DNA of 64,000 nucleotides. It comes from Ktedonobacterales bacterium (GTDB lineage Bacteria > Chloroflexota > Ktedonobacteria > Ktedonobacterales > DATBGS01). Under the pieces are notes generated by a model. The model searched no databases and was not told the DNA's origin. It saw only the letters and a list, made by a program, of their open reading frames with translations. This document shows, in pieces, positions 1 through 64,000 of the stretch. The number at the start of each line of letters is the position of its first letter. Positions within the stretch are counted from its first letter, which is position 1. The DNA lies in assembly GCA_036557285.1 (NCBI GenBank), contig DATBHW010000034.1:1-64000 (forward strand), read 5' to 3'. The translations under genes were made by a program, and so were the position numbers.

Positions 1-108
1 TTCATCGAGGCGGTGTACAATACCAAGCGGCTTCATTCAAGCTTAGGCTATCTGCCTCCGGCTGAGTTTGAAGCCGCTCAGATGGTATGTATTGCTGAGT
101 TGACTTGA
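1..108 (+). CDS. IS3-family transposase, C-terminal end (cut by window edge)
   Basis: The 35 visible codons are the extreme C-terminus of an OrfB-type DDE transposase of the IS3 family. The signature is YNTKRLHSSLGYLPPAEFE, the segment that follows the catalytic glutamate in IS3/IS150/IS911 integrase domains. The gene begins outside the window. No terminal inverted repeat is obvious between its stop codon and the next gene, so whether the copy is intact cannot be judged. Its presence marks the left edge as a mobile-element landing area, consistent with the damaged genes just downstream. Confidence 0.85.
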   Translation, partial: FIEAVYNTKRLHSSLGYLPPAEFEAAQMVCIAELT

Positions 109-250
109 TCCACTGGTCCGGTGGATGGGGTGCAGTCCAGAACGCTTCTTCCTCTTCCCCACCTGCTGCCGGGAAGTATGAGCAGGAGTCCGTGGATCGA
201 CACCGCGCCAAAGAAAGACCTGATGAAACAGAAGGCCCAGGGAAGCCGGG

Positions 251-1462
251 ATGAGCGACCAGAATCCTTTCTTGCAACAGAGCGCCTTGAATGGCCCGCT
301 CGAACTGGCGTTCTGCCAGCAGATCTACTATCTGGCGTTGCATCGAGCGGTACGGGGGCGAGCTTCTGAGGTCCTTCCGGCGGGCCTGCCCATGGCCGAG
401 TTGCGTCATTTTGCATGCCGCTATGGTGCTACGAGCCTGGTAAGCGACCTGGCAACGGTCGAGCAGGTCTTTCAAGGAGTCACGCTAGCGGTCTATCAGG
501 CTATTGAGGCGATCTATTGCTGTCGTCCAAGTCGCAGCGCGCGCGTGGTCTGGCAGATCTTACAGGCAATGGCCAGCGATGCGGGTGTGGCGGGGCTGAC
601 CTACGAGGCTGTGTGGGCCATGTGCGAGTACCTGCAGGCCAAGCGGGAGGCTGCAGTTGCCGTCACCTGCGAGGTCAGCCCCGAGCCGTGGTGGTTGATT
701 GAATTGCGTCCGGCGGTGCTGCTCCAGGATGAGGAGTTGGATCGCTATGCCCCTTCCCTCATGTGTATCCTGGAAGCCCACCCGCCACGGATCCTCGCTT
801 TCTGCGTTGTGCGTCCGGAGGCCGTACAGGAAGGCGCAGCACTGGCGCTCTTCCAGGCCCTGATTGTCCAGCGCGTCCCAGCCCGCACTGCCGCTGCCGG
901 ATTACGCTGGCGGCTGCCCAGCCAGCTTCGGAGTGAAGTAGCGCTCAGCGCCCAGTGCCGACAGGCGTGTGCTACTCTTCCCCTCGCCATTGAGGAGATG
1001 GGAGCCCAGCGGTGCCCCTTGCCGACAGAACTCCAACGGCCGTGGGAGCGAGATCTGAGCGGGCGCAACCTTTCGCGGCAGCAGTTTGCCCTGCTGTTTG
1101 ATAGCTACCTGGCGAAGTTTCTGGGTGGCGGACCGTTACGAACCCAACGGGCATGCGATCTCCAGTTTGTCCGGCTGAAAGGCTATTCCAGAGAACCGAC
1201 CTGGCAGTTTCCTGCACTGCGCCAGCTACTTCCGCATCGCTCAGCCCACATTGGCGCAGATGGGAGCATTGTCTATGATGGACTGCATTATGTCGATGAT
1301 TTGCTGACCTGCTGGCTGGAGCAAGACGTCACGTTGGTGCAATTCCCCACCGCGGAGGCGTGGGCCTGGGTCTATCAGAATGATGAGTTCCTCTGTCAAG
1401 TCGGAGCACGGGAATTGCGTCGACGGGATGGTTCCTATCGGCCGAATCGACCAGGGAGGTGA
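251..1462 (+). CDS. Mu/TnsB-type transposase C-terminal-domain protein, probably non-catalytic
   Basis: This 403-residue protein is not a standard family member. Residues about 318-395 (FPALRQLL, then YDGLHY, a Trp, VYQNDEFLCQV and a basic tail) resemble the beta-barrel Mu transposase C-terminal domain of MuA/TnsB/IstA-like proteins. Residues about 165-205 (PSLMCILEAHPPRILAF and a following helix) resemble the second strand region of an integrase core. I cannot find a convincing DDE triad, and the spacing is too short for an intact core, so it is either a decayed transposase or a domesticated DNA-binding relative. The next ORF starts 4 bases after its stop, with its ribosome site GGAGGT overlapping the end of this gene, which implies translational coupling. 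The domain call is by eye. Confidence 0.4.
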   Translation: MSDQNPFLQQSALNGPLELAFCQQIYYLALHRAVRGRASEVLPAGLPMAELRHFACRYGATSLVSDLATVEQVFQGVTLAVYQAIEAIYCCRPSRSARVVWQILQAMASDAGVAGLTYEAVWAMCEYLQAKREAAVAVTCEVSPEPWWLIELRPAVLLQDEELDRYAPSLMCILEAHPPRILAFCVVRPEAVQEGAALALFQALIVQRVPARTAAAGLRWRLPSQLRSEVALSAQCRQACATLPLAIEEMGAQRCPLPTELQRPWERDLSGRNLSRQQFALLFDSYLAKFLGGGPLRTQRACDLQFVRLKGYSREPTWQFPALRQLLPHRSAHIGADGSIVYDGLHYVDDLLTCWLEQDVTLVQFPTAEAWAWVYQNDEFLCQVGARELRRRDGSYRPNRPGR

Positions 1463-1465
1463 AAG

Positions 1466-1690
1466 GTGTACTTTGTAGCGATGCTCCTGAAGCTCCATCC
1501 AGTCGGCGAGGCACCACCTCTTTCGGTGTCTGACGGAGTTTATGCCCACGCCGCGCTCCTGCATACCATCAGCACTGCTGACGCCAAGGCAGGACGCGTG
1601 CTGCATGAGATGCACCACCAGAAGTGGATGACACTTGCGCTCTTAGAGCGTGTTATGCACTTTTACGAAGGCAGTTCACGTCCGGGCTAA
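1466..1690 (+). pseudogene. cas6-like CRISPR endoribonuclease, N-terminal fragment
   Basis: The first 60 or so residues read like the N-terminal half of a Cas6 RAMP domain: a hydrophobic first strand, Pro-rich turn, the helix YAHAALLHTIS with the following Asp, then VLHEMHHQKWMTLALL, matching the usual 'D..a..lH....K..T...L' pattern. Cas6 proteins normally have 200-270 residues. Here the reading frame runs into an inverted-repeat element after LALLE and stops at residue 74, and nothing Cas6-like resumes beyond it. GTG is the start, with GGAGGT placed 5 bases upstream. No CRISPR repeats are visible. The family call rests on a short segment and could be wrong. Confidence 0.45.
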
Positions 1691-1769
1691 CAGCAATGGA
1701 TCGCAGTTTGACATGGTTGCTGCAAAGCTTGGTGAAAAGCGAGTCCGCGCAAAAGTGCATAACAGACTC
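1646..1769. mobile_element. 124-bp miniature inverted-repeat element (IS5-like ends)
   Basis: The ends are imperfect inverted repeats: GAGCGTGTTATGCACTTTT on the left, and on the right a sequence whose reverse complement is GAGTCTGTTATGCACTTTT, so 17 of 19 bases agree. A TA dinucleotide lies just outside each end, as a 2-bp target duplication would. The GAG...TGTTATGC style of end resembles IS5-group insertion sequences. There is no room for a transposase, so it is non-autonomous. It interrupts the cas6-like frame. Confidence 0.6.
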
Positions 1770-1794
1770 TAGTGGACTTCCCGCCCAATAGGCG

Positions 1795-1970
1795 CGGCGT
1801 TCGCCCTGGCGCAGCGGTGGCCGCCAGGATGGCGGCGCTACAGGTGCAGACGCCGCGCCGACGCGAGTGGGGGGAGCCTGCACAGGCAGGCTTGGTGGCG
1901 TAGCCTTCAGGCGCGGCCTTTAGCCGCCAGCCTCCAGGCGCGATTTCAATCGCCGGGGCGGGCGACCGCC
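1795..1970. repeat. Intergenic hairpin-repeat cluster
   Basis: Contains a GGCCGCC...GGCGGCGCTACA unit (reverse orientation for this arm), an AGCCTGCACAGGCAGGCTT hairpin module and a GCGATTTCAATCGC hairpin module. All three recur in many other intergenic spaces of the window. Confidence 0.85.
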
Positions 1971-1984
1971 ATCACAGCACAGCC

Positions 1985-2013
1985 TTGACGCAGCCCAAAG
2001 CAAGCATTATACT
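1985..2013 (+). promoter_or_regulatory. Promoter of leader copy A
   Basis: TTGACG, a 17-base spacer and TATACT. It matches the promoters of the four other structured leaders in sequence and spacing, and drives the leader in front of the small ORF and the STAND ATPase. Confidence 0.7.
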
Positions 2014-2019
2014 GTTTGC

Positions 2020-2360
2020 AAGTGCTTTCACATGGTAAGCACGTCTCGTCGAGGCAACGGCACGGCGGCGCCAGTGCATCATCCACCGGCGACGCCGCTC
2101 ATCCCCGGTCCTGATTGAGACAGGAGTTGGGGCTGAGGGCATTCTACCATTCCACTGGCAGAGACCTCTCAGCAGCCACCTTCTGGATCGGCTGAACGCC
2201 AGATGCCGAACGTTGGAGAGGCAGGAACCAGCTTGAAGTCACGCTCAAGCCAGCCGCTGGTCCTCCTCCCTTCGGCAGCGGGCATGCGGCCAGGCGCGAG
2301 GCAGAGCGGCTTCACCCATTCCACAGGTGGCTGCTCTGCTTCAGCCTGTAAGCAGAAAGG
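2020..2360 (+). ncRNA. Structured leader RNA, copy A
   Basis: A roughly 340-nt untranslated region with the shared architecture. A 5' hairpin (GTGCTT/AAGCAC) is followed by a helix GCGGCG/CGCCGC. Then comes CCCC (2103-2106) pairing with GGGG (2129-2132) around a hairpin TCCTG/CAGGA, the core ATTCTACCAT (2141-2150), and a perfect 11-bp long-range helix AGCAGCCACCT (2171-2181) with AGGTGGCTGCT (2325-2335). It ends at the AAAGGAG ribosome site of the small ORF. The same helices have different but compensating sequences in copy C. I do not recognise it as a known riboswitch. Confidence 0.65.
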
Positions 2361-2370
2361 AGCGTCTCAC

Positions 2371-2562
2371 ATGCCAGCTTCCCATCCCTCTTCGATCTTC
2401 CTCCTCACCGCTTTGCAGGCGGGGCGCGACCCCCGACTTTTGCATAGCCCAATCTCTTCCTTTGGACTGGTTGACTCTCTGCTCCAGCTATGGTACGCTG
2501 CTCAAGCAACGCAGCAAGAAGTAGATCGCTGTGAGGGTAGGGCATGTACAACGATCAACTAA
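2371..2562 (+). CDS. Small hypothetical protein behind leader RNA A
   Basis: A 63-codon ORF begins at the ATG that follows AAAGGAG at the 3' end of the structured leader, the same position that the real start codon occupies behind leader copies B and C. It has a mildly hydrophobic first half and no recognisable domain. Its last 19 bases overlap the start of the STAND ATPase, so it may mainly couple ATPase translation to the leader. It could instead be a genuine small protein; codon use gives no strong answer at this length. Confidence 0.45.
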   Translation: MPASHPSSIFLLTALQAGRDPRLLHSPISSFGLVDSLLQLWYAAQATQQEVDRCEGRACTTIN

Positions 2563-4769
2563 GCGTACTCACCAACCGGCGCGAGGCCATTGCGCTCTTT
2601 AACATGCTGCGCGGACGCGACCCCCGGCGACCCTGGCCTATCCTGCCTCTGTTTGTCCTCATGGCCCCTGGCGGCGGCGGCAAAAGCGCGCTCATGGACT
2701 ATCTACGGGATCACCGATGCTGCTCGGATGGCTGCTCCGCGCTGCCCTACGCCTCCCTCGACTTCACCCAACCGCACACGCCCAAAAGCATCCTACATAT
2801 CCTTGTCGCCCTGCGCAACCAGCTTCAAGGACACACCGATGGCAGCGGCAGAAACCTCGTCTTTCCCCGCTTCGACCTGGGCGCGGCCATTGCCCTGGCT
2901 GCCCCCGCCATCGAAACACTGCCACCCACCAACCTCCACGAGCTAGAAATCTGCCTGAGCGAAAGCGTCCCTTTCTTCACCGCCTTGCATCGGCTCAAGA
3001 CACCGCTAGAAAGCGTTGTCCCCTCCATCCCCTACCTGCTCGAAGGCATCATCTGGCCCGCCGAACTCAAACCCTTGCAGACCATCCTCCAGCGCCTGGA
3101 CAAAGAGCCGGGCTGGCGCTGGTATCGTGATTGCGCCAACGACAGCGGCCTGCACAGCGCCAGAAGCCTGCATGATGTCCTGCTGCGCCTCCAGGTCTTG
3201 AGCGCCCTCGAAGGCCAGGAACGCGAATACCTCATCGAAGAAATCCTCGCCGCCGCCTTGATCGCCGATCTGCTTGATGGCCTGGTCACGCGCACCAACC
3301 TCTACTGCTGGGATAAAGCCACTAACGCCGTCATCTTTCTCGATGGCTTCGAAGCCCTGCTCGAAAAATCCAACAATCGCGCCTATCGCCTGCTCGAAAT
3401 CCTCGCCCTGGCCGAACAGCGCCTCAGCAGCGAAAGCGACCCCCTCTTGCTCGTCATAGGCACGCGCAAGCGCCTCTTTTCCGATGAGGAAGAAGGGCCG
3501 GACGCCTCGCCAGAGGAGCAGGCTGCCCCCCTTCTCGCCCGGCGCTATGCCCTGCGACGGCTTCAGGACTGGCTCTCCCTGCTGCCAGAAGACAAAAGCG
3601 CCATTCGGCTGAGCCAGTTAGCCCTGACCCTCCAACTGCCAGAGCTTGGCGCGCGCGGCACGCGCGACTATCTGGCGAAGCTCGACGAACAGCGCGGCAC
3701 GCAGGTCTTTGTTGAAGAAGAACTGGTCAGCGCCATTTGCCAGCTCACCTACGGCCAGCCGCTCTGCCTGGCGCTGGCCGCCGCTGCTGCCCTGGAGGCA
3801 GAGGCGCGCGGCCATCCGCTGGACCCCGCCGAACTCAAGGAAGCCCTGCAATCCGACGCCCTCGCCTTCGGCCAGGCCGACGACTTGCTCTGCTATCTGC
3901 TTGATCTCTTTTTGCGCCAGCTTCCCGAAGGCGAGCGCCGCCAGTTCACCCTCTGCGCCGCCCCGCGCACCCTGGACGCCGCCACGCTGGGCGCGGTCCT
4001 GCAACTCCCCAGCGACGACGAAGCCGCCCGGCAGTGGGAACACTATCGCAGCCTGCCCTTCATGCGGAGCCTCAACGCGCAGCAAATCACCTTCCATCCC
4101 CTGCTGCGCGCCCTCCTGCTAAAGCGGCTGGTTCCGCAGAGAAACCCGCAGAGCGACTATTATCAGGCGCACAGTCGCCTGCGCGCCCATTTTATTCGCT
4201 TCGCCAGCATCGCCGACCTGCACCCCGGCGGCCTGAACAGCGAGCAAGCCCAGATCGAAGCCGCTCATCACGCCCTGGCCCTCGGCCAGCCCGAACTCGC
4301 CATCGCGCTCGGCCTCGCTGCCCAGCAAAGCCAATCCGCCTACTGGTCGCCCCTGCTCGAAGCCGTCTCCCAGGCTCCTGGCGACCTCATGGCCCCCGAA
4401 ACCGAACAGCGCGCCTCCAGCGCCGTCAATCGCGCCAGGCAAAATCACGAAATCCAGGATACCGTCACGGCCCTGATCCTCTACCGCTGGCTGCTCACCT
4501 CCGACCCCAGGAACAAGCTGCACGTCGCCCGCATACGCCACAAGATGGCCGTTGCCTACAGCACCTTGCCGGGCGGCGAACGCCACGCCAACCTGAAGCG
4601 CGCCATCGCTTACTATCAAGCCGCGCTCAAAGTCTATCAAGCAATGCGGATGGACTTCGACATAGAGCGGGCGCAAAAAAGCCTGGAAATCGCCCAGGAC
4701 GAATTGCAAAGCCTGAGCAATGGACGGGGCAGACAGCGCGACGTAATTAGCGTAGCGCCAGGTAGGTGA
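2544..4769 (+). CDS. STAND/NACHT-like ATPase with C-terminal helical repeats
   Basis: A 741-residue P-loop ATPase. Walker A is APGGGGKSA at residues 41-49. A Walker B-like VIFLDGFEAL lies near 262-271 and a sensor-1-like strand LLLVIGTRKR near 302-311. Residues from about 640 to 735 read like tetratricopeptide repeats (for example AIAYYQAALKVYQ). This ATPase-plus-helical-repeat layout is that of STAND NTPases, which act as ligand-triggered switches in signalling or phage defence; no effector domain is evident at either end. The start ATG follows GAGGGT. It overlaps the upstream small ORF and converges, with a 23-base overlap, on a kinase-like gene. The specific role is unknown. Confidence 0.6.
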   Translation: MYNDQLSVLTNRREAIALFNMLRGRDPRRPWPILPLFVLMAPGGGGKSALMDYLRDHRCCSDGCSALPYASLDFTQPHTPKSILHILVALRNQLQGHTDGSGRNLVFPRFDLGAAIALAAPAIETLPPTNLHELEICLSESVPFFTALHRLKTPLESVVPSIPYLLEGIIWPAELKPLQTILQRLDKEPGWRWYRDCANDSGLHSARSLHDVLLRLQVLSALEGQEREYLIEEILAAALIADLLDGLVTRTNLYCWDKATNAVIFLDGFEALLEKSNNRAYRLLEILALAEQRLSSESDPLLLVIGTRKRLFSDEEEGPDASPEEQAAPLLARRYALRRLQDWLSLLPEDKSAIRLSQLALTLQLPELGARGTRDYLAKLDEQRGTQVFVEEELVSAICQLTYGQPLCLALAAAAALEAEARGHPLDPAELKEALQSDALAFGQADDLLCYLLDLFLRQLPEGERRQFTLCAAPRTLDAATLGAVLQLPSDDEAARQWEHYRSLPFMRSLNAQQITFHPLLRALLLKRLVPQRNPQSDYYQAHSRLRAHFIRFASIADLHPGGLNSEQAQIEAAHHALALGQPELAIALGLAAQQSQSAYWSPLLEAVSQAPGDLMAPETEQRASSAVNRARQNHEIQDTVTALILYRWLLTSDPRNKLHVARIRHKMAVAYSTLPGGERHANLKRAIAYYQAALKVYQAMRMDFDIERAQKSLEIAQDELQSLSNGRGRQRDVISVAPGR

Positions 4770-6438
4770 CAACCAGCGTTGCCCCGCCCAGCAGGAACGC
4801 CATGACAAAGCAGGCCCAGACCAGCCCCCACAGCAGACGCCGCCCGTGATCTGGCTGCTCGCGTGGGGGCGCGGTTGGGCGGCGCAGCGGCGCCAGCGTT
4901 CGCGCCTCTGCTGTGGCCTGGCGGCCAGGAGCCGGGCGAGAGCGTCGTGGGCGCGTCGGCGCGGCCTCCATCTCATCTTCGCCCCATGCCGCCCAGCCCG
5001 ATTCATCCAGCCTGCGCGTCGGGCGCGCCCGGCGGCGCGGCTCCGACGGATAGCCTCGCCCGCGCTGATCGGCAAGCGTTGGCTGGCGCGCCCCACACAC
5101 CCGGCAGAGCCGCGCGCCCGGCGTGTTATGCCCGCCGCAGCGCCAGCAGGTAGCCGTCCGTGATCCGGCTGAGACAGCACTTTCGAGCCAAAAGTGCCGG
5201 GTTGCCAGCTTCTCATGCTGGCGCGCGGCCTCAGCCTCCGGCGCCTCCAACTCCAGCGCCGTCGCCGCCAGGTCTTCCTCCTCACTCTCCAGACGAGCCG
5301 CGCCACCATCGCCCCGGCTCTGTTCGGCCTGACGCACAATGCGGCGCTCGATCACCCAGGCGCGCATCAGCGCCGTTTCCATCGCGGCGGCTTGTTGAAA
5401 GCGCCGCCCCGGCTCGTCATGCGCCGCAATCTGAATCACCCCCGCCAGCGTCAGCGAAATCGGCGGCGCGTCACCCGCATCATCCGCCTGCAAGACTTCA
5501 TCCGGGCGGCGCAGCCGATCCATCACACGCTCCACCACCTCAGCGCCGCCCGCCAGTTCGCGCAGCAGCACCCCCAGGCTGTACAGATCATCCCCTGGGC
5601 AGGGGCTGGCTGGCGCGGTGGGCAGATCGTCCATCGTTGTAATCTTCGTAATCGGCTCTGGACCCCCCAGTGTGGGCAGCGAGGTAAGACCCGGCAGCGA
5701 CACCGACGACAGCGACGCCACCATGCTGAGCGCGCTCAGACTCATTAACTGCGCCGGGCCATCCGCTGGCAGCGCAATATCTTCAGGGCGCAGCCCTCCT
5801 AACGCCAGCGGCGGGCGCTGCTGATGCAGATAGCCCAGCGCGCGGACCAGTTCCAGCCCCAGTTGAGCAATCATCACCGGCGGCAGGGCAGGCACGCGCC
5901 CCTCCTGGGCCGCATCCGCCAGCGCATCCGCCAGCGTGCGCTCGGACACTTCATCCATCACCACATAGCAAGCCGCGCCTTCGCAAAAATAATCATGCAC
6001 ACGCGGCAGGCTGGGATGGTCCAGCTTTGCCAGCACGCGCACCTCGCGCAGAAACTGCGCCGTCGTCTCCTCGCGCTCCTCCGCAGAAGCATCAAGGTCC
6101 AGCGGCAGATAGCGTAGGGTCAGTCGTTTTTGCAGGTCCGTATGCAGTGCCGTATAGGACACGCCAACCAGCGACAACCCCGCCAGCGCGCCCGGACGCA
6201 GCGCCAGCACGCGATACTTCCCCTCCTGTAGCTCGCAGCCAACCAGCGTTTCTCCGGCCAGGTCACGCAGATCAAGCGTCTCCTCGCCCGCGCTCGCCTC
6301 GCCTGGCGCCTCATCGGCCAGCATCATATCAGCCGACCCTGGCTCTTCCAGATCAAGCGTCACATCATCCTCTGGAGAAACCGGCTGCTCGCCGTAGGGG
6401 GGTTCTGCTTCCGTGGTTGAAATCGAAGGATGGCTCAT
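4747..6438 (-). CDS. Tail-anchored kinase-fold protein (likely pseudokinase) with zinc ribbon
   Basis: The 563-residue protein opens with an acidic low-complexity region and then a eukaryotic-like Ser/Thr kinase fold. Kinase hallmarks include FLREVRVLAKLDHPSLPRV (helix C), YVVMDEV (hinge), LHQQRPPLALGGLRPEDI (the HRD region) and DDLYSLGVLLREL (helix F). The catalytic His-Arg-Asp is replaced by Leu-Gly-Gly, no DFG is visible, and the glycine loop is not canonical, so phosphotransfer is doubtful. Near residue 430 a CxxC...CxxC zinc ribbon (CWRCGG, CRVCG) follows, then a Pro/Arg-rich linker and one C-terminal transmembrane helix (about 535-560). It probably acts as a membrane-bound scaffold or sensor. 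It converges on the STAND ATPase; a functional link is only suggested by adjacency. Confidence 0.6.
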   Translation of the reverse strand: MSHPSISTTEAEPPYGEQPVSPEDDVTLDLEEPGSADMMLADEAPGEASAGEETLDLRDLAGETLVGCELQEGKYRVLALRPGALAGLSLVGVSYTALHTDLQKRLTLRYLPLDLDASAEEREETTAQFLREVRVLAKLDHPSLPRVHDYFCEGAACYVVMDEVSERTLADALADAAQEGRVPALPPVMIAQLGLELVRALGYLHQQRPPLALGGLRPEDIALPADGPAQLMSLSALSMVASLSSVSLPGLTSLPTLGGPEPITKITTMDDLPTAPASPCPGDDLYSLGVLLRELAGGAEVVERVMDRLRRPDEVLQADDAGDAPPISLTLAGVIQIAAHDEPGRRFQQAAAMETALMRAWVIERRIVRQAEQSRGDGGAARLESEEEDLAATALELEAPEAEAARQHEKLATRHFWLESAVSAGSRTATCWRCGGHNTPGARLCRVCGARQPTLADQRGRGYPSEPRRRARPTRRLDESGWAAWGEDEMEAAPTRPRRSRPAPGRQATAEARTLAPLRRPTAPPREQPDHGRRLLWGLVWACFVMAFLLGGATLVVTYLALR

Positions 6439-6806
6439 ATCAGACGCTCCTGCTCCCTGCGTATAGACGTATCCCTATCTATTATATCGTTGCTGCCTAC
6501 CCGAATGTGACATCGTTCATGTGGCAGAGTTGGGAAGCCAAACACTTCAGCCGCCGTACAAACGCTCCCAAGAGAACTACGTTCGTTTCGGGCAAGAAAT
6601 CCCACACAACTCCATACCATCGCTCGCCTGACGTATCGTAGCAAAGCAGAACGTTTGGAACTGTGAACTACTTCACAGACTGACCTGGCTCCTGATGCTC
6701 TCCAGATGTTTCCTCTCTCTTTCAAGACTCGCGTAAAAAGGATGTATTCTGTCCTCTTTTCGTGATAGACTCGGACCAGAGCAACCGTAGAGGAGGACCA
6801 GACCAT
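6439..6806. other. Divergent intergenic region
   Basis: Separates the leftward kinase-like gene from the rightward AlkX-like gene, so it should hold both promoters. It is AT-richer than its surroundings and has none of the hairpin repeats. I see no convincing paired -35/-10 boxes and no RNA gene. Confidence 0.4.
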
Positions 6807-8003
6807 ATGACACTCGCGCTCTCTCGCGCAGAAGCCCGGCGTTTTCTTGCCAACTATCACTTTACACCAACCGACATACCCGGCGTCTTTCACCGCCTGG
6901 GAACGGTACAATATGACCCGCTCAACCCCGTAGGCCGCAACCCTGATCTCGTCTTCCAGGCCCGAACCCCTGGCTATCAGGTGGACGACTGGCAGCAAAC
7001 CGCCTACACAGACCGCCTCGTTTATGACGCCTGGGACAAGATGGCGTGCCTCGTACCGATCAGCGACTGGTCGAAACGCGCCTCCATCCGCGCCAATCGC
7101 TCCACCTGGAGTCCCCTGCTCCTGGCCGAAGAGGCCGAAGCCACCGCCGCCGCGCTCGCCGAGCTTGACGCGCGCGGCCCGCTCTCCAGCCTGGAGTTTG
7201 AGGACCAATCCCACTTCACCGACCGCAGCGCCTGGTATGGCCCCAAACGCATCAAACACATTCTGCGCGCCCTTTGGGATCGCGGGCTGATCGCCACCCA
7301 TCACCGCCAGGGTGGCCGCCATTACTATGATCGCGCCGAGCGCGTCATCCCACCCGAACACTTCAACGCCCCGCCCCTGCTCGACCAGGCCGAGTTCACC
7401 CGCTGGATCATCGCCCGCCGCGCCCAGGCATTGGGCCTCATGCGCCCAGCAGGCGAAGTCAGCATCTGGTACGGCTGCGGCACGCCTGCTGAGCGCGCCG
7501 TCGCCCTCCAAGAACTCGTAGAGACAGGCGACCTGACGCCCGCGCAGATCAGCGAAAACGGCTCCAAAGCCTGGGCCGCCTACCTGCCCACCAGCGCCCT
7601 CCCCTTACTGGACGCCTCCGCCCCCGCGCCGCGCGTCATCTTCATCGCGCCGCTGGACAGCCTGCTCTGGGATCGCAAGGCCGTCGCGCAGCTCTTCGAT
7701 TTCGATTACGTCTGGGAAGTCTATAAGCCCGAACCGCAGCGGCGCTGGGGCTATTATGTCTTGCCCGTCTTCTACGGTGATCGCTTCGTAGCCCGCCTGG
7801 ACAGCCGCCTGGCTTCCTCACAGGGCGGCGGCGTCTGGACCATTTCTCGCTGGTGGTGGGAGCCAGACATCACCCCCACACCAGACCTGCTGGCCGCCCT
7901 GCGCACCGCCGCCGAAGCCTTCGCCCACTATCTGCGCGCCACCAGCGTGCGCGCCGAGGCAGGCGTCCCCCCCGAAGTGCGCCAGGCGTTCACCATCGCC
8001 TGA
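6807..8003 (+). CDS. AlkX/YcaQ-family DNA glycosylase (winged-helix HTH_42)
   Basis: Predicted 398-residue member of the YcaQ/AlkX family. E. coli YcaQ unhooks interstrand crosslinks and cationic alkylated bases. The family's catalytic QxD motif is present as VQYDPLNPVGRNPDL near residues 36-50. The winged-helix segments (WYGPKRIKHILRALWDRGLI) and the C-terminal WDRKAVAQLFDFDY...VYKPEPQRRWGYYVLPVFYGDR block are also typical. I take the ATG preceded by GAGGAGG rather than an in-frame ATG 45 bases upstream. It stands alone. The presumed role is repair of alkylation or crosslink damage. Confidence 0.85.
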   Translation: MTLALSRAEARRFLANYHFTPTDIPGVFHRLGTVQYDPLNPVGRNPDLVFQARTPGYQVDDWQQTAYTDRLVYDAWDKMACLVPISDWSKRASIRANRSTWSPLLLAEEAEATAAALAELDARGPLSSLEFEDQSHFTDRSAWYGPKRIKHILRALWDRGLIATHHRQGGRHYYDRAERVIPPEHFNAPPLLDQAEFTRWIIARRAQALGLMRPAGEVSIWYGCGTPAERAVALQELVETGDLTPAQISENGSKAWAAYLPTSALPLLDASAPAPRVIFIAPLDSLLWDRKAVAQLFDFDYVWEVYKPEPQRRWGYYVLPVFYGDRFVARLDSRLASSQGGGVWTISRWWWEPDITPTPDLLAALRTAAEAFAHYLRATSVRAEAGVPPEVRQAFTIA

Positions 8004-8009
8004 GAACGC

Positions 8010-8145
8010 CCACGCCACCCGTACCGCCGCCGTCCCTGGCGGCCACCCGTACCGCCGCCGTCCCTGGCGGCCCACTGCTGGCCCATCGCGCTGCTGGCCC
8101 TGGCCGACAACGCTTCCCGCGGAGCGCCGCCGTCTCGGCGGCCAG
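8010..8145. repeat. Intergenic hairpin repeats (forward orientation)
   Basis: Two near-identical copies of the GTACCGCCGCC...GGCGGCC unit in tandem, then a third, shorter GCGCCGCCGTCTCGGCGGCC unit ending just before the convergent thioesterase gene. They may double as transcription-end hairpins for both genes. Confidence 0.85.
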
Positions 8146-8580
8146 CTAGCCCAGCTTATACGTCACCAGACCCTTCGCCACCAGCGTCCCCGACGCGCCC
8201 GACACCTCCACATCAAGATAGACCAGATTCTTCCCACGCCGCAAAACCCTCGCCGTCGCCTGGAGGTCTTCGCTGCTCGCCGCCGACAGATAATTGACTG
8301 TCAGCCCCACCGTCGTCCCACGCGCGTTCTCCGGCAGCGCCGCGCCCGACCACGCCGCCACCATCGCCGTCGTATCAATCAACGACGCAATCGCCCCGCC
8401 GTGAACAATGCTCCCAATCGTCACCACAGACTCCGCGAACGGCAGCGTCAGCGTCGCCAGGTCCGGCTGAAGATCGGTCAGGCGCATGCCCAGATGCCCC
8501 ACATAGGGCGAACGCGGCAAAAACTGGCGGATAAAATCCGCCCCCGACGTGGGGGCGCTGCTGTCGTCAGATGTACTCAC
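8146..8580 (-). CDS. PaaI-type hotdog thioesterase
   Basis: A 144-residue single hotdog-fold protein of the PaaI/YbgC-like acyl-CoA thioesterase group. The helix signature GSIVHGGAIASLIDTTA and the downstream strand GTTVGLTVNYLSAA are characteristic, and the Asp of the LIDTTA helix is the expected catalytic position. GTG is chosen as start because AAGGAGG lies 6 bases upstream, whereas the in-frame ATGs further up lack a ribosome site. The substrate is not deducible. A distant second member of the family lies near 62.3-62.7 kb. Confidence 0.8.
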   Translation of the reverse strand: MSTSDDSSAPTSGADFIRQFLPRSPYVGHLGMRLTDLQPDLATLTLPFAESVVTIGSIVHGGAIASLIDTTAMVAAWSGAALPENARGTTVGLTVNYLSAASSEDLQATARVLRRGKNLVYLDVEVSGASGTLVAKGLVTYKLG

Positions 8581-8710
8581 GCTGTTCCTCCTTACGCTGC
8601 TCAAACTGCCCTGCATCATACGACGCGCCGCCTCAGCAGAGCAACCCTCTTGCCTTCTTGCTCAGCTTATGCTATCCTGGAGCCGGAAAGCGCAGACAAA
8701 GGAGAACGGC

Positions 8711-9970
8711 ATGGCGCAGCACACGGACGAACCAGCGCCCGACCCTGCTGAAGACGGGACCAGCGAAAACTTACCCCTTGTCGAGCTAGAAACCATCCTC
8801 AACCGCCCCCCTTCCCGGCGCAAGCGGCTGATGCAGATCAGCTTTGTACTGCTGGCCGCCCTCATCGCGCTGGTAATCTTCTGGGGAGACATCGCGCCCG
8901 CCCGGCCAGCGGCTCCGTTGGCTGTCCCGCAGCCAGCCAACCCTCCGCCCGCGCTGCTCATCGTCAGCAACATCAACTACGGCGCCGTCACCATCAATGG
9001 CAAAAAGCAGGCAGGCCCGCTCCCGATCCTTGTCGCCATCCACGGCAATACCTACGACATCAGCCTGGACGCGCCGCCTTTTCGCCCCATATCCTGCCAT
9101 GTGGCGCTCTCTCATGTCACAGCCGCAGGCGTCCAGTCTGGCGACAAACGTTGTCTCGCCTTCGCCGCTCCCAATGGCTCGATGCTGGGACTCAATGACG
9201 TGGAAGGCGTCCTGAAGTTCGAGATACTTATCTCCCTGACACCGGACAACCTGCCGCCAGGCCAGCAGAGCCAGCTTACGGCCATGCTCACCCAGGCGCT
9301 GACCACACGGCAAGCTATGACCGTTCCCGCCGGTTCCTACTTCGCCACCGGCTTCGACGCGCCCAGCGTGACCAGCCAGCGCGCCAGCGCCCCCCTGCGC
9401 GCCAGCGCCACCGTTGCCCCCGTCGTCCCCCAGAATCAAGACATCGGGCTGCCCTGCGTTGGATTTATCTGTCCGGGGATCATGTCTCCGCAGCTCCCTC
9501 TCTCCCTCACAGGCCATCAATGGGGAATTGTAGTCTTGTTAGCCTCGCGCTGGCGCTTCAGCACGCCATCCGGCGCACTGGTCAGCGATGTGGCCTTCCA
9601 GGGATTCACCGAAGTCCGTCGGACAGAAAACACCGTCCAACTCTTCCTCTCCCTCGGTGCGAACGGAAACTGGGTCATCTCACCAAACGCGACGGTGAAT
9701 GACGCTGCCAGCCAGGTGAAAGATACCTTCTGCGCAGCCGGAGAAAACATCCTCCAGCAAGCCATAGGCTCTACTATCAACCTGAGTATAGCCCCCACCA
9801 GGGATCAGGGCGCGCGGGGCTGCGAACTCCAGCTTCTGGTGGATAACGCCTTCCAGGGGATGTTTCTCTGGCGCTTTGGCGTCCTGCTGGCCGTAGATCA
9901 GCAGGCGCACACCACGCGCCCCGAACTTCCGATAGCCCCGCCAGCAGAGATCGCCGCCCTTGCTGGATAA
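8711..9970 (+). CDS. Membrane-anchored hypothetical protein, PEGA-like region
   Basis: A 419-residue protein with an acidic cytoplasmic N-terminus, basic RRKR and one transmembrane helix at about 41-58, then a large exported region. The segment NYGAVTINGKKQAGPLPI with the following strands resembles a PEGA carbohydrate-binding-like module. The remainder has no motif I recognise and contains a few cysteines that could form disulfides. The ATG preceded by AAAGGAG was preferred to upstream in-frame starts that overlap the divergent thioesterase gene. It may be an extracytoplasmic sensor or envelope protein; nothing in the neighbourhood fixes the role. Confidence 0.55.
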   Translation: MAQHTDEPAPDPAEDGTSENLPLVELETILNRPPSRRKRLMQISFVLLAALIALVIFWGDIAPARPAAPLAVPQPANPPPALLIVSNINYGAVTINGKKQAGPLPILVAIHGNTYDISLDAPPFRPISCHVALSHVTAAGVQSGDKRCLAFAAPNGSMLGLNDVEGVLKFEILISLTPDNLPPGQQSQLTAMLTQALTTRQAMTVPAGSYFATGFDAPSVTSQRASAPLRASATVAPVVPQNQDIGLPCVGFICPGIMSPQLPLSLTGHQWGIVVLLASRWRFSTPSGALVSDVAFQGFTEVRRTENTVQLFLSLGANGNWVISPNATVNDAASQVKDTFCAAGENILQQAIGSTINLSIAPTRDQGARGCELQLLVDNAFQGMFLWRFGVLLAVDQQAHTTRPELPIAPPAEIAALAG

Positions 9971-9979
9971 TACCGAATC

Positions 9980-10200
9980 CGCCTGTACCGCCGCCGTCCC
10001 TGGCGGCCACTTGTACCGCCGCCTTCCAGGCGGCCCACCGCCGCGCTATTGCTACCGCCGCCCCTCCACGCGCCCGCCACTTGTAGCGCCGCCTTCCAGG
10101 CGGCCCACCGCCGCGCGCCCGCCGCTCTTACAAACGAACGCCGCGCCCATGCGGGCGGGGAGCCTGCACAGGCAGGCTTGGCGGCTCAGCCCCATCCCTA
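9980..10200. repeat. Intergenic hairpin-repeat cluster (forward)
   Basis: Three TGTANCGCCGCC...GGCGGCC units followed by the AGCCTGCACAGGCAGGCTT module. It fills the whole space between two convergent genes. Confidence 0.85.
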
Positions 10201-10202
10201 CC

Positions 10203-11441
10203 CTAGATGCCCAGCAGCGCCCGCAGCAAACCCAGCGCCGCCGCCCCGCCTATAAGAAACACCGTGTTCACATTCCAGCGCAGCAGCAGCGCGAGGCTGG
10301 CGAGCGCGATCACCGCCGTAAAGGGATCGCTAATCGTTGCGCGCCCAAACAAAATCGCCGCCGCCGCAATCGCCCCCAGCGCGCCCGCCGTAATCCCCCG
10401 CAGAAACGCTTTGGCAACCGGCGCGTTGCGCACCCGCACCAGCAGCGGCGTCAGGCTCAGCACCAGCAGAAACGACGGCGCAAACACCGCCACCGTAGCC
10501 ACCACCCCACCCGCGAAGCCATCCACCGCGTAGCCCGCAAACGTCGCAACCGTCGTCACCGGCCCCGGCGTAAGCTGACCCACCGCCAGCCCATCCACCA
10601 GTTGCCGCGTCGTCAGCCAGTGTGGCCCATCCACCAACTCTTGCTGCAAGAGCGGCGCAACCACCAGCCCACCGCCAAACATCAGCAGCCCGATCTTAAA
10701 GAACACCAGCCCCAGCGTCAGCAGCCCCGCAGCGGGCGCTGCCGCAGCCGCGAACGCCTTCGCCCCCAGCAACGGCGCGGCCAGCACACTTTTCACGCTG
10801 CCATCAGTCCTGGGCGCGTCTGGCGGAAGCGATGCAGCCTCCTCCTTCCCCGTCGCGGGCTGGTGCTGGATCGAGCGCGTAAAGAGCAGCGCGCCCGCCA
10901 GCCCCGCAGCCATCAGAATCGTGAGCAGATTGACCGAAGGCGGCAGCAGCGGGACCACCACCAGCGCGCAGGCCACCAGAGCAATAACCCAGCCTGGCAC
11001 AGTCGTCAGCGTCGTCTTGCCCATGCGATACAGCGTATTCACAATAATGCCGATCACCACCGGCCCGATAGCCACAAACAGCGCGCTCACCTGCGGCAGC
11101 GCCCCATACTGGATATACGCCCAGGCCAGCAGCAGCACCAGCACAAACGCCGGGAAAATGAAACACGCGCCGCTCACCAGACCGCCTAGCGGCCCCGCGC
11201 GCAGATAGCCCAGGTAAATCGAAAGCTGCGTAGAAGTCGGGCCGGGCAGCAGATTACAGATCGCCAGTCCCTCCAGAAACTGCTGGCGCGTCACCCACTG
11301 GCGGCGCGTCACACACTGATCTTCCATCAGCCCAAGGTGCGCCAGCGGCCCGCCAAACCCCACCACACCCAGCCGCAAAAAAAGCGCCACAAGCGCCCGC
11401 AAGCGCGGCCCCAGGCCAGGCGTCTCTGAACGCATACGCAT
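10203..11441 (-). CDS. chrA: Chromate transporter, long-chain ChrA type
   Basis: A 412-residue two-domain CHR-family transporter of the inner membrane. Both halves carry the family motif: FGGPLAHLGLMED with LPGPTSTQLSIYLGY in the first, and FGGGLVVAPLLQQE with TPGPVTTVATFAGY in the second. Each half is followed by several hydrophobic helices; the total length fits the fused LCHR form. Characterised members export chromate by proton-coupled transport; others may move different oxyanions. No ChrR/ChrB-like gene is adjacent. The start ATG lies behind a GAGGA-like site. Confidence 0.9.
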   Translation of the reverse strand: MRMRSETPGLGPRLRALVALFLRLGVVGFGGPLAHLGLMEDQCVTRRQWVTRQQFLEGLAICNLLPGPTSTQLSIYLGYLRAGPLGGLVSGACFIFPAFVLVLLLAWAYIQYGALPQVSALFVAIGPVVIGIIVNTLYRMGKTTLTTVPGWVIALVACALVVVPLLPPSVNLLTILMAAGLAGALLFTRSIQHQPATGKEEAASLPPDAPRTDGSVKSVLAAPLLGAKAFAAAAAPAAGLLTLGLVFFKIGLLMFGGGLVVAPLLQQELVDGPHWLTTRQLVDGLAVGQLTPGPVTTVATFAGYAVDGFAGGVVATVAVFAPSFLLVLSLTPLLVRVRNAPVAKAFLRGITAGALGAIAAAAILFGRATISDPFTAVIALASLALLLRWNVNTVFLIGGAAALGLLRALLGI

Positions 11442-11459
11442 CTCTGTCCGTCCTCGCTC

Positions 11460-11522
11460 TGCCTACGCGGGTAGGGAGTCCACCTGCGTGGACCTGGCGG
11501 CTTACCGCTTCCAGTCGCGGTT
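11460..11522. repeat. Short hairpin-repeat fragment
   Basis: Carries a variant of the AGTCC...GGACT hairpin module and ends with the TCGCGGTTTTAACC half of another module, overlapping the 3' end of the nucleotidyltransferase gene. Confidence 0.6.
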
Positions 11523-12371
11523 TTAACCCCCTGCTGGATGGGGTGTCCCCTCGACGGTAGTATCGCTTTGCCCCAGCCGCAGCCGCTCAAGCCGACCAGA
11601 AACCTGGCGCGCCAGGTCAGCCGGATAGATCACCCCATGCGCCGCCGCCAGCGGAACAGCCAGCTCTTCATAGCACCGGAGCAGCCGCCCTGCCGCCTCG
11701 AACAGCGCCGCTCGTTCCAGCAGGCAAAAGGTCGCCTGCAAAGACCGCAGGCGCTCCCCTGGTACAGCCGCCTCCAATTTCTCATACCCTTCTGCGCCCT
11801 CAGTGAAATCCACGCTCAGGCGTGCCAGATTCACACATCTGACCCGCGCCCGCTCCACCTGTCCATAAGCGTACCAGAACTGCCCACGCCCCATCGCCTT
11901 AATAAACACTGACATGTCGCGCCAGAACCAGAAGATCAGCCCATGCAAGTTTTCCCCTTGTTCTGCCGGTGTTGGCCGGTACCACGGAAAAACCACCTCA
12001 GCCAGAACGCCCTGCTTATCCACCAGCGGCGTGAACGGGCCGCCATGAATATGCGTAAAGCGGCTCGCCCGCGCCAGCGCCAGTTCTCCCTCTACCCCCC
12101 CGACATACTGAAAGTTCAGCATATCGAAGCCAAAGGCATTGAAATCTTCCAGAAAAAGCGGCTCGCCCAGCCCCCGCATGAACGCCCGCCGCTCAGCAAA
12201 AAAGCCATCATACGCCTCGTCGTCAATAATCGCATACACATCAAGGTCAGAATACGCATCAGCGGTCCCCGCCGCGTGCGACCCGCCAAGAAACGCCGCC
12301 ACAACGCGCGCATCTGCCTGACACATCTCCGTGAAGCGTCCGACGAAACTCTGCTGCTGGTCAGAAGTCAT
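11523..12371 (-). CDS. Nucleotidyltransferase-domain protein (aminoglycoside/lincosamide NTase-like)
   Basis: The N-terminal 50 residues show the polymerase-beta-type nucleotidyltransferase signature GGSHAAG followed by SDLDVYAIID: the GS motif and two metal-binding aspartates. A roughly 180-residue helical region follows, as in minor antibiotic or small-molecule nucleotidyltransferases. ATG is preceded by GGGGAGG. It could adenylylate an aminoglycoside or another small molecule; the sequence does not identify the substrate. The C-terminal tail runs into the adjacent repeat. Confidence 0.65.
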   Translation of the reverse strand: MTSDQQQSFVGRFTEMCQADARVVAAFLGGSHAAGTADAYSDLDVYAIIDDEAYDGFFAERRAFMRGLGEPLFLEDFNAFGFDMLNFQYVGGVEGELALARASRFTHIHGGPFTPLVDKQGVLAEVVFPWYRPTPAEQGENLHGLIFWFWRDMSVFIKAMGRGQFWYAYGQVERARVRCVNLARLSVDFTEGAEGYEKLEAAVPGERLRSLQATFCLLERAALFEAAGRLLRCYEELAVPLAAAHGVIYPADLARQVSGRLERLRLGQSDTTVEGTPHPAGG

Positions 12372-12419
12372 AAGCCCTCCCCTTTGCTGGCTCTTCGCCG
12401 CTAAAAATCAACCCCATCC

Positions 12420-12470
12420 AGCCGCGTGTACCGCCGCCTTCCAGGCGGCCAACCGCTCGCCAGTACAAAG
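12420..12470. repeat. Single intergenic hairpin repeat (forward)
   Basis: One GTGTACCGCCGCC...GGCGGCC unit between two leftward genes. Confidence 0.8.
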
Positions 12471-12511
12471 GTCGGCGCTGCGTTCGTGCGCAGCGCCGAT
12501 ACGCCCTCTCC

Positions 12512-12847
12512 TCAAGCCGACGCCGCCGCCTCCACCGGCAGACCAACCTCTTTCCAGCGCGGATAGCCGCCATCCAACGCCTGCGCCTGATAGCCCTGCT
12601 CGCGCAAGAGCGCAGCCGCCTGCTCACCGCGAGAAGAGCCGCGATGGTGCATATTGCAATACGTCACCACAAGCTGATCGCGCCTCAGCTTCCCAAGCTT
12701 TTTGGGAAGCTGGCCCAGCGGAATATTCAACGCCCCCAGCACATGCCCGGCAGCATACTCCTTTGGCCCACGCACGTCAACGACCAGCGGCTTCGCATCA
12801 GCGCCCTGCGCCGCATACACCTCTTTTGGACAGATCAAATCGCCCAA
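12512..12847 (-). CDS. Single-domain rhodanese (sulfurtransferase-like)
   Basis: A 111-residue rhodanese domain. It shows the substrate-side motif VDVRGPKEYAAGHVLGALNIP and the active-site loop TYCNMHHRGSSR with the catalytic cysteine. The closing motif is LDGGYPRWKEVGLPVE. TTG is taken as start because AAAGGAG lies 7 bases upstream and the resulting length equals a standalone domain. An upstream ATG would add an N-terminus without such a site. The likely role is persulfide transfer or sulfur relay. A perfect hairpin separates it from the upstream oxidoreductase gene. Confidence 0.85.
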   Translation of the reverse strand: MGDLICPKEVYAAQGADAKPLVVDVRGPKEYAAGHVLGALNIPLGQLPKKLGKLRRDQLVVTYCNMHHRGSSRGEQAAALLREQGYQAQALDGGYPRWKEVGLPVEAAASA

Positions 12848-12957
12848 CGTCCTGCTCCTTTGCTCTTTCTCTCTCGCCAGGAACATCCCGGCGTATGGTC
12901 CTGTCCTCCTATCGCCCGCTCCTCGTCCTGCCTTGCGCATTTTTTCTGAAGCAGCAG

Positions 12958-12990
12958 TACGCCCCCCTTGCAGGCTGCAAGGGGGGCGTA
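12958..12990. terminator. Perfect 16-bp hairpin between two leftward genes
   Basis: TACGCCCCCCTTGCAG and its exact reverse complement are separated by one G. There is no T-run in the leftward direction, but a T6 tract lies on the other side. It could be a terminator-like or mRNA-stabilising structure, or a processing barrier between the oxidoreductase and rhodanese genes. Confidence 0.45.
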
Positions 12991-13014
12991 CAAGCATCCA
13001 ACCAGATTCAGACA

Positions 13015-13863
13015 CTATATCGCGCGCGGCGGTCCCTGCTTGACGCGAGCGCGCATCCCCTCCACCCCACCCTCAGTCTCCGGCGTCTGCCACACGCTTT
13101 CCAGCCACCACGTCACGCCAGCCTCCGCCCACGGGCGCACGATCTCAATTGCCCGCTCCTGATCGTCGCCAGGCGTCTCACCTTCCCAGACAATATCGAA
13201 CGGCGTCGTCAACGTGCGCCGTTCCGCCACAAACGCCGTGATCGCCCGCACGTCATCAGGCGTCATATTCGTGTGCGCGAAGGAGCCATCAGCCCCCATC
13301 TTACAGGGCATAATGCCATCGCAGCGCAGCACCCGCCGCATAGACTTCATGCGCGGCCACGCCCCCACCACCCAGATAGGCACGCGCGGCGCTTGCACTG
13401 GCTTTGGCTCAAACCTCACATCCCGCAGATGATAGTGCTTACCCTCGTAGCTGAACGGCTGCCTGCTCCACAGCCCATCCAGAATATCCAGGCTCTCATC
13501 CAGCATCTCCGCCCGAACCTTCCGATCAACCTCCTCGCCCACCTTCGGAAAGCCGCTGTCTACATGCTCAGGGCCAGCGGCCCCCAACCCCACCGGCAGC
13601 ACCACGCGACCATCGGACAAATGATCCAGCGTCACCACCTCGCTGGCAACCTTCCAGGGACGCCGCCGCGACAGCGGCGTCAGCATCGTCCCAAACTGCA
13701 CCCGCGTTGTCGCCATCGCCACCGCCGCCAGCGACACCCACGGATCGATCCCCCAGATCAAATCCCACACAAACACACCATCCCAGCCCGCCGCCTCCGC
13801 ATCCCGCGCCAGCCCAACCAGGGTTCGCGCATCCACAGCCGGAAAAGTCACACCATAGCGCAT
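13015..13863 (-). CDS. LLM-class (luciferase-like) flavin/F420-dependent oxidoreductase
   Basis: A 282-residue TIM-barrel oxidoreductase. Recognisable family blocks are the N-terminal LARDAEAAGWDGVFVWDL, TTRVQFGTMLTPLSRRRPWKVA, LDHLSDGRVVLPVGLG and LDGLWSRQPFSYEGKHY. Members use FMN or F420 to oxidise or hydroxylate varied substrates, and the cofactor cannot be settled here. The ATG 6 bases after AGAGGAGG is the start. The open frame continues upstream only because it passes through a hairpin-repeat cluster. The nearest downstream gene is the rhodanese. Confidence 0.85.
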   Translation of the reverse strand: MRYGVTFPAVDARTLVGLARDAEAAGWDGVFVWDLIWGIDPWVSLAAVAMATTRVQFGTMLTPLSRRRPWKVASEVVTLDHLSDGRVVLPVGLGAAGPEHVDSGFPKVGEEVDRKVRAEMLDESLDILDGLWSRQPFSYEGKHYHLRDVRFEPKPVQAPRVPIWVVGAWPRMKSMRRVLRCDGIMPCKMGADGSFAHTNMTPDDVRAITAFVAERRTLTTPFDIVWEGETPGDDQERAIEIVRPWAEAGVTWWLESVWQTPETEGGVEGMRARVKQGPPRAI

Positions 13864-13917
13864 ACCCGCCTCCTCTTTGCAAAACGCCAGCGATTGCCAT
13901 CGCACCTTACTCGCACC

Positions 13918-14155
13918 ATCACTTGTACCGCCGCCGTCTCTGGCGGCCCAACGCCGCGCTATTGCTACCGCTGCCCCTCCAGGCGAACGCCACTTGTAGC
14001 GCCGCCGTCTCTGGCGGCCCACCGCAGCGCCCGCGCGCACGCCGCCATCATAAACGAACGCCGCGCCTATAAGGAGTGGGGAGCCTCCGCAGGGAGGCTT
14101 GGCGGCGTCCGCAGACGCCTCTAGCCGCGATTTCAATCGCCAGGGCGGCTGAGCA
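13918..14155. repeat. Intergenic hairpin-repeat cluster (forward)
   Basis: Two TGTANCGCCGCC...GGCGGCC units, an AGCCTCCGCAGGGAGGCTT hairpin module and a GGCGTCCGCAGACGCC module joined to GCGATTTCAATCGC. Confidence 0.85.
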
Positions 14156-14224
14156 GGCCCGATGAACAGAGAAACTCCATCAACCACCAGGCTGCCCGCT
14201 AGAGAAAAGTATAGAAGGAACTTC

Positions 14225-14241
14225 ATGACACCTGTTGTCAT
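14225..14241. promoter_or_regulatory. Candidate operator of the WYL regulator
   Basis: The inverted repeat ATGACA-CCTGT-TGTCAT lies about 60 bases before the regulator start. A TACAAT -10-like box is just downstream, so a bound protein would cover the promoter. Autoregulation is an inference from position. Confidence 0.4.
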
Positions 14242-14301
14242 ATTTCCCGGGTACAATACTTACAGGCACTGCGAGCGACTACACGAAAGCGAGGGTACCC
14301 C

Positions 14302-15276
14302 ATGCGCGCTGACCGGCTCCTCTCCATCCTCCTCCTCTTACAAACCAACCACCGCCTCACCGCCCGTCATCTGGCGCAGCGCCTCGAAGTCTCCCAGCGC
14401 ACCATCCACCGCGACATGGAAGCCCTTGGCATCGCTGGCGTCCCCATCACCGCCGAACGCGGCACACACGGTGGCTGGAGCCTCCTGGAAGGCTATCGCA
14501 CCAACCTCACCGGACTCAGCGAGCCTGAGATTCAGGCGCTCTTGCTCGCCAGACCCTCGCGCCTGCTCGCCGACCTCGGCTTGCGCCAGGCCGCCGATGC
14601 CGCCCTCATCAAACTGCTGGCCGCCCTCCCGGCCATATCGCGCAGCAACGCCGAATACGCCCGCCAGCGCCTGCACATAGATGGCGCGGGCTGGCACGAA
14701 GCCCCCGAAGCCGTTCCCTACCTCCTGCCCATTCAGGAAGCCATCTGGCAGGAGCGCAAGCTCCAACTCACCTACCAGCGCGGCGACGGCGCAACCGTCG
14801 AACGCCTGGCCGACCCGCTCGGCCTCGTCGCAAAGGGCAGCGTCTGGTATCTCATCGCCGCCGTCGAAGGCGAACTGCGCAGCTATCGCGTCTCGCGCGT
14901 GCAGAGCGTCCAGGTCACAGAGCAGTCCTTCGTTCGCCCGCCAACCTTCGACCTCGCCGCCTATTGGGCGCAGTCCACCGCCGACTTCAAAGCCAATCTC
15001 CCCCGCTATCCCGCCACCTTGCGCGCCGATCCCGCCATCGTCCCCTCCATGCGCCACGCAGATCGCTACGCCCGCATCGAACACATCAGCCCCCCGGCGG
15101 ATACAGACGACTGGCTCACCCTCTCCATGCGCTTCGAAGAAGAACACACCGCCTGCGAGTACGTCTTACGCTTCGGCCCCCAGGTAGAAGTCATCGAACC
15201 GCCCGCCCTGCGCCAGCGCGTCATCCACGCCGCAGAAGGCATCATAGCCCGCTACGCCCACCCCAACCCCTCCTGA
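14302..15276 (+). CDS. YafY-type transcriptional regulator (HTH_11 + WYL)
   Basis: A 324-residue DeoR-like regulator. The winged HTH occupies residues 1-60 (RLLSILLLLQTNHRLTARHL, then LEVSQRTIHRDMEAL). The WYL ligand-sensing domain follows at about 145-210 (LQLTYQRGD, then DPLGLVAKGSVWYLIAAVEG and RSYRVSRVQSV), then the C-terminal WCX extension. Proteins of this build usually control a neighbouring gene in response to a nucleotide or other ligand. The palindrome directly upstream is a likely binding site. No obvious target gene is adjacent. Confidence 0.85.
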   Translation: MRADRLLSILLLLQTNHRLTARHLAQRLEVSQRTIHRDMEALGIAGVPITAERGTHGGWSLLEGYRTNLTGLSEPEIQALLLARPSRLLADLGLRQAADAALIKLLAALPAISRSNAEYARQRLHIDGAGWHEAPEAVPYLLPIQEAIWQERKLQLTYQRGDGATVERLADPLGLVAKGSVWYLIAAVEGELRSYRVSRVQSVQVTEQSFVRPPTFDLAAYWAQSTADFKANLPRYPATLRADPAIVPSMRHADRYARIEHISPPADTDDWLTLSMRFEEEHTACEYVLRFGPQVEVIEPPALRQRVIHAAEGIIARYAHPNPS

Positions 15277-15287
15277 ATGCTTGCGCG

Positions 15288-15400
15288 ACCCGTACCGCCG
15301 CCTTCCAGGCGGCCCATCGCCGCGCCCACGCAAACGCCACCCACCTGTACCACTTGTAGCGCCGCCTTCCAGGCGGCCCGCCTCCGCGCCCACGCGCACG
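15288..15400. repeat. Intergenic hairpin repeats (forward)
   Basis: Two forward GTANCGCCGCC...GGCGGCCC units separated by about 35 bases, between convergent genes. Confidence 0.85.
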
Positions 15401-15407
15401 CTCGCCC

Positions 15408-16121
15408 TCAGCGCGTCCACTCCACCTCGACACTCGCAAGTGAAACATACGTCACTTCCATACGAGCGAACGCGCTGGGCAGATTCTGCCATATACACGT
15501 TCTGGTCAAAAATACATCTCCCTCCCCACGCAATCCGCTGGTGCTTGGGCCAGAGTACACGCCTAGATTGCTTGGCACCTGCTTCCCCTGGACAGGCGGG
15601 TCTTGCGCTTTATCCTCAGCCTTCCCCAGGAGCGTACACATGCCATCCGAGTCAGGCGTGTATTCGATACTGAAGCCATCCCGCGTCACAGTGGGAAGCT
15701 GCGGAGAAAGCTCGCTTCTCGCCCGAATAACGAACATTCTCACATAGGGCAGAGCGACCCCATTCTTATTGCCGCTGTACACACAGCTATAATCCCCACG
15801 CGGGACATGCAGTACATGCGACACCGAGACAGCCAACTGCTGCTTCACCGTATTACAAATCACCTCCTCGTTCGGGTTATTAAAGAGCGCCGTATTCTGC
15901 TCATCAATCGCCGTCGTACTGAACGACAGCGTAATAGTGGTCTTGTGATCGGTCGCATCCTGATTTTCCAGAATCGTAACCTCGACATCCAATGTTCCCG
16001 ACGATGTATCTGCCGGCGTGACTTTGATGGGATCGGGAGGATCTGTGGCGGCTTGCACAGTGCACGCGAACAGCGCCACACAGCAAAGCGCCAGAACCAG
16101 AGCGCGCGGTTTCCTTCGCAT
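15408..16121 (-). CDS. Predicted lipoprotein of unknown function
   Basis: A 237-residue exported protein. The N-terminus MRRKPRALVLALCCVALFAC is a basic segment, a hydrophobic core and a lipobox (LFAC) with the lipidated cysteine near position 20. The mature part is rich in Thr/Ser/Val, has several cysteines and looks beta-rich, with no domain I recognise. The ATG at MRRKP follows GAAGGGG and gives a proper signal sequence; an upstream in-frame ATG would not. No partner gene is evident; it lies between a regulator and an efflux pump of the opposite side. Confidence 0.55.
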   Translation of the reverse strand: MRRKPRALVLALCCVALFACTVQAATDPPDPIKVTPADTSSGTLDVEVTILENQDATDHKTTITLSFSTTAIDEQNTALFNNPNEEVICNTVKQQLAVSVSHVLHVPRGDYSCVYSGNKNGVALPYVRMFVIRARSELSPQLPTVTRDGFSIEYTPDSDGMCTLLGKAEDKAQDPPVQGKQVPSNLGVYSGPSTSGLRGEGDVFLTRTCIWQNLPSAFARMEVTYVSLASVEVEWTR

Positions 16122-16336
16122 GGCACACCCCTTCTTTTTCGTCACAGTGAGGCGCTGATGACCCAATCACAACAGGGGTAGTAATGCCCAAAGTGTAATG
16201 TGCCTGTGAACCCGACTCTGAAATGCGAGAAACAATGGTACAGGTAATGCAGCCCTAGACCACAATTTTTCTCATAAGTCTATATATACATTACCAGAAA
16301 ACGATGACATTGACGAATTACCCCACCCTAACTCTC

Positions 16337-17608
16337 TCACCCCTTGCGCAGTTCCGTCCCCAGCGCCACCAGACCGCTCAGCGCCAGTCCCCCCGCAATC
16401 AGCCCCAGCACAGGACGCGGGCCAAGCGCCGTCAGCAGCGCGCCCCCCAGCGCCGCCCCCAGCGGCTCGCTCCCATAGGACAAAAACCGAAACGCGCTGT
16501 TGACGCGCCCCTGCAACGCGTCTGGTGTCACCTCCAGCCGATACGAAACCAGCGTCACTCCATAGACCGGCCACAACAGACTCACCAGCCCGGAGCCAAC
16601 CGCCAGCACAACCGCCGAAGGCGCAGCCATCAGCGCCAGCGCCGCAGCAGACCATAGCAGCACCGATCCGATAATAATTTGTCCAAAGCGCAGCCGCCCC
16701 CGCAGCCAGGGAGCCATCAACGCGCCAAGAGCGCCGCCAACGCCGCCCGCGCTCACCACCAGCCCCAACGTCTGCACATCCAGATGCAGTTCCCTGCCAG
16801 CCAGCACAATCACCGCCAGCGTAACCGGGCTTTGCAGAAAATTGATGATCGTCGTCAGCAGCACCATCAGCCGCAGCCGCCGCTGCCCCCACAGAAAGCG
16901 CAGCCCCTCGGCAATCTCCGCCCACAGGCTGCGCTGGCTCACGGCTGCGCGCCCGCCGCCACAGGCGCGGGCGCGCTCCTTCTGAAACGAGACGCGCATA
17001 AAACGCAGCGAAACCACCGAGAACAGATACGAAACGCTGTCCGCCAGATACGCCAGCATCGACCCCAACTCAATCGCCGGAGCCAGCCCGATGAGAAAAG
17101 CGCCCAGCGCCGGGCCAAGCAAAGCGCCCACATACTCGTTCGCATTATCCAGCGCGTAAGCCCGCGACAGATGCGCGGGCACTACCACCTGCGGCAGGGC
17201 CGCGATCTGAGCCAGGCTGAAAAACACATACGCCGTCCCCTCCGCAAAGCCCACCACATACAACTGCGCCAGCGTCAGATGTCCCAGCGCAAAGGCCAGC
17301 GGAACCGACCCCAGCGCCAGCCAGCGCCCTACATCGCAGAAGATCATTACACGCTTGCGGTCCCAGCGATCAACCAGCGCCCCCGCTGGCAGACTGAAAA
17401 GCAGATAGGGAGCCTGACGCACTGCCGCCAGCGATCCAGCCAGCGCGGGCGAATGCGTCAGCGCCAGCGCCAGCAGCGGCAGGGCAAACGTCGAAATACC
17501 TGTACCCAGCGTCGAAACACTTTGCCCGCTCCACAGCAGCAGAAAATCGCGGTTGCGCCACAGCGAACGCCCAGGCTGTGTGTCCTGAGAGGGGTGAGTC
17601 TGACTCAT
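16337..17608 (-). CDS. MFS transporter, DHA3 (enterobactin-exporter-like) type
   Basis: A 423-residue membrane protein with about 12 hydrophobic helices. It has DHA3-type signatures: FLLLWSGQSVSTLGTGISTFALPLLAL at the N-terminus, the loop PAGALVDRWDRKRVMIFCD between helices 2 and 3, and SLWAEIAEGLRFLWGQRRLR in the central cytoplasmic loop. Such pumps export drugs or siderophores by proton antiport. I chose the ATG at MSQTHPS, which follows GAAGGAG at 11 bases. It appears monocistronic. The substrate is unknown. Confidence 0.85.
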   Translation of the reverse strand: MSQTHPSQDTQPGRSLWRNRDFLLLWSGQSVSTLGTGISTFALPLLALALTHSPALAGSLAAVRQAPYLLFSLPAGALVDRWDRKRVMIFCDVGRWLALGSVPLAFALGHLTLAQLYVVGFAEGTAYVFFSLAQIAALPQVVVPAHLSRAYALDNANEYVGALLGPALGAFLIGLAPAIELGSMLAYLADSVSYLFSVVSLRFMRVSFQKERARACGGGRAAVSQRSLWAEIAEGLRFLWGQRRLRLMVLLTTIINFLQSPVTLAVIVLAGRELHLDVQTLGLVVSAGGVGGALGALMAPWLRGRLRFGQIIIGSVLLWSAAALALMAAPSAVVLAVGSGLVSLLWPVYGVTLVSYRLEVTPDALQGRVNSAFRFLSYGSEPLGAALGGALLTALGPRPVLGLIAGGLALSGLVALGTELRKG

Positions 17609-17894
17609 AAAAGAGGATGCTCCTTCCACCGAATGCGATCACAAACAAACGCAGTTCCAGTGGAAAGAACCGGAGGAGCGCGCGCGCAACCCGGCGCGCC
17701 ATTGAGGGTAAGCGCGTCCAGGCGCCAGTATTGAGCGAGGGTTGCCGACCAGCATTGGAAGATGCTAAATCAGCAGTCAGCAGAGCGCGTACATAATGTT
17801 CCTCTCTGAACCAGCAATGCAGAATAACACCCCTAGTATGACACAAACAGCCCGCGCCCGTCAAAATCCAAAACCCCGGCAACAACACCAGCCG

Positions 17895-18215
17895 TCCCTT
17901 CCAGGCGAACGCCACCTGTACCGCCGCCTTCCAGGCGAACGCCACCTGTACCGCCGCCGTCTCTGGCGGCCCAACGCCGCCCCTCCAGGCGAACGCCACT
18001 TGTAGCGCCGCCTTCCAGGCGGCTCAACGCAGCGCCCACGCACACGCTGCCCCTCTGAACAGAACGCCGCGCCTATACGGGCGGGGAGCCTGTGCAGGCA
18101 GGCTTGGTGGCGCAGCCTCCAGGCGCGGGCGCTTGCCTCGGCTGAGCCTCGGCATTCTCGCTCGCTGCGCTCGCTCGCGCGCCCGCCGCCGCAGGCGCGG
18201 TTTTAACCGCCAGAC
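17895..18215. repeat. Intergenic hairpin-repeat cluster (forward)
   Basis: Three forward TGTANCGCCGCC units (one lacking its right arm), the AGCCTGTGCAGGCAGGCTT module, a CTCGCTGCGCTCGC-rich module and a GCGGTTTTAACCGC module. With 17609-17894, which holds nothing I recognise, it fills the 600-base space before the kinase gene. Confidence 0.85.
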
Positions 18216-18222
18216 CGCTTCA

Positions 18223-18777
18223 TCAACCCCTAGTCGGATAGAGCCGCTGAAGAACCTCCTCAACCGTCTCGTCTGGCGTCTGCTCCGAGCTATCAATCCA
18301 GCACCCGATCCCCATCATCGTCGCACGGAAAGCCTCGTCAAGATACACCGCCCAGGCTTCGCCCAAAGGCCGCTTTGCTCGCTGCTGATCGCGCTGCCGG
18401 GCCACCACCTCAACGCGCGGAGCCAGCACCACCAGCGAACAAGAAACCCCCTCCAACTGCTCCTGAACGTAGCGCCAGCTCTCCCCAAGCATAATATCAT
18501 CCAGAACCACCGTAAAACCCGCCTCAAAAAACGAACGCCCCAGCGCACACATATGCTTCAGCCGCAGCCTATATTGCACAGCAGCCTCTCCCTGCGGCTC
18601 TCCTGGTTCTTGCACCCCCTCGCCCCCCGACACAATCATATGCTGAAGCACATCCGCCTCGACATGCACGCCGCGCTCAAAGCGTTGAGCAAGCAAGCGC
18701 GAAACCGTAGACTTTCCCGCAGCCTGTATGCCCGTAACAGCAATGAGCGCGCGCCGCTCCAATAAACCGCTGCTCAC
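18223..18777 (-). CDS. P-loop small-molecule kinase (CPT/zeta-like)
   Basis: A 184-residue P-loop phosphotransferase. The N-terminus carries a Walker A, GIQAAGKST, and a later strand VVLDDIML holds a DD pair that fits the Walker B/catalytic region. A Lys/Arg-rich lid (QRDQQRAKRPLG) follows. This resembles chloramphenicol phosphotransferase, gluconate-kinase and zeta-toxin-like families. GTG at MSSGLL is placed 8 bases after AAGGAG. The substrate is unknown; antitoxin-like genes are absent, so a toxin role is unlikely. Confidence 0.65.
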   Translation of the reverse strand: MSSGLLERRALIAVTGIQAAGKSTVSRLLAQRFERGVHVEADVLQHMIVSGGEGVQEPGEPQGEAAVQYRLRLKHMCALGRSFFEAGFTVVLDDIMLGESWRYVQEQLEGVSCSLVVLAPRVEVVARQRDQQRAKRPLGEAWAVYLDEAFRATMMGIGCWIDSSEQTPDETVEEVLQRLYPTRG

Positions 18778-18824
18778 CAATCGCACTCCTTACCAACACG
18801 GCAGCGCCGCGCCAACCGCTCCCG

Positions 18825-19250
18825 CCGTCCCTTCCAGGCGAACGCCACCTGTACCGCCGTCCCTTCCAGGCGAACGCCACTTGTAGCGCCGCCTTCCAGG
18901 CGGCCAAGGCTGCGCCAGGGCGAGCGGTCGCCCTCCCATCCATCGTAGCGGCGGGCCAACGTTGAGCCGCCAGGATGGCGGCGCTACAAGTGGCGTGCGC
19001 CCTCCAGGTCAGCGTACCAGCAGGCCGGCGTTGAGCCTCCAGGCGCGGGAGCGAGAGGACGGGGCACCAGCGGCGGCCCGCGACCGAGCGCAGCGAGGGA
19101 GAATGCGGGAACTGGGCTGCGCGAGCGACCAACGGGAGCGAGAGGACGGGGCAACAGCCGAGGCCAGCAGCCCAGGCCGCAGGCCCAGGTCCCGCAAGGG
19201 GAGGCAAGCGCCCGCCGCCGCAGGCGCGGCCTTCAGCCGCCAGCCCACGC
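18825..19250. repeat. Intergenic hairpin-repeat cluster (mixed)
   Basis: Two forward units, one reverse unit GGCGGCGCTACAAGTGG, and a long tract of the GAGCGAGAGGACGGGGC/GAGCGCAGCGAGGGAG module family. Open frames through it are repeat-encoded and not genes. Confidence 0.85.
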
Positions 19251-19276
19251 TTGCCCCCCAAATAACGCAAAACCGC

Positions 19277-19305
19277 TTGACACATGGACCGAAGCAGACT
19301 ATACT
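19277..19305 (+). promoter_or_regulatory. Promoter of leader copy E
   Basis: TTGACA, 17 bases, TATACT. This is a near-consensus housekeeping promoter about 225 bases before the methyltransferase start codon. Confidence 0.75.
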
Positions 19306-19311
19306 CTCAGC

Positions 19312-19525
19312 ATACCCGCTCGCTTGACCCACATCTCACTCTGGAGGGTCGTTCACACCCAACAACTCAAACATCTGAAGAACGACTAGCGCCAGCCGGT
19401 GACTAACACCACCGGCAGCGCCATAACCCTACATTCGGCTCATCCAGATATGGGACTGGGACTCATTGTACCATCGAGACCCCCAGCGACCATATCTGCT
19501 CCGAACTCTCCGGCCTCGTAAGGAG
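19312..19525 (+). ncRNA. Structured leader RNA, copy E (divergent)
   Basis: A shorter, more diverged relative of the other leaders. A 5' helix GTCGTTC/GAACGAC is followed by GCCGGTG/CACCGGC, then CCC (19427-19429) facing GGG (19452-19454) at the usual spacing, and the core CATTGTACCATC (19464-19475) in place of ATTCTACCATC. The inner hairpin is poorly formed, and the long 3' helix of copies A, C and D is not evident. It leads to the TAAGGAG ribosome site of the methyltransferase. Confidence 0.45.
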
Positions 19526-19530
19526 CCTTC

Positions 19531-20370
19531 ATGGACACCCCCGAAACCCAAAAACAACAGATCGCCGGTCTTTATGATCGCGTAGCCGCCGCCTATGGCA
19601 GCGTCGGCCCGAACTTCTTCGCCCATGTCGGCGCGCACCTCATCGAACACATCGGCATAACTCCAGGCGCGCGCGTCCTTGATGTCGCCGCTGGCAGAGG
19701 GGCCAACCTCTTCCCCGCCGCCCGGCAAGTCGGCCCGCGCGGCCAGGTCATCGGCATTGATCTGGCTCCAGGCATGGTCCAGGAAACCACCGCCGAGCTT
19801 GCCCGTCGCGGCATCTCCCACGCCAGCATGCTCCACATGGACGCCGAACACCTCACCTTCCCCGACGCCTCCTTCGACTACCTCCTCTGTGGATTCGCCA
19901 TCTTCCTCTTCCCCCATCTGGAGCAGGCGCTCGCCCACTTCTTCCGCGTCGTGCGCCCCGGCGGGAAAATCGGCATCAGCGTCGCCAGCGACCTCCACGC
20001 CCTCTCCCACTGGTTCGGCCAGCGCCTCACCGACTATCACCAGCGCCATCAGTTCCCCATACGCGCGGGCGGCGGCCAGGGCAGCAACTATGCTCAACTC
20101 CCCCAACACCTCAGCCTGGCTGGCTTTACCGCCATAGAAGTGCGCCAGGAGCAGGCCGATTTCACCTACGCCGACCCCCAGGAATGGTGGAGCGCCCGCT
20201 GGACACACGGCCCGCGCTACGCCCTCGAACACATGCCGCCCGCCGTCCTCGCGCAGTTCCAGGCCGAAGTCCTCGCCAGACTCGCCCAGGAAGCAGCATC
20301 CGGCGGCATTCACGAAACCCTCAACATCCAATATATACTCGCAAGCAAAGATGGTTCTACCAAAAAATGA
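19531..20370 (+). CDS. Class I SAM-dependent methyltransferase (UbiE-like)
   Basis: A 279-residue methyltransferase. It shows motif I VLDVAAGRGANLFPAA, the acidic strand-2 end VIGIDLAPGMV, motif II DASFDYLLCGFAIFLFP and motif III VVRPGGKIGISVAS, in the arrangement of ubiquinone/menaquinone and small-molecule methyltransferases. The ATG follows TAAGGAG. The last residues and the stop codon are supplied by the left end of a composite mobile element, so the original C-terminus has been replaced or trimmed. It is preceded by a structured leader. The substrate is unknown. Confidence 0.85.
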   Translation: MDTPETQKQQIAGLYDRVAAAYGSVGPNFFAHVGAHLIEHIGITPGARVLDVAAGRGANLFPAARQVGPRGQVIGIDLAPGMVQETTAELARRGISHASMLHMDAEHLTFPDASFDYLLCGFAIFLFPHLEQALAHFFRVVRPGGKIGISVASDLHALSHWFGQRLTDYHQRHQFPIRAGGGQGSNYAQLPQHLSLAGFTAIEVRQEQADFTYADPQEWWSARWTHGPRYALEHMPPAVLAQFQAEVLARLAQEAASGGIHETLNIQYILASKDGSTKK

Positions 20371-20480
20371 GGTGTTGGCAAGCGAGACCTGTTACTGGTA
20401 GCGCCGCCATCTTGGCGGCTCAACGCTGGCCGCCTCCCAGGCGGCGCTACAAGTGGCAACCCCCGATAGTTGGTGGAACC
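20353..20480 (+). mobile_element. Composite repeat element 1 (128 bp), 9-bp target duplication
   Basis: It starts GGTTCTACCAAAAAATGAGG and ends GATAGTTGGTGGAACC. The 9-bp sequence AGCAAAGAT lies immediately outside both ends (20344-20352 and 20481-20489). The interior is one forward and one reverse CGCCGCC hairpin unit. This is the shortest copy in the window. It overlaps the end of the methyltransferase gene. Confidence 0.85.
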
Positions 20481-20496
20481 AGCAAAGATGAAATCC

Positions 20497-20525
20497 TTGA
20501 CACAGACCCGGCGTGCCGCTAATAT
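20497..20525 (+). promoter_or_regulatory. Promoter of the DUF2752 gene
   Basis: TTGACA, 17 bases, TAATAT. The -10 ends 8 bases before the start codon, so transcription probably starts at or next to the ATG (leaderless mRNA). No Shine-Dalgarno sequence is present. Confidence 0.55.
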
Positions 20526-20533
20526 AAGCATCT

Positions 20534-20854
20534 ATGAAAAACGAATCGCTCACAGCCTTGGTGAAAGTCAGCGCCTACATCCTCCTACCCCTCCTGCTCA
20601 TCCTCGTCCCCACCCCCTGGCTGGAGCGGCGGCGCTCTCTCTGCCTCTTTAAGAACCTCACCGGCAGACCCTGCCCCGGCTGCGGCATGACCAGAGCCAT
20701 CTCCTCAGCCGCGCATGGCGACTTCAAGCAAGCATTCCGCCATAACAAACTCGTCATCATCGTCCTCCCCATCCTCTCCTACGAATGGCTCCAATCCCTC
20801 ACCAGAGCCTACCGCCGCTACCGCGCCCTCCCCAAAAGCACCCCTCAGCCATAG
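20534..20854 (+). CDS. DUF2752 membrane protein
   Basis: A 106-residue protein with two hydrophobic helices flanking the DUF2752 signature CPGCGMTRAISSAAHGDFKQAFRHN: Cys-Pro-x-Cys-Gly-x-Thr-Arg and the His-Gly...Ala...Asn that follows. The family's function is unknown. The paired cysteines suggest metal or redox chemistry at the membrane. The promoter abuts the start codon, so a leaderless transcript is likely. Its length matches the family. Confidence 0.85.
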   Translation: MKNESLTALVKVSAYILLPLLLILVPTPWLERRRSLCLFKNLTGRPCPGCGMTRAISSAAHGDFKQAFRHNKLVIIVLPILSYEWLQSLTRAYRRYRALPKSTPQP

Positions 20855-20861
20855 ACCACTT

Positions 20862-21115
20862 GTAGCGCCACTTGTAGCGCCGCCTTCCAGGCGGCTCAAC
20901 GTCGCGCCCCCACAAACCCCGCCCTTCCAGGCAAACGCCACCCGCCTGTACCGCCGCCGTCCCTGGCGGCCCAACGCCGCGCCCGCGCACACGCTGCCCC
21001 TCTGAACAGAACGCCGCGCCAATACGGGCGGGGAGCCTGTGCAGACAGGCTTGGCGGCGCCGCCTTCCAGGCGGCTAACCGCCTGTACCGCCGCCGTCCC
21101 TGGCGGCGCACCCGT
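20862..21115. repeat. Intergenic hairpin-repeat cluster (forward)
   Basis: Three forward TGTANCGCCGCC...GGCGGC units plus the AGCCTGTGCAGACAGGCTT module. It occupies most of the gap before the esterase gene. Confidence 0.85.
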
Positions 21116-21231
21116 TCGCGCTGACGAACACCCGCTCCAGATACCATTTTCACAGGTACGATTTCTGCCGCATCCCCAGAGTATGCTCGAACTATCGTCG
21201 AAATTAGCCAGCAAACGAACAGGAGGCTCTC

Positions 21232-22233
21232 ATGAGTCCCGAAAACAATACCCCCCTCATGAACCTTGACCCCGGCGTCGCAGCCTTTCTCCAGGCGCTT
21301 GCTGCTCAGGGAGGCCAGCCGCTCTACACCCTCGTGCCAACCGACGCCCGGAACATACTCCTCAACGTCCAGCGGTCCATCGCAGTTACACCGCCGCCCG
21401 CTGACATCCAGGACCGCATCATCAGCGGCGGCCCAACCGGCCAGATACCATTGCGCATCGTCCGGCCACAGGGCATCAGCAGCCCCCTGCCAGTAGTCAT
21501 CTACCTGCATGGTGGCGGCTGGGTGCTTGGCGACACAACCACCCATGACCGTCTCATCCGCGAGCTTGCCAACGGCGCGCAGGCCGCCATCGTCTTCGTA
21601 GACTACGCCCGCTCTCCCGAAGCGCGCTACCCCGTCGCCCTCGAACAAATATACGCCGCAGCCCGCTGGATCGCCGATCACGGCGCATCCCTCAACCTCG
21701 ACCCCTCACACCTCGCCCTCGCGGGTGACAGCGTTGGCGGCAACATGGCATCCGCCTGCGCCATACTCGCCAAAATTCGTGGTGGCCCCCGGATCGACTT
21801 CCAGGCGCTCTTCTACCCCGTCACCGACATCACCAGCTTCGACACCCCTTCCTATCGCCAGTTCGGAACCGGAGAGTATTGGCTCGCCCGCAAGGGCATG
21901 GAATGGTTCGCAGACAGCTACGCCCCCGACGCCGCCACCCGCACCGAGCCAACCGCATCGCCCCTGCGCGCCACCCGCGAACACCTTCAGGGATTGCCCC
22001 CCGCGCTCCTCATCACCGGCGAATGCGACGTACTGCGCGACGAAGGCGAAGCCTACGCCCACAAACTCATGACAGCAGGCGTCCACGTCACCGCAGCCCG
22101 CTACCTGGGAACCATCCACGATTTCGTCATGCTCAACCCCATCACCCACACCCCCGCCCCGCGCGCCGCCATCGCCCAGGCCAGCGCCGCCCTCCGCCAC
22201 GCGCTCACGCGCCCATCGCCCGCCGCCGTCTAA
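21232..22233 (+). CDS. Alpha/beta hydrolase, HSL-type esterase
   Basis: A 333-residue hydrolase of the hormone-sensitive-lipase group. It has the oxyanion motif HGGGWVLGD, the nucleophile elbow GDSVGGN with the catalytic Ser, the Asp in CDVLRDEGEAYAHKL and the His in GTIHDFVM. The ATG follows AGGAGG. Expected reaction: hydrolysis of short-chain carboxyl esters in the cytoplasm. A homologue lies at 37.2-38.2 kb, similar in the GxSxG and DVLRDEGEAY regions. A strong hairpin follows the stop codon. Confidence 0.9.
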   Translation: MSPENNTPLMNLDPGVAAFLQALAAQGGQPLYTLVPTDARNILLNVQRSIAVTPPPADIQDRIISGGPTGQIPLRIVRPQGISSPLPVVIYLHGGGWVLGDTTTHDRLIRELANGAQAAIVFVDYARSPEARYPVALEQIYAAARWIADHGASLNLDPSHLALAGDSVGGNMASACAILAKIRGGPRIDFQALFYPVTDITSFDTPSYRQFGTGEYWLARKGMEWFADSYAPDAATRTEPTASPLRATREHLQGLPPALLITGECDVLRDEGEAYAHKLMTAGVHVTAARYLGTIHDFVMLNPITHTPAPRAAIAQASAALRHALTRPSPAAV

Positions 22234-22238
22234 ACACA

Positions 22239-22272
22239 CAGGCCAGAGCCTCATCGCTGAGACTCTGGCCTG
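22239..22272 (+). terminator. Hairpin after the esterase gene
   Basis: CAGGCCAGAG...CTCTGGCCTG with an additional CTC/GAG inner pairing and no T-run. It is probably a transcript-end structure. Confidence 0.5.
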
Positions 22273-22284
22273 ATCACGCGCATC

Positions 22285-22345
22285 CACCCGTACCGCCGTC
22301 TCGGCGGCCCAACGCCACCCGGACCGCCGCCGTCTCGGCGGCCCA
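22285..22345. repeat. Two short hairpin repeats (forward)
   Basis: CCGTACCGCCGTCTCGGCGG and a GGACCGCCGCCGTCTCGGCGG-type copy, shorter variants of the common unit. Confidence 0.8.
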
Positions 22346-22392
22346 ACGCCGTCCAGCGCAGACATTGCCCCGGATCAGCCGCTCCCTTCCCG

Positions 22393-22998
22393 TCAGGAAG
22401 CTTTGCGGCAGCAGTACACAAAGGCCGGAGGCACATTCAAAGGGACATACCTCACCTTCATCTGGTCAAAATGGCTACAAAACCGCGCGCGCATATGCAG
22501 CGAATACTGAAAGGCAATGAAGAATCCTCCCGGCTTCAGCGCCTGAAGAACGCCCGCCAGAATTGCCTGCCTGGTCTGTTCTGGCAAAGTCGTAAACGGC
22601 AGCCCTGACACCACACAATCTACCTGCTCTGTACCAGCGTTCTTGATCACCGCATACAGATGCTCCGCATTCGCCTCAACCGTGAACCCGGGATAATCCT
22701 CCCGCAGTGTTGCTCGCAGCCTGGCGTCTTGCTCAAAAATAAAGGCTTTTCCCCCCGGCGGCAGCCGTCTGAGAATTTCACGGGTGATAACTCCCGTTCC
22801 CGCGCCAAGCTCGACAATCGCGCCGGTACTGCTCCAGGGAATCGGCGCAAGCATCGCCGCGACAAGCCACGCCGAACTCGGAGTGACACTCCCTATTTTC
22901 AACGGAGCTTGCAGAAACTTCCCAAAAAAGAGAACCCGCTCTTGAACCACTACCCTGCTCCTGACCTTCTCCGGCTCTGAAGAGCCAGCAATTCCCAT
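22393..22998 (-). CDS. PmtA-like phospholipid N-methyltransferase / rRNA-dimethylase-like
   Basis: A 201-residue class I methyltransferase. Motif I is IVELGAGTGVITREIL. The segment IFEQDARLRATLREDYP follows, then the PmtA-style VVSGLPFTTLPEQTRQAIL and a C-terminal LKPGGFFIAFQYS. Rhodobacter-type PmtA converts phosphatidylethanolamine to its methylated forms; the KsgA-like fold makes rRNA methylation an alternative. The ATG at MGIAGSS, preceded by GAGGA, is preferred because the longer frame enters the neighbouring gene's space. It follows a small membrane protein gene. Confidence 0.7.
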   Translation of the reverse strand: MGIAGSSEPEKVRSRVVVQERVLFFGKFLQAPLKIGSVTPSSAWLVAAMLAPIPWSSTGAIVELGAGTGVITREILRRLPPGGKAFIFEQDARLRATLREDYPGFTVEANAEHLYAVIKNAGTEQVDCVVSGLPFTTLPEQTRQAILAGVLQALKPGGFFIAFQYSLHMRARFCSHFDQMKVRYVPLNVPPAFVYCCRKAS

Positions 22999-23077
22999 CC
23001 CAACGTCCTCAAAACCGATCAATAACGGTTTTAAGGACGCTTGCCAAAAGTCAATAACCACTGCTAGCCTCACAACC

Positions 23078-23416
23078 TCAGCGCCGCAGATTAAACGCCA
23101 CATTGATAGCCACAATCGTCGTGCAGACCATCGCAAGCGCAATCAGGGCAGACACAATATAAGTGCCGCCGTAATAAGAATCCAGCGCCACCACCAGGAC
23201 GATCACCGAGATCACCACCGCCGCCAATGAGCAAATGGCAAGGATCAGACGGTGACGCATCATCGTATGCTCACTCAGATTCCCCTGAACAAACAACGGC
23301 CCAAACGTCCCGCCAGCCCCCCTCGCAAACCCCTGCTGCCCCTGATACAGCGCGCCATAATACTGACTGGGAGCCTGATACCCGCTTTGCTCCCCAGCAT
23401 CTATTCGCTGTGACAT
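23078..23416 (-). CDS. Small two-helix membrane protein
   Basis: A 112-residue protein. A Gln/Gly/Tyr-rich N-terminal half of about 50 residues is followed by two adjacent hydrophobic helices (RLILAICSLAAVVISVIVLV and IVSALIALAMVCTTIVAINV). I do not recognise a family. The downstream HEAT-repeat gene product ends with a similar two-helix module and lies just upstream in the same direction, so the two may belong together. Confidence 0.55.
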   Translation of the reverse strand: MSQRIDAGEQSGYQAPSQYYGALYQGQQGFARGAGGTFGPLFVQGNLSEHTMMRHRLILAICSLAAVVISVIVLVVALDSYYGGTYIVSALIALAMVCTTIVAINVAFNLRR

Positions 23417-23467
23417 ACAAACGTTCCTTTCATCTCATCGCACAAACCAGGCACACGCCTGCCGTGA

Positions 23468-24331
23468 CTATCTGAAACGCACCAGCCAGTTCAGCAGACA
23501 GATCGTCAAACACACCAGCCCCAGCGCCACCAGCTTCACCACCACCAGTGATACATCATATGCGCTCGTCGCCAGAATAATCGTCACCAGCCCCAGCGTC
23601 ACCAGCGAACTCAGCGCCAGCGCCAGCCGCGCCCGCGACACCGACACCTCATCAGCCATCCCCTGCCTACCAAAACGCCCCCCAAGCGCCCAGCCCACCG
23701 CCTCGCGCACCTGGCTATCCTGATCCACCTGCGCCGCCAGCAAAGGCCCAGCCGGAGCCTGCTTTCCCAACGCTCCCAACGCCAGCGCCGCCGCCTCGCG
23801 CACCGCCCACGCCCCATCGCCCAGCGCCGCCACCAGCGGCCCCACCGGCGCGCGCCTGCCAGCCGTCCCCAGCGCCCACACCGCCGCCGCCCGCACCGAC
23901 TCATCCGCATCGCCCAATGCCGCCACCAGCGGCCCCACCGGCGTCCGCTGCCTCAACTTCCCCAGCGCCAGCGCCGCCGCCGTTCGCACCGGCCACGCGC
24001 TGTCACCCAATGCCGTCACCAGCGGCCCCACCGGCGTCCGCTGGCCCAGCCTGCCCAGCGCCCGCGCCGCCGCCTCGCGCACCGGCCACGCCTCATCGCC
24101 CAGCGCCGCCACCAGCGGCCCCACCGGCGCACGTTCCCCGCGCTCCGTCAGCGCCTGCACCGCCGCCGTCCGCACCGCCCACGCCGGATTACTCAGCGCC
24201 GCCTCCGCCTCCTGCCCCTGCGCCCCAGGAAAAGCACCCGACCCGCGCAGACCCACCCGCCCCAGAATCGCCGACGCCAGAGGGTCTGAAGCCTCTCCCT
24301 GATCTCGTTGCCCCTCGCTCTTATCCCGCAT
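23468..24331 (-). CDS. HEAT-repeat protein with C-terminal membrane helices
   Basis: The 287-residue protein has at least five nearly identical 31-residue HEAT/PBS-lyase-like repeats of the form PVGPLVAALGD..W.VREAAA.ALG.LG. A C-terminal pair of hydrophobic helices follows. It probably presents a cytoplasmic helical scaffold at the membrane. The repeats are close to identical at the DNA level, so copy number may vary between strains. Its start lies inside the 3' end of the sigma-factor gene (11-base overlap), indicating co-translation. A sigma factor coupled to a membrane HEAT protein suggests the latter might act as its regulator; this is only an inference. Confidence 0.7.
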   Translation of the reverse strand: MRDKSEGQRDQGEASDPLASAILGRVGLRGSGAFPGAQGQEAEAALSNPAWAVRTAAVQALTERGERAPVGPLVAALGDEAWPVREAAARALGRLGQRTPVGPLVTALGDSAWPVRTAAALALGKLRQRTPVGPLVAALGDADESVRAAAVWALGTAGRRAPVGPLVAALGDGAWAVREAAALALGALGKQAPAGPLLAAQVDQDSQVREAVGWALGGRFGRQGMADEVSVSRARLALALSSLVTLGLVTIILATSAYDVSLVVVKLVALGLVCLTICLLNWLVRFR

Positions 24332-24911
24332 CGCTGCGCGCACCCCCTTTCGTCTCTAATCCCAGCCCCTTGCGCAGCAAGCCTATCCCTCGATGCGCCT
24401 GAACCCTGATCGTCCCAATCGGCTGATTGAGCATCTCAGCGATCTCCTGGTGGCTCAACTCCTCAAAATAATAGAGGCGCACCACCTCTCGATAGCGCGG
24501 CGGCAACGTCGCCACCAGCGCCTCAAGCTCGCGCCTGCGCTCCGCGCTCTCAAATACCAGCTCTGGCTGCTCCTGCGCCGCGTCCTCAGACTCCAGCCAC
24601 GCCTCATCATCCCCAGCATCAAGCGAAACCGAACCAGTCGGCTGAGCGCGCCGCGCATAATTGCAATAGCAATTCCACGCGATCTTATACAGCCAGGCGC
24701 GCGCCCTCAGCGTCCGCACCCGTTCGGCGGGATAGCGATCCAGCGCGTAATAAGCGCGGATAAACGCCTCCTGCACAATATCCTCCGCATCCTGCGGATT
24801 GCCCGTCTGGCGCGAGATAAAAGCCTTGAGCGGCTGACTATAAAGCAGCGCCAGCCGCTCAAAATACCGATCTCGCTCGCTTGCCAGCCACGCCCCATCG
24901 CCGTAATCCAT
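24321..24911 (-). CDS. ECF-type RNA polymerase sigma factor
   Basis: A 196-residue sigma-70-family factor. Region 2 has the sequence LKAFISRQTGNPQDAEDIVQEAFIRAYYAL and RARAWLYKIAWNCYCNYAR. Region 4 has LPPRYREVVRLYYFEELSHQEIAEML and IGTIRVQAHRGIGLL. Region 3 is missing, as expected for the extracytoplasmic-function group. The ATG at MDYGDG is chosen by domain boundary and by a GAGGGAGG upstream. It overlaps the HEAT-repeat gene. No classical zinc-type anti-sigma gene is next to it. Confidence 0.9.
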   Translation of the reverse strand: MDYGDGAWLASERDRYFERLALLYSQPLKAFISRQTGNPQDAEDIVQEAFIRAYYALDRYPAERVRTLRARAWLYKIAWNCYCNYARRAQPTGSVSLDAGDDEAWLESEDAAQEQPELVFESAERRRELEALVATLPPRYREVVRLYYFEELSHQEIAEMLNQPIGTIRVQAHRGIGLLRKGLGLETKGGARSDAG

Positions 24912-25011
24912 AGCGCCGTGCGCCTCCCTCCTCTCGCTCCTTCTGCCACATAAAACACCAGAACGCCAGAAAAAGTTACAAGAACGCAGCGCCAGGTAAA
25001 AGCCCGCTGCC

Positions 25012-25125
25012 TGTACCGCCACTTGTAGCGCCGCCTTCCAGGCGGCAAGCCGCCGCGCACGCGCGCACGCCGCCCTTCCAGACAACCGCTGCCTGTACCG
25101 CCGCCGTCCCCGGCGGCCAACCGCC
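25012..25125. repeat. Intergenic hairpin repeats (forward)
   Basis: A nested pair of forward units and a third after about 45 bases, between the sigma-factor gene and the ABC operon. Confidence 0.85.
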
Positions 25126-25129
25126 AAAA

Positions 25130-26101
25130 TCAACTCAGCCGACGCCGCACCAGCCAGACCGTCGCCAGCAGCGCCAGCGCCGCAACGCCTACATAAATGC
25201 CCGTCTCCATCCATTGGAATGTCCAGAAGCGGTCTGCTGGCTGATAGGTCAGGTAGTACGCTTGAAACCCCTGGCTCTGGGCGCATTGGGCGAAAGACTC
25301 CGGGTTGTCGCAATAGCTCAAGACAGCACCCTTGTACGGTTTGCTCTGGGCATCAATCAACCCGCTGTCAATGAGCCAATCCTGGACACTCACCGTCACC
25401 GGTGGGGTCGTTTGCTCAATCGGCCACGTCACGGTGATGGGCGGCAGGAAGTGGGGACGCCACCCCATCTCGACAGGCAGCCGGATTGCCAGGAAGAGGG
25501 CGAGCGTCAGAAAGATCGCCAGCACCGTCCGGCGCGTCAGCGCCCCCGCAAATACCCCCAGCGAGAGCGCCAGCAGCGCGGCTGCCGGCAACACCGGCCC
25601 GGTGAAGTCAAAAGCAGCATTGCCGCTAAAGCTGCCCTGGTACTGCGCGAACGGACCCCACCACCAGATCACCTCCGCCAGCAGCACGCCAAAGAGCAGC
25701 ACCCCCGCCCCCAGCACCAGCGCCAACTTCACCCCCAGCCAGCGCACACGGCTGATGCTCTGCGTCCAGGCCAGCACAAACGTGCGCTGCTCCACCTCGC
25801 GGGCCACCAGCGGCGCACCCACCAGCGCGCCCAACAAGACCGGCAGCGGCAACAGAAAAATGGGGAACCCCACAAGCCACTGGTATTGGTCCCAAAACTC
25901 GCTCGGCAGCCCCCCCTGCACAAATCCGCAGCCGCCGGGGCGTTCCTGGAGATGGGCCATACAGTCAGCAAAACTCTCTTGATGCTGAAAGGTGTAATGC
26001 ATCTCCAGCCCGGTAATCAGCAGAAAGACCGCCAGCGCCGCCAGCACGCCCAGCGTAATCAGGCTCTCAGCGCGATGCTGCCGCCAGACCACCCAGGTCA
26101 T
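25130..26101 (-). CDS. ABC transporter permease (ABC-2-like)
   Basis: A 323-residue integral membrane protein with about six hydrophobic helices. The first helix starts near residue 15, and a long extracytoplasmic loop contains two cysteines (DCMAHLQERPGGCGF). The intracellular motif APLVAREVEQRTFVLAWTQSISRVRWLGVK is typical of YtrC/D- or bacitracin-type export permeases. The ATG overlaps the ATPase stop codon by four bases (ATGA). It forms an operon with the ATPase and a GntR regulator. It probably exports or removes a cell-envelope-active compound. Confidence 0.8.
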   Translation of the reverse strand: MTWVVWRQHRAESLITLGVLAALAVFLLITGLEMHYTFQHQESFADCMAHLQERPGGCGFVQGGLPSEFWDQYQWLVGFPIFLLPLPVLLGALVGAPLVAREVEQRTFVLAWTQSISRVRWLGVKLALVLGAGVLLFGVLLAEVIWWWGPFAQYQGSFSGNAAFDFTGPVLPAAALLALSLGVFAGALTRRTVLAIFLTLALFLAIRLPVEMGWRPHFLPPITVTWPIEQTTPPVTVSVQDWLIDSGLIDAQSKPYKGAVLSYCDNPESFAQCAQSQGFQAYYLTYQPADRFWTFQWMETGIYVGVAALALLATVWLVRRRLS

Positions 26102-27015
26102 GGAACCACCTCCAGTCCACGGCGCGCCCGCGCTGCTGGCGCGGCTGGCTGCCTGGGTGCTGCCTGCTGGCTCAGGTACGCCAGCACAATATCTTCCAGC
26201 GAGACCGGCTGCGCTTCCCAAGTTGGGCCAAAGACCGGCCCGTTCGTCCGCACCAGCAGCGTTGTCTGCCGTTCGGTGTGACTCGCCTCGATGATGGTAT
26301 GCACGCTGGCAAGCGCCTCCACCTCCTGGCGCGGGCCAACCAGCCGCTTATGCCCCTTCACCATCTCCTCAATATCGCCCGCAAGCTGCACCTGCGACGC
26401 GGACAGAATGACGAGATAGTCGCAGACCCGCTCCAGATCGCCAATGATATGCGACGACAGCAGCACCGTCAAACCTGATTCGGCCACCGCCTCCATCAGC
26501 GTGCGCAAAAACTCGCGCCGCGCCAGCGGATCCAGGCTCGCCAGCGGCTCATCCAACAGCAGCAGATCGGGCCGCTTCGCCAGCGCCAGCACGAGCGCCA
26601 CCTGCGCCTGCTGCCCGCCCGACAGCTTGCCTGCCCGCCGCTGCATCGGAATGCCCAGTTGGTGTATGCGCGCCCGCGCCAGTTCATCATCCCAGCGCGG
26701 ATTCAGCTTGCGCCCCAGCGTCAGCAACTCCTCGACGGTGAACCCCTTGTACAGCGGGTGGTCCTGCGCCACAAAGCCCAGGCGGGGCAGCGCCTCTTTT
26801 GGCTGCTCGCGCGGCGAAAAACCGAACACCTCCACACTCCCCGCCGTCGGCTCCAGCAAACCCACTGCCAGATGCAGCAGCGTCGTCTTGCCCGCCCCGT
26901 TTGGCCCCACCAGCGCCGCTACCCGCCCCGCTGGCAGCGCCAGCGTGCAATCGCGCAGCGCCCACGTCCGCCCATACCGCTTACTCAGCTTCGTCGTCTC
27001 CAGCGCGGTCCTCAT
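26098..27015 (-). CDS. ABC transporter ATP-binding protein
   Basis: A 305-residue ATPase with all motifs intact: Walker A GPNGAGKTT, Q-loop FVAQD, signature LSGGQQAQVALVLALA, Walker B LLLLDEP and the H-loop SSH. A roughly 80-residue C-terminal extension after residue 225 is common in YtrB/BcrA-type exporters. It overlaps its neighbours on both sides by 4 bases, which indicates tight translational coupling in the order regulator, ATPase, permease. Confidence 0.95.
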   Translation of the reverse strand: MRTALETTKLSKRYGRTWALRDCTLALPAGRVAALVGPNGAGKTTLLHLAVGLLEPTAGSVEVFGFSPREQPKEALPRLGFVAQDHPLYKGFTVEELLTLGRKLNPRWDDELARARIHQLGIPMQRRAGKLSGGQQAQVALVLALAKRPDLLLLDEPLASLDPLARREFLRTLMEAVAESGLTVLLSSHIIGDLERVCDYLVILSASQVQLAGDIEEMVKGHKRLVGPRQEVEALASVHTIIEASHTERQTTLLVRTNGPVFGPTWEAQPVSLEDIVLAYLSQQAAPRQPAAPAARARRGLEVVP

Positions 27016-27410
27016 GCCGTCTCCTCCCGTTCCCTCTGGGTGTCTTGAAACGTGGACATGAACAGCGCCAGCACGCTCTCACTGTCCAGCCCAGCCTCAT
27101 AGGCGCTGTGCAGCCAGCGCGTCAGACTCCGCCGCAGCGCCGCGTGGCTGGAGAGCGATGTGCCTGCCAGCGTGCGCTGCACAAACGTCCCCTGCCCTGG
27201 TCGGCTGGCAACCAGCCCCTCGCGCTCCAACTCCCGATACGCCTTCAGCACCGTATTCGGATTGATGGTAATCTGCCCCACCACCTCGCGCACCGTCGGC
27301 AACTGATCGCCCACCACAAGCAGACCCAGGCGCAGCGCCTGCTTCACCTGCTGCACCAGTTGCAGATAGGGCGCAACCCCCGAATGACCATCCAGATGAA
27401 ACTCGATCAT
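27012..27410 (-). CDS. GntR-family regulator, YtrA subfamily
   Basis: A 132-residue regulator. The winged HTH is YLQLVQQVKQALRLGLLVVGDQLPTVREV with NPNTVLKAYRELEREGLV and RPGQGTFV. There is only a short C-terminal dimerisation helix, the YtrA hallmark. Such proteins repress their own ABC-transporter operon until cell-wall-active antibiotics appear. It is the first gene of the three-gene operon. A composite mobile element lies directly upstream and may have displaced the original promoter. Confidence 0.9.
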   Translation of the reverse strand: MIEFHLDGHSGVAPYLQLVQQVKQALRLGLLVVGDQLPTVREVVGQITINPNTVLKAYRELEREGLVASRPGQGTFVQRTLAGTSLSSHAALRRSLTRWLHSAYEAGLDSESVLALFMSTFQDTQREREETA

Positions 27411-27434
27411 CGCGCTTCCTCCACAAACCTATAG

Positions 27435-27609
27435 GGTTCTACCAAATCTGAGGTGTTGGCAAGCGAGGCGTGTTACTTGTAGCGCCGCCATCTTGGCGGC
27501 CAGCGTTGGCCTGCTGGTCCGCTGGCCCCCAGGGCGCACGCTCGCCAGGGCGCAGCGGTGGCCGCCTGGAAGGCGGCGCTACAAGTGACCCCCGATAATT
27601 GATGGAACC
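27435..27609 (+). mobile_element. Composite repeat element 2 (175 bp), 9-bp target duplication
   Basis: Ends are GGTTCTACCAAATCTGAGG and GATAATTGATGGAACC. The sequence AACCTATAG flanks both sides (27426-27434 and 27610-27618). The interior is a forward unit, a CTGGTCCGCTGG-type spacer and a reverse unit. It sits between the GntR start codon and the likely promoter region. Confidence 0.85.
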
Positions 27610-27699
27610 AACCTATAGAGCCATCTCACTAAATAACTAATAAGATGGTATAATAATACACGAAAAATCCCCGACTTGCCAGGCCCCTTCACCTGAACT

Positions 27700-28296
27700 T
27701 TAGAGCGGCAGCCCCAAAAGCTGAGCAAAGAGAATCCCCAACCCCAGCAGGCCAAGCATCGGACCTACCAGCGACTCGGCCCGTTCGCCCAATCGTTTCC
27801 CCGCGTGCTTGCCAACCCACTGCCCCGCCAGACTCACCAGCAGCGCCTGAAGCGCGAGAAGGACCAGGGCGGGAGCCAGCGGAAAGCCCAGCACCCCAAA
27901 CGAAAACCCCATAACAAGCTCATCCAGGCTCACGCCCAGCGCCAGGCCCACCACACCCCAGCCAGCCCTCGTCGCAGCCGCAGCAATCCGCGCCCCCTCA
28001 TCCCCCGCGCCATCCTCTCCCCCCTCCTCTCGACGCCACATCCATAGACCCACACCCACCAGCAGCCCGCCCGCCGCATACGCGCTCCACTCGCCTATCG
28101 CTCTCCCCAGCGGCAGACCCATCAGCAGGCCAATCGCAGGCATCACCCCCTCCGCAGCCGCAAACGTAAGCGCCAGACGCACCCGTCGGCGCATCGGCAG
28201 AGCCAGCGCCCCCAGCAGAAGCGAAAGCGCAAACGTATCCAGCCCCAGCGGCAGCACAAACAAAACCAGGCGAGCGATCTCCCCGCCAGTCAACAC
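27700..28296 (-). CDS. mntP: MntP-family manganese efflux pump
   Basis: A 198-residue inner-membrane protein with six predicted helices in two inverted halves. Each half carries the family's acidic motif: GLDTFALSLLLGA in the first, GVSLDELVMGFSFGV in the second. In E. coli MntP these Asp/Glu residues are needed for Mn(II) export. A charged loop separates the halves (RREEGGEDGAGDEG). The promoter lies in the repeat-rich region upstream. No mntP-type riboswitch is evident. Confidence 0.85.
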   Translation of the reverse strand: MLTGGEIARLVLFVLPLGLDTFALSLLLGALALPMRRRVRLALTFAAAEGVMPAIGLLMGLPLGRAIGEWSAYAAGGLLVGVGLWMWRREEGGEDGAGDEGARIAAAATRAGWGVVGLALGVSLDELVMGFSFGVLGFPLAPALVLLALQALLVSLAGQWVGKHAGKRLGERAESLVGPMLGLLGLGILFAQLLGLPL

Positions 28297-28329
28297 GTCC
28301 GTCTATCCCTCCTCAAATCCCATTGAACG

Positions 28330-28795
28330 TCAACGCCAACCCGTACCGCCGCCCTCCCTGCCACTTGTACCGCCGCCTTCCAGGCGGCCACCCGTACCGC
28401 CGCCATCTTGGCGGCCACTTGTACCGCCGCCTTCCAGGCGGCCCACCGCCTGTACCGCCGCCTTCCAGGCGGCCCACCGCTACGCCAGCGCGCCCGCTGC
28501 CCTTCCCGCCAACGCCACTTGTACCGCCGCCTTCCAGGCGGCTCACCGCCGCGCCGACGCCCACCCCTCGTCGCAACCCTCGCGCTGATCGGGTGGGGGA
28601 GCCTGCGTCGGCAGGCTTGGCGGCGGTATGCCTCCAACGCGGTTTATGTATTTTTTAGTCAGGACATCTCTCGTCCTAGCCCGCGCAGGCGGGCTTTGTG
28701 GCGTCCGCAGACGCCTCTAGCCGCGATTTCAATCGCCAGGGTGGGGCGGCTCAACGCTGCCCTTCCAGGCGCGGTTTTAACCGCCAGCCCACCCC
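28330..28795. repeat. Large intergenic hairpin-repeat cluster (forward)
   Basis: At least six forward GTACCGCCGCC...GGCGGCC units, the AGCCTGCGTCGGCAGGCTT module, GGCGTCCGCAGACGCC with GCGATTTCAATCGC, and GCGGTTTTAACCGC. Units differ mainly by paired changes in the loop-proximal bases (TTCCA, CATCTT, CTCCC). Confidence 0.9.
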
Positions 28796-29014
28796 AGCCC
28801 TCATCCCCTATCCCGACGCCATCGGGACACCTGTCCTGGAGGAACCGGGACCATCTTCCCGATACCATCAGGACGCTGCTCACATCCCAACGGGACGCCG
28901 GGTCGGCTACACTTTCCACCAGAGAGACACCAAAGAGGGAAGAACGCGGCGAGAGACTCAACCGCCTGGCCTGCCCGTCTTCTTCCCATCACGGCAATGA
29001 AAGGAGCGTCAACG

Positions 29015-29464
29015 ATGGTTACTGTCGAACAGAGTATCACGATCAACCGCCCCATCGAAGAAATCTTTGCCTACGTGAGTGATCAGCGCAATATCCCCCA
29101 GTGGCAAGATGGCGTGGTGGAGGTGCAGCAAATCCCCGAAAGCCCGGTGGGGCTGGGAACCAGGGTCATACTGGCGCGCGTCTTCCTGGGTCGGAGGCTG
29201 GAACAACACGCCGAGATCGTCGCGTTTGAGCCTCCCACCAGGTTTGCCTTCTCCAGTACCTCCGGTCCGTCCACCACCGGGACGAACCGCTTCGAGTCAA
29301 CCCCGGAGGGAACCAGAGTCACCATCTCATTTGAGATGCAGGCGGGCGGCTTATTTGCCCTGGCGGAACCGCTGGTAGCGCGCAACCTCCGACGGAGTGT
29401 GGAGGCCGGCCTGGGCAATCTGAAGGATATCCTCGAAAACCGGACCGTAGAGGTCTCGTCTTAG
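29015..29464 (+). CDS. SRPBCC (START-like) family protein
   Basis: A 149-residue polyketide-cyclase/SRPBCC-type domain. The N-terminus reads VEQSITINRPIEEIFAYVSDQRNIPQWQDGV, the helix-grip pattern in which a strand is followed by 'V.D..n.p.W'. The C-terminal helix is LVARNLRRSVEAGLGNLKDIL. It presumably binds a hydrophobic ligand in the cytoplasm. ATG after AAAGGAG is used; an in-frame ATG 18 bases upstream overlaps that site. It is the first gene of a rightward block, 13 bases before the cupredoxin gene. Confidence 0.8.
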   Translation: MVTVEQSITINRPIEEIFAYVSDQRNIPQWQDGVVEVQQIPESPVGLGTRVILARVFLGRRLEQHAEIVAFEPPTRFAFSSTSGPSTTGTNRFESTPEGTRVTISFEMQAGGLFALAEPLVARNLRRSVEAGLGNLKDILENRTVEVSS

Positions 29465-29477
29465 CAGAGAAGGAGGG

Positions 29478-30299
29478 ATGAACATGTCAGCACTCAAGGT
29501 TTCCCCTACCGGCGCGGGAACAATCACGCCCAGTCGCGGGCGCTCCGCCCTGGATGTCGTGATGCTGGTAGGACTATTCGTCGTCGTCGTGGCCGATGCA
29601 GCTTCCCAGATTCTGGAGGGCGGGATCATCCCGCCAGTCCTGATCTTCCAGGCGCTCTATCTCATCTGTGGTATCGTCGTGGCAACCGGCTGGCGCTGGG
29701 CCATGCTCCTCCCGCTGGTCTGCTGCACACTCGGCATCATAGGAGACTTCGCTTCGGGGTTTCCCGAATATTCCCTCACCCATCCCAGCGCCAATGTCGT
29801 CGCGTTCGGCCTCTTCGTCCTGGAATACCCGCTCCTGATCCTCGTCATCGGCGTCAGCGCCGGCAAGCTCGTGCAAAAGGTGCGGCGCGAACCGTTCCAC
29901 TCCCCGCGCTGGCTCTCGCCCGCGTTGGGCGTGATGGTTGGACTCACGCTCGGCGCGTTCCTGATTGGAGCCATCGCCCAGGCGCCTGCTGCGGCTGGCT
30001 CGACGGAGAGCGCCACCGTCCACCTGACGGCCACCCGCTTCGCCCCGGACATCGTGGCGCTGCATACCGGCGACCGGCTCACCCTCGTTGACGACGCCCC
30101 CGTCCCCCATACCATCACCAATGGTACCTGGAGCGCCGACAATCGGCCCGTGCCAGGCGTAGAGCCGGGCGCGCCCCTCGTCAACAACGTCGAACTCAAC
30201 AACAACACTATCACCGTTGGTCCGTTCACCACGCCAGGCACATATCACCTCTATTGCACCATCCACCTCGGCATGAGCCTGACGATCCTGGTGCAGTGA
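29478..30299 (+). CDS. Membrane protein with C-terminal cupredoxin domain
   Basis: A 273-residue protein. Residues about 25-175 form four or five transmembrane helices. The last 90 residues are a plastocyanin/azurin-like domain facing outward, with type-1 copper ligands visible: His in VPHTITNG, then Cys, His and Met in YCTIHLGM. Possible roles are electron transfer or copper handling at the membrane. Two start codons (29478, 29484) fit the GGAGG site. It follows the SRPBCC gene closely; the pair may be one transcription unit. Confidence 0.75.
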   Translation: MNMSALKVSPTGAGTITPSRGRSALDVVMLVGLFVVVVADAASQILEGGIIPPVLIFQALYLICGIVVATGWRWAMLLPLVCCTLGIIGDFASGFPEYSLTHPSANVVAFGLFVLEYPLLILVIGVSAGKLVQKVRREPFHSPRWLSPALGVMVGLTLGAFLIGAIAQAPAAAGSTESATVHLTATRFAPDIVALHTGDRLTLVDDAPVPHTITNGTWSADNRPVPGVEPGAPLVNNVELNNNTITVGPFTTPGTYHLYCTIHLGMSLTILVQ

Positions 30300-30398
30300 G
30301 CGGCCACACCGCAGGCGGGCGCCGCAGCGGAGGAGCATACCAGGCGCCCATTGATCGGCGCTTCTCGCGCAGTAAGGATGACCAAGAGGAGATTTGCT

Positions 30399-31400
30399 AT
30401 GAGCGTGAAAACCTTCCTGGCGACGACTGGTCACGGACTGGCCTGCGCCACACGCGCCGCGAACGGCGCGTGGTCAGTCGAGGCGCTGCTCACCGATCAG
30501 GTGTTGTGCTGCCTGGTCGCCGATCCACTGAACCCACAGGCGCTCTACGCGGGGACAGCGGGCCAGGGGGTGCTGCGTTCACAGGATGGCGGCAAGACCT
30601 GGCAGCCAGCCGGGTTAGCCGGGCAGATCGTCAAAGCCCTGGCAATCAGCCGTACCCAACCGGGAACCGTCTACGCCGGAACCAAACCAGCGCGCGTCTT
30701 TGTCTCGCGCAACGGCGGCAAGCAGTGGGACGAACTCGCGGCGTTCCGGCGCATCCCCTCGCGCTGGTTCTGGTTCACCCCTGCGGAACAGCCCCACAGC
30801 GCCTACGTCCAGGCGATTGCCCTCTCGCCCACCGACCCGCAGACCCTGCTGGTGGGCGTCGAGTTTGGCGCAGTGGTGCAAAGCCGCGATGGGGGGCAAT
30901 CCTGGACCGGGCATCGCCGGGGCGCGCTGCGCGATTGCCACACTCTCACCTTCCATGCCCAGCGAGGGGAGTGGGCCTATGAAGCTGGTGGCACAGGCGC
31001 CGGGGTCTCCATCAGTCGGAATGCTGGCGCAACCTGGACCCAACCCAGGGATGGCCTGGACCGGCATTATGGCTGGGCTGTTGCCGCCGATCCTGTCCAG
31101 CCAGAAGTCTGGTATGCCTCCCTGGCTCCCAATCCCAGAGCAGCTCACGGCGGGCAAAACGCCCGCGCGATGATAGCTCGTTCCGTTGGGGGCGCGCCCT
31201 GGCGCCCGCTGGCAGGCGGGTTGCCCCAGCCCCTCACGCATATGCCCTACGCCCTGCTCACCGACCCCGGCGCTCCCGGCCATGTCTACGCCGGGTTCAG
31301 CAATGGCGAGGTCTGGCATTCGACCGATCATGGCGACACCTGGCGCTCCCTGAACGTCGGCCTGGGATGTATTCATCGCACCCTGCTGCTCTTGCCATAA
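30399..31400 (+). CDS. BNR/Asp-box beta-propeller protein
   Basis: A 333-residue protein with repeated Asp-box motifs of the kind S.DGG.TW: SQDGGKTWQ, SRNGGKQWD, SRDGGQSWT, SRNAGATWT and STDHGDTWR, spaced 45-60 residues apart. This gives a sialidase/sortilin-like six-bladed propeller. No signal peptide is evident and sialidase catalytic residues are not recognisable, so it is probably a binding or stress-associated propeller and not a glycosidase. The ATG follows GAGGAG; upstream in-frame starts lack a site. Confidence 0.75.
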   Translation: MSVKTFLATTGHGLACATRAANGAWSVEALLTDQVLCCLVADPLNPQALYAGTAGQGVLRSQDGGKTWQPAGLAGQIVKALAISRTQPGTVYAGTKPARVFVSRNGGKQWDELAAFRRIPSRWFWFTPAEQPHSAYVQAIALSPTDPQTLLVGVEFGAVVQSRDGGQSWTGHRRGALRDCHTLTFHAQRGEWAYEAGGTGAGVSISRNAGATWTQPRDGLDRHYGWAVAADPVQPEVWYASLAPNPRAAHGGQNARAMIARSVGGAPWRPLAGGLPQPLTHMPYALLTDPGAPGHVYAGFSNGEVWHSTDHGDTWRSLNVGLGCIHRTLLLLP

Positions 31401-31489
31401 AGAGGCGTATTCTATAGAAAAAACTCACACGAGCCGCCTGAGAAGGTCCGTTAAAAAGACCGTTCAGGCCGTCACAAGGAGGCATTATT

Positions 31490-32140
31490 ATGGGAGCATT
31501 GAGCTTCTTCAACACCTACCGTCTTACCGGTATCCTGCTGATTGTCGCTGGCATCGTCTTCGGCATCGGCGCTGCCCTCCCGATCTTCGGCGAGAAGGGG
31601 AACATGGGCATCTACACCTTGCCCGTCCGAGAGCAATTGCAGGCCATCGCCAATAACCCGAACGCCTGGCGCTGGGGCAACATCTTCACAGGCACCGCTT
31701 TCGTCGTGCTCCTGGTCGGAATGAGCCTGCTTACCACGATCCTGGAAGGATCAAAGGAACAGGCATTCTCACGCCTGGGCCTGGTTGGCTTGCTCCTGGC
31801 CGCTGGCCTGTGGGTCATCTTCTCAGCCTTTCGCGGTGTGGTCGGCGGATTGGCCGCACAGGAGTTCGCCGCGACGGGGGCGGTGCCGAACTACTACGAG
31901 CCGCTGGCGAAGTTTGCCTTCGTGCTCTTCTTTACCTATGCAGCCATCGGGTTCCTGGCGCTGGCGTCTTACGGAGGGTCGCTGCTTCAGGCCGGTCTCT
32001 TGCCCGCGTGGGTCGGGTGGGCGACACTGCTCTTCAGCATCGCCATGCTGGTCCTGTTGCTCGTCATGGGGGATAATCTCCCGCTGTTCCACTACCTGCC
32101 CCCCTTATTAATCGGCATCCTGCTCCTGGCGCATGGCTGA
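31490..32140 (+). CDS. Multi-pass membrane protein of unknown function
   Basis: A 216-residue hydrophobic protein with about six predicted helices, the first starting at residue 12 (LTGILLIVAGIVFGIGAAL). The layout resembles DUF4386-like proteins, but I cannot identify a signature with certainty. The ATG follows AAGGAGG. It precedes the sensor pair by 86 bases in the same direction and may share a transcript with it. Confidence 0.55.
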   Translation: MGALSFFNTYRLTGILLIVAGIVFGIGAALPIFGEKGNMGIYTLPVREQLQAIANNPNAWRWGNIFTGTAFVVLLVGMSLLTTILEGSKEQAFSRLGLVGLLLAAGLWVIFSAFRGVVGGLAAQEFAATGAVPNYYEPLAKFAFVLFFTYAAIGFLALASYGGSLLQAGLLPAWVGWATLLFSIAMLVLLLVMGDNLPLFHYLPPLLIGILLLAHG

Positions 32141-32226
32141 GGACGCAGGGATGAAGCGCGCCCGTCGCACAATAGGCTGAGTTCAAGCCCATCTTTTATC
32201 AGCTTGCTGCAAGGAGGAAACCGCCA

Positions 32227-33684
32227 ATGCCTACTCGTTTCGCCGTCGTCAGCCTGGCGCTTGGCTCCGTCTTGCTGGGCGTGGCCTTCCTCCTGCTGCA
32301 CCTCATGACTCCCTTCGATGGCGCGCGCCTGACGCCCGGACCGCCCGCCTGGAAACCCGATGGCGTGCTGGTGACGCCCATCCAGGAAAAGCCACAGAGC
32401 CTCCAGTCGGGAGACGTGGTGATCGCCATCGAAGGGAAAAGCCTGGAGTCCTGGGCGCAGGCGCTCCTCGATCCAGGCATGGCGCGCCCGAACTGGCGGA
32501 TCGGGCAGACGATCACCTACACCGTGCTGCGTCATGGACACCGGCTGGACGTGCCGGTGACATTAATACCCTATCCCCTGGGGACGGTCCTGCTCAACGA
32601 GTGGAGTACCGTCCTCTTTGCCCTGGTCTTCCTGCTCGTCGCCGTCTTTGTCTTTCTCCGCCGCCCCGATGACCGCGCCGCGCAGGTGCAGCTTCTCATC
32701 GGCGCGAGCATCACAGGCGCCACCACCTGGTCGCTCGGCTTGCAGGTGAGCGATCTGGTCAACGGCATCGGCTTCTGGCTGTTCAAGGCCACCACGTTCG
32801 TCGTGTTCACACTCTTCTGGGTCGGCATCCTGCACTTTGCCCTGATCTTTCCCGAACGCCACCCGATCATCCTGAGACGATCCTGGGTGATCCCCCTCAT
32901 CTATAGCATTCCCTATATGTTCGCCTTCGCCTATCTGTTCAGCGTGCAGCCTGGCAGCGCCAGCGCCCTGGATTGGATCGGGCGCTTGACTTCAGGAGAA
33001 AACATCCTGCCCCCCGTCTACCTGATACTCGCCATCGTCGCCGTCATCTGGGGGTATCGCGCAACCCGGAGTGCCGTCACCCGCCACAAACTTCGCTGGC
33101 TGCTGTATGCCGCCCTGCTCTCCGGTGGAGGCAGTGTGGTAGTATGGAGCCTTCCAACCCTACTCCTGGGCTACCCGCTGATCAACTCGAATGCCCTTGG
33201 GGTACTCGTGTTGCCCTATCCCCTGGTCCTGCCCATTGCCATCTTACGCTACCGGCTCTGGGATATTGACGCGCTCATCAACAAAACGCTCGTCTATGGC
33301 CTGCTGACGGCTCTGCTGGGCGCCTTCTACGCGGGCCTCATCATCGGCCTGGAAAGCCTGGCAAGTGGTATCACCGGCAAAGAATCGGAGCAGCCGTTAG
33401 CCCTGGTCATTTCGACGCTGGCAATCGCCGCGCTCTTCCAGCCAATGCGCAGGCGTCTTCAAGCCATCATTGATCGCCGCTTCTATCGCCGCAAGTATGA
33501 TGCGGAAAAGACGCTGGCCGCCTTCAGCGCCACGCTGCGCCAGGAGGTGGACCTGGAGCAGTTGAGCGCCCAGTTGCTCACGGTGGTCAACGAAACGATG
33601 CAGCCGAGCCATATCTCGCTCTGGCTGCGCGCACCGGAACCGCCCGCCAGGGAATTGCCACAACACCTGGAACCGCCCGGCTAG
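32227..33684 (+). CDS. Membrane sensor paralogue lacking a kinase core
   Basis: A 485-residue protein built like the first two thirds of the histidine kinase that follows. It has a first helix, a PDZ-like extracytoplasmic region (LQSGDVVIAIEGKSLESW), then about eight helices and a cytoplasmic start LRYRLWDIDALINKTLVYG. It ends shortly after a GAF-like beginning and has no HisKA or ATPase domain. Long stretches are almost identical in DNA to the next gene (for example around 32590-32830 and 34210-34450), so this is a recent tandem duplication with loss of the 3' part. It could be a decoy or dimerisation partner of the kinase, or a decaying copy. Confidence 0.7.
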   Translation: MPTRFAVVSLALGSVLLGVAFLLLHLMTPFDGARLTPGPPAWKPDGVLVTPIQEKPQSLQSGDVVIAIEGKSLESWAQALLDPGMARPNWRIGQTITYTVLRHGHRLDVPVTLIPYPLGTVLLNEWSTVLFALVFLLVAVFVFLRRPDDRAAQVQLLIGASITGATTWSLGLQVSDLVNGIGFWLFKATTFVVFTLFWVGILHFALIFPERHPIILRRSWVIPLIYSIPYMFAFAYLFSVQPGSASALDWIGRLTSGENILPPVYLILAIVAVIWGYRATRSAVTRHKLRWLLYAALLSGGGSVVVWSLPTLLLGYPLINSNALGVLVLPYPLVLPIAILRYRLWDIDALINKTLVYGLLTALLGAFYAGLIIGLESLASGITGKESEQPLALVISTLAIAALFQPMRRRLQAIIDRRFYRRKYDAEKTLAAFSATLRQEVDLEQLSAQLLTVVNETMQPSHISLWLRAPEPPARELPQHLEPPG

Positions 33685-33707
33685 CTAAGCAGCTTTCTGT
33701 TCCAGAG

Positions 33708-33763
33708 AGCGGTTGTGTATAATCCGATCTGTGGTACGATCTCCACAGGTAAGAAAACCGCTC
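33708..33763. promoter_or_regulatory. Nested inverted repeat with embedded -10 box
   Basis: GAGCGGTT and AACCGCTC enclose a TATAAT (33718-33723) and a hairpin CTGTGG/CCACAG. It lies about 60 bases before the histidine kinase. It may be an operator-promoter unit or a leader structure. Confidence 0.35.
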
Positions 33764-33824
33764 ATCTGGTCCACGACCCTGAGATGGAGCCACACCTGTT
33801 CAACCCACTGGGGAGGCCCAAGGG

Positions 33825-36074
33825 ATGAAACTGCCAATGCGTACTCGTTTCGCCGTCGCCAGCCTGGCGCTTGGCTCCGTCTTGCTGGGCGTGGCCTTCC
33901 TCCTGCTGCACCTGCTCACCCCGTTCGATGACGCGCGGCTGGCCCCAGGGCTGCCGGATTGGCGGCCAGATGGGGTGGTCGTGACTCCGCTTCAGGAATC
34001 GCCTGCTGGTCTGCGGCCAGGAGATGTGGTCGTGGCCGTTGATGGCAAAAGCCTGGAATCGTGGGCGCAGGCGCTCCTCGATCCGGGCAGGGCGCGCCCG
34101 AACTGGCGGATCGGGCAGACCGTCACCTACACGGTGCTGCGTGCCGGGCAACAGATACAGGTGCCGGTCACATTAGAATCCTACCCCCTGGGGACAATCC
34201 TGCTCAACGAGTGGAGTACCGTCCTCTTCGCCCTGGTCTTCCTGCTCGTCGCCGTCTTTGTCTTTCTCCGCCGCCCTGATGACCGCGCCGCGCAGGTGCA
34301 GCTCCTCATCGGCGCGAGCATCACGGGCGCGACTACCTGGTCGCTCGGCTTGCAGGTGAGTGATCTGGTCAACGGCCTTGGTTTCTGGCTCTACGCCGTC
34401 ACCACCTATGGGGTCTATACCCTCTTCTGGGTCGGCATCCTGCACTTCGCGCTGGTCTTTCCCGAACCCCATCCGCTCATCGTCAGACGCCCCTGGACGA
34501 TCCTGCTCCTCTACCTCGCCCCTTACACCCTCTTCTTTGCCTACCTGGCAAGTGTGTGGCCGGGCGCTGCCAGCACTCTTGATTGGATCGGTCACTGGGA
34601 TGTCATCGAGAGCGTGCTTCCCACCGCCTATCTGCTCTTGACCATTGCCGTTGAGATTTGGAATTATCGAACATTGCACACCACGGCGGCCCGTCAAAAG
34701 TTCCGCTGGCTCATCTTTGCCGGCCTGGTCTGTGCGGCCAGTACCTTCTTTCTCTGGTATCTCCCGCCCTTGATCCTGGGGCAACCGCTGCTCGATGCCA
34801 ACGGACTGGGACTCCTGGTGTTGCCCTATCCCCTGATATTGCCCATTGCTATTTTACGCTACCGCCTCTTCGATATTGACATCATCCTCAATCGCACGCT
34901 GGTGTACGGTATCCTCACGGTGATCGTCGTCGGCGTCTATATCCTGGTGGTCAGCCTCCTGGGCATCGTGTGGCAGACCTCCGGGAATGCCCTTGGCTCG
35001 CTGCTGGCGACGGGCCTCATCGCGGTCCTCTTCCAACCGCTGCGCCTGCGCCTCCAGCGCGTCGTCAATCGCCTCATGTATGGTGAGCGCGACGACCCCT
35101 ATGCCGTCCTCTCGCGCCTGGGCCGACGCCTGGAGGCCACGCTGGCCCCGGAAGCGGTCCTGCCAACCATCGTCGAGACTGTCGCGCAGGCCCTCAAGCT
35201 CCCCTACTCGGCTATTGCCCTCAAGCAAAGCGAAGGGTTCATCCCCGCCGCCTCCTATGGGCTGCCCCAGGGCGAGCCGTTCATCCTGCCCCTGCTCTAT
35301 CAAACGGAAACCATCGGGCAGTTACAACTGGCCCCGCGCGCCCCCAATGAGCCGTTTACCACCGCCGACCGACGATTACTCGCCGATATTGCCCATCAAG
35401 CCGGGATCGCCGCCCATGCGGTGCGCCTCACCAGCGAGCTACAACGCTCCCGTGAGCGCCTGGTCACGACCCGCGAAGAAGAACGCCGACGCTTACGACG
35501 CGACCTGCACGATGGCCTTGGCCCCACCCTGGCAAGTATGACCCTCAAGCTCGATGCCGCGCGTAACCTGCTCGCGCAGCAGCCAGCAGCCGTTGACCCG
35601 CTGCTGGCCGATCTCAAGGCGCAAATGCAGACGACCATTGTTGATATTCGGCGGCTGGTCTATGACCTGCGTCCGCCCGCCCTGGATGAACTCGGCCTCG
35701 TGTCGGCGCTGCGCGAGCAGGCCATACAATACTACCATCTGAACGGCGTCCAGGTGGTCATCGAAGCCCCACCCCAGCTTCCCCCGCTCCCGGCTGCGGT
35801 GGAAGTAGCGGCCTATCGCATTGTCATGGAGGCGTTGACCAACGTGGCGCGCCACGCCCAGGCGCATACCTGCTCCGTGCGCCTCACCCTCTCCGATATG
35901 CTCACCATCGAAGTGAGCGACGATGGCCTGGGTCTGCCGATCCAGCCTCAGATCGGCATCGGCCTCGCCTCGATGCGCGAACGAGCCGCCGAATTGGGCG
36001 GGACATGCGCCATCACCGCCGGAGCGACAGGCGGCGTCCGTGTCCTGGCGCAGCTTCCACTAGCAAAGGAGTAA
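33825..36074 (+). CDS. NarL-type sensor histidine kinase (HisKA_3) with PDZ-like and 7TM sensor
   Basis: A 749-residue kinase. It has an N-terminal helix, a PDZ-like segment (LRPGDVVVAVDGKSLESW), then about eight membrane helices. A GAF-like domain lies near 430-540. HisKA_3 follows, with the phosphorylated His in RRDLHDGLGPTLASMTLKLD near 565, and the HATPase_c with EALTNVARHAQA (N box) and VSDDGLGLP (G1 box). It autophosphorylates and passes phosphate to the response regulator encoded 6 bases downstream. A start at 33837 would match the paralogue exactly and is an alternative. The stimulus is unknown. Confidence 0.9.
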   Translation: MKLPMRTRFAVASLALGSVLLGVAFLLLHLLTPFDDARLAPGLPDWRPDGVVVTPLQESPAGLRPGDVVVAVDGKSLESWAQALLDPGRARPNWRIGQTVTYTVLRAGQQIQVPVTLESYPLGTILLNEWSTVLFALVFLLVAVFVFLRRPDDRAAQVQLLIGASITGATTWSLGLQVSDLVNGLGFWLYAVTTYGVYTLFWVGILHFALVFPEPHPLIVRRPWTILLLYLAPYTLFFAYLASVWPGAASTLDWIGHWDVIESVLPTAYLLLTIAVEIWNYRTLHTTAARQKFRWLIFAGLVCAASTFFLWYLPPLILGQPLLDANGLGLLVLPYPLILPIAILRYRLFDIDIILNRTLVYGILTVIVVGVYILVVSLLGIVWQTSGNALGSLLATGLIAVLFQPLRLRLQRVVNRLMYGERDDPYAVLSRLGRRLEATLAPEAVLPTIVETVAQALKLPYSAIALKQSEGFIPAASYGLPQGEPFILPLLYQTETIGQLQLAPRAPNEPFTTADRRLLADIAHQAGIAAHAVRLTSELQRSRERLVTTREEERRRLRRDLHDGLGPTLASMTLKLDAARNLLAQQPAAVDPLLADLKAQMQTTIVDIRRLVYDLRPPALDELGLVSALREQAIQYYHLNGVQVVIEAPPQLPPLPAAVEVAAYRIVMEALTNVARHAQAHTCSVRLTLSDMLTIEVSDDGLGLPIQPQIGIGLASMRERAAELGGTCAITAGATGGVRVLAQLPLAKE

Positions 36075-36080
36075 CAACCC

Positions 36081-36725
36081 TTGGAACGCATTCGTATCCT
36101 CATCGCTGACGATCACCCCCTCTTCCGAGACGGAGTGCGAACCTTGCTTCAATCGGTCCAGGAAACCGAAGTGGTCGGAGAAGCCTCCACAGGCGAAGAA
36201 GCGATTGCTCAAGCAGCAGCACTTCAGCCCGATGTGATTCTCATGGACCTGCACATGCCAGGACTCAATGGCATCGAAGCCACGCGGGCCATACTGCACA
36301 CCAGCCCGCATATTGGCATCCTGGTCCTGACCATGTTCGAAGAAGATGACTCCGTGTTCGCCGCCATGCGCGCCGGAGCGCGTGGCTATCTCCTCAAGGG
36401 AGCCGATCAGGCGGAGATTCTGCGCGCCATTCATGCCGTCAGTCACGGCGAAGCCATCTTCAGCCCTGCCATTGCCGAGCGTCTGACCCAGTACTTCGCG
36501 GCATTGGGACAGGCTTCGCTCCCACAAGCCTTTCCAGAACTGACCGACCGAGAACGCGAAGTCCTGGGGCTGCTTGCCCAGGGATGCAGCAACAGCGAAA
36601 TTGCCAGCCGCCTCGTCCTCAGCCAGAAAACGGTGCGCAACCACGTCTCCAACATCTTCAACAAACTCCAGGTCGCAGACCGGGCGCAGGCCATCATCCG
36701 CGCCCGCGAAGCGGGATGGAAGTAG
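36081..36725 (+). CDS. NarL/LuxR-family response regulator
   Basis: A 214-residue two-domain regulator. The receiver has the acidic pocket ADDHPLFRDG, the phosphoacceptor Asp in VILMDLHMPGLNG, Thr in LTMF and the Lys in YLLKGA. The C-terminal HTH has LTDREREVLGLLAQGCSNSEIASRLVLSQKTVRNHVSNI. The start is TTG, preceded by AAAGGAG located in the last codons of the kinase gene, so translation is coupled. Phosphorylated by the upstream kinase, it should bind target promoters; the inverted repeat before the kinase gene is a candidate site. Confidence 0.95.
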   Translation: MERIRILIADDHPLFRDGVRTLLQSVQETEVVGEASTGEEAIAQAAALQPDVILMDLHMPGLNGIEATRAILHTSPHIGILVLTMFEEDDSVFAAMRAGARGYLLKGADQAEILRAIHAVSHGEAIFSPAIAERLTQYFAALGQASLPQAFPELTDREREVLGLLAQGCSNSEIASRLVLSQKTVRNHVSNIFNKLQVADRAQAIIRAREAGWK

Positions 36726-36754
36726 GCGCGCATGCTCAAGCAGCAGTGATGGCC

Positions 36755-37205
36755 GCCACTTATACCGCCCCTTGTACCGCCGCCTTCCCAGGCGGCCCAC
36801 CGCCGCGCCAGGGCGAGCGTTCGCTCTCCAGGCCAACAGACCAGCCGGCCAGCGTCCAGCCGCCAGGAGGGACGCGCGAGCGACCACCGGGAGCGAGAAT
36901 GCCGAGGCAGAGCAGTGGCCCGCGACCGAGCGCAGCGAGGGAGAGTGCGGGAACCCCGTTCCCGCAAGGGCCGCTCCCCGCAGGGGGAGGCAAGCGGCCC
37001 TTCCCGCAGGGATGGCGGCGCTACAGGTGCAAACGCCGCGCCTATACGGGTGGGGAGTCCGCGCAGGCGGACTTGGCGGCGTCCGCAGACGCCTCCAGGC
37101 GCGGTTTTAACCGCCTGCGTGGGGTGGCGCGGGCGACTGTTGAGAAGCCCTGGACACCTGTACCGCCACTTGTACCGCCGCCTTCCCAGGCGGCCCGCCG
37201 CCGCG
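36755..37205. repeat. Large intergenic hairpin-repeat cluster (mostly forward)
   Basis: Four forward units, one reverse unit (GGATGGCGGCGCTACAGG), the GAGCGACCACCGGGAGCGAG/GAGCGCAGCGAGGGAG modules, AGTCCGCGCAGGCGGACTT and GCGGTTTTAACCGC. The last module pair shows compensating changes relative to other clusters (AGTCCG/CGGACT here, AGCCTG/CAGGCT elsewhere). Confidence 0.9.
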
Positions 37206-37206
37206 C

Positions 37207-38190
37207 CTATGCCAGCGCCCTCTCCTCCTCCCCAGCCCGAAAAGCCACCCGCAGCCACGACCCCATCTCCACAACACCCGCTCTCGCCTTCTCAACCACC
37301 GGAGCCATACCCAGGAACCCATGTGTCATTCCAGCATACCGCCTCACCACCGTTGGCACACCCCCCTCCTCCAAACGCCGCCCATACGCCTCCCCCTCAT
37401 CCCGCAGCACATCATACTCAGCCGTCAGAACCAGCGCCGGAGGCAGACCGCTCACATCCTCCACACGCAAAGGCGAAGCGTAAGGATTTGCCCCCGCCGC
37501 CGTATTCGGCAGATAGTGCCTCCAGAACCAGCGCATCTCATCCCTCGTCAGCGGCCTCACGTAAGCGTTGTGTGCATACGACGGCGTATCAAACCCGTAG
37601 TTCATCACCGGATAGGCCAGCGCCTGATAGATCGGCAGATGCGCCTGGCCGTCGCGCGCCATCAGCGCAGCCACCGCAGCCAGATTGCCCCCCGAACTCT
37701 CCCCCCCAACCGCCAGGCGCGCCGCATCCCCTCCCAACGCCTGAGCCGCCGCAGCCGCCCACTGGAGCGCCATGTAGGCATCCTGCGCCGCCGCCGGAAA
37801 CCGATGCTCCGGCGCCAGCCGATAAGCCACCGAAACCACCACACAGCTCACCAGATTAGCCAGCGCCCGGCACGTCCCATCGCAGCTCTCCAGACCACCC
37901 AGCACCCAGCCCCCTCCATGAAAATAGACCAGCATGGGCAGCCTCCCGCTCAACTCAGGCCGATAGACGCGCACCCCGATCTCGCCCTCTGGCCCCTGAA
38001 TCGTCTCGTCACGCACAGCCCCGACCGCCTCCGGGACCATCGTCTCCCCACCTCGCTCGCGCAAAGCCTTCACCGCATCGCCAAGGCTCGGCCTCCGCCG
38101 CGCCATCTCAGGCGAAAGACTCGTCAGGGGAGCCGCGCCAAACGTCGCATATTCTTCCAGCACCCGCTGAACCTGCTCATCAACAGGCAT
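37207..38190 (-). CDS. Alpha/beta hydrolase, HSL-type esterase
   Basis: A 327-residue esterase. It has the oxyanion motif FHGGGWVLGG, nucleophile elbow GGESSGGNLA, Asp in EYDVLRDEGEAYGRRL and His in MTHGFLG. The VAYRLAPEHRFPAA segment is diagnostic of the hormone-sensitive-lipase family. The ATG at MPVDEQ follows AAAGGAG. It is a homologue of the esterase at 21.2-22.2 kb. It is the last strongly C-skewed gene before the skew switch. Confidence 0.9.
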   Translation of the reverse strand: MPVDEQVQRVLEEYATFGAAPLTSLSPEMARRRPSLGDAVKALRERGGETMVPEAVGAVRDETIQGPEGEIGVRVYRPELSGRLPMLVYFHGGGWVLGGLESCDGTCRALANLVSCVVVSVAYRLAPEHRFPAAAQDAYMALQWAAAAAQALGGDAARLAVGGESSGGNLAAVAALMARDGQAHLPIYQALAYPVMNYGFDTPSYAHNAYVRPLTRDEMRWFWRHYLPNTAAGANPYASPLRVEDVSGLPPALVLTAEYDVLRDEGEAYGRRLEEGGVPTVVRRYAGMTHGFLGMAPVVEKARAGVVEMGSWLRVAFRAGEEERALA

Positions 38191-38354
38191 AGCCCTCTCC
38201 TTTGCAGAACCTCGCAGAACTTCTGTCGGATAGCCGCTGCTCACACAAAGCGCCGCAACTCCTATGCCCAGGACAACACAATAGAAAAAGGAGTAGCCAG
38301 AGAGAATGAGAGTATACTTAGAGCGCCTCACACACCCTCCGCACGAGCAGGGGC

Positions 38355-38390
38355 GGGGTTGTAGCGCCGTCCTTCCAGGCGGCAGGGGTG
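38355..38390. repeat. Single hairpin repeat (forward)
   Basis: A TTGTAGCGCCGTCCTTCC...GGCGGC variant upstream of the esterase gene. Confidence 0.7.
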
Positions 38391-38517
38391 GGGCCAACCG
38401 TCGGTTGTGTGAGGCATTCTAAATCATGAGCAGCCCATCGTACTGTCCTGATCCGCTGCCCTGCCAGGAAAAAGAGCGCCTATTGCTGAGGGCCTGAAGT
38501 TGGAGAAATAGTATAAA

Positions 38518-39273
38518 ATGGACGATACTCGCTTCGATACCGAGCAGGTATTCACACTCAACCACTACTATTATTTTTTCCCCGAAGACATGCTTCCAGA
38601 GGTCATCGAAAGGGAAGTTGCCGTGATCTGGAAGCTCCTCGATCTTCGACCCGGCATGGAAGTACTCGATCTGGCCTGTGGAAACGGACGGATCACCAAC
38701 GCGCTAGCCAGACGCGGCTGCCAAGCCGCCGGGCTTGACCTCATCCCTGCCTTCCTCGAACAGGCCAGCCAGCGAGCAGCAGCAGAGAATCTGACCGCCA
38801 GCTATCACCTGGGGGATATGCGCGCCCTCCCCTGGACCAACCGCTTTGACTCTATCATCAACTGGATGTCTGCCTATGGCTACTTTGCCGACGAAGAGAA
38901 CCGCCAGGTACTCCGTGAAGCCTATCGCGCGCTCAAGCCCGGCGGGAAATTGCTCCTGGACTTGAATAACCGGGAACTCCTACTCAAAAACTTCCAACGC
39001 GCCTCTGTCATCCAACGCGATGGAAATTATCTGGTAGATAAGCGGCGTTACGATGTCTCCTCTGGCCGGGTGTATACAGAACGCTTGATCCTTTTTGAGG
39101 GCCACGAATCCCATATGCGCTTCTTTGTGCGCGAGTTCTCCTATCACGAATTGGCTGCGTGGCTCCGGCAGGTGGGATTCCAGCGCGTCAGTGGCTATGA
39201 TTGGGAAGGACAGCCCTTCTCGCTGCAAAGCCAGCGGATGATCGTAGTCGCAGAAAAACTAACGGCGTGGTAG
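38518..39273 (+). CDS. Class I SAM-dependent methyltransferase
   Basis: A 251-residue methyltransferase. Motif I is VLDLACGNGRITNALAR, the strand-2 acid is in AAGLDLIPAFLEQA, and motifs II and III are MRALPWTNRFDSIINW and ALKPGGKLLLDLNNRELL. The C-terminal half (HMRFFVREFSYHELAAWLRQVGFQRVSGYDW) is as in glycine/sarcosine- and small-molecule methyltransferases. The Shine-Dalgarno sequence is weak (TTGGAG, 13 bases upstream). The gene borders the parS cluster. The substrate is unknown. Confidence 0.85.
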   Translation: MDDTRFDTEQVFTLNHYYYFFPEDMLPEVIEREVAVIWKLLDLRPGMEVLDLACGNGRITNALARRGCQAAGLDLIPAFLEQASQRAAAENLTASYHLGDMRALPWTNRFDSIINWMSAYGYFADEENRQVLREAYRALKPGGKLLLDLNNRELLLKNFQRASVIQRDGNYLVDKRRYDVSSGRVYTERLILFEGHESHMRFFVREFSYHELAAWLRQVGFQRVSGYDWEGQPFSLQSQRMIVVAEKLTAW

Positions 39274-39287
39274 CATACAAGCGGAAA

Positions 39288-39303
39288 TGTTTCACGTGAA
39301 ACA
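39288..39303. other. parS site 1
   Basis: Exact TGTTTCACGTGAAACA, the consensus centromere-like sequence bound by ParB (Spo0J) in most bacteria. Confidence 0.95.
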
Positions 39304-39316
39304 CTTTTTCCATCCC

Positions 39317-39364
39317 AGCAAGCGTTCAGATATGTTTCACGTGAAACATATCTGAACGCTTGCT
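39317..39364. other. parS site 2 inside a perfect 48-bp palindrome
   Basis: The exact parS core (39333-39348) is extended on both sides by 16 bases of perfect dyad symmetry beginning AGCAAGCGTTCAGATA. ParB needs only the 16-bp core, so the extension calls for another explanation: a convergent terminator, cruciform, or accessory contact. Confidence 0.95.
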
Positions 39365-39365
39365 A

Positions 39366-39381
39366 TGTTCCACGTGAAACA
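39366..39381. other. parS site 3 (one-base variant)
   Basis: TGTTCCACGTGAAACA, with a single change from the consensus in the left arm. Confidence 0.85.
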
Positions 39382-39411
39382 CGTTTTCACGATTCCTCAC
39401 CAGCGCGCCAG

Positions 39412-39963
39412 CTAATGATGCGCAGCAAGCGCCGCTGGCGAAGGCGCGTCATCGGGCAGCAGCACATACATCCCCGCGTAGAACGGGCGCACATACGGCG
39501 GAATCAAACGCATATCGGCCATCATCCCACTCGCCAGCCCCGCGTACATCTCCCAATCGTTGCGGTCCACCAGCAGGCCCGCCCAACCACGCTCAGGAAT
39601 CCCATGTATGTATTCGTAGGCCAGTTTCGCCATCCGCTCATAGCGCGAATCAGTCTCCTGGGAAAGCTTGATCGTCGTCTCGATCATCGCGTCTTCCTCG
39701 CCGACGCGCCGAAAGTGGCGCCAGGCATGCGCCAGTTCATGAATCGCCGCCTCATACTGCGCCGTATACAAAAAGACCTTGTTCTGCTCAGGATACCAGA
39801 AGCCACCGCCGCGCGTGCTGTGCAAATCTTCCACCTCGAAATCCACCATCGTTCGCAGCCAGTCTTTGGCCTCTTCCCGATAGGGAAACGTCGCCAGCAC
39901 CTCCTCACGAAACGCCGCCACCTCTGGATTCACTACCGCTGAAAGACGTGATCGCTCTGCCAT
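39412..39963 (-). CDS. Zincin-like metallopeptidase-fold protein
   Basis: A 183-residue protein containing HELAHAWRH near residue 76, the HExxH zinc-peptidase signature. A later acidic helix could supply the third ligand (EDAMIETTIKLSQETDSRYERMAKL). The surrounding sequence (AFREEVLATFPYREEAKDWL, VFLYTAQYEAAIHELAHAW) is reminiscent of anthrax-lethal-factor/Mop-like zincins without clear membership. There is no signal peptide, so it is likely cytoplasmic. It is enclosed by parS sites on both sides (three to the left, three to the right), an intimate but probably positional association. No AGGAGG lies close to the start. Confidence 0.6.
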   Translation of the reverse strand: MAERSRLSAVVNPEVAAFREEVLATFPYREEAKDWLRTMVDFEVEDLHSTRGGGFWYPEQNKVFLYTAQYEAAIHELAHAWRHFRRVGEEDAMIETTIKLSQETDSRYERMAKLAYEYIHGIPERGWAGLLVDRNDWEMYAGLASGMMADMRLIPPYVRPFYAGMYVLLPDDAPSPAALAAHH

Positions 39964-40027
39964 CTCGATCTGCTCCTTGAGTCGCTGCTCCTCGCGCTCC
40001 TTCCAACTTTATACAACCGATCAGATA

Positions 40028-40043
40028 TGTTTCACGTGAAACA
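40028..40043. other. parS site 4
   Basis: Exact consensus. It lies in a roughly 38-bp stretch (TATACAACCGATCAGATA... onward) duplicated at site 6. Confidence 0.95.
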
Positions 40044-40082
40044 TATCCGCACGCTTGGATAGTCAGCTCATGATGAATGGAG

Positions 40083-40098
40083 TGTTTCACGTGAAACA
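40083..40098. other. parS site 5
   Basis: Exact TGTTTCACGTGAAACA, followed by a T-rich run. Confidence 0.95.
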
Positions 40099-40135
40099 TT
40101 TTTTATCAATCTGATGCTATACAACCGATCAGATA

Positions 40136-40151
40136 TGTTTCACGTGAAACA
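40136..40151. other. parS site 6
   Basis: Exact consensus in a duplicated context shared with site 4. Confidence 0.95.
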
Positions 40152-40181
40152 TATCTGAGTGCTTGGCACGCGCTAAAGTGT

Positions 40182-40439
40182 GGTTCCACCAATTATCGGG
40201 GGCCACTGGTAGCGCCGCCTTCCAGGCGGCTAACGCTGCGCCAGGGCGAGCGTTCGCCCTCCAGGCCAGCGGACCAGCAGGCCAACGCTGGCCGCCAAGA
40301 AGGGACGCGCGAGCGACCAACGGAAGCGAGCATGGCCGCGCCCAGCGCGGTCAAGCGGCTCTGGCGAAGCCCTTCCCGAAGGGAGGCGGCGCTGCAAGTA
40401 CCACGCCTCGCTTGCCAACACCTCAGATTTGGTAGAACC
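40182..40439 (-). mobile_element. Composite repeat element 4 (258 bp) inserted beside a parS site
   Basis: In this orientation it opens GGTTCCACCAATTATCGGGG and closes CTCAGATTTGGTAGAACC. CTAAAGTGT flanks both ends (40173-40181, 40440-40448). The right-hand duplicate supplies the first three bases of parS site 7, so the insertion hit the edge of that site and left it intact. The interior contains a forward unit, GGAAGCGAGCATGG-type spacer modules and a GGCGGCGCTGCAAG unit. Confidence 0.85.
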
Positions 40440-40445
40440 CTAAAG

Positions 40446-40461
40446 TGTTTCACGTGAAACA
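40446..40461. other. parS site 7
   Basis: Exact consensus, adjoining the composite element, just upstream of the GH31 gene. Confidence 0.95.
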
Positions 40462-40518
40462 TTTTACGCCATATGCTACCATCTATACCAACAGGCCATT
40501 AAGAAGGAGAACACGTGC

Positions 40519-43098
40519 ATGTCCGAAGCCCAACCGCCAGACTCGCCAGAAGAAGCGTCCCGCGCGCTGGCTCGCCCTGGCGCTGCCCCTCAGCCCACCT
40601 CCATTGACATCGGCCCCGCTGTCCTGACTGGCCGCGAGGGCCGCTGCTTCACCTTTACCGCCAGCGAGAGCCGCGCCCGCGTGCGCCTGACCATCCTGGC
40701 GGCTGATCTGGCGCGCGTGGACCTGCTGCCGGAGGGCCAGCAGGAGCCGCCGCGCTCCTGGGCCGTCGCTGAGCCAGAAGACGCCTGGCCGCTGGTTCCG
40801 CTGGAGGTCGAAGAAGCGCCAGATACCAGCCTGATCATTCGCGCGCCCGACATGGCGATCAGGGTTTCGCTCGCGCCCGAAGCGTTTCGCCTGGCGTTCT
40901 TCAACAGCGAAGGCGTCTTGCTCAGCGCGGATGCGCCCGACGCCCTGAGCATCACGCGGCAAGACCCAGGCCCGACACCCGCTATCGTACAGCGCGGCGA
41001 ATGGGGAACGCGCTGCGCCAAAGTCCTGACGCCGGACGAGCATCTTTTTGGCTTCGGCGAACGCACCGGCCCAATGAACAAACGCGGCTCGCGCTTCCTG
41101 CTCTGGAACACCGATCCGCTGGGGCCGCACGACGATAAAACCTGGGCCATGTATGCCGCGATCCCCTTCTTCCTGAGCGTGCGCGAGCAGCCACCGCTGA
41201 CCTATGGCATCTTTCTGGATAGCCCCGCCCTGACTGAGTTCGATCTGGGCGCTGCGCAGCCAGACCGCCTGACCTTTGGCGTGGGCGCGGGCGAAGGCGC
41301 GCTGACCTACTATTTCTTTGCGGGCACCGGCGAAGAGGCGTTGCAGACGATCCTGGCGCGCTACACCCGGCTCACCGGGCGCATGCCCTTGCCGCCGCGC
41401 TGGGCGCTGGGCAATCATCAGTGCCGCTGGAGCTACTATCCTGATAGCTGGGTGCGTAAGCTGGCCCGCGAGTTTCGCGCCCGCCAGATACCCTGCGACG
41501 CGCTCTGGCTGGACATTGACTATATGGACGGCTACCGCGACTTCACCTGGCATCCGCAGCGATTCCCCGACCCGCAGGGGCTGATCGCTGACCTCCACGA
41601 GCAGGGCTTTCGCGTCGTCACCATCCTTGATCCCGGCGTCAAGCAAGACCCGACGTATGCGGTCTATCAAGAGGGCGTGCGCCAGGGCTATTTCTGCGCG
41701 CTGCCGGACGGCCAGGTCTTTCATGGCCCCGTCTGGCCGGGTATGGCGGCTTTCCCTGACTTCAGCCGCCCCGACGTGCGCAGGTGGTGGGGCGATCTGC
41801 ACACGGCGCTGCTGGACGTGGGGGTGGATGGCATCTGGAACGATATGAACGAGCCGTCGCTGACCAGCCAGCTTGCCCCCGAACTGAATATACCCTGGGG
41901 CAGCACGCTGCCCCCGCAGGCGCGGCATGGCCCAGAGACAGGCGCGCTGCCGCATCTGGCTTTCCACAACGCCTATGGCTCGATGATGGCGCGGGCCGCC
42001 CGCGAAGGGCTGGAACGGCTGCGGCCTGATGAGCGTCCTTTCGTGCTGACGCGCTCGGCTTACGCGGGCGTGCAGCGTTACGCCGCGCTCTGGACGGGCG
42101 ATAACTCCAGCATGTGGGAGCATCTGCGGCTGGCGATACCAATGTGCCTCAATATCGGGCTATCGGGCGTGGGGTTCGTGGGCGTGGATGTGGGCGGCTT
42201 CTGGGGCAGCGGCAACGCCGAACTGCTGACGCGTTGGACACAGCTTGGCGCGCTGCTGCCGTTCTGCCGCAACCACAGCAGCGCCCACACGATCCACCAG
42301 GAACCCTGGGCATTTGGCGAACCCTATGAGAGCATCAACCGCCGCTACCTGGAACTGCGCTATCGGCTGCTGCCCTATCTGACGACGCTCTTTTACGAAG
42401 CGGCGACGACTGGCGCGCCGATTATGCGCCCGCTTCTCTGGCACGCGCTCAACGATCAGAGCGCCTGGGAGATCGAGGATGAGTTTCTGCTGGGGCGCGA
42501 TCTGCTGGCCGCGCCGGTCTATGAGCCAGGAGCCAGCACGCGCCGCCTGTATCTGCCTGCTGGCGAGTGGGCCTATTTCTGGTCGGGCGAGCGTTTTCAT
42601 GGTCCGGCCTGGGTCGAGGTTCGCGCGCCGCTGGATGAACTGCCCCTGTTCGTGCGCGCCGGAGCCTTCTTGCCGCTGGGGCCGGTGATGCAGCATACAG
42701 GCGAGCGCGCCAGCGACCCGTTGACGCTGGCGCTCTACGTGCCAATGACTGATGGCGCGGGGGTATCTACGCTGTACGAGGATGACGGCCTGAGCAACGA
42801 GTATCGCAATGGGGCATTCTGCCTGACACGCTCCGGCTTTGCCTGGCAGGTGTCCGGCAGGCTTTCGATTACGCTAGAGCCGCCAGACGGCTCCTACCGG
42901 ACTGAGCGCCACCAGCTTCAGCTAGAGGTTCATCTGCCCTTTGCGGCCAGCCGAGCACAGCCGCGTATACGGAGTGTGCTGCTGAATAAAGAGGCGCTAG
43001 AGGGCTGGCAGGCGCGCCCGACGCGCAATGAGGTGATCGTGACGCTCTCTCTGGACGAGACCAGGGAGGCGCGAATAGTAGAGGTAATGTTAAGCTAG
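40519..43098 (+). CDS. Glycoside hydrolase family 31 alpha-glucosidase
   Basis: An 859-residue GH31 enzyme of full length. It has an N-terminal beta-sandwich (to about 270), then the catalytic barrel with PRWALGNHQCRWSYYPDSW, LDIDYMDGYRDFTWH, the nucleophile Asp in DGIWNDMNEPS (near residue 442) and the acid/base Asp in WTGDNSSMWEHL (near 528). Distal sandwich domains include GRDLLAAPVYEPGA and YEDDGLSNEY. It hydrolyses alpha-glucosides from the non-reducing end, probably in the cytoplasm because no signal peptide is seen. The ATG follows AAGGAG. Its stop codon lies within the palindrome around parS site 8. Confidence 0.95.
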   Translation: MSEAQPPDSPEEASRALARPGAAPQPTSIDIGPAVLTGREGRCFTFTASESRARVRLTILAADLARVDLLPEGQQEPPRSWAVAEPEDAWPLVPLEVEEAPDTSLIIRAPDMAIRVSLAPEAFRLAFFNSEGVLLSADAPDALSITRQDPGPTPAIVQRGEWGTRCAKVLTPDEHLFGFGERTGPMNKRGSRFLLWNTDPLGPHDDKTWAMYAAIPFFLSVREQPPLTYGIFLDSPALTEFDLGAAQPDRLTFGVGAGEGALTYYFFAGTGEEALQTILARYTRLTGRMPLPPRWALGNHQCRWSYYPDSWVRKLAREFRARQIPCDALWLDIDYMDGYRDFTWHPQRFPDPQGLIADLHEQGFRVVTILDPGVKQDPTYAVYQEGVRQGYFCALPDGQVFHGPVWPGMAAFPDFSRPDVRRWWGDLHTALLDVGVDGIWNDMNEPSLTSQLAPELNIPWGSTLPPQARHGPETGALPHLAFHNAYGSMMARAAREGLERLRPDERPFVLTRSAYAGVQRYAALWTGDNSSMWEHLRLAIPMCLNIGLSGVGFVGVDVGGFWGSGNAELLTRWTQLGALLPFCRNHSSAHTIHQEPWAFGEPYESINRRYLELRYRLLPYLTTLFYEAATTGAPIMRPLLWHALNDQSAWEIEDEFLLGRDLLAAPVYEPGASTRRLYLPAGEWAYFWSGERFHGPAWVEVRAPLDELPLFVRAGAFLPLGPVMQHTGERASDPLTLALYVPMTDGAGVSTLYEDDGLSNEYRNGAFCLTRSGFAWQVSGRLSITLEPPDGSYRTERHQLQLEVHLPFAASRAQPRIRSVLLNKEALEGWQARPTRNEVIVTLSLDETREARIVEVMLS

Positions 43099-43142
43099 CG
43101 AGCAGTAGTGTTTCACGTGAAACACTACTGCTCGCTAGCTTA
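43091..43142. other. parS site 8 inside a perfect 52-bp palindrome
   Basis: The exact parS core (43109-43124) sits at the centre of a 52-bp perfect dyad that includes the last codons and stop of the GH31 gene. As it stands between convergent genes it may also terminate transcription. Confidence 0.95.
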
Positions 43143-43169
43143 TGGCTTCGGCAAGCTGAAATCTGGTGT

Positions 43170-44000
43170 TTAGAAATTGCCGCTGGCTCCGCCGCCAGCA
43201 TTGCCACCACCGAAGCCGCCGCTGGCCCCACCGCCAGCATTGCCACCACCGAAAGAACTGCCCCCACTAAAGCCGCTGTGGTGGGTGGAGCCACCCCCGA
43301 AGCCGCCATAAGGTGGGTGGCCGTCGAATGGGCCGCGACGCCGGGAGCGTGAACCGCCGACAATGGCAGCGATCAGCCCTATGACGATCACGAAGCCAAT
43401 ACAAGGAATGAGGAGCAGATTAAAGGGGTTGAAATCGGTTCCTGTGGTGGGAACAATACCGGTGGTTGGGTCTCCGCTGCCAATGTCCCCGTTCGTGGGA
43501 TCGGTTCCTGTGTTTCCGGTATTGTCTCCTGAATTGGGTGAAGAGCTTTGCAAGCTATCGCGCAGTGAATCAATGGCGGCGATGGTTGCGCCGGTATAGT
43601 CGCCTTCGCCGAAGGCGTTTCTGAAGGCGTTAACGGCGTCATTATACTGGCTGTCTGTCAATGGGAGTGCTTTGCCGCCAAAGATGGCGATGTGTCGCTG
43701 GACGGTGTCAATGTTGATCACCAGAGTGTTGACATCACTGACAGCGTCTCGCGTTTGCTGGTCAAACTCGTCAGCACTGCCAGTGAAGCTGTTAGTGGTG
43801 AAGATGCGGATAGGATCTGGCAGCGTGGCTGCCTCGTTTTGCACTTGCTCAGTATTCAAGACGTGCGCGTCATCGTGAACTTCGACGCTGGCGGCACGCG
43901 CTGTGGGCGCGGCGATGAGCAGCAGCCCCAGCGCGGCGAAGAGCGCCGACACACCCAGGACCGGCCACCAGATGCGTGGCCGTCCCGTATGAGCGATCAT
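43170..44000 (-). CDS. Secreted/membrane TPM-like protein with Gly-rich tail
   Basis: A 276-residue protein. It has a signal peptide or anchor at residues 10-35 (PVLGVSALFAALGLLLIAAPTARAAS). An extracytoplasmic domain of about 130 residues (VHDDAHVLNTEQVQNEA...VINIDTVQRHIAIFGG) resembles the TPM domain of YgcG proteins. A Thr/Pro/Gly linker, a second helix (LLLIPCIGFVIVIGLIAAIVGG) and a Gly/Ser-rich tail follow, in which a GGFGGGNAGGGASG unit is repeated. TPM proteins have been implicated in photosystem or envelope-protein quality control; the role here is unknown. The ATG at MIAHTG follows an AAAGGA site. Confidence 0.65.
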   Translation of the reverse strand: MIAHTGRPRIWWPVLGVSALFAALGLLLIAAPTARAASVEVHDDAHVLNTEQVQNEAATLPDPIRIFTTNSFTGSADEFDQQTRDAVSDVNTLVINIDTVQRHIAIFGGKALPLTDSQYNDAVNAFRNAFGEGDYTGATIAAIDSLRDSLQSSSPNSGDNTGNTGTDPTNGDIGSGDPTTGIVPTTGTDFNPFNLLLIPCIGFVIVIGLIAAIVGGSRSRRRGPFDGHPPYGGFGGGSTHHSGFSGGSSFGGGNAGGGASGGFGGGNAGGGASGNF

Positions 44001-44099
44001 GGATGTCCTTTCTTTCCTTCCTTGCTCGACACCAATCAAGGCTACCGATCAGATTATAGCAGGTATCCGCCACTTTTACAGCGTCACCCTGCCCCAGAG

Positions 44100-44222
44100 G
44101 GGCAGCGGGCGCCTGCGCGGCGGTGGGCCGCCTGGAAGGCGGCGCTACAAGTGGCGTGCGCCTGGAAGGGCGATGGTGGCAATAGCGCGGCGGTGGGCCG
44201 CCAGGATGGCGGCGCTACGAGT
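44100..44222. repeat. Intergenic hairpin repeats (reverse)
   Basis: Two GGGCCGCC...GGCGGCGCTAC units: the first cluster past the skew switch, and the first composed only of reverse-oriented units. Confidence 0.85.
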
Positions 44223-44784
44223 GACGGAGGGCGGCGCGGATTTGGTGAAGCAGGCCAGCATAATCAAAGCTGTGCGGCGTGGTGGTGTTGATTTCGACGA
44301 CCTGGCCGCCAAGGGCAAGCGGCGTAAGCCGCCCTTGTAAGAGCCGCTCTTTGTTTTGTTCAATCCATTCCCGATCCTGATGGCTGGCATGTCGTTCTAA
44401 CGTTCCGGCACGCGCCAGGAAGCGATCCAGGAGAACCTGCCCATCTGCCCTGCACAGAATCTGAAACGGCTCGAAATCGTACCGGTGTTGCAGACGAAGA
44501 AACTCGGCAGTTCGTAATGCGGGGCGACCAAAAAATCCCTCGACAATGAGCGATTGGCCCGCTGCTAACACCAGGCCCGCGACGTGGTAGAGGAGGGCAA
44601 ACGTGGCCGAGCCAAGCGCAGGGGGGAGGCCGTTGCTGCGACAATCAAGCGCGTCGTAGAGGGTCTCATGCAGGTCATCCCTGGAGAAGACCGGGAGCGC
44701 CGCATCTGCCGCGAGCCGTTTTGCCAGGGTGGTCTTGCCGGTTCCGGGCAAGCCGTTCACGATATATACTACTGGCTTTCTCAT
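44215..44784 (-). CDS. P-loop kinase (AAA_33/zeta-like)
   Basis: A 189-residue P-loop kinase. Walker A is GLPGTGKTT, followed by SRDDLHETLYDAL in the position where zeta-type kinases read the substrate. A second strand, SLIVEGFF, and a lid with FQILCRADGQVLLDRFLARAGTLERH complete the fold. The family includes small-molecule and nucleotide kinases; a substrate cannot be named. The ATG at MRKPVV gives the normal length. It is unrelated at the sequence level to the kinase at 18.2-18.8 kb beyond the fold. Confidence 0.7.
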   Translation of the reverse strand: MRKPVVYIVNGLPGTGKTTLAKRLAADAALPVFSRDDLHETLYDALDCRSNGLPPALGSATFALLYHVAGLVLAAGQSLIVEGFFGRPALRTAEFLRLQHRYDFEPFQILCRADGQVLLDRFLARAGTLERHASHQDREWIEQNKERLLQGRLTPLALGGQVVEINTTTPHSFDYAGLLHQIRAALRHS

Positions 44785-44807
44785 GCTGATCGGGCTGACT
44801 TTCGTCC

Positions 44808-45032
44808 GGTTCCACCAAAAATGAGGTGTTAGCAAGCGAGACCTGTTACTTGTAGCGCCGCCGTCTCGGCGGCCAACGTTGGCCTGCTGGTCCGCTGGCC
44901 TGGAGGGCGAACGCTCGCCCTGGCGAAGCGGTGGCCGCCAAGATGGCGGCGCTACAGGTACACCATCCCCGCAGCCCCCTGCCGCCTGGAAGGCGGCGCT
45001 ACAAGTGGCAACCCCCAATAGTTGGCGGAACC
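44808..45032 (+). mobile_element. Composite repeat element 3 (225 bp), 9-bp target duplication
   Basis: Ends are GGTTCCACCAAAAATGAGG and CAATAGTTGGCGGAACC. CTTTCGTCC lies outside both ends (44799-44807, 45033-45041). The interior has one forward and two reverse hairpin units with a GGAGGGCGAACGCTCGCC hairpin between. Confidence 0.85.
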
Positions 45033-45049
45033 CTTTCGTCCTACGCCGC

Positions 45050-45078
45050 TTGACAGAAGCGACACCGCCTGCTATACT
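45050..45078 (+). promoter_or_regulatory. Promoter of leader copy B
   Basis: TTGACA, 17 bases, TATACT: near consensus. It lies immediately downstream of composite element 3. Confidence 0.8.
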
Positions 45079-45084
45079 AAGGTT

Positions 45085-45395
45085 GCTCGGAACAAGAAGT
45101 CTTGCTCCGAGCCGGACCGAACGGCATGACGCAGCGACGTAGTAAACATCGCCACGTCATTACCCCAACCCTGGCGAGACCAGGAGTGGGGCTTTGGGCA
45201 TTCTACCATCTGGACTCTCTTCGGAGAGTGTTTGCTCCTCGGCCTCCTCCTGCAAACGGTTGGGACGCCACTTGTTATCAGGGGAACGCGCGGCTTGCGC
45301 TCCCCTGCTCTGGCAAGCCGGGTGTTTTCCACTGCATCAGGCGGGGGCCGTTTCGGCGTCTTGAGTTGTTCGCTCACGAAGTCGAAAGGAGTCTC
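45085..45395 (+). ncRNA. Structured leader RNA, copy B
   Basis: It begins with a hairpin GCTCGGAACAAG/CTTGCTCCGAGC. Next come ATGACG/CGTCAT, CCCC (45163-45166) with GGGG (45188-45191) around CCTGG/CCAGG, and the core ATTCTACCATC (45200-45210). The hairpin after the core is GGACTCTC-TTCG-GAGAGT, and a later one is CAGGGGAACGCGC/GCGCTCCCCTG. The long 3' helix of copies A, C and D is replaced by GTTTGC/GCAAAC. It ends at the AAAGGAG of the downstream gene. Confidence 0.65.
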
Positions 45396-45399
45396 TCTC

Positions 45400-45858
45400 A
45401 TGGCAATCCCAGGTGGTTTCCCACCCCCTCCGCCGCGTCCACCCTTTGGCCGCTACCGTTTCTCGAACCCGCTGCGCCGCGAATACGGCATCCGCTTGCT
45501 TACGCTGACCCTGCCGGAGCCGCTGCGGCTTGTCCTGACCCGCGCCCTGCGCCGCCCTCCGCTCTTTGACGGCCAGCAGACGCCGCTGGCGGTGCAGAGC
45601 GCCCACTGCCGCCGCCTGAACGATGCCGAGTTAGCGCGCGCCAGCCAGCAGACGAAAAGCACGCTGGTGCTGACCGAGGTGGAGGTGACGCGGCGCACGC
45701 TTGAAGCGCCGCTGGGCAGTATCAGCCGGATGACGCGCAATACGCTGCTGATCGCGCAGGGCGTGCAACTACGCCGTCTGTATCTGGCGCTGGTGGCGCA
45801 GTTGGGTCAGGCGGCTGCGCTGGCGGTCTTCCAGCAGGCGCTGGAGGCGGTGGGGTAG
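45400..45858 (+). CDS. Hypothetical 152-residue protein behind leader RNA B
   Basis: The protein starts with a Pro-rich segment (FPPPPPRPPFGRYRFSNPLRREYG) and continues as a helical, Arg/Leu-rich domain with strands LVLTEVEVTRRTLEAPLGSISRMTRNTLL. I do not recognise a family. The start ATG is set by AAAGGAG at the end of the leader. There is no signal peptide and no transmembrane helix. It stands alone; the leader suggests regulated expression. Its composition is strongly coding-like. Confidence 0.55.
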   Translation: MAIPGGFPPPPPRPPFGRYRFSNPLRREYGIRLLTLTLPEPLRLVLTRALRRPPLFDGQQTPLAVQSAHCRRLNDAELARASQQTKSTLVLTEVEVTRRTLEAPLGSISRMTRNTLLIAQGVQLRRLYLALVAQLGQAAALAVFQQALEAVG

Positions 45859-45889
45859 CCGCCCCCATCCCCAGCGGTCATTACTGAAG

Positions 45890-46440
45890 CCGAGGTTGGC
45901 TGGCGGCTGAAGGCCGCGCCTGCGGCCTGGGCTGCTTGCCTCGGCTGGGCCTCGTCGAGCGAGAGGTCCTCGCTCCCGTTGGTCGCTCGCGCAGCCCAGT
46001 TCCCGCATTCTCCCTCGCTGCGCTCGGTCGCGGGCCGCTGCTGTTGCCCCGTCCTCTCGCTCGCTACGCTCGCTCGCGCGCCCGCGCCTGGAGGCTGCGC
46101 CGCCAAGCCTCCCTGCGGAGGCTCCCCGCCCGAATAGCGCGGGGATTGCGACGAGGGCGACGTGCACGCTGGCGCGGCGATGGGCCGCCAGGGACGGCGG
46201 CGGTACAGGCGGCGTTGGCCTGGAAGGGTAGTGGTGGCAATAGCGCGGCGGTGGGCCGCCTTCCAGGCGGCGCTACAAGTAGCGGGCGCGCGGGCGCGGC
46301 GGTGGGCCGCCAGGGATGGCGGCGGTACAGGCGGCGTTGGCGTGCAAGGGCGACGGGCGCGCGGGCGCGGCGGTGAGCCGCCAGGGATGGCGGCGCTACA
46401 AGTGGCGGCGGGTTGGCCGCCTGGAAGGCGGCGGTATAGG
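45890..46440. repeat. Largest intergenic hairpin-repeat cluster (reverse)
   Basis: Five reverse GGCCGCC...GGCGGCGNTACA units, the CTCGCTGCGCTCGGTCGC module in two forms, and an AAGCCTCCCTGCGGAGGCT module. Every simple unit here points opposite to those left of 38 kb. Confidence 0.9.
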
Positions 46441-46460
46441 TGGGGGAGCAGGCGCGCTTC

Positions 46461-46490
46461 TTGACGTGGGCGCCGCCAGTTTGGTATGCT
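46461..46490 (+). promoter_or_regulatory. Promoter of the TrkA-like gene
   Basis: TTGACG, 18 bases, TATGCT, about 63 bases before the start codon. Confidence 0.5.
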
Positions 46491-46553
46491 CTGGTTGGGC
46501 AGCTTGCTCTTGAGGGGCAGGTGTCTGTATTCTGGGCAAGGGGAGAGCCAGCG

Positions 46554-48362
46554 ATGGGGCAGACTACTCCGGCGGGCCGCAGGGCAAGGCGCAGCCGCCA
46601 ACTACGCCGCCACTATTCTGTGTGGCGGTTGTTCCGGGCGAATCTGTATGATCTGGCGCTGCTGGCGCGGGAGTCGTCAACAGTGCTGGTGGGCTTTGCG
46701 CTGGTTGCTCTGATCGGGACGTTGTATTTTCACTTTTTCTATCGCCCACGATTGGATTTGCATCTGGCGCTCTATCAGGCGGTGAAGCTGCTGCTCTTTG
46801 CGAGCGAGGAGAAGCTGCCCGCCGATCTTCCGGGGCAGGCGCTTTTCTTTGCTGCGCCGCTGCTTGGGTTGGCGCTGCTGGCGCAGGGTGCGCTCAATTT
46901 TGGGCGGCTGATTCTGGATAAGAGCAATCGTCGTGACGCCTGGCAGGTTGCGTTGGCTTCGACGTATCGCCGCCATGTGATCGTGTGCGGATTAGGGCAT
47001 GTTGGCCTGCGGGTGGTGACGCTCTTGCTGGAGGCAGGCTCGGATGTGGTGGTGATCGAGCGCGATGCGGCGAGCGAGTTCATCAGCCGGGCGCTGCACT
47101 TGAAAGTTCCGGTGGTGATTGGCGACGCGCGCGAGCCAGCGACGCTGGGCCAGGCGGGGTTGAAGTACGCGCGAGCGATTGTGGCCGATGTGAATAATGA
47201 TCTGCTCAATATTGAGATTGCGCTGGCGGCGCGTGCGGGGCAGCCAGGCATCAAGACGATTCTGCGCATCTTCAGTGAGGAGCTTGATCGCAATCTGGAG
47301 CGGAGCTTTGGCCTGAACACGGTTTTTAGCGTGCCGGCGCTGGCGGCGGCAACGCTGGCGGCGGCGGCGGTGAGCCATCAGATTGATTATGTGTTGACGT
47401 TGGATGACAATGCCGACTTGCTTGGTGTGTCGCATTTGACGATTCAGGCTGGCAGCGAGTTTGCGGGGCCGCTGTGGAAGTTCGAGGAGGGCGAGGGGGT
47501 GCGGGTGCTGGCGTATGAGAACGCTGCTGGCCGAGCGGGGCAGCCGCTTGCTGCGCAAGAACTGAAGGCAGGGGATCGGCTGGTGGTACTTGGTTCGCTG
47601 GATGCGCTGGAGACGCTGAGCCTGAAGGTGTTGAGCGGTGATCAGATGGGGGCGCTTTCGACGGGGCGCGGGGGCCAGCCGGGCCAGCGGCTGGATCATG
47701 TGGTTGTGTGTGGGTTGGGCAAGGTGGGTTATCGGGTGGTGCAGCGCCTGTATGGTCTTCACCCACGCCCGCAGATTACGGTGATCCATGTGGATGATGG
47801 GGAGATTTCGTTCTCGAAGCAGATCAGGGGTCTTGAGGGGGTGAGACGGATCATCGGGGATGCCCGCGATATAGAGACGCTCCAGAAGGCGGCGGTGCAT
47901 CAGGCGACGACGATTGCGGCGGTGACTTCGGATGATCTGGTGAATCTTCAGATTGGTCTGGCGGCGCGGCGCGCGCATCCGCACCTGCATCTGGTGCTGC
48001 GGGTGTTCAGCGATACGCTGGCGGAGAAGCTGGGCGAACTATTTCATATTTCGACGACGTACAGTACGTCGGAACTGGCTGGCTCGACGCTGGCGGCGGC
48101 GGCGATTCTAGGTGGGGTGAGCCAGGCGTTCTTTGTTGGCAATCGGCTGCTTGCCAGTGACGGGTATGTTGTTCGCGCGGGCGCGAGGCTGGTGGGCAAG
48201 CGTGTTCAGGCGATTCGGGATGAGGAGCAGGCGCTGGTGATCGCGCTGCGGCGGGAGGGGAGGCTGATGACGCTGCCGCCGCTGGAGATGGTGGTGGCGG
48301 CTGAGGATGAGTTGACGCTGCTGGGAGGGCTGGATGCGCTGGGGCGGCTGCGCGGGGGGTGA
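46554..48362 (+). CDS. Two-RCK-domain TrkA-like membrane protein
   Basis: A 602-residue protein. A basic N-terminus is followed by two or three hydrophobic helices up to about residue 120. Two complete TrkA-N/TrkA-C units follow, with dinucleotide motifs VCGLGHVGLR (near 144) and VCGLGKVGYR (near 385). Each is followed by the acidic strand end and a second DAREPATLGQ/DARDIETLQK segment. It resembles potassium-channel/RCK proteins, but the membrane part lacks a TVGYG filter, so it may be a regulatory subunit and not a pore. It starts at the ATG after GGGGAG. NAD(H) or ATP binding is expected. Confidence 0.75.
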   Translation: MGQTTPAGRRARRSRQLRRHYSVWRLFRANLYDLALLARESSTVLVGFALVALIGTLYFHFFYRPRLDLHLALYQAVKLLLFASEEKLPADLPGQALFFAAPLLGLALLAQGALNFGRLILDKSNRRDAWQVALASTYRRHVIVCGLGHVGLRVVTLLLEAGSDVVVIERDAASEFISRALHLKVPVVIGDAREPATLGQAGLKYARAIVADVNNDLLNIEIALAARAGQPGIKTILRIFSEELDRNLERSFGLNTVFSVPALAAATLAAAAVSHQIDYVLTLDDNADLLGVSHLTIQAGSEFAGPLWKFEEGEGVRVLAYENAAGRAGQPLAAQELKAGDRLVVLGSLDALETLSLKVLSGDQMGALSTGRGGQPGQRLDHVVVCGLGKVGYRVVQRLYGLHPRPQITVIHVDDGEISFSKQIRGLEGVRRIIGDARDIETLQKAAVHQATTIAAVTSDDLVNLQIGLAARRAHPHLHLVLRVFSDTLAEKLGELFHISTTYSTSELAGSTLAAAAILGGVSQAFFVGNRLLASDGYVVRAGARLVGKRVQAIRDEEQALVIALRREGRLMTLPPLEMVVAAEDELTLLGGLDALGRLRGG

Positions 48363-48575
48363 AGGCCGCGCCCGGAGGCTGCGCCGCCCTGGCGATTGAA
48401 GTCGCGGCTAGGGGCGTCTGCGGACGCCGCCAAGTCCGTCTACACGGACTCCCCACCCGTATTGGCGCGGCGTGCGCGCTGTGGCAGCGGAAGCAATAGC
48501 GCGGCGGTGGGCCGCCAGGGATGGCGGCGGTACAAGCGGCGGTGGGCCGCCAGGGATGGCGGGGGTACGAGTGGT
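48362..48575. repeat. Intergenic hairpin-repeat cluster (reverse)
   Basis: Modules appear in inverted order compared with the left arm: GCGATTGAAGTCGC, GGCGTCTGCGGACGCC, AAGTCCGTCTACACGGACT, then two reverse CGCCAGGGATGGCGG units. Confidence 0.85.
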
Positions 48576-48633
48576 GGTTTGGTATGATGGGTTCAGGTCA
48601 GGTTTTCGAGTCAGGTTCTAAAGGAGGCTCCAG

Positions 48634-49209
48634 GTGGGGGCGCAGTATCCGCAGGCGCTCTGGATGCCGCATGAGAAGTATGGCTATCCGCAGGGGACAC
48701 AGGGCCGCAATGGGCAGGCGCTGCGGTATGTGGTGGTACATGGGACGGGGATGCCGGGATCGGCGCAGGAGGTGGCGCGGTATTTTCAGAGCAGCCCGGT
48801 TGAGGCGGGGACGCATTTTGTGATCGGGCGCGATGGGGCGGTAGTGCAGTGCTGTTTGATTGAAGATGCGGCGTGGGGCAATGGGGGGCCACAGCCGGGG
48901 GCCGATCCGTTCTGGCCGAGGGGGATCAATGCGAATCTGCTGACGGTGAGCATTGAGCATTGTAAGCCGTCGCCGGATAACCGGGAGGAGTTGACGGAGG
49001 CGCAGGGGCAGGCGAGTTTCAGGCTGATCAGGTGGCTCTGCGAAAGGTTTGGTATTCCGGCGCGGGCCGCCGATGCTGCGGGTGGGATTGCGACGCACGC
49101 GAGTATTGCGCCGAATGATCGGGCGTTTTGCCCAGGGCCGTATCCCTGGGATGATCTCTACGCGTATCTGCATCGGCCCTCCGGGTTGAGGGGCGAAGGG
49201 CAGGAGTGA
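48634..49209 (+). CDS. N-acetylmuramoyl-L-alanine amidase (Amidase_2)
   Basis: A 191-residue PGRP/T7-lysozyme-type amidase domain. It has YVVVHGTGMPGSAQEVARYF (first zinc His), THFVIGRDGAVVQCCLIEDAAWG, NANLLTVSIEHCK, and the closing HASIAPNDRAFCPGPYPWDDL with the second His and the Cys ligand. It cleaves the lactyl-peptide amide bond of peptidoglycan. No signal peptide is visible, so export would need another route, or the protein acts on internalised fragments. GTG start, 6 bases after AAAGGAGG. Confidence 0.85.
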   Translation: MGAQYPQALWMPHEKYGYPQGTQGRNGQALRYVVVHGTGMPGSAQEVARYFQSSPVEAGTHFVIGRDGAVVQCCLIEDAAWGNGGPQPGADPFWPRGINANLLTVSIEHCKPSPDNREELTEAQGQASFRLIRWLCERFGIPARAADAAGGIATHASIAPNDRAFCPGPYPWDDLYAYLHRPSGLRGEGQE

Positions 49210-49230
49210 AGGAAAGGAAAGGACTCGTTT

Positions 49231-50142
49231 ATGCGTTTTTGGGGTTGGTTTCGTCGCTCTCTTCAGACGCGGGAAGAGGCAGGCGCGGAGGCGCGCCGTT
49301 GGAGTGTTTTTGGTGGGCGGCGGATGTTGATCGAAAGTCCGTATGTGCTTCCGAAGGATGAGGCTGAGGGTGGGCGATTGGACCTTCAGCATCATTTGCT
49401 GAAGGTGGCATTTGGTCGCAACTATGCTGCTCGTTTGCGAGCGCCGCGCATGATTCTGGATGTGGCGTGTGGGACGGGTGTCTGGGGGCGGGAGCTGGCG
49501 AAAGAGTTTCCACAGGCGCGGGTGATGGGGTTCGATTTTGATCGGAAGCCGCTGGAGGCTTCGCTGAAGACGCTGGGACCAGGGGGGCAGTTTCCGGGGA
49601 ATTTTCAGTTTCTGGAGGCTGACGCGCTCAAGCGTTTTCCGTTCGAGGATGGGACGTTTGATTTTACGTTTGCGCGCTTAATTGCGCCTTTTGTGCCGAT
49701 AGACCAGTGGCCGCATGTGGTGGGTGAGATGCGGCGGGTGACGAGGCCGGGTGGATACGTGGAGGTGGGGGATTCTGGCGGGCTGCCGGTTAGCGCAAGT
49801 CCGAGTTTTACGACGCTGGCAACGACTTTTGATCGGTTGATGAAGGGGCGCAATCTGCATGCTGATCCGGCGCGCTATCTGGCGGGGTATTTGCGCGAGG
49901 CGGGGCTGATTCGGATCAAGGAGCGGACGGTTCAGATTGGTGTGCGGCGCGAGGAGGTGAGGCAGCGGCAGATGCTGGCCGCCGATATGCTGTCTGCGGC
50001 GCAGGCTATGGCTCCTATTTTTGTGAGGCTTGGTCTGTTCACTCAGGAGGAGTGTGCGACTTTGCTTGCTCATGCGCGGGAGGAGGTTCCACGCATGGGG
50101 ATTACGTGGTCGTTTACGTGGGTGTATGGGGTGGTTCCGTAG
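49231..50142 (+). CDS. Class I SAM-dependent methyltransferase
   Basis: A 303-residue methyltransferase. It has motif I ILDVACGTGVWGRELA, the strand-2 acid in VMGFDFDRKPLEA, motif II EDGTFDFTFARLIAPFVP and motif III VTRPGGYVEVGDSGG. An N-terminal extension of about 60 residues includes SPYVLPKDEAEGGRLDLQHHLLK, as in fungal-type and actinobacterial methyltransferases of the LaeA-like group. It follows the amidase gene by 21 bases and could share its transcript. The substrate is unknown. Confidence 0.85.
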   Translation: MRFWGWFRRSLQTREEAGAEARRWSVFGGRRMLIESPYVLPKDEAEGGRLDLQHHLLKVAFGRNYAARLRAPRMILDVACGTGVWGRELAKEFPQARVMGFDFDRKPLEASLKTLGPGGQFPGNFQFLEADALKRFPFEDGTFDFTFARLIAPFVPIDQWPHVVGEMRRVTRPGGYVEVGDSGGLPVSASPSFTTLATTFDRLMKGRNLHADPARYLAGYLREAGLIRIKERTVQIGVRREEVRQRQMLAADMLSAAQAMAPIFVRLGLFTQEECATLLAHAREEVPRMGITWSFTWVYGVVP

Positions 50143-50165
50143 CGGGGCAGGGGTTCGTTAGCTGG

Positions 50166-50193
50166 TTGACGGTGAGCAAAAAGCGCCTATAGT
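50166..50193 (+). promoter_or_regulatory. Promoter of leader copy C, overlapped by a DnaA box
   Basis: TTGACG, 16 bases, TATAGT. The last base of the -10 is the first base of a DnaA box. Confidence 0.65.
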
Positions 50194-50242
50194 TATCCAC
50201 AAGTTGTTGCGGATTGCGCAGTTGTGGATAACTACAGGCGCT
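50182..50242. promoter_or_regulatory. Inverted repeat carrying two perfect DnaA boxes
   Basis: Two 21-base arms (50182-50202 and 50222-50242) pair with one mismatch. Each contains TTATCCACA, the high-affinity DnaA box, at 50193-50201 and, inverted, 50223-50231. As RNA it forms the 5' helix of leader copy C; as DNA it would bind DnaA over the promoter. Confidence 0.75.
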
Positions 50243-50470
50243 ATGGCATGGCGCCAGGGTGCAAAAGACACCGCAAGCGCCATTGACCCCACATCTGGTA
50301 CGAGCCAGTGGACGGGGCTGGAAGATTCTATCATCTTTGAGATGATGATTTCTCAGCGGCCACCTGCTGGCAGGGCATACCGTACAGGCCAGAGGTGGCC
50401 GCTTCGTATGCGGCCACTGGGGAGAAATGCCGGGGATTGGCAGAGTTATCCACAAGCATGTGTGTGTTGG
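50200..50470 (+). ncRNA. Structured leader RNA, copy C
   Basis: After the 5' helix come ATGGCGC/GCGCCAT, CCCC (50287-50290) with GGGG (50314-50317) around TCTGG/CCAGT, and the core GATTCTATCATC (50324-50335). A small CATC/GATG hairpin follows, then the long helix AGCGGCCACCT (50355-50365) with AGGTGGCCGCT (50393-50403) containing an inner CTGG/CCAG. Compared with copy A, the helix differs by a compensated G-C to A-T change, supporting base-pairing. Confidence 0.7.
50446..50454 (+). promoter_or_regulatory. Third DnaA box
   Basis: Perfect TTATCCACA, about 215 bases downstream of the paired boxes and 170 bases before the antirepressor-like gene. Confidence 0.7.
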
Positions 50471-50473
50471 GGC

Positions 50474-50600
50474 AAAGGGGGTGTCGAATGGACACCCCCT
50501 TGGGCAAAGGGGGTCTATAATGTAGACCCCCTTACCATAAAAGTTGCCCGAATTACGGACCCCCTTTGGCAAAGGGGGTCTGGATTACGGACCCCCTTAC
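50474..50600. promoter_or_regulatory. Array of three palindromes before the antirepressor-like gene
   Basis: AAGGGGGTGTC-GAATG-GACACCCCCTT and AAGGGGGTCTA-TAATG-TAGACCCCCTT are perfect 11-5-11 palindromes with different arm ends. A third related one (AAGGGGGTC...GACCCCCTT, 50572-50598) ends 20 bases before the start codon. They may be operators, mRNA hairpins, or both. The second places a TATAAT at its centre. Confidence 0.7.
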
Positions 50601-50617
50601 ACAAGAGGAGTATATTT

Positions 50618-51313
50618 ATGTCAGAAACCGAACTCATTCCGGTGGCACAGGCTGAATTGAAGGTAGCGAGCGTATCATTGATTGCTGTTCTTTTGCCTGA
50701 TGGGCAAACCGGTGCTGTCCTCTCGATGCTCTGCGAGGCATTAGACCTGCGAACTCGCAGCCAGGCACAAAAGCTACGTACCCATCCGGTACTGTCTCTG
50801 GCCCTGGTTCTGGCTAAAATAGAGACGGCAGGCGGGGAACAGGTGGTCAATGTCTTGCTGTCGTGGGGCGTTCCCTTATGGCTTGCGAGCATCCGCGCTG
50901 GAGGGCGTTCCCCCGCTTACCGAGAACGATTATTGACCATGCAGCGTGAAGTGGCCGCCGCGCTGTGTCGGCAGTTCTTCTCTAATCTGTCTACAAACAC
51001 TCCAACTTCTTCCACTTCCCCTGGAGAGCCATCTGAGACACTTCTCTCATCGCCCTGGCAGGCATTGCATGCTGCTCTGTCGGCGTTAGAGGCGTCACTA
51101 GATGCCGACGCGCTGGCGGTGGGCGGACGGCTGGCGGCGCTGGAGGCGCAGGCAGCACAATCGTCAGCAAGCGAGCATAATCATGTGAGCCAAGAGCGTT
51201 TGTTGGCGGCGGCGATTGAGCGATTGCTTGTGCATGAGCGCCGGTTGAACAGGCTGAAAGGGCGAGGCCCACAGAAGAGGCGGCGCGGGAAGGCGCGCCG
51301 CTTTGGCAGGTGA
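50618..51313 (+). CDS. Phage-antirepressor-N-like DNA-binding protein (P22_AR_N), paralogue 1
   Basis: A 231-residue protein. Residues 1-95 (LIAVLLPDGQTGAVLSMLCEALDLRTRSQAQKLRTHPVL...VLLSWGVPLWLASI) match the layout of the P22 antirepressor N-terminal domain. A helical, coiled-coil-like segment (SALEASLDADALAVGGRLAALEAQ) and a very basic tail (KGRGPQKRRRGKARR) follow. In phages this domain belongs to antirepressors; here it lacks an antirepressor C-terminus and no phage genes are nearby, so it is probably a domesticated regulator. ATG after AGAGGAG. A paralogue with the same gene structure lies at 60.35-61.13 kb. Confidence 0.65.
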   Translation: MSETELIPVAQAELKVASVSLIAVLLPDGQTGAVLSMLCEALDLRTRSQAQKLRTHPVLSLALVLAKIETAGGEQVVNVLLSWGVPLWLASIRAGGRSPAYRERLLTMQREVAAALCRQFFSNLSTNTPTSSTSPGEPSETLLSSPWQALHAALSALEASLDADALAVGGRLAALEAQAAQSSASEHNHVSQERLLAAAIERLLVHERRLNRLKGRGPQKRRRGKARRFGR

Positions 51314-51380
51314 GCATGCGGCGTTTGTTCAGGAGGGCAATGGCTGGCCGCTGGTTCTGGGTGGAACCTTGGTTCGGGAG

Positions 51381-51731
51381 AGTTCCACCACCTATCGGGG
51401 GTTGCCACTTGTAGCGCCGCCCCCCTGCGGGAAGGGCTTCGCCAGAGCCGCTTGACCCCCCCTTTGGGGAGCGGCCCTTGCGGGAACCCGGCCTGCGGCC
51501 TGGGCTGCTTGCCTCGGCTGGTGCCCCGTCCTCTCGCTCCCGTTGGTCGCTCGCGCGTCCCTCCTGGCGACTCAACGTTGGCCTGTTGGTCCGGTGGCCT
51601 GAAGGGCGCACGCTCGCGCTGGCGCAGCGGTGGCCGCCTGGAAGGCGGCGCTACAAGTGGCGGTGGCCGCCTGGAAGGCGGCGCTACAAGTACCATGCCT
51701 CGCTTGCCACCACCTCATGTTTGCTAGAACC
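51381..51731 (-). mobile_element. Composite repeat element 5 (351 bp), 9-bp target duplication
   Basis: It reads AGTTCCACCACCTATCGGGG at the left and CATGTTTGCTAGAACC at the right. GTTCGGGAG flanks it (51372-51380, 51732-51740). It is the longest copy: the interior has a forward unit, GGAACCCGGCCTGCGGCC and CTCGCTCCCGTTGG modules and two reverse units in tandem. It lies just upstream of the SPFH gene's promoter. Confidence 0.85.
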
Positions 51732-51742
51732 GTTCGGGAGCG

Positions 51743-51772
51743 TTGACATGGGCTGGCTCCTTCTGCTATGCT
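51743..51772 (+). promoter_or_regulatory. Promoter of the SPFH gene
   Basis: TTGACA, 18 bases, TATGCT. The TTGACA begins 2 bases after the target duplication of composite element 5, so the insertion has replaced whatever lay upstream. Confidence 0.6.
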
Positions 51773-51904
51773 ATGAGGAGTAGAGGGTGATTATCATTCC
51801 CTGATTGCTAGCTTCTGTTGGCTGTGCCGACATTCGAGAAGTACGGTGTTGCTGGTGGTTCTCGGATAGAAAGCAGCCTGGCAAGCTGGCAAAAGGGGGA
51901 TTGT

Positions 51905-52972
51905 ATGATCCGTCAGGCGTCCTCAACAACCATCTTGAAGCATGTGATGGTTGTTTTTGTGTTTTTTTTCGCGGTTTTTGCGCTGCTGAATACGGGTCTT
52001 TCCTTCATTTATCAGCCGCTGTTTACCTTCCTCATGAGTGTGCCGACGTTTACGACGATTGCGCTGTTTGCGTTGATTCTGACGTTGATTATTCGGCAGA
52101 CTTCGGTTGCAGACATCCCGAACAATACGATTGGTCTGGTGACGTATGCCAATGGGGCGCTGAAAACGCTTGCGCCGCCAGGCCCGACGTGGGTGTGGTT
52201 TGGGAGAGAGCAGTTGAGGGGGTTTCTTTCGCTGGAGACGGTGAGCGCGCACATGCCGTTGATGGGGCTGAGGTCGGGGGATGGGGAGGCGCTGGCTCCG
52301 CTGGTGATGATTCTTAGCTGGGGTATTCACGAGAAGATGACGACGCTGTTTTTCAGTCAGTTTCGGCAGCAGGTGGCGGAGGTGGCGCTGGAAAGTCAGT
52401 TGAAGCGCGAGCGGCGGGTGCGCGATACGGTGGCGGGGGTGATGAGGCGGCGGGTGGGGGAGCGGCTGCTGGCGGATCTGGAGGAGGATTTGGCGAATAT
52501 GCACCAGAATAGTTTTGGGAAGGCGCTGGTGCGAGAGGTGAATGCGGAGCTGAACTCGATTGGGCTGAAGGTGGAGCGGGTGGAGTGCATTGGGAGCATT
52601 ACGAGGCCGAGCGAGGTTTCGGGGGGGAAGCACAGGAGCGAGGCGAGCAAGACGCCATCCAGGGCGAGCGAGGCGGCTATAGAGGAGGTGCAGCGGCGCG
52701 CCGATGATGTGTTGAGTCGGGCGCGGCGGGCGGCGCCGGAAATGCTGGCGGCCACCAAGGCGGTTGAGGCGTATGTGCAGGCGGTTCTGGATGTGGCGCA
52801 GCAGGCACAGGGGGCGCTGAAGAGGCCGCTGAATATGCAGGCGGCGGGGGCGGCGCAAAAGGCGCAAAGTGAGCGGATGCGTGAATTGGCGGCGGAGATT
52901 TACGCGCTGCTGGAGGCGGCGGGTGAGTTGAAAGAGGCGAGCGAGCGGATGAACGCTCGCTTTTCGGTCTGA
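51905..52972 (+). CDS. SPFH/Band-7-like membrane protein
   Basis: A 355-residue protein. Two hydrophobic helices lie within the first 70 residues. A beta-rich SPFH-like domain follows (VADIPNNTIGLVTYANGALKTLAPPGPTWVWFGREQL), leading to RVRDTVAGVMRRRVGERLLADLEEDL and ALVREVNAELNSIGLKVERVECIGSI, the usual end of the domain. A long Ala/Glu/Arg-rich coiled coil follows. SPFH proteins oligomerise at membranes and organise proteases or lipid domains. The ATG at MIRQASS is used, with a weak AAGGGGG upstream. The leader of about 130 bases can fold (CGAGAA/TTCTCG). Confidence 0.7.
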   Translation: MIRQASSTTILKHVMVVFVFFFAVFALLNTGLSFIYQPLFTFLMSVPTFTTIALFALILTLIIRQTSVADIPNNTIGLVTYANGALKTLAPPGPTWVWFGREQLRGFLSLETVSAHMPLMGLRSGDGEALAPLVMILSWGIHEKMTTLFFSQFRQQVAEVALESQLKRERRVRDTVAGVMRRRVGERLLADLEEDLANMHQNSFGKALVREVNAELNSIGLKVERVECIGSITRPSEVSGGKHRSEASKTPSRASEAAIEEVQRRADDVLSRARRAAPEMLAATKAVEAYVQAVLDVAQQAQGALKRPLNMQAAGAAQKAQSERMRELAAEIYALLEAAGELKEASERMNARFSV

Positions 52973-52984
52973 CCACCAGGGAGG

Positions 52985-53145
52985 GGGCTGGCGGCTGAAG
53001 GCCGCGCCTGGAGGCGGCGCGGCCTTCAGCCGCCAGGAAGGCGGCGGTACAGGCGGCGTTGGCCTGGAAGGGCGGCGGGCGCGCGGGCGCAGCGGTGAGC
53101 CGCCTGGAAGGCGGCGCTACAAGTGGCCGCCAGGGGCGGCGGGGA
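52985..53145. repeat. Intergenic hairpin repeats (reverse)
   Basis: Two reverse CGCCNGGAAGGCGGCGNTACA units and a GCGGCTGAAGGCCGCGCC module. The rest of the gap to 53339 is AT-richer, with no features I can name. Confidence 0.85.
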
Positions 53146-53339
53146 TGATGTTCCTCTTTGATTTTCTCCTTTTCGTTTGATTTTCTCCTCTCCATAAGAA
53201 GGTGTGTCTGTTTTTTTGTAATCCAGACACATCCGGTCGGTGTACTTAGAGTTGGTCAGCGAATGTACATTCGACTCGTGCTTTTGGATCGATGCTTTTG
53301 ATGGTATGCGGTTTTGCTCTGATGTTGAGAGGAGAGCAA

Positions 53340-53603
53340 ATGAAGAACGTCTCACGGCGCAAGTTTATTATCGGCGCTTCGGCGGGGGCGGTGGCGATTG
53401 GCGCGGGGGTCGGGGTACCGGCTGTGGTGATCGGCCAGAATCAGGCGCAGAAGGCGGCAAAGTTTGCGGCGACGCTGGAGAGGCCGCTGACGCTGTACCT
53501 GCGGGATGCTTCCAAGGGGGAGATGGTGCTGCTGGCGGATGACAAGCAGGTGATTATCCACGACAGCGATCTGGCGAACCGCTTGTTGAATGCCGCGCAG
53601 TAA
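53340..53603 (+). CDS. Small Tat-exported protein
   Basis: An 87-residue protein beginning MKNVSRRKFIIGASAGAVAIGAG, a twin-arginine signal (SRRKF) with a hydrophobic Ala/Gly core. The mature part of about 50 residues has strands PLTLYLRDASKGEMVLLADDKQVIIHDSDL and no cysteines. ATG after AGAGGAG. The DUF4331 gene follows 52 bases downstream in the same direction, suggesting an operon in which this is an exported accessory protein. No known family. Confidence 0.7.
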   Translation: MKNVSRRKFIIGASAGAVAIGAGVGVPAVVIGQNQAQKAAKFAATLERPLTLYLRDASKGEMVLLADDKQVIIHDSDLANRLLNAAQ

Positions 53604-53655
53604 GTAGTGGAGGCTGCGGGCAGTTAGCTCAGTTTCTTTTGTGTGAGGTGCATAC

Positions 53656-55032
53656 ATGTCGTCTCATCGTGAGGCCCCTGAGATTTCTAAAGATCCGGTG
53701 GCTGACAATACGGATGTGTACGCTTTTGTCAGCCCGGATAGGCCGGATACGGTGACGTTGATCGCCAATTTCATTCCGCTGGAGGGTCCGGCGGGTGGTC
53801 CGAATTTCTATGAGTTTGGCGATGATGTGCTGTATCAGATCCATATTGACAATAATGGGAACTCGAAAGATAACATTATCTTTCAGTTCCGGTTCAAGAC
53901 GAAGATCCGCAACCCGAATACGTTCCTGTACAATACGGGGCAGGTGCTTTCGCTGGGTGATACGCATTGGAATCGGCCCCAGTTCTATTCGGTGACGCGG
54001 GTGGAGGGGGATGGCAGTTGGAAGGTGTTGGGAGAGAATCTGACCTGCCCGCCGTGTAATGTGGGCGTGCGCTCGATGCCCAATTATAGCGCGCTGGCGC
54101 AGGCTGCTGTTCACGATCTGGGTCATGGGATTAAGGTGTTTGCGGGGCAGCGGCGCGAGGGTTTCTATGTGGACCTGGGGTCGGTTTTCGATCTGGCGGC
54201 GCTGCGGCCTTTCCAGAGTCTGCATCTGATTCCGAATCCGCCAAACACGGCAGGGGTGGATGCGGTCAAGGGCGTGAATGTGCATACGATTGCCATTCAG
54301 ATCCCGAAGAATCAGCTTACGAACGTGGGCTGGGATCCGACAGACCCGAAGGATATTCGTTCGGTGATTGGGGTGTTTGCGTCGGCCAGCCGCCACAAGG
54401 CGAAGATGCGCGAGGCGGGGAATGGTCCAGACTGGGATACGGGGCCGTGGGTGCAGGTGTCGCGGCTGGGGAATCCGCTGGTGAACGAGGTCGTCATCCC
54501 CATGAGCAAGAAGGATCGCTGGAACGCGACGCATCCGGTGAATGACGCGCAGTTCTTGAAGTATGTGCAGCGTCCAGAGTTGGCGGGTCTGCTGCCCGTG
54601 CTGTATCCGGGGGTGTTCCCGAATCTGGCGGCGTTCAAGGGGGTGCGGTCGGACCTGGTGGCGATTCTGATGACGGGGATTCCGAATGGGGTAGCGCCGG
54701 GCTTCCCTGGCAATTTTACGGGCAAGACTCCGGCGGACCTGCTGCGGCTGAATATGGCGATTCCACCAGCGTCCAATCCGAACAATCTGGGGCTGCTGGG
54801 CGGCGATATTGCGGGGTTCCCGAATGGCCGTCGGGTGGCTGATGATGTGGTGACGATAGAGATTCGGGCAGTGGCGGGGGCGACGCTGCCGCTGGTTGAG
54901 CCGAGCTTTGTGCCGGATGGGGCGGCGAGTCTGGTGACGGATATTCAGCAACCCGATCTGAGCGGGCGCTATCTGGATACGTTCCCGTATCTGGGTGTGC
55001 CGCTGGATGGCTACGATACGCCGTCGTCGTAG
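53656..55032 (+). CDS. DUF4331 family protein
   Basis: A 458-residue protein of the DUF4331 family. The opening SSHREAPEISKDPVADNTDVYAFVSPDRPDTV is the family's diagnostic start. Further blocks include YQIHIDNNGNSKDNIIFQFRF, FAGQRREGFYVDLGSVFDLA and VHTIAIQIPKNQL, and a C-terminal GGDIAGFPNGRRVADDVVTIEIRAVAG. No signal peptide is seen and the function of the family is unknown. Asp/His-rich loops suggest metal binding. Co-oriented with the Tat protein gene. Confidence 0.9.
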   Translation: MSSHREAPEISKDPVADNTDVYAFVSPDRPDTVTLIANFIPLEGPAGGPNFYEFGDDVLYQIHIDNNGNSKDNIIFQFRFKTKIRNPNTFLYNTGQVLSLGDTHWNRPQFYSVTRVEGDGSWKVLGENLTCPPCNVGVRSMPNYSALAQAAVHDLGHGIKVFAGQRREGFYVDLGSVFDLAALRPFQSLHLIPNPPNTAGVDAVKGVNVHTIAIQIPKNQLTNVGWDPTDPKDIRSVIGVFASASRHKAKMREAGNGPDWDTGPWVQVSRLGNPLVNEVVIPMSKKDRWNATHPVNDAQFLKYVQRPELAGLLPVLYPGVFPNLAAFKGVRSDLVAILMTGIPNGVAPGFPGNFTGKTPADLLRLNMAIPPASNPNNLGLLGGDIAGFPNGRRVADDVVTIEIRAVAGATLPLVEPSFVPDGAASLVTDIQQPDLSGRYLDTFPYLGVPLDGYDTPSS

Positions 55033-55176
55033 GGGATGGCTGCTGGAAGAGGTGAAGGGGCGCGCGCCTGGACGGGTAAAACTGCCAGGCGCGCGCTTTG
55101 CTTGCGGGGGCCAGCGCCTGGAAGCGCAGCGGTAGGAGTGGGGGAGCGTTATTATCGTATCAAAGGAGGGCAAGCG

Positions 55177-55512
55177 ATGGGCGAGCATGGTGAGCATGGC
55201 GATTACAGCCTGCATAAGGGGGCGGCGGCGCTGGATATTGGGGAGGATGTTGGGGCGCTGATTATTTATACGGGGGCGGGGCTGCATGGCGAGGAGATTG
55301 AGGTCAGCCCGCAAGGGGAGGATGGACGCAGGACGCATACGGCGGTGCTGGAACGGCGGGTGAATGGGGGTTCGGTGTTTGCGGCGCTGTTTCTGGCGCT
55401 GCGGGAAGGGACGTATCGTATCTGGAGGAATGATGGGGATGTTGCTGAGGTGGTGACGATTGTGGGCGGGGAGGTGGCGCAGGTTGACTGGCGGGAGCGC
55501 CCTGGCGGTTGA
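55177..55512 (+). CDS. Small conserved hypothetical protein
   Basis: A 111-residue protein, His/Glu-rich at the start (MGEHGEHGDYSLHKGAAALD). A compact beta domain follows (GALIIYTGAGLHGEEIEVSPQGEDGRRTHTAVLERRV...FAALFLALREGTYRIW) that resembles short actinobacterial/chloroflexal proteins of unknown function. The ATG after AAAGGAGGG is clear. It is the last gene of the Tat-DUF4331 block; the histidines could bind metal. Function unknown. Confidence 0.6.
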   Translation: MGEHGEHGDYSLHKGAAALDIGEDVGALIIYTGAGLHGEEIEVSPQGEDGRRTHTAVLERRVNGGSVFAALFLALREGTYRIWRNDGDVAEVVTIVGGEVAQVDWRERPGG

Positions 55513-55785
55513 AATCGCGGCTGGAGGCGGCGCTACAAGGGGCGGGTCGGTTGTTCCACCACCTATCGGGGGTTGCCCCTTGTAGCGCCGCCATCTTGGC
55601 GGCTCAACGCTGGCCTGCTGGTGTGCTAGCCCGCAGGGCAAACGCTCGCCCTGGCGCAGCGGTAGCCGCCTGGAAGGCGGCGCTACAAGGGGCGTTCGCG
55701 TGGATACGCGGCGGTGGGCCGCCTGGAAGGCGGCGCTACGGGCTGGCCGCCGAGACGGCGGCGCTACGAGTGGCTGGCCGTTTGT
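55505..55785. repeat. Hairpin repeats with a truncated composite element
   Basis: From 55552 it reads TGTTCCACCACCTATCGGGG, the right-end sequence of the composite elements, followed by a forward unit. The other end is missing, and reverse units run to 55785. No 9-bp duplication can be found, so this is a broken copy. Confidence 0.75.
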
Positions 55786-55789
55786 GCGC

Positions 55790-55818
55790 TTGACAGGGGG
55801 TATCAGGCGTGGTACGAT
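55790..55818 (+). promoter_or_regulatory. Promoter of the rplJ-rplL operon
   Basis: TTGACA, 17 bases, TACGAT, placed 330 bases before rplJ in front of a long regulatory leader. Confidence 0.7.
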
Positions 55819-55834
55819 AGGTTCACAACTTAAT

Positions 55835-56060
55835 CAACGATGCGCCAGAGACAGCAGGCGCGCTCGATAGGGAGTGCTTAATCGAGGACCAGCGTATTCG
55901 ACTCCGGTGAGGATGTTGAAAAAATTGGAGTTGGTCCGGCCCGCCGAGGCGAAGTACATACCGCGACGAATGGGATGCGCGCCTACCCAGGCAGGGCGCT
56001 CCAGGCGTTGGGGCTGCTCCTAGAGATTGGGCAGCGCGGCGGGATGGGTCTTCGAGTTCG
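55835..56060 (+). ncRNA. Ribosomal protein L10 leader
   Basis: The leader of rplJ contains the hairpin GCGCC-AGAGACAGCA-GGCGC (55842-55861). The AGAGACAGCAGG loop sequence is characteristic of L10 leaders, which bind the L10-(L12)4 complex to repress their own operon. A purine-rich region and CCGCGACG-type segment follow. The boundaries are approximate. Confidence 0.7.
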
Positions 56061-56066
56061 GCAGAT

Positions 56067-56091
56067 GGGCCGCTCGATGGCCCGTTTTTTT
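56067..56091 (+). terminator. Attenuator terminator before rplJ
   Basis: GGGCC-GCTCGAT-GGCCC followed by G and T7. It lies inside the leader, 57 bases before the rplJ start, as expected for feedback attenuation by L10. Confidence 0.75.
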
Positions 56092-56147
56092 GTGGCTGGC
56101 GCGGGTGTTTGCTGGAGATGTTTGTTAGAAAGGAGGTGGAATCGGAT

Positions 56148-56675
56148 ATGCCAACTCAGGCAAAGGCTGAATGGATTGAGGAGCTGGCGGAGAAGCTTCA
56201 GCGCAGCAAGGCGGGGGTCTTGCTGCAAACGCAGGGGTTGAAGGTGTCGGAGATTACGGATTTTCGGCGCAAGCTGGGGGCGTCGAAGGCGGAGCTTCAG
56301 GTGGTGAAGAATACGCTGCTGCGCATTGCGGCGGAGCGGGCGAAGGTGGAGGGGCTGACGCCGCTGCTGGCGGGGCAGACGACGCTGGCGCTGGGGTATG
56401 ACGATGAGGTGACGGTTGCCAAGGTGGTGAGCGATTACGCGCGCACGCAGCGGATTATTGTGATTAAGGGCGGGATTCTGGAGAATCGGCTGATTTCGCC
56501 AGCGCAGGTTGATTCGCTGGCGAAGACGCCGACACGCCCGCAGCTTCAGGCGCAGTTGGTGGGCAGCCTGCAAGGCCCGGCGGCTTCGCTGGTGAATGTG
56601 TTTATTGCGCCGCTGCGCGATCTGGCGTATGTGCTTCAGGCGCGTGTGGATCAGTTGGGCGGCGCGCAGGCGTGA
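56148..56675 (+). CDS. rplJ: 50S ribosomal protein L10
   Basis: A 175-residue L10. It has AEWIEELAEKLQRSKAGVLLQTQGLKVSEITDFRRKL at the N-terminus (rRNA-binding domain), then VVKNTLLRIAA, and the C-terminal alpha-helix that binds L12 dimers (ASLVNVFIAPLRDLAYVLQARVDQL). The ATG is preceded by AAAGGAGG. It forms the base of the ribosomal stalk. The gene is not beside rplK, rplA or rpoB here, although in many bacteria it is. Confidence 0.95.
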   Translation: MPTQAKAEWIEELAEKLQRSKAGVLLQTQGLKVSEITDFRRKLGASKAELQVVKNTLLRIAAERAKVEGLTPLLAGQTTLALGYDDEVTVAKVVSDYARTQRIIVIKGGILENRLISPAQVDSLAKTPTRPQLQAQLVGSLQGPAASLVNVFIAPLRDLAYVLQARVDQLGGAQA

Positions 56676-56756
56676 GCGCGGCGCTGGTGTTTCGTTGGGA
56701 TGTGCGCAGAGTTTGCGAGATTCAGAGAGATTCAGAGAGAGAAGGAGTAGATTTTC

Positions 56757-57143
56757 ATGGCTGTTGATGACATCATTGCTGAAATTGAGAAGTTGAGCGT
56801 GCTTGATCTGGTGAAGCTGGGGAAGGCGCTGCAAGAGAAGTGGGGCGTGAGCGCGGCTCCGGTGGCGGTGGCGGCTGGCCCGGCGGCTGGTGGGACGGCT
56901 GAAGTGGCGGCGCCCGTTGAGGAGCAGACTGAGTTTAACGTGGTGCTGGCTTCTATTGCTGATCCGACGAAGAAGATTAATGTGATCAAGGTGGTGCGGG
57001 AGATCACGCAGCTTGGGCTGAAGGAGGCGAAAGACCTGGTGGATAGCGCGCCCAAGCCGGTGAAGGAGGCGGTCTCGAAGGAGGAGGCGACACAGCTAAA
57101 GGCGCGGCTGGAAGAGGCTGGCGGCGTGATCGAGGTGAAGTAA
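56757..57143 (+). CDS. rplL: 50S ribosomal protein L7/L12
   Basis: A 128-residue stalk protein. The N-terminal dimerisation helix is [28 protein letters not shown], with an Ala/Gly hinge after it. The C-terminal domain ([41 protein letters not shown] and the rest) is complete and recruits translation factors. It follows rplJ by 81 bases with GAAGGAG upstream and ends before a strong terminator. Confidence 0.97.
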
Positions 57144-57172
57144 GCAGATCAGCCGCGTGCCAGTCTGGTACG

Positions 57173-57215
57173 ACAGCAGCCCTCCGGTCAGATGGCCGGA
57201 GGGCTGCTGTTTGCT
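57173..57215 (+). terminator. Rho-independent terminator of rplJ-rplL
   Basis: A 15-bp perfect stem ACAGCAGCCCTCCGG/CCGGAGGGCTGCTGT followed by TTGCTTT. Confidence 0.85.
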
Positions 57216-57312
57216 TTCGAGAGGTGTGTAGCAGCGGCCTGAGAAATTGTGGCGCGGGCGATCTGTTTGGCATTGGAGTTGCGTGCTATACAGGCGGGCG
57301 CTGCTTCTGAGG

Positions 57313-57343
57313 TTGTCTGGTAGTAAGGTTCCAGTGTTATAAT
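57313..57343 (+). promoter_or_regulatory. Extended -10 promoter of plsY
   Basis: TGTTATAAT is an extended -10 with perfect TATAAT; a weak TTGTCT -35 lies 19 bases upstream. It is followed by an 87-base leader. Confidence 0.6.
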
Positions 57344-57432
57344 AGGAGAGAGGAATGTGGTTGTGGCTCCTGAGATGAGGGAGCCGTTCGGCTGAAATCC
57401 AGGGTAGGAGTTTCCTAACTGGGGGTACGACG

Positions 57433-58095
57433 ATGACGATACGCATTCTGTTTCTTCTTCTGGCGGCATACCTCCTTGGCTCCATCCCTTTCTCGCATTT
57501 CATCACCAAATGGCGCACTGGCCTGGTGATCCGCGAGGTAGGCGAGGGTAATGTGGGCAGCCGCAATGTGTGGCATGTGGTTGGGCCTCGCTGGGGTGTG
57601 CTGGCGTTTGCGCTGGATATGCTGAAAGGGTTGGCGGTGTACCTGGGGGGGCTGGCGCTGGGCGTGCCGATCTGGGGTATCGGGCTGGCGGGGATCGCGG
57701 CGGTGCTGGGCCACCAGTTTAGCTTTTTTCTGCATGGGCAGGGGGGTAAGGGGCTGGCGACGATGCTGGGGGTGATCCTGGGGCTTTCGCCGCTGGCCGC
57801 GCTTGGGGGGCTGGCGCTGCTGGGGCTGGCCTATGTGTTTTTCCGCGATTTCAATCCGAGTGTGATTGTCTCTGCGCTGGGGGTGATTTTCCTGCCGCTG
57901 GTGGTGGGGCCGTCGCCAGTGGTGACGGTCTACGCGCTGGGGATGGTGCTGATGGCGGGGGTGAAGAAGCTGCTGGATCGCCAGCATGAGACGCAGGTGT
58001 GGGGGGCGCATCCGTGGGAGGGAGGGGGGAAGCCGGGCTTTCATCATGCGGAAGGCAGCGATCAGGCGGCATCGCAGGATGCGAACGCGCACTAG
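57433..58095 (+). CDS. plsY: Acyl-phosphate:glycerol-3-phosphate acyltransferase PlsY
   Basis: A 220-residue inner-membrane enzyme with the PlsY motifs: LLGSIPFSHFI (motif 1), GNVGSRN (motif 1/2 loop, usually GxxGATN), FALDMLKG (motif 2) and GHQFSFFLHGQGGKGLAT (motif 3). It transfers the acyl group of acyl-phosphate to glycerol-3-phosphate, the first step of phospholipid synthesis. The C-terminus carries an unusual 35-residue hydrophilic tail with no hydrophobic helix. PlsX is not in the window. Confidence 0.9.
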   Translation: MTIRILFLLLAAYLLGSIPFSHFITKWRTGLVIREVGEGNVGSRNVWHVVGPRWGVLAFALDMLKGLAVYLGGLALGVPIWGIGLAGIAAVLGHQFSFFLHGQGGKGLATMLGVILGLSPLAALGGLALLGLAYVFFRDFNPSVIVSALGVIFLPLVVGPSPVVTVYALGMVLMAGVKKLLDRQHETQVWGAHPWEGGGKPGFHHAEGSDQAASQDANAH

Positions 58096-58149
58096 GGTAC
58101 GCTCCCCGACAGTTTTTTTTGCAGGGCCATATTCCTGGGGCGCGCCAGA

Positions 58150-58260
58150 CCCCCACCGTTCGCCGCCAGGGACGGCGGCGGTACAGGCCCCCACGGCCCC
58201 CCTGCCGCCTGGAAGGCGGCGCTACAAGTGGCCGCCTGTACCGCCAGCCTCTGTGCTGGG
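58150..58260. repeat. Intergenic hairpin repeats (reverse)
   Basis: Two reverse units, GCCGCCAGGGACGGCGGCGG and GCCGCCTGGAAGGCGGCGC, between plsY and the glycosyltransferase gene. Confidence 0.85.
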
Positions 58261-58379
58261 GCGGGAGGGGACGGGGGTGGCGCCCGCCGCTCCCATGTGC
58301 GGCTCGAAAACGTGTCAGGGAAAGAGCCACGAGCGCGGGGACGAGTTGTTTCTACTGATCTAGCGGAGTCGAGGCGCGT

Positions 58380-60038
58380 ATGCTGATCTATCAGAGTGTT
58401 ATTACGGCTCTTCTGGCTGTGATGCTGGTCAACACGATCAACAATCTGCGGCTGTTCCGCCGACCTGCGAAGCGGGCGCCGCCGGTTGATGGGCCGCTGG
58501 TTTCGGCGCTGATACCGGCGCGCAATGAGGAGCGTTCGATTGGCCGCTGTGTGGAGTCGCTGGCCCAGCAGGATTATCCCCACCTGGAGATTCTGGTGTG
58601 GGACGACCAGAGCGAGGACCGGACGGCGGAGATGGTGGAGGAGTTGGCGGGGCGCTATCCGTCGGTGCGCTTGCTGCGAGGGGGGCCGCTGCCGCCGAAC
58701 TGGCACGGCAAAGCCTATGCGTGCGCGCGACTGGCGCGGGAGGCGCGTGGCGATTGGCTGCTGTTTGTGGATGCTGATACGGTTCACGCTCCGGGGGCGG
58801 TTTCGACGGCGCTGGCGTTCGCGCAGGAGCAGCAAGCGGATTTGCTGACGATGATGCCGCTGGTGCTTGAAGAGAGCTTTGGCGAGGCGCTGCTGCTGCC
58901 GCTGGTGCCGATTACGTTTGGGACGTTCCTGCCGATGGGTCTGGTGGCGGGGCGCAAATATCCGCTGCTGGCGGGGGCGATGGGGCCGTTTCTGCTGTTC
59001 CGGCGCGAGTGGTATGAGCGGGTGGGGGGACACGAGGCGACGCGCACAGATATTGTGGAGGATATGAAGCTGGCGCGGCTGGTGAAGCAGCGCGGGGGGC
59101 TGGTGGTGTGGATTGATGGGACGGCGCTGACGCGGGTGCGCTTTTATCATAATTTCGTGGAGGCGTGGCACGGGCTGGCAAAAACGACGTTCGCGGCGAT
59201 AAACTATTCGCTCTCTGGCCTGCTGCCAGGGATTTCTGCGTGCATCGCGCTGTATCTGGCGCCGTATGGGTTTCTGGCTGCCGGGCTGGTGAATCGGCGC
59301 TTCGATGCGGCCTGGTTCTGGCTGCCGCTGAGCCAGATTCTGCTAGGCTGGTTTGCGCGCTGGCTGCTGGCTCAACGCTTTCATATGCGGCGTTGGATGG
59401 CTTTTTTACACGGGCTGACGATGCTGATGACGATTTTGATGACTTGTTATTCTACCTATCAGGCGATCTTTGGGGCGGGCGTGACCTGGAAGGGGCGCTC
59501 ATATCGGTTCCGAGGGCGCGGCGCGCGGCCTGGTGTGCAGAAACAGTTGGCAAAGACGCTGCTGACCGTTCGCCTGGGGTTGGGGTCGCTGCTGGCGGTG
59601 CTGGGCTGGCGCTGGGGGAATGAGGCGCTGGGAGTCGCGGCGCTGCTGCCGCTGGTCATCTGGACGTGCGCGATGCTGCAACACGCGCTGGCTTCTGGCG
59701 CGGAAGGGACGGGGAGCGGGACGCTGGCAAATGTGGCGGATGGTGTGAGTGGGCTGGGCAGCCTGGCGTATCTGCTGCTGAGCGGGCAGATGACGCTCTG
59801 GCTGGCGCTGGTGGTGCTGTTGATTTTGCTGGTGAGTGCCTATGCGTTCCACTGGCGCAGCCTGCCGACGGCAGGTTCGATTACGCTGGGGAGCCTGCTG
59901 CTGTTGATCGGGGGGGCGAATTTTTCGCTGATCCGTATTATTCTGTTCTGGTGGGCGCTGGGGGCGCTGTTTCTGGCGCGGCGCTCGGTTGGGCAGTTTC
60001 TGGGGGCGTGGTTTCAGCGCCTGCGCCCACCGCTGTGA
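58380..60038 (+). CDS. GT2 glycosyltransferase with C-terminal membrane helices (CrtQ-like)
   Basis: A 552-residue protein. An N-terminal membrane helix is followed by a GT-A catalytic domain: LIPARNEERSIGRCVESLAQQDYPHLEILVWDDQSEDRT, LLFVDADTVHAPGAV (DxD-like), GAMGPFLLFRREWYERVGGHE and DIVEDMKLARLVKQRGG. About nine hydrophobic helices follow in the second half. This matches family-2 transferases such as carotenoid glucosyl- or hopanoid glycosyltransferases. It probably glycosylates a membrane lipid or carotenoid. No ribosome site is obvious before the ATG. Confidence 0.8.
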   Translation: MLIYQSVITALLAVMLVNTINNLRLFRRPAKRAPPVDGPLVSALIPARNEERSIGRCVESLAQQDYPHLEILVWDDQSEDRTAEMVEELAGRYPSVRLLRGGPLPPNWHGKAYACARLAREARGDWLLFVDADTVHAPGAVSTALAFAQEQQADLLTMMPLVLEESFGEALLLPLVPITFGTFLPMGLVAGRKYPLLAGAMGPFLLFRREWYERVGGHEATRTDIVEDMKLARLVKQRGGLVVWIDGTALTRVRFYHNFVEAWHGLAKTTFAAINYSLSGLLPGISACIALYLAPYGFLAAGLVNRRFDAAWFWLPLSQILLGWFARWLLAQRFHMRRWMAFLHGLTMLMTILMTCYSTYQAIFGAGVTWKGRSYRFRGRGARPGVQKQLAKTLLTVRLGLGSLLAVLGWRWGNEALGVAALLPLVIWTCAMLQHALASGAEGTGSGTLANVADGVSGLGSLAYLLLSGQMTLWLALVVLLILLVSAYAFHWRSLPTAGSITLGSLLLLIGGANFSLIRIILFWWALGALFLARRSVGQFLGAWFQRLRPPL

Positions 60039-60119
60039 GGGCTGGGGGCAGGCTGGCGGTTGATGATGTTTTCCCATTCAATCAGGACATATCGGCGGGC
60101 GAGGGACGCCCCCACCCTG

Positions 60120-60340
60120 GTGGTTAAAAACCGCGGCTAGGGGCTGCGCCACCAAGTCCCTCTACAGGGACTCCCCACCCGCGGCGGCGCGGCGTTTGCC
60201 TGGAAGGGCGGCGTTGGCGCGGGCGCGGCGGTGGGCCGTCGGGACGACGGCGGTACGCGCAGGCGGCGTTGGCGCGTAGCGCCAGCCTTCGCGGCTTTCG
60301 AGCGGTGGGCCGTCGGGACGACGGCGGTACGGGTGGATGC
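60120..60340. repeat. Intergenic hairpin-repeat cluster (reverse)
   Basis: AAGTCCCTCTACAGGGACT module, then two GGGCCGTCGGGACGACGGCGG units. Here both arms carry matching changes (GTC/GAC in place of GCC/GGC), a clear compensatory change. Confidence 0.85.
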
Positions 60341-60352
60341 TGGCTTAGCATC

Positions 60353-61129
60353 CTATTGCAGACTGTCGAACCAGTCGAGGACGGCAGGCCAGGCGCTTTC
60401 GGGCAGGTCGGAAACGTCCTCGACCTCGAAGTGGTCGGCCAGCCCGGCCAGCGTTTCACCGATGGGCAGGCCCTGGCTGGCGCGCAGCTGGCGCGCCAGC
60501 AGGTAGATTTGCTTTAGCCGCTGCCCAGAATAGGCCACAATGGGCCGCGCTGGCCCGCCTTCCAGCGTGGTGACGCGCTCTTCGAGGTGTTGCTGGGTCT
60601 CTTCCACTGCCGCCAGACGGGCGCCTACCTCCTGCTGGTCTGCATGCGGCTGGCGGCGCAGCACCTCAAACTCACTTTCCAGGTGATGCAGGAAGGCATG
60701 CCCTTCCTGCCAGACGGATTGAGGCGCTGAAGCCTGGCTGGGAGGAGGCGGGACATTCGCATTGGCCGCTCGCTCGGCAAAGGCTCGTTCAATCAGGTCA
60801 ACAGCCTTTTGCTGCAATGCCAACGATACTGGTTGTTTTGCCTCCGGCAACCGAGAAACTTGCAGACCAGCAGCCCAGATAGGAATCGCCCAATGGAGTA
60901 AGACGTGCATTTCTATAGTGGTACTTCCAAACGGCATTGGCACTAAGACTAGAGCCTGAGAAAGCTTGGGATGCCTTCTCACACGAGCAAGCTGGCTGCT
61001 AAAATCGATGTCTAGAATCCGACATAAGGAGCGCAGTGTGGCCCCCAGCCGTCCATCAGGAAGTTGTAGAACATCAATTGGCGGAATCGTCGCCCCAATG
61101 CGAACCGGGATGAGCGTCAGGTTCATCAT
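60353..61129 (-). CDS. Phage-antirepressor-N-like protein (P22_AR_N), paralogue 2
   Basis: A 258-residue paralogue of the gene at 50.6 kb. The first 95 residues align in order (LIPVRIGATIPPIDVLQLPDGRLGATLRSLCRILDIDFSSQLARVRRHPKLSQALV...VLLHWAIPIWAAGL). A central helical segment (WQEGHAFLHHLESEFEVL) and a coiled coil (RLAAVEETQQHLEERVTTLEGG) follow. The C-terminal region QRLKQIYLLARQLRASQGLPIG resembles antirepressor/KilA-C-type helices. It is more complete than paralogue 1. No AGGAGG lies close to ATG at 61129. It is preceded by palindromes and a structured leader, as is paralogue 1. Confidence 0.65.
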   Translation of the reverse strand: MMNLTLIPVRIGATIPPIDVLQLPDGRLGATLRSLCRILDIDFSSQLARVRRHPKLSQALVLVPMPFGSTTIEMHVLLHWAIPIWAAGLQVSRLPEAKQPVSLALQQKAVDLIERAFAERAANANVPPPPSQASAPQSVWQEGHAFLHHLESEFEVLRRQPHADQQEVGARLAAVEETQQHLEERVTTLEGGPARPIVAYSGQRLKQIYLLARQLRASQGLPIGETLAGLADHFEVEDVSDLPESAWPAVLDWFDSLQ

Positions 61130-61161
61130 AAACACCCCACTGTTATACGATAAAAATCTTG

Positions 61162-61220
61162 GGTCATGGTCATTATAACCATGACCTGTGGTCGTTATGA
61201 CCATGACCTATGGTCATAAC
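61162..61220. promoter_or_regulatory. Palindrome pair before antirepressor-like paralogue 2
   Basis: GTTATGACCAT-GACCT-ATGGTCATAAC (61194-61220) is a perfect 11-5-11 palindrome. GGTCATGGT...ACCATGACC (61162-61186) has 9-bp arms around a TATAAT on the minus strand. The geometry is the same as the array in front of paralogue 1, with unrelated sequence. Confidence 0.7.
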
Positions 61221-61243
61221 GGTATCCCCTTGGAGTAAAAGGA

Positions 61244-61261
61244 TCAGCCAGACTCAGACAT
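61244..61261 (-). CDS. Five-codon leader peptide candidate
   Basis: ATG-TCT-GAG-TCT-GGC-TGA follows AAGGAGG at 8 bases at the end of leader copy D, the place where the main start codon stands in copies A, B and C. Its first three residues MSE equal the start of paralogue 1 (MSETE). It could be a control peptide or the remnant of an earlier start of the gene. Confidence 0.35.
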   Translation of the reverse strand: MSESG

Positions 61262-61536
61262 GTTCTCTGCCTCCTTAGTGTGATCTCGCGCAGGCGGCGC
61301 TGGAAGTGAAACGGCCATCCCCTGATGCGCGCGGGCCAGGCGATAGGCTGTTCGCCTGGGTGCTCAGGAGATGGCCGCTGAGAGGGGGAAACTCTATCGG
61401 GTGATAGAATGCTCCCAGCCCCATGCCCGGCGTTGGTCAGGAGTGGGGTGAGTGGCGCTGCCAGCGATTGGTACTGGCGGCGCTACGTGGTATAGTTGAG
61501 TTGTCAAGGTGCGCGGCGCGGTTGGTTGGGAATGCT
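61262..61536 (-). ncRNA. Structured leader RNA, copy D
   Basis: Read on the minus strand: a helix GCGC-GCCAG/CTGGC-GCGC, CCCC (61448-61445) with GGGG (61422-61419) around CCTG/CGGG, and the core CATTCTATCA (61411-61402). The long helix AGCGGCCATC-TCCTGA (61379-61364) pairs with TCAGG-GATGGCCG (61325-61311), enclosing CCAGGCGA/TCGCCTGG. The helix matches copies A and C in position but differs by paired substitutions. Confidence 0.65.
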
Positions 61537-61542
61537 GAGTAG

Positions 61543-61571
61543 AGTATACCGGCTGATTGGGTAGAAGTCAA
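61543..61571 (-). promoter_or_regulatory. Promoter of leader copy D
   Basis: TTGACT, 17 bases, TATACT on the minus strand. Confidence 0.75.
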
Positions 61572-61630
61572 GGGTGAAGGCAGATAACAATACACAGTAC
61601 GGATGGTCGGCAGCGAAAGGAAGGTGAGTT

Positions 61631-62242
61631 ATGGCAAGTGATGCCCAGAAGACGAGCGCCCACATTATTATTCACAGCAGCGCGATTGCGGCGGCTACGT
61701 GGTCGGGAGCGTCGGCGATTTTGCCGGGGGTGTCGGTGGTGACGGATACGGCGGGGGGGACGATTATCACGGTGGCGATGGCTTTTGCGCTGGGCAATGT
61801 GTTCAATCGCAAGCTGGATGAGTCGGCGATTATGGGGTTTGTGACGCTGGTGATCGGGCGGGAGTTGGGGATGATTGTGCTGAAGGGGGTCTTTAGCTTT
61901 ATCCCGCTGTTTGGTTCGCTGACGAACGCGACGATTACGTTCGGGCTGACGGAGGCTATCGGCTGGAGTCTGTTCCTGATTTTCGATGAGGGGAAAGACC
62001 TGGGGAAGCTGACGAAAGAGGAGATCGCGGTTTTTTTGCGGCGGGGCAAGAGCTATGCCGATGAGGTGAAGAAGTCGGGGGAGTTTGCGTGGATTGAGGA
62101 ACTGCCGCCGCACGTGAAGGCGCAGTATGATTATCTGACGAAGAAGCTGGGGGATAAGAATCTTTCGCAGGAAGAGCGGCAGGCGACGCTGAAAGAGATT
62201 GAAGACCTGATCGCGCCGTATAATCCGAAGAACAAAAAGTGA
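61631..62242 (+). CDS. Membrane-associated hypothetical protein (DUF697-like)
   Basis: A 203-residue protein. Residues 15-125 contain Gly/Ala-rich amphipathic helices (SAIAAATWSGASAILPGVSVVTDTAGGTIITVAMAFALGNVF, ELGMIVLKGVFSFIPLFGSLTNATITFGLTEAIGW) of the type seen in DUF697/YcjF membrane modules. The C-terminal 70 residues form a charged helical tail. ATG after AAGGAAGG. No adjacent GTPase is present. Function unknown. Confidence 0.55.
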   Translation: MASDAQKTSAHIIIHSSAIAAATWSGASAILPGVSVVTDTAGGTIITVAMAFALGNVFNRKLDESAIMGFVTLVIGRELGMIVLKGVFSFIPLFGSLTNATITFGLTEAIGWSLFLIFDEGKDLGKLTKEEIAVFLRRGKSYADEVKKSGEFAWIEELPPHVKAQYDYLTKKLGDKNLSQEERQATLKEIEDLIAPYNPKNKK

Positions 62243-62267
62243 GGGTGAACCGCTGGCCGGGCGGCGG

Positions 62268-62723
62268 CTATTCGGCGGCGTTGGGGCGGTCACGGACGGC
62301 CATCATGGTGGCGAGCATGGTGGCTATAAGCAATTCGTGGCCTTCCTGCACGGCAACGACCTCGCCAGAGCAGACGGTGATGGTGCGTCCGGGTCTGGTG
62401 ACGCGGCCACGCGCGGCAAAGAACGCGCCCTGGGCGGGGGCGAGGAAGTTGACTTTGTACTCGACGGTCAGGACGCCCACGTCGGCAGGCATGAGGCTGA
62501 AGGCGGCGTAGCCACAGGCGCTGTCAACGATGGTGGTGATGATGCCCGCGTGGAGGAAGCCATTCTGCTGGGTGAGGTCGGGGCGAAAGGGCAGTTGTAT
62601 CTCAATTTCGCCAGGCGCGACGTGGGTCATGGTCGCGCCCAGGGTGATCATGACCTGCTGGCGCGTGAAGCTGGTGCGCACGCGGGCCTCGAACCCGGCA
62701 TCCTGGGGTATAAAGTGGCTCAT
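62268..62723 (-). CDS. PaaI-type hotdog thioesterase
   Basis: A 151-residue hotdog thioesterase. It has the helix signature QNGFLHAGIITTIVDSACGYAAFSLMP with the catalytic Asp and strands VLTVEYKVNFLAPAQGAFFAARGRV. It belongs to the same family as the protein at 8.1-8.6 kb but is only distantly similar. It appears to be a single gene. It probably hydrolyses an aromatic or short acyl-CoA. Confidence 0.85.
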   Translation of the reverse strand: MSHFIPQDAGFEARVRTSFTRQQVMITLGATMTHVAPGEIEIQLPFRPDLTQQNGFLHAGIITTIVDSACGYAAFSLMPADVGVLTVEYKVNFLAPAQGAFFAARGRVTRPGRTITVCSGEVVAVQEGHELLIATMLATMMAVRDRPNAAE

Positions 62724-62801
62724 CTGCTGCTCTTCCCTTCTCTAAGCTCTACGATATAATGTTGTGTTGCTTGCTGGTTCATGCTGCCCTACCTCACCGG
62801 C

Positions 62802-63206
62802 TTACCTGCGGCTGTCGAGGGGTGGAAAGGCGTTGAGGAGCCGATCAATCTCTGCATGAATCTGGACTGGGGTGACTCCCATCTGATGGGCGGTCACCAG
62901 CAGCTGTATGACCGCCTGCTCGAACTGCTGCGCTCGCACCTTGGCTACTTGCGTGGGCGAGGGGGAAGCGATGAACACGCCCCGCCGGGCCGTGGTAGTC
63001 ACCCAGCCTTCGTTTTCCAGCTCGCTGTAGGCACGAACGACGGTATTGGGGGCCACGCCCAGGTCATGCGCCAACTGACGCACCGATGGCAGCATCGCCC
63101 CCGGCAGCAGGTGGCCGGTGGCGATTTGCAACCGAATCTGCGACCCGATTTGCTCATAGGGCGGGACGGAGCTGATGGGGTCGAGCACGAGGATAGGCGT
63201 ACTCAT
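62802..63206 (-). CDS. GntR-family regulator, YtrA subfamily
   Basis: A 134-residue regulator. It has PPYEQIGSQIRLQIATGHLLPGAMLPSVRQLAHDLGVAPNTVVRAYSELENEGWV and the wing ARRGVFIASP. A short C-terminal helix follows (QFEQAVIQLLVTAHQMGVTPVQIHAEID). The ATG overlaps the stop codon of the upstream membrane gene (ATGA), so here the regulator is second in its operon. Expected to repress its own operon. Confidence 0.9.
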   Translation of the reverse strand: MSTPILVLDPISSVPPYEQIGSQIRLQIATGHLLPGAMLPSVRQLAHDLGVAPNTVVRAYSELENEGWVTTTARRGVFIASPSPTQVAKVRAQQFEQAVIQLLVTAHQMGVTPVQIHAEIDRLLNAFPPLDSRR

Positions 63207-64000
63207 GTGACGCGCATCTTCTGCCAGGGCCACCCACCAAGGCGGCCACCAATCCGGCCAGCACACACTGGAAGGACAAACCCCAAGGAGATGCTGACCC
63301 ATGCCAAGAGGCTTACAACCTCAGCGAGGGGCAGATAGGGCTGGGGGCCACCCATCTGCCAGAAGTGCTGCTGCCAAAGACCAGCATCCAGCATCCCATC
63401 TTGATTCTCCCCCAAATAGCCTAGACTGATCAGCAGCGTCGCCTGCACCAGGCCAATGGAGAGCGCGCGGAGGAAATTGTCAGCGCGCTGGGCAGTCTGG
63501 GGGTCGGACGTGACCAGCAGCCGTGGAAGCCTGACGATGTACGCCATGAGGACTTCACCTCCCACCAGCAGGAGGAACATGGTCGCTGGGAGGATTCCCA
63601 GGATCCAGAAACTGGTGGGGAGCGGGAGGAACCTCCAGTGCCCGAGACGAATGGGAACCACTGGCCCAATATGGGGTCCAAGCACGCTGGTCTCGACGAT
63701 CACCAGAGCGAGCAAGGCCAGCATGAGCCAGCGGAACGCACCTGAGCGATAATCAGCGAGCCGACGCGGCTGGAGGTCGCCATAGGTCACGCGCCTGGCG
63801 CTGCTGTTTCGGAGTTGCCAGAACCCATCCGCTAAGCCCACGCCACCACCAATCAAGAGGCTTAGGTAAGGGATCACGCCGCTCAACTGCCCTGAGGTCA
63901 GCGCGGTCAGGCTCACCAGGGTTCCCGCCGCCAGGGCAAGGATGCCAGCTCCAAAAAGCAGTAGGAGCATAACCAGCCCTAGTCCCAACAGGAACGATGA
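63203..64000 (-). CDS. Membrane protein paired with the GntR regulator (5' end outside window)
   Basis: An open frame of at least 265 codons runs off the window edge. It has about seven hydrophobic helices, a cytoplasmic loop RNSSARRVTYGDLQPRRLADYRSG and TSDPQTAQRADNFLRALSIGLVQATLLISLGY. The composition resembles DUF1648/DUF5808-type proteins that are often coded with YtrA-like regulators. The true start is not visible; a TTG at 63988 is possible. Confidence 0.65.
   Translation of the reverse strand, partial: SSFLLGLGLVMLLLLFGAGILALAAGTLVSLTALTSGQLSGVIPYLSLLIGGGVGLADGFWQLRNSSARRVTYGDLQPRRLADYRSGAFRWLMLALLALVIVETSVLGPHIGPVVPIRLGHWRFLPLPTSFWILGILPATMFLLLVGGEVLMAYIVRLPRLLVTSDPQTAQRADNFLRALSIGLVQATLLISLGYLGENQDGMLDAGLWQQHFWQMGGPQPYLPLAEVVSLLAWVSISLGFVLPVCAGRIGGRLGGWPWQKMRVT

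Follow-up and report, generated by a model that had tools for sequence, protein, structure and literature searches.

A covarying leader element that probably encodes convergent antisense-RNA control, dispersed in 36 copies through a Ktedonobacterales genome

A recurring leader element in the genome of a Ktedonobacterales bacterium is best read as convergent antisense-RNA control of a terminator-bearing leader, each copy forming one sense/antisense module, and we put the probability of this reading at about 0.7. The element was examined in the window, a 64,000-nt stretch of contig DATBHW010000034.1 (GCA_036557285.1), and in further genomes. A strong sigma-70 promoter would make a leader with a terminator-like hairpin (P4) at its end, directly ahead of the gene, and an extended -10 promoter between P2 and P4, facing the opposite direction, would make an antisense RNA of ~70-90 nt containing P2' and P1'. 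Starting opposite GGGGCT, this RNA would cover P2 and P1 and would pair with the nascent leader through P1, the putative specificity hairpin, and through P2. Such pairing would cover GGGGCT and block P3 (GCTGGG/CYCAGC), leaving P4 free to terminate, and without the antisense RNA transcription would read into the gene. With its promoter and terminator-like hairpin the leader is very probably regulatory, and the regulation may run through translation or decay, in the style of type I toxin-antitoxin systems, instead of termination. Judged from sequence, the element is best read as a new family, amplified and hypervariable, that uses a mechanism of a kind already known.

The layout runs from the sense promoter through a variable 5' stretch, sometimes with a hairpin, to P1, P2, GCTG, the core, P3, P4, an SD and the gene. 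P1 is a two-part hairpin, P2 has the form CCCC-hairpin-GGGG, P3 the general form GCTGGGRG with CYCYCAGC, and P4 the general form AGCGGCCAYCTYCTGG...CAGGAGRTGGCCGYTT. A sense promoter score of 9 or more out of 12 was reached in 61 of 70 copies, compared with 10.8% of shuffles. The original prediction had claimed five copies in the window, each with a strong promoter and all with a shared order of elements. The copies are real and their promoters score 9.5-11 of 12; copies A-E align around the core, and copy E has lost the 3' arm of its last hairpin (P4). The features of the window copies are as follows.

2058-2152, + strand: copy A, element
-35 TTGACG at 1985-1990 and -10 TATACT at 2008-2013, + strand: copy A, sense promoter, 10 of 12, spacer 17
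2063-2097: copy A, P1, the hypervariable hairpin putatively used for recognition, with pairing conserved chiefly in the antisense RNA
2103-2132: copy A, P2 (CCCC...GGGG), in leader and antisense RNA alike
2141-2149, - strand: copy A, antisense extended -10 TGGTAGAAT, the core of the original prediction
2055-2134, - strand: copy A, predicted antisense RNA, start at 2134 (A), back across P2 and then P1
GCTGAGGG at 2132-2139 with CTCTCAGC at 2166-2173, + strand: copy A, P3, candidate anti-terminator
2171-2335, + strand: copy A, P4, long terminator-like hairpin AGCAGCCACCT...AGGTGGCTGCT
2371-2562, + strand: copy A, 63-aa ORF with SD AAAGGAG
2544-4769, + strand: copy A, second ORF, 741 aa, after the 63-aa ORF
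19277-19305, + strand: copy E, sense promoter TTGACA/TATACT, 11 of 12
19383-19476, + strand: copy E, P1-P2-core, P4 3' arm missing
19473->19465, - strand: copy E, antisense extended -10 TGGTACAAT, predicted start about 19457
19531-20370, + strand: copy E, methyltransferase gene (Methyltransf_25, E=1.8e-21)
45050-45078, + strand: copy B, sense promoter TTGACA/TATACT, 11 of 12
45122-45211, + strand: copy B, element (P1 45126-45160, P2 45163-45191)
45208->45200, - strand: copy B, antisense extended -10, predicted start about 45193
45240-45350, + strand: copy B, P4 hairpin
45400-45858, + strand: copy B, gene for a 152-aa orphan protein whose model is all-helical and which matched no family or fold
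50166-50193, + strand: copy C, sense promoter TTGACG/TATAGT
50244-50336, + strand: copy C, P1-P2-core
50333->50325, - strand: copy C, antisense extended -10, predicted start about 50318
50355-50403, + strand: copy C, P4 hairpin
50618-51313, + strand: copy C, P22_AR_N antirepressor-like gene (E=4e-10)
61543-61571, - strand: copy D, sense promoter TTGACT/TATACT
61399-61489, - strand: copy D, P1-P2-core
61402->61410, + strand: copy D, antisense extended -10, predicted start about 61417
61312-61377, - strand: copy D, P4 hairpin
60353-61129, - strand: copy D, P22_AR_N-like gene (E=9.6e-4, below Pfam's cut-off)

A covariance model built from copies A-E (R1) found 36 copies in the 5.1-Mb genome of the window, with a score gap between the weakest real copy (28.5 bits) and the next match (14.7 bits). 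A refined model from 37 sequences (R2) returned the same 36 copies, all at 39 bits or more, and its next match (27.6 bits) was the antisense of a known copy. The window has four occurrences of the motif ATTCTAYCA, where 0.28 would be expected; among the model matches, conservation of this core is partly built in, since the family was collected with models containing it. The claimed covariation of the helices was borne out in P1 and P2, where 17 of 18 pairs have changed on both sides among 60 sequences from several families. Cells with two-sided changes numbered 153, while shuffles gave 43.5 ± 5.3 and sliding the structure gave 23-46; RNAalifold returned no structure on alignment A3, probably owing to gaps. 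In the window and 15 further loci nothing in Rfam, including riboswitches, ctRNAs, sar, C4 and SymR, matched at gathering score, and no description of the element appeared in the literature searched. The proposal of an undescribed regulatory RNA family holds in that the element is real, covarying, upstream of genes and without an Rfam match, but its kind had probably been misread, and a riboswitch-like leader is improbable. Model matches at L088-L090 were weak and false by eye, lacking the core or P4, and a pairing of the core with 16S rRNA was dropped over one mismatch. Seven of the 36 copies sit on the 86-kb contig of the window, a concentration that points to an element-rich region or replicon.

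On the opposite strand the core ATTSTAYCA reads TGNTANAAT, an extended -10 promoter (TGRTASAAT). Base counts of the reverse-complemented core over 70 copies were T67 G67 N T70 A70 N A58 A68 T69, and the third base of the -10 is the free one in an extended -10 element. Agreement at seven or more of eight positions was found in 54 of 70 copies, compared with 0.46% of shuffled regions and none of the 70 on the sense strand, and four of the five copies in the genome G056 have a perfect TGnTATAAT. Just upstream of the core lies an invariant GGCTG, which reads CAGCC on the antisense strand and so places a purine start (CAG) 6-7 nt past the antisense -10 in nearly all copies. No antisense -35 was recognisable in the window copies and none is conserved in the family; a few copies have a fair one by eye, such as TTGACC in C24_22910. 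Missing -35 conservation is common among extended -10 promoters. That the core is the extended -10 of a predicted promoter for a short (~70-90 nt) antisense RNA across P2 and P1 is well supported. The "unpaired core" described earlier is therefore real as an invariant sequence, but it is not simply an unpaired RNA loop. The case shows a trap: what looks like an invariant "loop" within a covarying element may turn out to be an opposite-strand promoter.

A new riboswitch or protein-binding leader would have the ATTSTAYCA loop as a ligand- or protein-binding core in the sense RNA, with P3 and P4 as the expression platform. The covariation of P1 and P2, the enclosure of the core by the P3 loop, the terminator-like P4 before genes and the lack of an Rfam match would all suit it. 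However, the core fits an extended -10 on the opposite strand with correct start-site spacing, and the behaviour of P1 described below also argues against it, so that we regard it as improbable.

The A·C versus G·U test reveals the strand to which a structure belongs. A single mutation in a G-C pair appears as G·U when one strand is read and as A·C when the opposite one is, so that a surplus of either type marks the strand that must stay paired. P1 in the leader showed 63 A·C against 4 G·U, that is, 63 G·U in the antisense RNA, and outer P2 showed 22 A·C and 5 G·U; the A·C surplus in the leader indicates that these helices are kept paired in the antisense RNA. Inner P2 (7 A·C, 18 G·U) is biased to the sense strand, P4 (14 A·C, 68 G·U) is a sense helix, and P3 (12 A·C, 24 G·U) leans to the leader. 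When folded freely, the antisense version of P1 was the more stable one in 62 of 70 copies (sign test, 2e-11). It should be noted that the covariance model was built on the leader strand, and any bias from it opposes this result. Pairing kept on the antisense strand for P1 and on the sense strand for P4 is well supported, and the former again disagrees with a sense-strand aptamer.

The same asymmetry bears on a third view, that the element is mobile-element debris, a recently spread cassette whose hairpins serve DNA, as operators or recombination sites, and not RNA. The repeated cassette-like blocks, the copies near assembly breaks and the FtsK, HTH_17 and T5orf172 mobile-element genes around the element are in keeping with such an origin. 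However, the A·C versus G·U asymmetry requires selection on one transcribed strand, opposite for P1 and P4, and promoters are kept on both strands across families, which makes this view very improbable.

P1 is hypervariable among copies that are otherwise nearly identical. Between C71_35083 and C47_80699, P1 differs at 9 of 40 positions, whereas the 125 positions of P2-P4 and the 60 upstream show no difference (P=1.4e-6); the P1 stem changes from CTGCGG/CCGCAG to GTACGG/CCGTAC with pairing kept. The same pattern was found in four more pairs at P<1e-5 and one at 6e-4, within and between species; the change is not universal, as some pairs, such as C24_22910 and C47_43499, retain P1 too. A distinct P1 is present in 35 of the 36 copies of the window's genome. 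Such variability is opposite to that of ligand aptamers, which are the conserved part of a riboswitch, and a riboswitch-like aptamer is not what the hypervariable, apparently antisense-paired P1 resembles. YUNR U-turns were not enriched in the P1 loop of the antisense RNA, with 25 observed and 22.2 in shuffles; the sense P1 loop had 30, compared with 18.6.

Under convergent antisense control, a private P1 in each copy would give control without cross-reaction or element-specific immunity. That the genome holds ~35 private antisense switches with an actively diversified P1, possibly as an immunity repertoire, is a tentative proposal that we consider unlikely as it stands. If it were true, a resident antisense RNA would silence incoming elements with a matching leader, and new P1 types would be favoured as new incompatibility or immunity groups.

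The terminator-like character of P4 varies among copies. Canonical terminators stand right before the SD in L085, L095, L098 and C25, and a good T-run is also present in L094 and others; many copies in the window's genome have a P4 with a long interior and only 3-5 T after it. The strands of P3, the candidate anti-terminator, pair better with their own partners than with those of other copies (18.57 against 16.88 ± 0.39, permutation). P3 and P4 overlap by only about 3 nt, the 3' strand of P3 sharing AGC with the start of P4, which on paper gives them little scope to compete. A good U-run after P1', which would serve as the antisense 3' terminator, was found in some genomes only, for example G376.

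Apart from two antirepressor-like paralogues, the genes downstream had been described as unrelated, but across the genome they are less so: members of one divergent orphan family (146-180 aa) follow at least 11 copies, and P22_AR_N-type genes follow six, of which three score above or near Pfam's cut-off and the rest more weakly. Profile comparisons between orphan-family subgroups mostly gave 1e-4 to 1e-7, and because reversed-sequence controls ranged from 7e-4 to 0.2, the weakest of these links are tentative. The orphan protein matched no Pfam, PHROGs or PADLOC family, and its AlphaFold model (pLDDT 80) matched no PDB fold. A second group of four to five genes (C24, C41, C55_43334, C82, C47_43499) could not be joined to the orphan family. 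A methyltransferase, an FtsK-like ATPase and other proteins are each encoded behind a single copy in the window's genome, and among the targets in other genomes are an FtsK/SpoIIIE ATPase, a T5orf172 protein and a Bro-N protein (the last in G020). The shared theme of the targets is accessory and mobile-element genes; the lack of a common metabolic theme is a further point against a riboswitch.

Blocks of ~0.8-1.0 kb, consisting of promoter, leader and one gene, recur in the window's genome. Monocistronic cassettes of this size with a single orphan gene of 150-190 aa recall type I toxin-antitoxin systems, in which the same antisense RNA would silence toxic orphan proteins, mainly through translation block or mRNA decay. 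The antisense RNA is also close to SymR in size and two-hairpin shape, and on the antisense strand of L126 the SymR model (RF01809) gives a weak match over its whole length (27.3 bits, cut-off 61), which was not reproduced, none exceeding the cut-off in 11 genomes. However, the predicted antisense RNA lies 50-280 nt upstream of the SD and leaves the ribosome site uncovered, unlike SymR (PMC4147584), and the targets include FtsK-like ATPases, a methyltransferase and antirepressor-like proteins. We therefore consider a toxin-antitoxin function possible and, on balance, unlikely.

Convergent antisense attenuation has known parallels. In pT181, an antisense RNA attenuates leader transcription by letting a terminator form (PMC4878617), and changing the first hairpin, which sets specificity, changes specificity (PMC3753616, PMC4878617). 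Like the pT181/pIP501 attenuators (ctRNA_pT181), the element has a predicted convergent antisense RNA over the 5' leader, a candidate terminator before the gene and a putative specificity hairpin, of which in pT181 the loop and upper stem set orthogonality (PMC3753616, PMC4878617). Unlike them, it has no Rfam match, occurs as 36 dispersed chromosomal copies before non-replication genes and has an antisense promoter of the extended -10 type, and its termination at P4 is a predicted step. Antirepressors are classic targets of antisense RNAs (sar, c4), and c4 underlies heteroimmunity (PMC12197685). As in P22 sar and P1/P7 c4, a short predicted antisense RNA would control antirepressor-type genes; unlike these RNAs, which act at the translation start and are known to Rfam, the pairing region here lies far upstream, most targets are not antirepressors and Rfam has no match. 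SymR, a ~77-nt antisense RNA with two hairpins that starts opposite the 5' part of its target, covers the start codon and RBS of symE (PMC4147584); here both sites are uncovered and the protein is not SymE-like.

Few natural antisense-run transcriptional attenuators exist, a dearth remarked on in one synthetic-biology paper (PMC3753616). Engineered orthogonal pT181 attenuators combine varied sensing hairpins with a shared chassis (PMC3753616), and the element appears to offer ~35 natural variants of this design in one genome. Such variants on one chassis, with only the recognition hairpin altered among copies that are otherwise the same, would show how antisense specificity evolves, and the natural set would supply ready-made orthogonal parts.

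Relatives detected with R2 in other Chloroflexota, spread over several families, included five copies in G056, three in G299 and up to five in G263, with others in G101, G068, G359, G376 and G020. In the family of G263, 13 of 41 genomes carry the element. In the window's own order, only G020 has a copy, a single one, besides the window's genome among 41 sampled, so that the expansion to 36 is peculiar to that genome among those sampled. A scan of ~85,000 species genomes gave five confirmed matches, all Chloroflexales records, including Oscillochloris sp. ZM17-4, Chloroflexales bacterium ZM16-3 and Candidatus Viridilinea halotolerans; the pattern was strict, and the element may occur beyond its matches. 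Scan matches in Bacteroidales and Brevibacillus were rejected at 16.1 and 13.6 bits. Viral contigs gave two chance matches, one at 13.8 bits and the other without a model match up to E=0.1.

Several minor observations concern the surroundings of the element. In five Chloroflexales loci (L126, L128, L127, L129, L131), the end of a small HTH_17 (excisionase-like) gene reaches the sense promoter, and inspection by eye showed a conserved ~20-aa leader ORF (...LPRGILR...GGSP) ahead of the orphan gene. The second gene after the leader at L108 (G263:C122) encodes a 194-aa protein with weak Cas6/RAMP similarity (PADLOC E=0.013) and a Gly-rich C-terminal motif, and it follows the orphan gene in Chloroflexales. 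Palindromic, operator-like repeat arrays (CCCCCTTTGGCAAAGGGGG, GACCATAGGTCATGGTC, TTATCCACAA) lie between the leader and antirepressor-like genes at 50460-50600 and 61150-61230 of the window and also at C34_77759 and C32_3057, with sequences that vary between copies. The window's genome also has many instances of a dispersed GC-rich intergenic repeat (...CAGGATGGCGGCGCTACA...), for example at 1820-1850 and 44980-45005 of the window, and translations of this repeat cluster across 21 of the 36 copy neighbourhoods. Furthermore, many copies lie 100-370 nt from the point where a contig stops, and this point is downstream of the leader (C71:362, C1:118, C19:265, C35:373, C76:199700 and several relatives, G412, G400 and G402), as expected if near-identical downstream cassettes break the assembly.

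Follow-up and report, generated by a model that had tools for sequence, protein, structure and literature searches.

Palindrome arrays before chromosomal P22_AR_N genes of a Ktedonobacterales bacterium suggest autoregulators that read their own operators

Self-repressing phage regulators have several spaced operator dyads before their own gene, and classical antirepressors act on repressor proteins. Proteins annotated "phage antirepressor N-terminal domain" form a large family whose binding targets are little known; their P22_AR_N domain (Pfam PF10547) we take to be homologous to BRO-N. The Bro domain of corynephage P1201 ANT8 is reported to confer DNA binding (PMC4257102), and the DNA sequence recognised by the related KilA-N domain is described as little known outside fungi (PMC4862756). 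PCG2 is reported to touch DNA through helix B and through its wing motif, QXGXGXXQ, whose glutamines and glycines read the DNA (PMC4333399).

Here we analyse P22_AR_N paralogues in the 5.1-Mb draft genome of a soil-type bacterium of the order Ktedonobacterales. Six PF10547 matches were found in this genome at E ≤ 1, four of them on contig C34 and two on C32; the window, the whole stretch of DNA that was analysed, comprises the first 64,000 nucleotides of C34 (C34:1-64000). The initial annotation had pointed to palindromes before two of these genes, the first of which has the following features:

50166..50193, forward strand: σ70-like promoter (TTGACG-16-TATAGT), some 430 bp upstream of paralogue.1
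50248..50423, forward strand: conserved leader element before paralogue.1
50475-50501: unit 1 of array 1, a palindrome with 11/11 pairs
50507-50533: palindrome unit 2, 11/11 pairs, with its centre TATAAT at 50516-50521
50540-50566: slot of unit 3, 7/11 pairs, left half decayed and right half intact
50572-50598: palindrome unit 4, 10/11 pairs, with its centre 33 bp 5′ of the start codon
50618..51313, forward strand: paralogue.1 (P22_AR_N, 231 aa), a wHTH-like domain at residues 10-120 followed by coiled-coil helices

Array 1 (50475-50598) thus holds four slots of a 27-bp palindrome with an 11-5-11 layout directly 5′ of the gene at 50618-51313, confirming the palindromes, one centred on TATAAT, that had been described there: two are complete, one lacks a single pair and the decayed slot comes in addition. 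Between 50460 and 50620, four matches to the 11-5-11 layout reached at least 10/11 pairs, compared with 0.005 expected from shuffles of the same region, and the pattern AAGGGGGT-N11-ACCCCCTT matched three times in the window against 0.02 in shuffles. Paralogue.1 belongs to the P22_AR_N family by its score (40.3 bits against PF10547, above the gathering cut-off of 30.7) and matches Ant in PHROGs (phrog_524, E = 4.2 × 10−6).

The second gene lies on the opposite strand and has these features:

60353..61129, reverse strand: paralogue.6 (258 aa), with a wing lacking GG.Q
61162-61186: 25-bp palindrome of array 2, TATAAT-centred, 9/11 pairs in the 11-5-11 register
61194-61220: perfect 27-bp palindrome named in the initial annotation, spanning two neighbouring ATAAY centres
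61292..61500, reverse strand: conserved leader element before paralogue.6
61543..61571, reverse strand: σ70-like promoter TTGACT-17-TATACT before paralogue.6

An array and a perfect 27-mer do exist here, as had been claimed, but the 27-mer joins two centres: the centres of array 2 (61216-61220, 61194-61198 and 61172-61176) follow a 22-bp period, and a full palindrome is present only at the last of them (TATAAT, 61172-61176). With a period of 32 bp in array 1 and 22 bp in array 2, and with the 27-mer falling between two centres, the arrays are alike in style rather than, as had been proposed, in geometry. The arms also contrast, reading AAGGGG at paralogue.5 and GGTCATGG at paralogue.6. At 20.0 bits (E = 7.9 × 10−4), paralogue.6 scores below the PF10547 cut-off of 30.7 as a single protein, and it has no match in PHROGs; NCBIfam gave nothing useful. 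Its alignment with the remaining five paralogues leads us to class it as a diverged relative and not as a curated PF10547 member, and the earlier description of the two genes as paralogues was right, given the PF10547 profile matches and the six copies in the genome.

Extending the survey to the further paralogues, as the initial annotation had suggested, we found large palindromes 5′ of all six genes, with several units before five of them and a single 26-bp palindrome of other sequence before paralogue.3. The pattern AAGGGG-N15-CCCCTT occurs at exactly ten sites in 5.1 Mb, three before paralogue.1, three before.4 and four before.5, and nowhere else, which is the placement expected of own operators; a reversed-pattern control gave no site in the genome. 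Start distances between these sites are 32 bp in the.4 and.5 arrays, and 32 and 65 bp in the.1 array. The ten sites were selected without regard to inner symmetry, and symmetry holds for 44 of the 50 pairs in their inner arms, compared with 35% across sites (permutation P = 5 × 10−5). Among the six paralogues, arms of the AGGGG type accompany the four that have GG.Q; the palindromes of.3 and.6, which lack GG.Q, are of other kinds. Inner arms vary among the units of one array, which a single narrow specificity does not predict and which counts against autoregulation. Their similarity was 0.53 within arrays and 0.33 between arrays (P = 0.006), or 0.45 and 0.32 once duplicates were removed (P = 0.07), and no inner arm is common to two genes among the arrays of four genes.

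PF10547 matches were present in 20 of 47 genomes of the order at E ≤ 0.001 and in 44 of 400 genomes of the phylum at E ≤ 1 × 10−6, at loci that include Ktedonobacter racemifer DSM 44963. A set of 98 genes was assembled from 45 genes of the order and 53 of 54 further phylum rows, leaving out a 79-aa fragment with a stop (G235:C35); duplicates (L142-L148, L166, L176, L178-L180 and L182) were not counted. A palindrome of at least 10/11 pairs lay within 350 bp 5′ of the domain in 38 of the 98 genes (53 palindromes), compared with 4 of 98 for the 350 bp on the 3′ side and 1.05 in shuffles. As background, 4 of 47 long ORFs in the window have such a palindrome at most 250 bp upstream, two of the four via parS-like sites. 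Eight such TGTTTCACGTGAAACA sites, one with a mismatch, lie at 39288-43124, near the minimum of the cumulative GC skew (about 40-44 kb), and the window is therefore probably close to the replication origin.

In these relatives, the proximal palindrome centre often stands 28-34 bp 5′ of the start codon. Among 29 GGGG-type palindromes, positions 1-6 (AAGGGG) are conserved across genera, and positions 7-10 carry 0.08-0.43 bit yet are 79-93% symmetric, a figure favoured by the 9/11 selection; the centre is approximately ATNAY, in both orientations. This arrangement recurs on two viral contigs (L167 and L177) ahead of 73%-identical proteins, where the inner arms differ, and a Campylobacteraceae contig has a AAGGGGGT-type palindrome at −141. 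A palindrome centre, ACATATGT, is common to a Campylobacterota genome (L158, −141) and a Nitratiruptor phage (L186, about −145), 5′ of P22_AR_N genes in each; the distance to the start is about the same in the two, and their outer arms differ. No such palindrome was found at the P22_AR_N gene of P22, phage N7, Nitratiruptor phage NrS-3 or a Priestia plasmid; GG.Q is absent from the P22, N7 and NrS-3 proteins and present in that of the Priestia plasmid. When viral contigs were searched from the DNA side, a P22_AR_N-like ORF was close to 2 of the 171 AAGGGGGT...ACCCCCTT sites among the matches listed, one of these two sites being inside a gene, and the sole clear operator-like case among the 171 AAGGGGGT-type matches listed was L230, from the same phage as L167. 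Separately, a symmetric AAGGGG palindrome in another genome (L078, about 1480-1540; G004) stands before a minus-strand reading frame that by eye resembles the C-terminal part of the paralogues and from which the P22_AR_N domain is absent.

We then considered the protein. An AlphaFold2 model of paralogue.1 (26 sequences; pLDDT about 95 over residues 10-120) contains strands, a helix-turn-helix (35-41 and 46-55) and a β-hairpin (63-70 and 73-81) followed by long helices, with T70-A-G-G-E-Q75 at the turn of the hairpin. Foldseek found no significant match among solved structures (best E = 0.19), and sequence searches of solved structures yielded no convincing relative. Structural re-alignment gave middling top Z scores, of a size that below 8 may reflect a common arrangement: 4ye7 (9.4), Dachshund (7.2), SKI-like (6.9), DdrC (6.2), MBP1 (1bm8, 5.8) and PCG2-DNA (4ux5, 5.5), of which Dachshund, DdrC, MBP1 and PCG2-DNA are DNA-binding domains. 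The model is thus suggestive of a winged helix-turn-helix resembling APSES domains.

The palindrome arms track this putative wing. A palindrome of at least 9/11 pairs was present in 72 of 126 scored genes (of 129; G001.a, G003.b and G374.a have no residue at the reference column), and by an alignment-based count AGGGG arms occurred in 22 of 34 genes with GG.Q (12 without such arms) and in 1 of 38 genes without it (37 without such arms; Fisher P = 9 × 10−9, relatedness ignored), the motif having been defined after a scan that pointed to the wing. On a wing-masked tree, 18 disjoint contrasting pairs comprised 11 concordant, 1 discordant and 6 tied pairs (median of 300 random pairings; one-sided sign test, P = 0.003). 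The one AGGGG gene without GG.Q, G174.a, has six T after its palindrome and a terminator-like look, and the AGGGG palindrome is missing in 27 of 49 GG.Q genes. We also scanned all seven-column windows, with no prior choice of positions, in three gene sets. The strongest predictor of the full arm was the stretch of columns +18 to +26 counted from the invariant Q, at the turn of the hairpin (max-corrected P = 0.003, 0.0007 and 0.0023). For the inner arm it was columns −3 to +4, in helix B, in each of the sets, but this link did not survive correction over all windows (max-corrected P = 0.05, 0.11 and 0.11). A Mantel test over 24 genes, at positions picked after inspecting examples, related helix to inner arm (r = 0.22, P = 0.002; r = 0.21, P = 0.0036 after controlling for the remainder of the domain). 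Across the alignments, the outer arm co-varies with residues of the modelled wing, and the relation of helix to inner arm is suggestive only.

Taken together, we consider it probable that each paralogue is a DNA-binding autoregulator acting on predicted operators 5′ of its own gene, a reading that draws on the sites themselves, their exclusive placement, their symmetry and their co-variation with the protein. Binding, dimerisation, the assignment of residues to bases and the direction of regulation we infer as follows. The N-terminal P22_AR_N domain would adopt a winged helix-turn-helix fold like that of BRO-N, KilA-N and APSES domains, and dimers, presumably formed through the C-terminal coiled coil, would bind the palindromes that lie just ahead of the start codon of the gene encoding them. 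AAGGGG, the outer arm, would be the target of the wing (T-x-GG-x-Q), and the variable inner arm that of helix B; a paralogue whose wing or helix has changed would accordingly move on to other operators. With three to four sites spaced 32 bp apart, about three helical turns, dimers would sit side by side on one face of the DNA for cooperative self-control, limiting transcription into the gene by autorepression or as a roadblock. The earlier proposal that each protein has its own, diverged operator set is supported by the exclusive AAGGGG placement, the palindromes at six of six genes, the wing/outer-arm co-variation and the lack of any inner arm shared between the arrays of four genes, with weaker support from inner arm and helix. 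Points against autoregulation, besides the inner arms that vary within an array, are the many GG.Q genes lacking an AGGGG palindrome, the GG.Q protein of the Priestia plasmid that has no such palindrome, the helix/inner-arm link lost on correction, the scarcity of P22_AR_N-like ORFs near the viral sites among the matches listed, and, by eye, the missing −35 box before the proximal centres.

Other explanations assign the palindromes to something other than the adjacent protein. They could be operators of an unlinked regulator, with the P22_AR_N proteins as its targets or as antirepressors, as P22 ant is under Arc and Mnt; arc precedes ant in P22 and phage N7, an arc-family gene adjoins ant, and the idea fits the classical action of antirepressors on repressor proteins. 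We regard it as unlikely: no arc/mnt-like neighbour was seen among the flanking genes scanned, and the arms, which under an outside regulator should be common to the genes, change from one gene to the next in step with the wing that each encodes. Alternatively, the palindromes might act in mRNA as hairpins just 5′ of the Shine-Dalgarno site, controlling translation or mRNA stability, in keeping with their position downstream of a promoter-like site and ahead of the start codon and with proximal centres often 28-34 nt from the start. Among 112 palindromes of at least 9/11 pairs, however, G·T and A·C mismatches numbered 48 and 46, giving no sense-strand wobble bias, and RNA hairpins were rejected as the main reading on these mismatch types. 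Centre sequences moreover occur in both orientations, and units keep an exact 32-bp spacing in two arrays. Because RNA would favour G·U, the near-equal mismatches, taken with centres that occur either way round and with units repeating every 32 bp, point to duplex DNA as the target, and we consider a role in mRNA quite improbable.

Recognition of a cruciform or other DNA structure rather than of sequence, with complementarity kept for the structure or through quasipalindrome repair, would account for inner arms that differ within one array and yet remain symmetric; it seems very improbable to us, as the outer-arm sequence is conserved across genera and tracks a protein motif. Hardly credible is that the palindromes are terminator-like hairpins with no regulatory tie to the gene. 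A T tail follows 111 of the 171 viral sites of similar sequence among the matches listed, making those mostly terminator-like, but nine of the ten AAGGGG-N15-CCCCTT sites of this genome lack at least five T in eight positions, and tandem arrays of AAGGGG-type sequence occur only before paralogue genes.

Promoter-like sites lie further upstream. The TTGACG-16-TATAGT match before paralogue.1 is weak by itself, since 0.5 such matches are expected in shuffles; similar σ70-like promoters precede paralogues.4,.5 and.6 by eye. With these sites about 430 bp upstream, the autoregulatory array may serve as a roadblock or cover a second, unrecognised promoter. The proximal centre is at most a candidate σ70 −10 box, which it resembles (YATMAY), there being by eye no −35 element at 17 bp. 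The leader element recurs in L002, L004, L005, L061 (about 1424-1640) and L064 (about 1392-1622, reverse strand), stands before five of the six paralogues and two genes without a Pfam match, and combines a long stem, AGCGGCCAYCT...AGRTGGCCG, with the motif GCATTCTATCA. It has 26 predicted pairs, four with double changes, and is a possible structured RNA. No Rfam family matched in the window at the gathering threshold, the leader element included, and lenient Rfam searches of nine loci returned mostly chance-like miRNA matches to hairpins; L061 2789-2884 gave a T-box-like match of 64.6 bits, below the gathering threshold of 93. Sites resembling DnaA boxes (TTATCCACA), in part arranged as inverted pairs, occur before.1 (50182-50242 and 50446-50454) and.2 (L002, about 1184-1270), and the three exact sites of the window are all among those before.1. 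Interspersed GGCGGCGCTACAAGTGGC-type inverted repeats lie at 51404-51421, 51627-51691, 55526-55592 and 20394-20454, and in other parts of the genome that were inspected.

The flanking genes that were scanned, encoding a methyltransferase, Band_7, TrkA, Amidase_2, DUF4331, a glycosyltransferase and others, are ordinary chromosomal genes, and no arc/mnt-type or partner repressor gene was seen among them, so that the locus does not resemble a P22-type immunity region; the earlier likening to a phage-type switch thus finds no support.

A broader proposal, to which we give somewhat less than even chances, is that P22_AR_N, hitherto named for antirepression, serves as an operator-reading module whose code has two parts, wing (T-x-GG-x-Q) to the shared outer arm AAGGGG and helix B to a variable inner "address", and that yields orthogonal self-switches in Chloroflexota chromosomes. 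If true, the six copies, four on the parS-bearing contig, could form a family of autoregulatory modules that work independently and can be duplicated, and whose divergence in specificity is traceable within one genome. Many chromosomal and phage P22_AR_N copies would then have readable operators, with specificity predictable from two short protein stretches, and this would be the first recognition code for prokaryotic BRO-N/KilA-N-like domains.

Compared with described systems, the paralogues share their Pfam domain with P22 Ant, and some Chloroflexota and viral relatives have an ORF6C-like C-terminus, but they are chromosomal singletons or clusters in host DNA with no Arc/Mnt neighbours seen, and the GG.Q wing and AGGGG palindromes are absent from P22 and N7 Ant. 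BRO-N/ORF6C proteins, such as pneumococcal Bro and ANT8, have an analogous architecture and a different Pfam domain. The modelled fold of paralogue.1 may resemble the KilA-N/APSES winged helices of MBP1 (1bm8, Z 5.8) and PCG2 (4ux5, Z 5.5), at about 7% sequence identity and Z below 8, and with unrelated DNA site and organism. As in self-repressing phage regulators, several spaced dyads lie 5′ of the own gene; unlike there, no opposing repressor pair is seen and AAGGGG-type sites stand only before paralogue genes. In the literature searched, with most subscription journals outside its scope, we found no earlier report of a P22_AR_N operator reader with a wing/helix code. Self-controlling operator arrays are already known; what would be new is a P22_AR_N protein as the reader, a code divided between wing and helix, and a set of copies that have diverged within the chromosome.
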